From Planctomycetaceae bacterium (lineage in GTDB: Bacteria > Planctomycetota > Planctomycetia > Pirellulales > Pirellulaceae): 12,163 nucleotides of DNA. Shown piece by piece: positions 1-12,163 of the stretch. The stretch's first letter is position 1; every line of letters begins with the position of its first letter. The stretch covers positions 1-12,163 of the forward strand of contig SKVE01000682.1 of assembly GCA_007129635.1 (NCBI GenBank), in the 5' to 3' direction. The notes under the pieces were generated by a model, which saw nothing but the letters and a program-made list of their open reading frames with translations, was not told the DNA's origin and ran no database searches. A program made the translations under genes and the position numbers.

Positions 1-789
1 CTGGCCGTGACGCTGGGCTATGGGAAAGTCTGCGGATTACTGGGCAAACAGTTCACTCATCTGATGATTATCGTTAGTGCGGCCACCTTGCTGTGGGGGT
101 TGGTGTGCGCGACATTTTTCGGCGTCAAATTGTATACGCCGTTGATCGACGTCAGTTTGGAGGAATCATCCCGAAATTTCTTGATGTTGTTAAGCTTTTG
201 GATGGGAGCGATCCATCTGAGCACCGCCCAGCTTTGGCGTGCCGTCCGGATGTTCCCCAACCAGCAATTCGTCAACCGCGTCGGCTGGATGATTTTCATC
301 TGGGGAATGCTGGGCGTCGTGCTGCATTTCGTGTTGAACTGGCCCTTCAACTGGCAAACACCTTGGCCCTATCTGATGATTGTGGGGGCCGTGCTAGTGA
401 TAGGCTTCGCGTACCCCAAGCTCTGGTGGGTTAAGCGTCTGCTGCTGGGCGTGGCCGATTTTCCGCTCTCGATGCTCTCGACGTTCTCCGATGTGATCAG
501 CTACGTGCGGCTGATGGCCGTCGGATTGGCCAGCAGCGTGCTGGCGGAAAGCTTTAACAACATGGCCATGGCTGTGGTCAGCGAAGGGGGTGGCATCATC
601 CAATGGCCGCTGATGATCGTCATTTTGTTTTTCGGGCACAGCTTGAATCTTTGCTTGGCTATGATCGCCATGTTCGCACACGGTGTGCGGTTGAATATGC
701 TCGAGTTCTGTAACAACCTCGGCATGCAATGGACGGGATATCAGTACCATCCCTTCTCACAACGAACCACTCAGGAGTATCAGACATGA
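1..789 (+). CDS. ntpI: V-type ATP synthase subunit I (V0 a-subunit), C-terminal part; 5' end outside window
   Basis: This is the membrane stator subunit of a V/A-type rotary ATPase. With the K ring it forms the ion path across the cytoplasmic membrane. The reading frame is open from base 1, so the cytoplasmic N-terminal half lies upstream; an internal GTG at 7 is not a credible start. The visible 262 residues are mostly hydrophobic helices. The diagnostic stretch is SDVISYVRLMAVGLASS, whose Arg (codon 508-510) corresponds to the essential proton-path arginine of the family. A second family signature follows near the C-terminus, MFAHGVRLNMLEF, ending in a GYQYHPF tail. The stop codon (787-789) overlaps the ATG of the K subunit as ATGA, so the two are translationally coupled within an ATPase operon. 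Whether it pumps H+ or Na+, or synthesises ATP, cannot be read here. Confidence 0.93.
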   Translation: MAVTLGYGKVCGLLGKQFTHLMIIVSAATLLWGLVCATFFGVKLYTPLIDVSLEESSRNFLMLLSFWMGAIHLSTAQLWRAVRMFPNQQFVNRVGWMIFIWGMLGVVLHFVLNWPFNWQTPWPYLMIVGAVLVIGFAYPKLWWVKRLLLGVADFPLSMLSTFSDVISYVRLMAVGLASSVLAESFNNMAMAVVSEGGGIIQWPLMIVILFFGHSLNLCLAMIAMFAHGVRLNMLEFCNNLGMQWTGYQYHPFSQRTTQEYQT

Positions 790-1304
790 TAGGGTACGCG
801 GCGTTTTGTGGATTATTTATGGTTGGTTTGCCGGTTCTGTTCGGCTGGGCGGACTTCTTCGGCCAAATGGGTAGCGTCTTGGCCTTGGGAATGGCTGCCG
901 CTGGAAGCGCGATCGGGTTGGGCTTGGCCGGTCAGGCAGCCGCTGGCGCCTGGGCGAAAGAAGCCCGCGCCGGGCGGAACTTGAACTTTACCTATATCAT
1001 CCTTACCGGGATGCCCATCAGCCAGACGCTGTACGCCCTGATCATCATGAACAACATGAGCACGGCGGTGGCCAATGGTGATTTCGGTACCGGGCAGTTC
1101 GGCTTGTTGTTCGGGATCGGTTTAGGAACGGGCATGGCGGAAATGCTTTCGGCCTGGATGCAGGGCATGGTCGGCGCGGCCGGAATCCGAGCGCTCAGCG
1201 ACGGAGAAGGGAAAGTGTTCGCCTTCGTGATCATCGCCATGGGTATCGTCGAAACGGTCGGTATCTTCGCGATGGTGTTCCTCCTGGGCATGATCCCCTC
1301 GTAA
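786..1304 (+). CDS. ntpK: V-type ATP synthase subunit K (proteolipid c-ring, double hairpin)
   Basis: This is the rotor-ring proteolipid of the V-ATPase, 172 aa. The start at 786 is chosen because AGGAG (773-777) sits 8 nt upstream and the ATG overlaps the ntpI stop; an ATG at 729 in the same frame lies inside ntpI and has no comparable site. Two homologous Gly/Ala-rich hairpins are visible, about residues 28-92 and 103-170. In the second, IVETVGIF carries the ion-binding Glu156. In the first, the equivalent place is Gln80 in PISQTLYALII. This one-carboxylate-per-double-hairpin pattern is typical of V-type K subunits. Residues 1-25 form an extra hydrophobic segment before the first hairpin that shorter bacterial homologues seem to lack; it may be a fifth membrane helix or a signal-like leader. 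A hairpin terminator follows about 50 nt downstream, so this is probably the last gene of its operon. Confidence 0.93.
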   Translation: MIGYAAFCGLFMVGLPVLFGWADFFGQMGSVLALGMAAAGSAIGLGLAGQAAAGAWAKEARAGRNLNFTYIILTGMPISQTLYALIIMNNMSTAVANGDFGTGQFGLLFGIGLGTGMAEMLSAWMQGMVGAAGIRALSDGEGKVFAFVIIAMGIVETVGIFAMVFLLGMIPS

Positions 1305-1356
1305 GCGAACGACGGCCTCGTTCATCCGCGAACGCTGGGCCGCACGATTGATCACC

Positions 1357-1425
1357 AGGGCGAATGAGACGGACAGGATCGCAGGTTCCTTGCATCCTGA
1401 GGGTCTCATTCGCCCTGTTTTCTTT
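1357..1425 (+). terminator. Rho-independent terminator after ntpK
   Basis: A perfect 14-bp inverted repeat, AGGGCGAATGAGAC (1357-1370) and its complement (1403-1416), encloses an inner imperfect stem (CAGGAT at 1374-1379 with ATCCTG at 1394-1399). It is followed by GTTTTCTTT. Its position 53 nt after the ntpK stop fits the end of the ATPase operon. Confidence 0.8.
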
Positions 1426-1452
1426 CCTTGCGCTGCTTTCGCCGGATGACGG

Positions 1453-1481
1453 TTGCCGAACCCGGCGTCGCTGGGTATGAT
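1453..1481 (+). promoter_or_regulatory. Candidate sigma70-type promoter for feoAB
   Basis: TTGCCG (1453-1458) and TATGAT (1476-1481) are separated by 17 nt. They match the -35 consensus at 4 of 6 and the -10 consensus at 5 of 6 positions. They lie between the ATPase terminator and feoA, with a predicted start of transcription near 1488. This is by-eye matching only; start sites in this phylum are poorly defined by consensus. Confidence 0.35.
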
Positions 1482-1495
1482 AACGGTATTGTTTC

Positions 1496-1510
1496 TGAGA
1501 TACAGTATCA
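1496..1510 (+). promoter_or_regulatory. Candidate Fur-type operator upstream of feoAB
   Basis: TGAGATACAGTATCA matches the 7-1-7 Fur consensus TGATAATnATTATCA at 10 of 14 positions, with the right half nearly complete. It contains a perfect 11-bp palindrome, GATAC-A-GTATC, at 1499-1509. It lies just downstream of the candidate promoter, where a bound repressor would block transcription. Iron repression of feoAB is common, which makes the call plausible. Another metal regulator could use the same dyad. Confidence 0.35.
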
Positions 1511-1595
1511 CTAATGCCGTCGTGTGGGTTGGCCCCAGGGCAAATCGCGGTGGCCAGTGGTCGATTCGCTTCGTTTTTTGTTTGGAATCTGTACC

Positions 1596-1832
1596 GTGAG
1601 CGCATTTCTTCCCCTGTTCCGGTTGGCGGCTGGCCAAATCGGTGAAATCGAGTCGATTTCGGGTGAGCCCAGTCAGGTCCATCGACTTCACGAACTGGGC
1701 TTGTACCAAGGGATCAAGGTCACCATGATCCGCTCGGGAACGCCTTGTGTGATCCGTCTGGCAGGCCATAAGTTGTGTTTTCGGCAGAACGACGGCCTGG
1801 ACATTCAAGTTCGCCCGTTAGCGGGGATCTAG
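1596..1832 (+). CDS. feoA: FeoA, small SH3-like partner of the Fe(II) transporter
   Basis: FeoA is a small cytoplasmic protein that works with FeoB in ferrous iron import. From the GTG at 1596 it is 78 aa, the usual family length. The frame stays open upstream to a GTG at 1524, but the residues that would be added are not FeoA-like, so the later start is preferred; GGAA at 1583-1586 is only a weak ribosome site. The body reads as a FeoA/SH3 barrel: LRLAAGQIGEIESISG-type opening (here FRLAAGQIGEIESI), the RLHELGLYQGIKVTMI motif typical of the family, and a final VIRLAGHKLCFRQNDGLDI strand pair. The stop TAG is followed directly by the feoB ATG with no gap, so translation is coupled. Confidence 0.85.
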   Translation: MSAFLPLFRLAAGQIGEIESISGEPSQVHRLHELGLYQGIKVTMIRSGTPCVIRLAGHKLCFRQNDGLDIQVRPLAGI

Positions 1833-4130
1833 ATGTCCAGCGCTGTGGAAACCCGAGCGGGATCGCGGACGGTCACTATCGCGCTGCTCGGTAACCCGAA
1901 CACGGGCAAGTCCACGCTGTTCAATGCACTGGCGGATGTTCGACAGCATGTCGGCAACTATCCGGGCGTAACCGTGGAAAAAAAGATCGGCCATGTCCTG
2001 GTGGATGGCCAACGGTTCGCTCTGGTCGATTTGCCTGGAACCTACAGTTTGGCGCCGCGTTCGCCGGACGAGATGGTGACAGTCGACGTGCTGTTGGGTC
2101 GGCAGACCGACGTCGCGGCCCCCGACGTGATCCTATGTGTCGTGGACGCCAGCAAACTGGAACGGAATCTCTATCTGGTCAGCCAGGCCATCGAACTGGG
2201 CTTACCGACGGTGGTGGTCCTGAACAAGATGGACGTGGCTTCCGAACATGGGATCGAGCTGGATCTTGCGTTGCTGCAGAAGAGACTGGGCGTTCCGGTG
2301 ATTCCGTTGCAGGCGGATCGGCGCATCGGGCTGGAGTCGCTGAAGCAGGAGCTTCCGCAAGTGATCGAGCAGACCTCGATCGCGTCGGAGTTACCGTTCC
2401 CCGACGCCTTTCGTCAAGAGGTCGTGCGGCTGCAAAGCGATCTTCAGGACGCGTCGTCCCAGGCCGGATCGGGGGCGACGTTGCCTCGTTATCTGGTCGA
2501 GCGTTTGTTGCTGGACCAAGGTGGTTATGTAGAACAGGCCGATCTACCCGGAGTGACAAGTGCGGTGTTGGAACGGGTGAGCGAAGCTCGGGCCAGGTTG
2601 GCCAACGCGGGATTTCCGGTCCCGGCTGTCGAGGCCAAGACGCGGTACCAGTGGGTGGCGCAGATGCTGGATGGCGCCGTGGTCAGCCGATCCGACGACC
2701 GAATCACACTGACCGACCGCCTGGACCAATGGTTGATGCATCGCGTTTGGGGAACTGCCCTCTTCATCGCCGTGATGGTTGTCGTCTTCCAGTCGATCTT
2801 TACGTGGGCGATACCACTGATGGATTTGATCGAGAAAGTGATCGGCTGGCTGAGCGGATCGATTTCAGCCGTCATGGCTGAAGGCGCGTTGCGATCTCTG
2901 CTGGCCGACGGGGTGTTAGCAGGGGTGGGCAGCGTGCTGGTATTTTTGCCACAGATCCTGATCCTGTTTTTCTTCATCGCGCTGCTGGAAGAATGTGGCT
3001 ACATGGCGCGAGCCGCCTACCTGATGGACCGATTGATGTACCGGGTTGGGTTGAGTGGGAAATCGTTCATCCCGCTGCTGTCTTCGTTCGCCTGTGCCGT
3101 GCCGGGGATCATGTCGACTCGGGTCATCGAAGACCGCCGGGACCGTCTGGTCACGATCCTGGTCGCACCGTTGATGACTTGCAGCGCCCGTCTGCCCGTT
3201 TACACGCTGTTGATCGCTGCCTTTATCCCCGACCAGCGTTGGCTGGGCGGTTGGCTGGGCCTGCAGGGAATGACGATGCTGGCGCTGTACCTGCTGGGGA
3301 TGGTCACGGCCGTGCTGGCCGCCTGGCTGTTCAAACGCACGCTTCTACGCGGCCAGACCCCCGCCTTTATCATGGAATTGCCTCATTACCGATTCCCCTC
3401 GCTGCGGACCGTCGTCCGTCGCATGCTGGAAAACGGCTGGGCCTTCCTCAGCGGCGCTGGCACGTTGATCCTGGTCGTCGCCATCCTGGTCTGGGCGGCA
3501 GCTTACTTCCCGCACCCTCCCGAACTGGGCAGCCAAGTACGAGCTGGCTACGCGGAACAACTGGCTGCGCTGGAGCAACGCGAGCAGGGCTTGCAGGACC
3601 AGGACGATCTGTCCGAGGACCAGCGCCAGGCGGCGTTGGACCAATTGCTCGAAGAGCGGGGCGAACTGCGAGCGGAAATCTCGTCGGCGGTTGCTGCGGC
3701 CTACATGGAGCAGAGTTATTTAGCACGAGCCGGGTATTTCATCGAACCGGTGGTACGGCCTTTGGGCTGGGATTGGCGGATCGGTTGTGCCGTCATCGCC
3801 TCGTTCCCAGCTCGTGAAGTCGTCGTGGGCACGTTAGGCGTCATCTACCATCTGGGCGAAGGCGAAGACGAAACCTCTGAATCGCTCCGCGAGACGCTGC
3901 GCTCCGCCACCTGGCCGGGGACCGAACGCAAGGTCTTCAACGTCCCCGTGGCCTTATCGCTGATGGTCTTTTTCGCCCTATGCGCTCAATGCGCGGCCAC
4001 CTTGGCCATCATCCGCCGCGAGACCAACAGTTGGGCCTGGCCCATCTTTACCTTCGTCTACATGACCTCGCTGGCCTATGTCGGAGCCCTGATTACCTAC
4101 CAAACCGGAATGCTGTTCGTCGGCGGTTAA
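1833..4130 (+). CDS. feoB: FeoB, Fe(II) transporter with N-terminal GTPase domain
   Basis: This inner-membrane ferrous iron transporter has 765 aa. The N-terminal G domain shows G1 GNPNTGKST (20-28), G2 Thr47 in NYPGVT, G3 DLPG (66-69) and G4 NKMD (131-134). The G5 position reads PLQADRRIG rather than the usual S-A form. A helical spacer (about 190-290) precedes the membrane domain. There the first gate motif is FACAVPGIMSTR with Cys421, and the second is MTCSARLPVYTL with Cys450; both match the conserved FeoB pore regions. Residues about 571-624 form a hydrophilic, Glu/Gln/Leu-rich, probably coiled-coil insertion just before the last conserved block (FIEPVVRPLGWDWRIG and FPAREVVVGTLG). No FeoC follows. 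The next gene converges from the opposite strand. Confidence 0.96.
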   Translation: MSSAVETRAGSRTVTIALLGNPNTGKSTLFNALADVRQHVGNYPGVTVEKKIGHVLVDGQRFALVDLPGTYSLAPRSPDEMVTVDVLLGRQTDVAAPDVILCVVDASKLERNLYLVSQAIELGLPTVVVLNKMDVASEHGIELDLALLQKRLGVPVIPLQADRRIGLESLKQELPQVIEQTSIASELPFPDAFRQEVVRLQSDLQDASSQAGSGATLPRYLVERLLLDQGGYVEQADLPGVTSAVLERVSEARARLANAGFPVPAVEAKTRYQWVAQMLDGAVVSRSDDRITLTDRLDQWLMHRVWGTALFIAVMVVVFQSIFTWAIPLMDLIEKVIGWLSGSISAVMAEGALRSLLADGVLAGVGSVLVFLPQILILFFFIALLEECGYMARAAYLMDRLMYRVGLSGKSFIPLLSSFACAVPGIMSTRVIEDRRDRLVTILVAPLMTCSARLPVYTLLIAAFIPDQRWLGGWLGLQGMTMLALYLLGMVTAVLAAWLFKRTLLRGQTPAFIMELPHYRFPSLRTVVRRMLENGWAFLSGAGTLILVVAILVWAAAYFPHPPELGSQVRAGYAEQLAALEQREQGLQDQDDLSEDQRQAALDQLLEERGELRAEISSAVAAAYMEQSYLARAGYFIEPVVRPLGWDWRIGCAVIASFPAREVVVGTLGVIYHLGEGEDETSESLRETLRSATWPGTERKVFNVPVALSLMVFFALCAQCAATLAIIRRETNSWAWPIFTFVYMTSLAYVGALITYQTGMLFVGG

Positions 4131-4141
4131 TGTCTCGCAGA

Positions 4142-4217
4142 AGGGGGCCGGAGTCGTTTTCGGATCACCCGCTTCCCATGTGGTTCATCGTCGGCCGAAA
4201 ACGACTCCCGACCCCCT
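4142..4217. repeat. Long inverted repeat after feoB (REPIN-like or bidirectional terminator)
   Basis: GGAGTCGTTTTCGG (4150-4163) is the exact complement of CCGAAAACGACTCC (4195-4208). The arms extend outward through AGGGGG (4142-4147) and CCCCCT (4212-4217), with only a 2- versus 3-nt mismatch between the blocks. The spacer is 31 nt. There is no T-run after either arm, so an intrinsic terminator is not obvious. The shape, two long arms with flanking G-runs and a spacer, resembles REPIN elements. It is single-copy in this window. Confidence 0.6.
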
Positions 4218-4299
4218 GGCCCTGAAATTTCGGGAGTCATGGTGCTGATACCTCCCATCAACCCCATACCTCTCCTAGCGCGGCTCGACCGCAACCCGA

Positions 4300-4325
4300 G
4301 TAGAACGGAATTCATTCCGTTCTAC
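4300..4325. repeat. Perfect 12-bp inverted repeat in feoB/pfkA convergent gap
   Basis: GTAGAACGGAAT (4300-4311) and ATTCCGTTCTAC (4314-4325) are separated by 2 nt. It sits between two convergent genes and could fold as a hairpin in either transcript. No T-tract follows, so a terminator role is only possible. It abuts the next palindrome without a gap. Confidence 0.75.
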
Positions 4326-4352
4326 AACATGCGCGCACCGTGCGCGCATGTT
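4326..4352. repeat. Perfect 13-bp GC-rich inverted repeat adjoining the previous one
   Basis: AACATGCGCGCAC (4326-4338) and GTGCGCGCATGTT (4340-4352) surround a single central C. It starts at the base after the preceding palindrome ends. Its high stability and position 52 nt beyond the pfkA stop suggest a bidirectional transcription end or mRNA 3' stabiliser for feoB and pfkA. Protein binding is also possible. Confidence 0.75.
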
Positions 4353-4404
4353 ACGACCGAAGACTCTAAGCCCTATTCTTTATGCCCCCACCCTCAAATC
4401 CGAA

Positions 4405-5709
4405 TTACCCGCACCACCTTGGTTGGCCCGTAGCGCTGAGCACCGCCATCCACAGGTCGCTTTGCAGATCCAGTTGCCGCTTGTGCGAGGTCACGGTGGT
4501 CAGCGGCACGTGGATCAATTCGTTGTGCAGCAGGCCGATCAGCGTGTCGGTGCGGCCTGCCATGCCGGCGTGTGCCGCGAAACGGCCCATCTGATTGGCA
4601 AGGATCCGGTCCCAAGTGTTCGCCGGCACGCTCCGGATGACGTAACTGGGGTCGATGTACTTGACGCTCACCGGCACGCCGATGCCCGTGAAGTAGTTCT
4701 TGATGCGATGGCACAGGAAGACCCCGATGTCCTCGAATCGGACGTTTCCCGACACGTCGCGTTGGACATTTGCTTCGGGATCGGCAGCCAGATGTTGGCC
4801 GGCGCCTTCGGCCACGACGATCAGCGCATGACCGCGACGCTGCATCCGGTGCCGCAGCATTTCCAACAGACCCTCGTCGCCGTCCAGCGGGAACGGGACT
4901 TCCGGAACGAGCACGAAATTCGCTTCGTCGCTGGCGATCGACGCGCCGGCGGCGATGAATCCCGCATGACGTCCCATCAGCTTGACCACGGCGATCCCGT
5001 TCAACGCTCCCTTCGCCTCGACGTGCGCGCCGCGCAGGATCCTCTCCGCCTCCTGCAGACTGGTCTGGTACCCGAACGTCATCCAGACGAACGGAATATC
5101 ATTATCAATCGTTTTGGGAATACCGATGACCGATATCGGCAATCCGCGCCGATCGATCTCCTCACTGATCGCGTGCGCGCCTCGCTGCGTCCCGTCGCCG
5201 CCGATGCAGAACAGAATGTCGATCCCTTGATTCTTGAGGAAATCGACGACGACCGGCGGCTGTTGGGGACCTCGCGAGGTTCCCAGGACCGTGCCGCCCA
5301 GTTTATCGATGTCTTCCACGAACTCACGCGTCAATTCGATCGGCGCTTGTCCGACGGCAGGATTCAGGCCTTGGTAGCCGTCGCGGATTCCCAGGATTCG
5401 TGAGACCCCGTAGTTGTGCTTTAACTCCGAATAAACCGCGCGGATCACATTATTCAGTCCCGGCGAAAGACCGCCGCAGGTGACGATGGCTGCCGTGGTG
5501 CGGGCCGGCTCGAAAAAGACCATGGGTCGCGGCCCAGCCTCTTCGAACGACAGATCAGCCTCATCCATCGGTACGTCGCTTCCGATCTTGTCGTGATAGC
5601 GAACCCGATTATTTTCATTGGCAAAAACCACCCTTTTCGACCCCTGAAGCGGGGAAGGAATGCGGCATGGTCCCAAGGTTTTCACCAGCAGTTGATCCTG
5701 AGTCAGCAT
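4405..5709 (-). CDS. pfkA: ATP-dependent 6-phosphofructokinase, long (clade X-like) type
   Basis: This cytoplasmic glycolytic enzyme phosphorylates fructose 6-phosphate to the 1,6-bisphosphate. It has 434 aa, longer than the roughly 320-aa classical bacterial enzyme because of an N-terminal extension of about 70 residues. The nucleotide loop is GGDGTQRGA (170-178); Gly at the position where PPi enzymes have Asp argues for ATP. The catalytic loop is PKTIDND (198-204) with Asp202, and the substrate region is MGRHAGF (245-251). GGDGT with PKTIDND is the combination seen in plant, trypanosomatid and spirochaete ATP-PFKs. The start at 5709 is backed by GGGAGG (5715-5720) 5 nt away. A TACAAT at 5764-5769 (- strand) could be a -10 box, but no good -35 is seen. 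PPi use cannot be fully excluded from sequence. Confidence 0.9.
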   Translation of the reverse strand: MLTQDQLLVKTLGPCRIPSPLQGSKRVVFANENNRVRYHDKIGSDVPMDEADLSFEEAGPRPMVFFEPARTTAAIVTCGGLSPGLNNVIRAVYSELKHNYGVSRILGIRDGYQGLNPAVGQAPIELTREFVEDIDKLGGTVLGTSRGPQQPPVVVDFLKNQGIDILFCIGGDGTQRGAHAISEEIDRRGLPISVIGIPKTIDNDIPFVWMTFGYQTSLQEAERILRGAHVEAKGALNGIAVVKLMGRHAGFIAAGASIASDEANFVLVPEVPFPLDGDEGLLEMLRHRMQRRGHALIVVAEGAGQHLAADPEANVQRDVSGNVRFEDIGVFLCHRIKNYFTGIGVPVSVKYIDPSYVIRSVPANTWDRILANQMGRFAAHAGMAGRTDTLIGLLHNELIHVPLTTVTSHKRQLDLQSDLWMAVLSATGQPRWCG

Positions 5710-5785
5710 GTTTTCCTCCCGTGAGTAATCGGCCCTGCAGCTACCAATCTTCGAATTCGCACCATTGTACTCGTTGCTCTTAAAG

Positions 5786-5909
5786 CCAAAAAGGACAAGC
5801 TAAAAAGGACAGGCATTGTTTGGCAATGCCAAAAAGGCCAAAAAGGACAGGCATGTTTTGTGCGGAGGTCCGATTTTTTTGATTTTGCAAGAAGATGGTA
5901 TTTCAATGT
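5786..5909 (+). repeat. REP-like repeat cluster downstream of the RAYT gene
   Basis: This cluster has one perfect copy of AAAAGGACAGGCATT (5803-5817), one 14-base copy (5841-5854), and a degenerate copy, AAAAGGACAAGC (5789-5800). The perfect copy runs into a 7-bp hairpin, GGCATTG (5812-5818) with CAATGCC (5824-5830). From 5841 the sequence lines up without gaps with the element starting at 9781, with about 40 of 60 bases identical by hand count. It therefore looks like a decayed full unit lacking its right arm. The rest of this 360-nt gap holds the pfkA leader and no gene I can support. Confidence 0.8.
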
Positions 5910-6069
5910 GTCATGAGTGCCTGGCTCGAAGGTCTTTAGACACAGAGGATTTGGCGTGGCGCATCGGTAGTGCGGTGGATTGACGAAGACGAGCGTGAAA
6001 CGAGCGAACCCGATCAAATTCGGGCGTCTGGATAACGAAGACGTAGGATGGAAGACTCGATGACCGGGC
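5910..6069. other. Gene-free stretch between repeat cluster and RAYT stop
   Basis: I see no coding signal here. It holds a 5-bp hairpin, CCCGA (6009-6013) with TCGGG (6020-6024), and a 9-nt direct repeat, ACGAAGACG (5983-5991 and 6034-6042). These could be part of the 3' flank that travels with the RAYT gene. There is no T-run to mark a terminator. Confidence 0.4.
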
Positions 6070-7104
6070 TCAGGCAGGCGAAGCGGCCACGTTGTCCAGG
6101 TGATGGACGCCTCGCTGCTGGGCGATCTGGCGTAACCGCTGCCGATCCGTACTGAAATAGCTGCCCATTAACCGCGTTTTTCCCAACAGCCGCTGAATCC
6201 GCTGCCCCCACACTTCGTCGCTGGTTCCCAAGCGGTCCAGGATCGAAGCCAACTCGCGGCTCACCCGTGCTTTGCCCTGGCGGCACAACCGGCTGGTGTA
6301 GTCGACCAGCAATAGATAACTACCCAACGAGAAGCCCTCGAGCAGCCCTTCGCGTTGCGAACCCTCACGGCGCCGGTCTTCGATCGGGCACAGCCACAGA
6401 TCCTCTTCCACCGCCCCCGCAGCGCGGCTGCCCGCGACACTGCCACTGGCCGCCGCCTTCAAGTCTTTGAGTTTCCCTCGAGCCGCGGCATGCTGCACTC
6501 GCTGATGCACCGACGTGTGCGGGCTCGTCTCCGGCGTGGCCGCCAACCCGGCCGCCACGGGATTCAGGTCGATATACGCACAAGTGGCCAGCAACGCTTC
6601 GTCGTCCAGAATGGCAATCGACTTGAAACGCGCCTCCCAAAAGGCGCCTTTGCAGTCATCTTCCTTGTTTGCCAGGCGGGCCAGGGGCTCCTTCAAGGCC
6701 TTCATGAACCAGCCCAAGTTACTCAGCCGTGCGCGTAAGACCTCCACACGTTGCTCGTCGCTGGCCAGATCCTCGATCCTGGCCTGGGGCACTTCGAGCA
6801 CCTGTCCGTCGGCCGACTTGGGCGGATACGCCAACAACCACCGCCGGACGACATCCTCGGCCGACCAGTCGTTGGCGGCGTCCGGGTCCAACCGCACCAA
6901 GACGTGCAGGTGGTTGTCCATGACGGCGAAGCCACAAACGCTCACGGCGAAGGCGCCGGAGAGTGTCTGCAAGCGGTCTTCGATCCACTGCTTGCGGTGC
7001 TCAGAACCCTCGCCCAAAAGCAGTGCTTTTCTGGTACAGCGGGAAATACAGTGATAGTAACGAGTTACGTTTACGTCCACGAGTTGGCTTCGAGCTGTAG
7101 TCAT
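6070..7104 (-). CDS. REP-associated tyrosine transposase (RAYT), Y1/HUH nuclease family
   Basis: This is a single-strand DNA endonuclease of the IS200-like Y1 superfamily, the type usually immobile and linked to dispersed REP repeats. It has 344 aa. The start at 7104 is preferred to an in-frame ATG at 7170 because AGGAGG (7111-7116) lies 6 nt upstream and the extra codons fall inside repeat DNA. The opening TRYYHCISRC is typical. The metal-binding HUH motif is His65-Leu-His67 in MDNHLHVLV. GAFWEARFKS (154-163) and YIDLNPVAAG (177-186) are RAYT signatures, with Tyr177 the expected nucleophile. All catalytic residues are present, so it appears intact. Residues about 190-344 form a long C-terminal extension with no motif I recognise. 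It is flanked on both sides by inverted clusters of one 15-bp repeat, its likely partner. Confidence 0.9.
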   Translation of the reverse strand: MTTARSQLVDVNVTRYYHCISRCTRKALLLGEGSEHRKQWIEDRLQTLSGAFAVSVCGFAVMDNHLHVLVRLDPDAANDWSAEDVVRRWLLAYPPKSADGQVLEVPQARIEDLASDEQRVEVLRARLSNLGWFMKALKEPLARLANKEDDCKGAFWEARFKSIAILDDEALLATCAYIDLNPVAAGLAATPETSPHTSVHQRVQHAAARGKLKDLKAAASGSVAGSRAAGAVEEDLWLCPIEDRRREGSQREGLLEGFSLGSYLLLVDYTSRLCRQGKARVSRELASILDRLGTSDEVWGQRIQRLLGKTRLMGSYFSTDRQRLRQIAQQRGVHHLDNVAASPA

Positions 7105-7110
7105 CACGAA

Positions 7111-7116
7111 TCCTCC
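7111..7116 (-). promoter_or_regulatory. Ribosome binding site fixing the RAYT start
   Basis: AGGAGG on the - strand, 6 nt before the ATG at 7102-7104. It is a perfect Shine-Dalgarno match and rules against the longer reading frame that begins at 7170. Confidence 0.8.
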
Positions 7117-7138
7117 TATTGGGAAATGCAACATCAGT

Positions 7139-7253
7139 TTCATGATAACTTCGTCCGCTTCCAAATGCAAGTAGATAATGCCTGTCCTTTTCTTTTCTTC
7201 ATGATAACTTCGTCCGCTTCCAAATGCAAGTGGATAATGCCTGTCCTTTTCTT
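7139..7253. repeat. Tandem duplication of a 56-bp unit carrying the REP-like repeat
   Basis: Copies at 7139-7194 and 7198-7253 differ at one base (A at 7173, G at 7232), with a period of 59. Each ends in AATGCCTGTCCTTTT (7177-7191 and 7236-7250). A third partial copy, CTGTCCTTTT, follows at 7254-7263. These are inverted relative to the cluster at 5786-5909, so the RAYT gene is bracketed by inverted repeats. The near identity points to a recent duplication. Confidence 0.9.
7142..7170 (-). promoter_or_regulatory. Candidate RAYT promoter, inside the duplicated repeat unit
   Basis: On the - strand, TTGCAT (7165-7170) and TATCAT (7142-7147) are 17 nt apart, giving a predicted start near 7135 and a leader of about 30 nt containing the AGGAGG. 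The -10 matches 5 of 6; the -35 matches only 3 of 6. The same pair recurs at 7224-7229 and 7201-7206 in the second copy of the duplication, so the promoter is doubled. Confidence 0.35.
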
Positions 7254-7256
7254 CTG

Positions 7257-7287
7257 TCCTTTTTTTCTTTTCTTTTCTTTTTTCTTT
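7257..7287. repeat. Pure pyrimidine tract with TTTTC iterations
   Basis: Thirty-one consecutive pyrimidines, including repeated TTTTC blocks, follow the last repeat copy. This is a slippage-prone low-complexity tract; as polypurine on the other strand it could form unusual DNA structure. No gene covers it. From here to 7400 I see only the leader of the sialidase gene. Confidence 0.7.
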
Positions 7288-7400
7288 GAAACGGTATGCA
7301 AGGGTGCTAAATGCTCATATATTTTTACCAGCGAAGCTAAGACATGCTCTTGACGTTGAAGCGAATCACCGTTTCAGACGAAACATTGAGGAGCCATGCA

Positions 7401-8612
7401 ATGAATGACGACCGACGTGAGTTACGCGAACGCGTTCGGGCCGTGGCGTACGCGACCCTTTTGGCAACGCTGTGGGCCGCCGGTGCGGCTGCGGTGGAGT
7501 GCTTGCCTGACGGGTTGCCGCAAACGGCCACCGGCTTGCCAGCGGAGGCCGATCTGGAGCCGTTCCTGGGCGACCCAAAGTTCGAGGTGCAGCCGGTGTT
7601 CCGAGGCCAGCGTCTGCCCAACGTCGTCGTGGCGACGGACGGCGCGGTGCTGGCCGTGTGGGGGTGGGGCACGGTGCGGGTGCGCCGTAGCGAAGACGGC
7701 GGCGACACCTGGGCCCCGGAAGTCGCCCTGCGTGAGGGCCTCAACTCGGGCGGCGCAGTGGTCGATGAGAACACGGGCGATATCCTCGTGTTCACCGAGG
7801 AAAAACACCCACCCGCGCCGCTGCACGTGTTCCGCAGCACCGACCACGGAAACACGTGGGCGGAGCAGGAGGTCGTGATCCATCCCGACGAAAAGGGGAA
7901 CGTTCCGTCGATGTGCATGAACGAACGCGGCATCACGCTCCGGCACGGCGAACACGCCGGACGGTTGCTGCGCCCGTCGCGGTCGTACATGGGCGGCAAC
8001 GATCGCAAGTATTGGCCGCAGCATTACACCAACGCTGTCTACAGCGACGACGGCGGCAAGAGCTGGCACACCAGCGCGCCGTTCCCTGCCAGCGGCACAG
8101 GCGAAGCCACGCTGGGCGAGCTTTCCAATGGTCGGATTTACTACAACTCGCGCCGGCACCTTTCAACCGACGGACTGAACCCTCGTATGAGGCATATCGC
8201 TTACAGCGAGGATGGCGGCCAAACCTGGCAGGATCTTTCCGTCAGCGACGTCCTGCCTGACGGCGCCCAGGATCGGGACTACGGCCTGATGGCTGGCCTG
8301 GTGCGTCTGCCCGTCCGCGGGCGCGATATCCTGGTGTTCAGCAACATTGTCTCGTCCAGCGGACGCCACAACGGGCACGTGTGGGGCAGCTTCGACGGCG
8401 GCCAGACGTGGCCGGTCAAACGGCAGGTGGACGAGGGCTCGTTCGCGTACTCGTCGCTGGCCGCCGGACGGCCTGCAACGCCCAGCGAAGGCTGGATTTA
8501 CCTGCTATACGAAGGCTCCGGCGAAGGGCGCATTGCACGGTTCAACCTCGCTTGGCTGCTCGAGGGCGAACCGACCGGCGACGGCGAGGTGCCGAAACTG
8601 GTAGGGTGGTGA
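7401..8612 (+). CDS. Exported sialidase-family (BNR/Asp-box) protein, GH33-like
   Basis: This is a likely secreted or periplasmic exo-sialidase, releasing sialic acid or a related sugar from glycans. From the ATG at 7401 (GAGGAG at 7388-7393) it is 403 aa; an in-frame ATG at 7344 lacks a ribosome site. Residues 1-31 form a signal peptide ending in GAAA. Five Asp boxes mark a six-bladed propeller: SEDGGDTW (97), STDHGNTW (146), SDDGGKSW (215), SEDGGQTW (269) and SFDGGQTW (330). The catalytic pattern is visible: Arg71 in the RLP motif (normally RIP), Glu235 in GEATLGEL, Arg251 in YYNSRR, Arg322 in SSGRHNG, and Tyr350 in FAYSSLA. I did not place the acid/base Asp with confidence. The aldolase-family gene follows on the same strand after 166 nt. 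The true sugar substrate is not certain. Confidence 0.87.
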   Translation: MNDDRRELRERVRAVAYATLLATLWAAGAAAVECLPDGLPQTATGLPAEADLEPFLGDPKFEVQPVFRGQRLPNVVVATDGAVLAVWGWGTVRVRRSEDGGDTWAPEVALREGLNSGGAVVDENTGDILVFTEEKHPPAPLHVFRSTDHGNTWAEQEVVIHPDEKGNVPSMCMNERGITLRHGEHAGRLLRPSRSYMGGNDRKYWPQHYTNAVYSDDGGKSWHTSAPFPASGTGEATLGELSNGRIYYNSRRHLSTDGLNPRMRHIAYSEDGGQTWQDLSVSDVLPDGAQDRDYGLMAGLVRLPVRGRDILVFSNIVSSSGRHNGHVWGSFDGGQTWPVKRQVDEGSFAYSSLAAGRPATPSEGWIYLLYEGSGEGRIARFNLAWLLEGEPTGDGEVPKLVGW

Positions 8613-8778
8613 AAAGCAAGTCACCGTTTTGGTGGGGCTTCGGTCGCTCTTGTCAACCGTTCTTCCAGCGAACGGCGGGCAAATGGGCCCGGCCGTCGCT
8701 TGCCCTGTCCCACCAAGAACGACGCGACCTTGGCCCACCCCACAACCACACGCTACAGTCCACAATCACCGGAGCGTT

Positions 8779-9720
8779 ATGAAACCACTCACACCAGACC
8801 AAATCCGCGGCAATTGGGCAACGTTGCTTTCGGCATGGAACACCGACGACTCGCTCGACCTGGGCCGCATCGCCGCCGAAGTCGATGCGCTCATTGCCAT
8901 GCGGGTGGACGGCATCTACTCGAACGGCACGGCAGGCGAATTCCACGCCCAAACCGAGGACGAGTTCGATCGGATTTCGCAATGCCTCGCGGACAAGTGC
9001 AACGCCACGGACATGCCGTTCCAAATCGGCGTCAGTCACATGAGCGCGCAGATCTCCCGCGAACGTCTACGCCGCGTCGTTCCCCTGGCACCGGGTGCGG
9101 TGCAGGTGATCCTGCCCGACTGGTTCCCGGTGACCGACCTGGAGGCAGCGACGTTCCTGGAGCAGATGGCAGAAGCGGCCGGCGGCATCGGGCTGGTGCT
9201 GTACAATCCGCCGCACGCCAAACGTATCCTTGTACCTGAGCAAGTCAGCCAACTTGGCGAACGTGTGCCGGCCCTGGTGGGTTGGAAGACGGCCGGCGGC
9301 GACGACGCGTGGTATGCGGCCATGCGCCGGCACGTGCCGCAGGTGAGCGTTTTCGTGCCGGGGCATCTGCTGGCAAGCGGCATCTGCCGCGGTGCGTGCG
9401 GCGCCTATTCCAACGTGGCGTGCCTCAACCCGCGAGCCGCCCAGCGCTGGACCGATCAGATGCAGACCGACATGCCGGCGGCGCTCGAACTGGAAGGACG
9501 GTTGCGACGGTTCATGGACCGGTATATCCGGCCCTTCATCGAGGAACAGAGCTTCTGCAACGCCGCCTGCGACCGATTCATGGCTCTCCTGGGCGGCTGG
9601 ACCGATGTGGGCGATCGGATGCGCTGGCCGTATCGTTCCATTCCGGCAGGCGAGGTGGAACGAATCCGGCACGCCGCCAAGACGCTGATTCCCGAGTTCA
9701 TGGAACAGAACACGGTGTGA
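8779..9720 (+). CDS. Dihydrodipicolinate synthase / N-acetylneuraminate lyase family protein (divergent)
   Basis: This is a class I aldolase-type TIM barrel that would form a Schiff base with a 2-oxo acid. The start at 8779 has GGAG at 8771-8774; 313 aa, the normal family length. Lys170 (LVGWKTAGG) is the Schiff-base lysine and Tyr142 (VLYNPP) the catalytic tyrosine. The substrate loop is SNGTAGEF (48-55), keeping the first Thr of the GTTGE/GSTGE motif but with Ala52 for the second. The usual Tyr of the proton relay is absent from LPDWFPVTD (112-120), and the DHDPS Arg after YNxP is replaced. It is therefore probably not a true DapA. Being downstream of a sialidase, a role in sialic acid or sugar-acid cleavage is possible, but gene order is the only support. 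Confidence 0.82.
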   Translation: MKPLTPDQIRGNWATLLSAWNTDDSLDLGRIAAEVDALIAMRVDGIYSNGTAGEFHAQTEDEFDRISQCLADKCNATDMPFQIGVSHMSAQISRERLRRVVPLAPGAVQVILPDWFPVTDLEAATFLEQMAEAAGGIGLVLYNPPHAKRILVPEQVSQLGERVPALVGWKTAGGDDAWYAAMRRHVPQVSVFVPGHLLASGICRGACGAYSNVACLNPRAAQRWTDQMQTDMPAALELEGRLRRFMDRYIRPFIEEQSFCNAACDRFMALLGGWTDVGDRMRWPYRSIPAGEVERIRHAAKTLIPEFMEQNTV

Positions 9721-9780
9721 CCAACGACTGCAGCGGCCATCATGGACTGGAAGCACGCCCAGCCGAGCAAGATGAAGGCG

Positions 9781-9876
9781 AAAAGGACAGGCATTGTTTG
9801 TGCGATCGATCAGATATTCTCGTTTTTCGAGAAGTAAATAATGCCTGTCCTTTTGGGAATAATGCCTGTCCTTTTG
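9781..9876. repeat. REPIN-like element: inverted pair of the 15-bp repeat plus tandem third copy
   Basis: AAAAGGACAGGCATT (9781-9795) and its exact complement AATGCCTGTCCTTTT (9840-9854) bracket a 44-nt spacer. The spacer contains the palindrome GATCGATC (9804-9811) and a hairpin, TTCTCG (9817-9822) with CGAGAA (9828-9833) around five T's. A further copy lies at 9861-9875; the 19-nt string AATAATGCCTGTCCTTTTG recurs at 9837 and 9858 with period 21. It lies between the convergent lyase and aldo/keto reductase genes and may also end transcription. Confidence 0.88.
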
Positions 9877-9938
9877 TGCTTTTGAGTCTCCTGACGCTCT
9901 GGCCGACGACGTGAACGTAGCCGTGGGTTTTGCGAGGC

Positions 9939-10988
9939 TCAAGCCACGGGGCCGTAGCGGGGGCCCAGTTCCGGCGCCAATTGGCGACCGAGGGCTAGCA
10001 GTTCGTCACGCTGCTGGTCGGTCAGCGGTTGATAGTTCCGGGCGATCTGGACGTTGGCCAGAGCCTGCTCCATCGTGTAGGGACCGATCACCGCCGCGCT
10101 GACTCCTTCCAGATCCAAGGCGTATGCCAGGGCCTGAGGCAGGCGTTCGGGCTGGGTGACGCATCCGACGTGCGCGCGACGATGGTTGGGAAATCCGCCT
10201 TTGATCCCGACGTACACTTTCATGGCGATCACGCCCACATTTTGCCGACGGCATTCGGACAGCACGGTTTTTTCAAAGCCATAGATGTTTCGATCGGCGT
10301 AGTTCATCACCGGCATGACCACATCGATCAAGCCGGTTTCCAGCAGTCGCAGAAAGTTCCCGGGGCGATTATGGCCAGAGATGCCCAGGAACCGAATGCG
10401 TCCCGCCTTCTTTTGCCGGACCAGGTAATCCAGCACGCCGTCTTTGCCCAAAACACGGTCGATGTTGCGGCTGCCGGCGCTATGGATGTGGACCAGATCC
10501 ATGTAATCGGTCTTCATCAATCGGAACGATTCGGCCAGCGACCGTTCTGCAGCTTCGGCCAGATCGGTCGACACTTTGGTGGCCAAGAACAGCCGCTCCC
10601 GCCGCGTGGGGATCAGTTGACCCAGTGCTTCCTCGGCGTTGCCATAGATCCGAGCGGTATCGATCAGATTCACGCCGCGGTCCAACACAGCGCCAAAAAT
10701 CCGCGTTGCTTCGTCCAGTTCGACGGGGCCTTCCCCGATGGGTGCGGTACCAAGTCCTAGGATCGTGACTTTGGCGCCAGTGCGTCCGAGGGTGCGAGTG
10801 GGCAACGGTTCGGTGTCAAGCGGTTCGGAGTCGTGCGAATCGGACGCTACGGCCTGACCGGCCATCAGCAGCCCCGCCCCTGCGGTGGTGTGCCGCAGGA
10901 AATCACGGCGGTCCCAACGTACTTTGCTCGGGCAGGATGGTTCGGCGATCGAGGGATCGTCAGGTGTCCGATGGGGCTTGTTGGTCAT
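9939..10988 (-). CDS. Tat-exported aldo/keto reductase
   Basis: This is an NAD(P)-dependent oxidoreductase of the aldo/keto reductase superfamily, acting on an unknown carbonyl compound. It has 349 aa from the ATG at 10988, chosen because GGAGGT (10996-11001) is 7 nt upstream; the open frame continues to 11372 but that part is antisense to the metallophosphoesterase gene. A twin-arginine signal is clear, WDRRDFLRHTTAGAGLL (26-41), followed by an Ala-rich hydrophobic segment, so the folded enzyme with its cofactor is probably exported. The barrel begins near TRTLGRTGAKVTILGLGTA. The catalytic tetrad is Asp110, Tyr115, Lys138 (LATKVS) and His169 (DLVHIHS). It starts 20 nt after the metallophosphoesterase stop, so the two are almost certainly co-transcribed. 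Confidence 0.9.
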   Translation of the reverse strand: MTNKPHRTPDDPSIAEPSCPSKVRWDRRDFLRHTTAGAGLLMAGQAVASDSHDSEPLDTEPLPTRTLGRTGAKVTILGLGTAPIGEGPVELDEATRIFGAVLDRGVNLIDTARIYGNAEEALGQLIPTRRERLFLATKVSTDLAEAAERSLAESFRLMKTDYMDLVHIHSAGSRNIDRVLGKDGVLDYLVRQKKAGRIRFLGISGHNRPGNFLRLLETGLIDVVMPVMNYADRNIYGFEKTVLSECRRQNVGVIAMKVYVGIKGGFPNHRRAHVGCVTQPERLPQALAYALDLEGVSAAVIGPYTMEQALANVQIARNYQPLTDQQRDELLALGRQLAPELGPRYGPVA

Positions 10989-11008
10989 CGCGATTACCTC
11001 CAAGGTTA

Positions 11009-11887
11009 TTATGATGAAATCGTTTGATCGACGGCACGCCGGTATCCTTTGACGACGATACGATCCGGCTGGACATCGACCAGGGCATAGGAGCTGTTTT
11101 CGGGCCCCGAGCCTTCGACCATGGCTCGAAGCGTATAGTAATGGATACCTTCCAGTTCGCGGTACGAACCGGAATGATGGTGTCCCTGAAACACGGCGAG
11201 TACCTTGCCGGAATCCTCCAGAACGTTCCGCACCTCGGCCGCATTCTTGACAAAGATGTTGCCCGAACCGTCCAGAAGCTGGTGGATGAATACGATCACC
11301 GGGTGCGGCGAATCCTCCAGTTGTTCTTTGATCCACCGGAGTTCCTCGGCGGGGATGTTGGCATCGGTCCACTGGAAGTCGCCACGATCATAGGGCGCCC
11401 CATCGGAGCGGAAACAGGCGTCCAGCACCAGGAATCGCCGCCCGCCGCGATCGAAAGAAAAATAAGAGCGTTCCGGATCGATGCCTGTATTTTTGATCTG
11501 ACCGAGCACCTGCGTTTTGGACAAGGCGTCCATGTTATGGTTGCCCAGCACGTGGTAGCGTGGTCCCGAAAACCGAGCGAACCGAGCCTCGATCTCGCTC
11601 AGAAAACGCAGGGCGTCCTCTTCCGCCGGTTTTCGAGCTCCATCGTTAAAGTCGCCCAGGTCGACCAGGAACTCCGCCCCCTGCTGGTTCATGCTCTCGA
11701 CACATTCGCTCATCTTGGTCAGCGACTCGCGGTAATGGCGATTCCCCAACGTTTCGTAGTCCGCGTAGTGCGCATCGGTTACCAGTCCGAAACGCAGCAC
11801 GGGTTGCTCGGCCGTCGAGCCTCGGCGCGGCAGCGTCAGGACCGTCAGCGATGCCAGGACAAATTTACGGCGGTTGGTCTTTGGCAT
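11009..11887 (-). CDS. Tat-exported calcineurin-like metallophosphoesterase
   Basis: This dinuclear-metal phosphoesterase has 292 aa and an unknown phosphate ester or nucleotide substrate. The five metal-binding blocks are in order: Asp38-x-His40 (VTDAHYAD), Gly-Asp79 (VDLGDFND), Gly-Asn116-His117 (VLGNHNMD), His202 (FIHQLL) and GHHH with His236 and His238. The N-terminus, NRRKFVLASLTVL (5-17), is a twin-arginine signal, so the enzyme acts outside the cytoplasm. The start at 11887 is the only sensible one before the Tat motif; GAAGGAA about 8 nt upstream is a fair ribosome site. The nearest family resemblance is to secreted phosphatases or phosphodiesterases of the calcineurin fold. It lies between the Rid-family gene (45-nt gap) and the aldo/keto reductase (20-nt gap). 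Confidence 0.88.
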   Translation of the reverse strand: MPKTNRRKFVLASLTVLTLPRRGSTAEQPVLRFGLVTDAHYADYETLGNRHYRESLTKMSECVESMNQQGAEFLVDLGDFNDGARKPAEEDALRFLSEIEARFARFSGPRYHVLGNHNMDALSKTQVLGQIKNTGIDPERSYFSFDRGGRRFLVLDACFRSDGAPYDRGDFQWTDANIPAEELRWIKEQLEDSPHPVIVFIHQLLDGSGNIFVKNAAEVRNVLEDSGKVLAVFQGHHHSGSYRELEGIHYYTLRAMVEGSGPENSSYALVDVQPDRIVVKGYRRAVDQTISS

Positions 11888-11932
11888 GGGCTTCGTTCCT
11901 TCTTGTTCTTGGTCGCTGAATCGATCGCCGCC

Positions 11933-12163
11933 TCACTTGGGCAGGATCGCAATGGCCTCCATCTCGCACAGCAGTTCCGGGCGGCAGACGCCCGCTTCGA
12001 CCAGGGTGTTCGGCACGTGACGGATCCCCCACTGTCGCAACAACTGTTGGCACAGCTCATAGTCTTCGGCGTGTTTCAGGAACGTCGCGATCTGGGTCAC
12101 GTCTTCGAAGGACGCCCCTTGATGTTGCAACAATTCGCGGACGTTCAGCAGCATCCGTTCCAA
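11933..12163 (-). CDS. Rid (YjgF/YER057c/UK114) family protein, C-terminal fragment; 5' end outside window
   Basis: These are the last 76 residues of a protein with the RidA-like fold. Family members are small trimers that deaminate reactive enamine/imine intermediates or do related chemistry. The fragment shows LLNVRELLQHQGASFEDVTQ-type helix and strand (here VRELLQHQGASFEDVTQI), the TFLKHAEDY segment, and the closing VCRPELLCEMEAIAIL, whose Arg and Glu match the conserved residues near the end of RidA proteins. The frame is open to the window edge with no credible start, so total length and any N-terminal domain are unknown. As first visible gene of the - strand cluster it may head the operon with the two Tat-exported enzymes. 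Confidence 0.8.
   Translation of the reverse strand: MERMLLNVRELLQHQGASFEDVTQIATFLKHAEDYELCQQLLRQWGIRHVPNTLVEAGVCRPELLCEMEAIAILPK

Follow-up and report, generated by a model that had tools for sequence, protein, structure and literature searches.

The repeat that brackets a RAYT gene in this planctomycete contig very probably marks the two ends of a mobile element: AAAAGGACAGGCATT ... AATGCCTGTCCTTTT would serve as terminal inverted repeats (TIRs) for an IS-like element, ~1.4 kb long, whose gene specifies a Y1 HUH RAYT of subclass 2.3. Carrying this reading are a shared upstream end, the inward orientation of the repeats, the multiplicity of the element, RAYT-derived interiors in three of eight small inverted pairs, and repeat variants that track the transposase clade. 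The window, by which we mean the whole stretch of DNA analyzed, comprises 12,163 nt (contig SKVE01000682.1 of GCA_007129635.1), and its source genome (G000) is a MAG of 64% completeness.

Repeat Copies in the Window and the Source Genome

How are the copies arranged? AATGCCTGTCCTTTT occurs exactly six times in the window, and a seventh copy has one mismatch; all seven lie where a sequence-only reading had placed them, and the partial, outward copies that it reported are real too (AAAAGGACAAGC at 5789–5800, minus strand; CTGTCCTTTT at 7254–7263, plus strand). One extra match, at 11480, has 3 mismatches; the shuffled window gave a mean of 0.18 matches with ≤3 mismatches and a maximum of 2. The RAYT gene lies on the minus strand at 6070..7104 (344 aa, ATG at 7104), and the clusters to its left and right point in opposite directions, as that reading had also said. 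At the right end, downstream of the gene, stand an exact copy (5803..5817, minus) and the 14-of-15 copy (5841..5855, minus). The left, upstream end has exact copies at 7177..7191 (plus), where similarity among RAYT copies stops or continues for ≤8 bases, and at 7236..7250 (plus), the latter within a 59-bp tandem duplication of the repeat and its 5′ leader. From outermost to outermost repeat, the putative IS-like element spans 5803..7250 on the minus strand, with an upstream edge set by comparison and a less sharp downstream edge. Exact copies at 9781..9795 (minus) and 9840..9854 (plus) form a small inverted pair, whose outer edges enclose a 74-bp candidate nonautonomous element (9781–9854) with an interior that gave no clear RAYT match; an extra exact copy (9861..9875, plus) faces the same way as the 9840 copy.

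Is the word confined to this locus? The genome-wide count that had been proposed as a check found 45 exact occurrences of the 14-mer ATGCCTGTCCTTTT in the source genome (22 plus, 23 minus) and none in the reversed control, so the word is not rare. The 15-mer with ≤2 mismatches has 59 matches (36 exact, 12 with one, and 11 with two; reversed control, 2). The 45 copies of the 14-mer family are dispersed and include pairs and tandems. That all copies are intergenic holds in the window, where they sit between recognized genes and some short mechanical frames cross them; genome-wide, however, not every copy is plainly intergenic, with a stop-to-stop frame of ≥150 codons covering 24 of the 32 sites that could be judged among the 45. 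Because frames of this length occupy 92% of the judged loci, the overlap amounts to only a mild avoidance of frames. By eye, the C782 copy is apparently coding and is conserved in a relative (G002).

Ends of the Putative Element Compared Across Genomes

Where do related copies stop resembling the window? RAYT copies elsewhere match it upstream as far as 7191–7199, the outer repeat edge being 7191 (L080, 7191; L095, L123, and L130, 7192; L094, 7196; L059, 7199), and one (L087) extends to 7251, where the second repeat copy has its outer edge. Downstream, the matches of L094 and L095 stop at 5898 and 5908, before reaching the repeat. When the source genome is set against G002, the match is lost ≤2 bases from the outer repeat edge at C142, C689, and C691. 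At C83 and C936 it is lost 11 and 23 bases beyond that edge, and partial copies take up the gap. Twelve comparisons of these two genomes over 11 sites (nine inspected) yielded no clean two-sided empty site, and no movement was observed. Genomes hold RAYT copies at several locations, bounded upstream by the repeat, and in another relative (G001), 13 of 18 repeat copies lie ≤300 bp from RAYT-like sequence. Judged by such sequence comparisons, the 15-mer behaves as a putative TIR of an IS-like element.

Could a larger unit have moved? Outer repeats at 5803 and 9861 might mobilize the RAYT along with sialidase-like and lyase-like genes as a composite of ~4 kb, which we consider unlikely. This idea draws on G002, which lacks window positions 7251–9929 at an apparently orthologous site, the missing stretch both beginning and ending, in the window, near direct repeat copies; however, its loss by deletion between those copies, or its independent gain, explains that difference equally well. 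G001 also speaks against the composite, since its best lyase and sialidase matches are on other contigs, and its fetched stretches (1–1500 and 1–3200) contain no repeat with ≤1 mismatch.

Small Inverted Pairs

Opposite-facing neighbors <200 bp apart in the source genome face inward in seven of seven cases. Eight pair interiors (seven from G000, one from G002) were scored against RAYT elements, and three are clearly RAYT-derived (C83, 61; C805, 63; the G002 pair, 55; shuffle maxima, 26–28). Those of C689 and C176 are borderline, and among the eight pairs scored, no clear RAYT origin was found for the interiors of the window pair, C691, or C876. The inverted pairs elsewhere look like small, MITE-like derivatives of the RAYT element.

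Co-Occurrence of Repeat and Transposase

Does the repeat keep company with the transposase? Across 241 family genomes, source included, at least two exact copies were found in 9 of the 14 whose listed RAYT matches reach ≥60% identity, 3 of the 22 whose matches reach 45–59%, and 2 of the 205 others (Fisher, 9/14 vs. 5/227, P ~ 6e-10, kinship ignored). Genomes were assigned to these classes by eye, using the matches listed, with ≤8 candidates scored per genome, so fragments may be missed. Five genomes (G003, G029, G060, G071, and G160) have a listed match of ≥60% and no exact 14-mer. Rarity of the word, or its abundance in relatives without such a RAYT, had been named as counting against the link; the word proved common enough in the source genome, but two genomes, G161 with 14 copies and G024 with 3, have it while no close RAYT was found for them among the matches listed, and another seven to nine genomes hold a single copy. 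The link itself, originally drawn from position, is supported by the shared upstream ends, the three pair interiors, and the co-occurrence in these 241 genomes.

A repeat family of the host, some regulatory or DNA-uptake-like word among whose copies the RAYT and the pairs inserted by chance, would likewise put a short word in many places and would accommodate the apparently coding, conserved C782 copy. We nevertheless regard it as highly improbable: the exact word is missing from G003, of the same genus, and from 218 of the 241 family genomes; known uptake words have copy numbers far above 45; some pair interiors originate from the RAYT element; and the motif faces inward around homologues in other phyla (below).

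Folding of the Repeat

Might the repeat be read as a structure? In a true noncanonical REP or REPIN, the single repeat would replicate and be recognized by its fold, with a domesticated, vertically kept RAYT. The many solo and tandem copies lean that way, as do flanks that could close a run of ≥5 pairs around the core in 19 of the 45 source-genome copies and an inner 45 nt that folds slightly more stably than its shuffled versions (mean z −0.9, vs. −0.35 outside). However, pairing around the core in the source genome shows no excess over permuted flanks (mean 4.16 vs. 4.12), and the family-wide excess is marginal (3.12 vs. 2.99, sd 0.06) and falls within the spread of 300 permutations. A search for a constant GTAG-type foot or a conserved subterminal hairpin turned up nothing convincing, and the presence of several RAYT copies per genome, bounded upstream by the repeat, is a further point against this alternative, to which we assign a low probability. 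The earlier statement that only paired inverted copies can fold was nearly right in that pairing does not rise above permuted flanks, although those 19 copies could close such a run. Its filing of the system as a noncanonical REP was wrong, because the repeat has no palindrome and no constant GTAG foot and acts as a putative TIR with candidate MITE-like derivatives. Tried as a canonical REP, the window repeat shows neither the palindromic stem-loop nor the 5′ GT[AG]G foot.

The Transposase

The window RAYT matches Pfam Y1_Tnp (E 1e-5, 26.1 bits; cut-off 23) and NCBIfam REP_Tyr_transpos (E 2.9e-11, 43.4 bits, under the cut-off of 80). An alignment with 14 relatives gives its motifs as NHLH (HUH), YIDLNP, and FWE, with Tyr177, in YIDLNP, as the presumed catalytic residue. 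Among PDB entries, its predicted fold comes closest to 4er8 (E 3.5e-4), the structure of a RAYT together with its REP hairpin, and its C-terminal part is long and mostly helical in a low-confidence model. The median HuH–Y distance is 110 in the 102 of 105 family proteins that have both motifs. Going by the distance of 110, the window RAYT fits TnpA-Y1 subclass 2.3 as a putative member; for that subclass the text of Quentin 2018 (PMC6006769) gives the same median distance, a median length of 325, a specific C-terminal domain, and the motifs YVDLNP (Y), WE (W), and NHYH (HuH). As that text describes the subclass, the likeness extends to the many Gammaproteobacteria and several copies per genome and may extend to the long protein and YxDLNP, whereas NHLH in place of NHYH and a host in the Planctomycetota set the window RAYT apart.

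A Motif Shared Across the Family

Is this kind of system peculiar to the window locus? No: versions of a skeleton, RGACA-NN-CAY, face the gene in homologues, mostly of Gammaproteobacteria, and flank many relatives. In 75 loci from the best 80 of at least 540 relatives (L200, L206, L214, L249, and L275 left out), GACA[CG]NCA[CT] occurs 132 times inward and 5 times outward; this strict motif is absent from 17 of the 75. Plasmid loci fetched afterwards gave 26 inward and 4 outward in 12 of 14 records (H1 and H14 left out), which are not 12 independent cases because 7 are Pseudoalteromonas. Distal flanks, taken as a control at 49 of the 75 loci, held 15 inward and 19 outward occurrences upstream and 38 and 9 downstream and are thus skewed on the downstream side; motif density per kb was 0.24 inward and 0.13 outward there, versus 2.56 and 0.10 near the gene. 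Among 61 planctomycete RAYT loci (eight skipped: L058, L059, L102, L103, L104, L118, L123, and L139), 23 lack an inward copy of any of three motif versions.

The variable bases follow the tree of transposase proteins more closely than randomized labels do: TIR type switches 28 times along it, whereas none of 300 shuffles needed fewer than 37 switches (68 of 105 rows with a single dominant TIR type; ties and blanks excluded). A further RAYT type, at C788, also occurs in the source genome; the repeat on its flanks is a different one, GGTGCCACCCAT, with 18 copies (reversed control, 0). Microbulbifer was the only gammaproteobacterium in which the 14-mer was counted, and all five of its copies lie around the RAYT, with no dispersal seen.

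Proposed Mechanism and Its Implications

How might such an element move? For binding, cleavage with its strand and polarity, mobilization in trans, and what the variable bases do, we infer the following. The transposase would recognize the TIR core, with its skeleton facing the gene, and Tyr177 would cut and rejoin a single DNA strand, either at the outer repeat edge or close to it. Acting in trans on internally deleted copies, the enzyme could generate the short inverted pairs; acting on single ends, it could leave solo and tandem copies with junctions near the repeat edge. Each transposase clade tends to retain its own variable bases and flanks. A bolder generalization, possible but tentative and in our judgment somewhat doubtful, is that RAYTs of subclass 2.3 (perhaps 2.1) are active IS-like transposases reading a hairpin-free RGACA-NN-CAY end, with the variable bases and flanks as a clade-specific address; such an address would let several of these elements share one genome without mixing.

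If the TIR reading is true, some RAYTs would be mobile elements, equipped with TIRs and accompanied by small derivatives, and not domesticated genes. The end motif flanks many transposases of one of the larger RAYT subclasses, reported in a dedicated survey as without REP-like sequences, whose DNA partner had stayed open; because the motif came from one locus set and was recovered in loci fetched later, the partner question becomes testable with oligonucleotides. The natural variants offer material for asking how an HUH enzyme recognizes a non-hairpin end.

Comparison with Known Systems

How does this system relate to those already described? It shares with canonical REP/RAYT systems (REPtrons; subclasses 2.2, 2.4, and 2.5) the Y1 HUH fold and repeats that are inverted around the gene and dispersed, and differs in its lack of a GTAG-foot palindrome, its element-like multiplicity, and its putative MITE-like derivatives. 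The Y1 HUH fold and IS-like multiplicity also recall IS200/IS605, which has subterminal hairpins and is described in the text of Nunvar 2010 as without TIRs, whereas here TIRs are present and there is no general subterminal hairpin signal. For subclass 2.3, the text of Quentin 2018 (PMC6006769) reports no REP-like sequences beside the genes, unlike the inward-facing TIR motifs found here; a search of open-licence journal texts, and of the listed titles and abstracts matching the letters GGACAGGCA, found no TIRs of this subclass. By the same text, 20 of 26 published TIRYTs belong to subclass 2.1, six to 2.2 and 2.5, and none to 2.3.

The nearest described kind is the TIRYT/TIRtron (Di Nocera 2013). 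Some published TIRs have in common a motif, GGGGWSAS, which is therefore not defining for TIRYTs; both GGGGACAG and GGGGACAC fit it and resemble RGGACA[GC] (text of PMC3733652). Some relatives (L151, L162, and L238) read GGGGACAG or GGGGACAC, and the window repeat, which reads AAGGACAG, does not match GGGGWSAS. Unlike the published TIRs compared, the TIR here is RGACA-NN-CAY with variable middle bases; as a caution on this difference, PMC3733652 also mentions numerous repeat-flanked genes for tyrosine transposases in the planctomycete R. baltica. What the two kinds share, as TIRYTs are described there, is a RAYT-like gene flanked by non-GTAG, nonpalindromic inverted repeats, with some TIRs that, in certain species, form dispersed families of singles, dimers, or clusters. 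The 15-mer system is a variant of the TIRYT/TIRtron.

The repeat in the window and across its genome

Pfam matches in the window comprise feoB, pfkA, a Y1 transposase gene (the RAYT; 6070-7104, minus strand), a BNR sialidase-like gene, a DHDPS-family gene and an aldo/keto reductase gene, plus weak V-ATPase and phosphoesterase matches. The RAYT has an 88% match over 192 residues to a locus of the Planctomycetaceae isolate CSSed162cmA_153 (L200). The sequence-only reading had placed seven copies of a 15-mer, with partial copies, around this gene; all are present (5803-, 5841-, with 14 of 15 bases, 7177+, 7236+, 9781-, 9840+ and 9861+; partial, 5789-5800 and 7254-7263), against a mean of 0.18 hits in shuffled windows. 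Across the source genome (G000; a 5.0-Mb assembly of 1,022 contigs, 64% completeness), ATGCCTGTCCTTTT occurs 45 times (22 plus, 23 minus) and its reversed pattern never; allowing up to two mismatches, the 15-mer occurs 59 times (36 exact) and its reversed pattern twice. All seven opposite-facing neighbors less than 200 bp apart face inward, as AAAAGGACAGGCAT...ATGCCTGTCCTTTT. The pfkA neighborhood varies in gene order among relatives: the pfkA match of G003 (L193, contig C68) sits between V-ATPase and feo matches, and G002 (L191, contig C618, 566-893) retains a 53-bp V-ATPase gene match between a repeat pair and pfkA.

The repeat as the probable end of a RAYT element

Where does the element end? 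The first upstream repeat has its outer edge at 7191, and upstream similarity to RAYT copies elsewhere ends at 7191 (L080), 7192 (L095, L123 and L130), 7196 (L094) or 7199 (L059). The match to an apparent ortholog (L072) also ends at 7191, while that to L087 reaches 7251, where the second upstream copy has its edge; L096 and L103 are uninformative here, because their match stops at the start codon. Downstream, the L094 and L095 matches end at 5898 and 5908, before reaching the repeat, so this edge is less sharply shown than the upstream one; L094 has an additional short match to 5803-5860, apart from its main one, and L095 has a near-repeat after the downstream end of its match. By eye, the L095 copy seems to split another reading frame.

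De novo inverted repeats flanking many homologue genes have one skeleton in common (RGACA-NN-CAY), and in a motif-free count the 8-mers most often common to both flanks were GACACCCA (13 loci) and GACAGGCA (9 loci). Within 350 nt of the gene at 75 loci, the strict motif GACA[CG]NCA[CT] occurs 132 times facing inward and 5 times outward (inward in 58 loci, on both sides in 29, outward in 5). At 73 of the 75 loci, at least one copy of the looser G[AC]CANNCA faces inward; in all, 213 copies are inward and at least 19 outward, the latter figure coming from the ten commonest outward words. Because the motif was derived from these loci themselves, 12 plasmid loci were fetched later as a test: the strict motif occurs 26 times inward and 4 outward (11 of 12 loci) and the loose one 41 and 5 (all 12), although these are not 12 independent cases, seven being from Pseudoalteromonas. 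Among 61 planctomycete loci, the strict motif is inward 30 times and outward twice; two further versions, taken from these planctomycete loci themselves, GGGACANAGC and G[GT]GCCACCCA, occur 27 and 23 times inward and never outward, and 23 loci have no inward copy of any of the three.

Distinct RAYT types within one genome carry distinct ends: a second type in G000 (contig C788 and others) is flanked by its own repeat, GGTGCCACCCAT, with 18 copies genome-wide and none of the reversed control. On a quick-method tree of 105 proteins, in which 28 of the 101 inner branches are open and L262 has a very long branch, terminal inverted repeat type in 68 rows takes 28 changes, against a mean of 42.7 and a minimum of 37 in 300 shuffles, a result aided by near-identical rows from the same genome.

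Co-occurrence of repeat and RAYT

We classed 241 family genomes, including G000, by RAYT identity among the matches listed. At least two exact copies of the 14-mer core were found in 9 of 14 genomes with a match of at least 60% identity, in 3 of 22 at 45-59% and in 2 of the remaining 205 (G161, 14 copies; G024, 3); nine further genomes have a single copy. The association (9/14 versus 5/227) gives a Fisher P of ~6e-10 with genomes taken as independent and kinship ignored. The exact 14-mer is absent from five close-RAYT genomes (G003, G029, G060, G071 and G160), three of which show fragments only: G003, G029 and, for matches of this identity, G071. In G001, RAYT-like sequence is found less than 300 bp away from 13 of the 18 repeat copies. 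G161 has no close RAYT among the matches listed; five of its copies are no more than 120 bp from where a contig begins, and the assembly may therefore have missed the gene. G079, with 129 exact copies in 4.2 Mb and at least six RAYT matches at 63-67%, is a good genome for studying repeat spread.

Junctions and small inverted pairs

We ran 12 comparisons with G002, a member of the same genus whose matches here are mostly 92-97% identical, and inspected nine sites. Identity is lost within two bases of the repeat outer edge on contigs C142, C689 and C691, and 11 and 23 bases outside it on C83 and C936, where partial copies occupy the gap. G000 lacks ~82 bases next to the repeat on C142, tandem copy number differs on C758 and C685, a gap of ~500 bases on C720 includes the repeats, and the C782 site shows no difference and looks coding. 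No clean two-sided empty site appeared among the nine.

At the window's own site, G002 seemingly has the RAYT: one contig ends at window position 6201 and another starts at 6741, and we infer that the two adjoin. G002 lacks window 7251-9929 at the apparently orthologous site; this segment, holding the sialidase-like and DHDPS-family genes, starts and ends near direct repeat copies in the window. Truncated copies of the repeat's outer part are nested beside full ones at L055 (C936), L022 (C685) and L047 (C758). Another dispersed sequence, containing CACGGACGCGAGTCCGTGG, adjoins some repeat copies on the inner side (L005 on C142, L052 on C828, and in G002) and has at least 12 matching places in G002.

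We aligned the interiors of eight inverted pairs, trimmed by 15 bases per end, to six RAYT references, with 60 shuffles each. The C83 interior (score 61) and a G002 pair between feoB and pfkA (55) match the downstream part of the RAYT element, and C805 (63) matches the inside of the transposase gene (shuffle maxima 26-28 in all three). C689 (28, reached in 2 of 60 shuffles) and C176 (25, in 1 of 60) are borderline, and no similarity to the six references was found for the window pair at 9781-9854 (22), C691 (20) or C876 (17). These scores therefore demonstrate an internal-deletion origin for three of the eight pairs. A word search found little in most pairs besides the repeats themselves.

Transposase family, probable mechanism and nearest known system

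The RAYT protein is alignable with 14 relatives over most of its length. Among the best 80 of at least 540 relatives in an alignment scan, most are Gammaproteobacteria, many of them from marine genera, about ten are Planctomycetota and a few belong elsewhere; tblastn against plasmids gave 14 records, seven from Pseudoalteromonas and one each from seven other genera. The predicted model has a mean pLDDT of 68 (by tens, 79-97 for residues 41-140, 59-78 in the Tyr helix, lower in the C-terminal part). Its top PDB match, and sole one below 0.001, is 4er8 (E = 3.5e-4); the sequence profile gave no confident solved relative. The median HuH-Tyr distance, taken over the 102 of 105 proteins in which both motifs occur, is 110, equal to the median published for TnpA-Y1 subclass 2.3 by Quentin 2018 (PMC6006769), who give 58-67 for most subclasses, 88 for 2.4 and 82 for 2.6. 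For subclasses 2.1 and 2.3, that study states that it obtained no REP-like sequences, whether by automatic or by manual search.

Characterized Y1 enzymes cut single-stranded DNA via a tyrosine and rejoin it (PMC8266576). By analogy, this transposase would cut single-stranded DNA via Tyr177 and then rejoin it; its unusual feature is probably the target, a short non-palindromic end presumed to be recognized. When the DNA is single-stranded, the two ends may pair together, and the outer edge may be used repeatedly, as hinted by the outward partial copies nested beside full repeats.

The nearest kind to the window element is the TIRYT/TIRtron of Di Nocera 2013 (PMC3733652). The planctomycete R. 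baltica is credited there with many flanking repeats. Compared with that description, the window case would widen the kind to take in subclass 2.3, and its motif is shorter.
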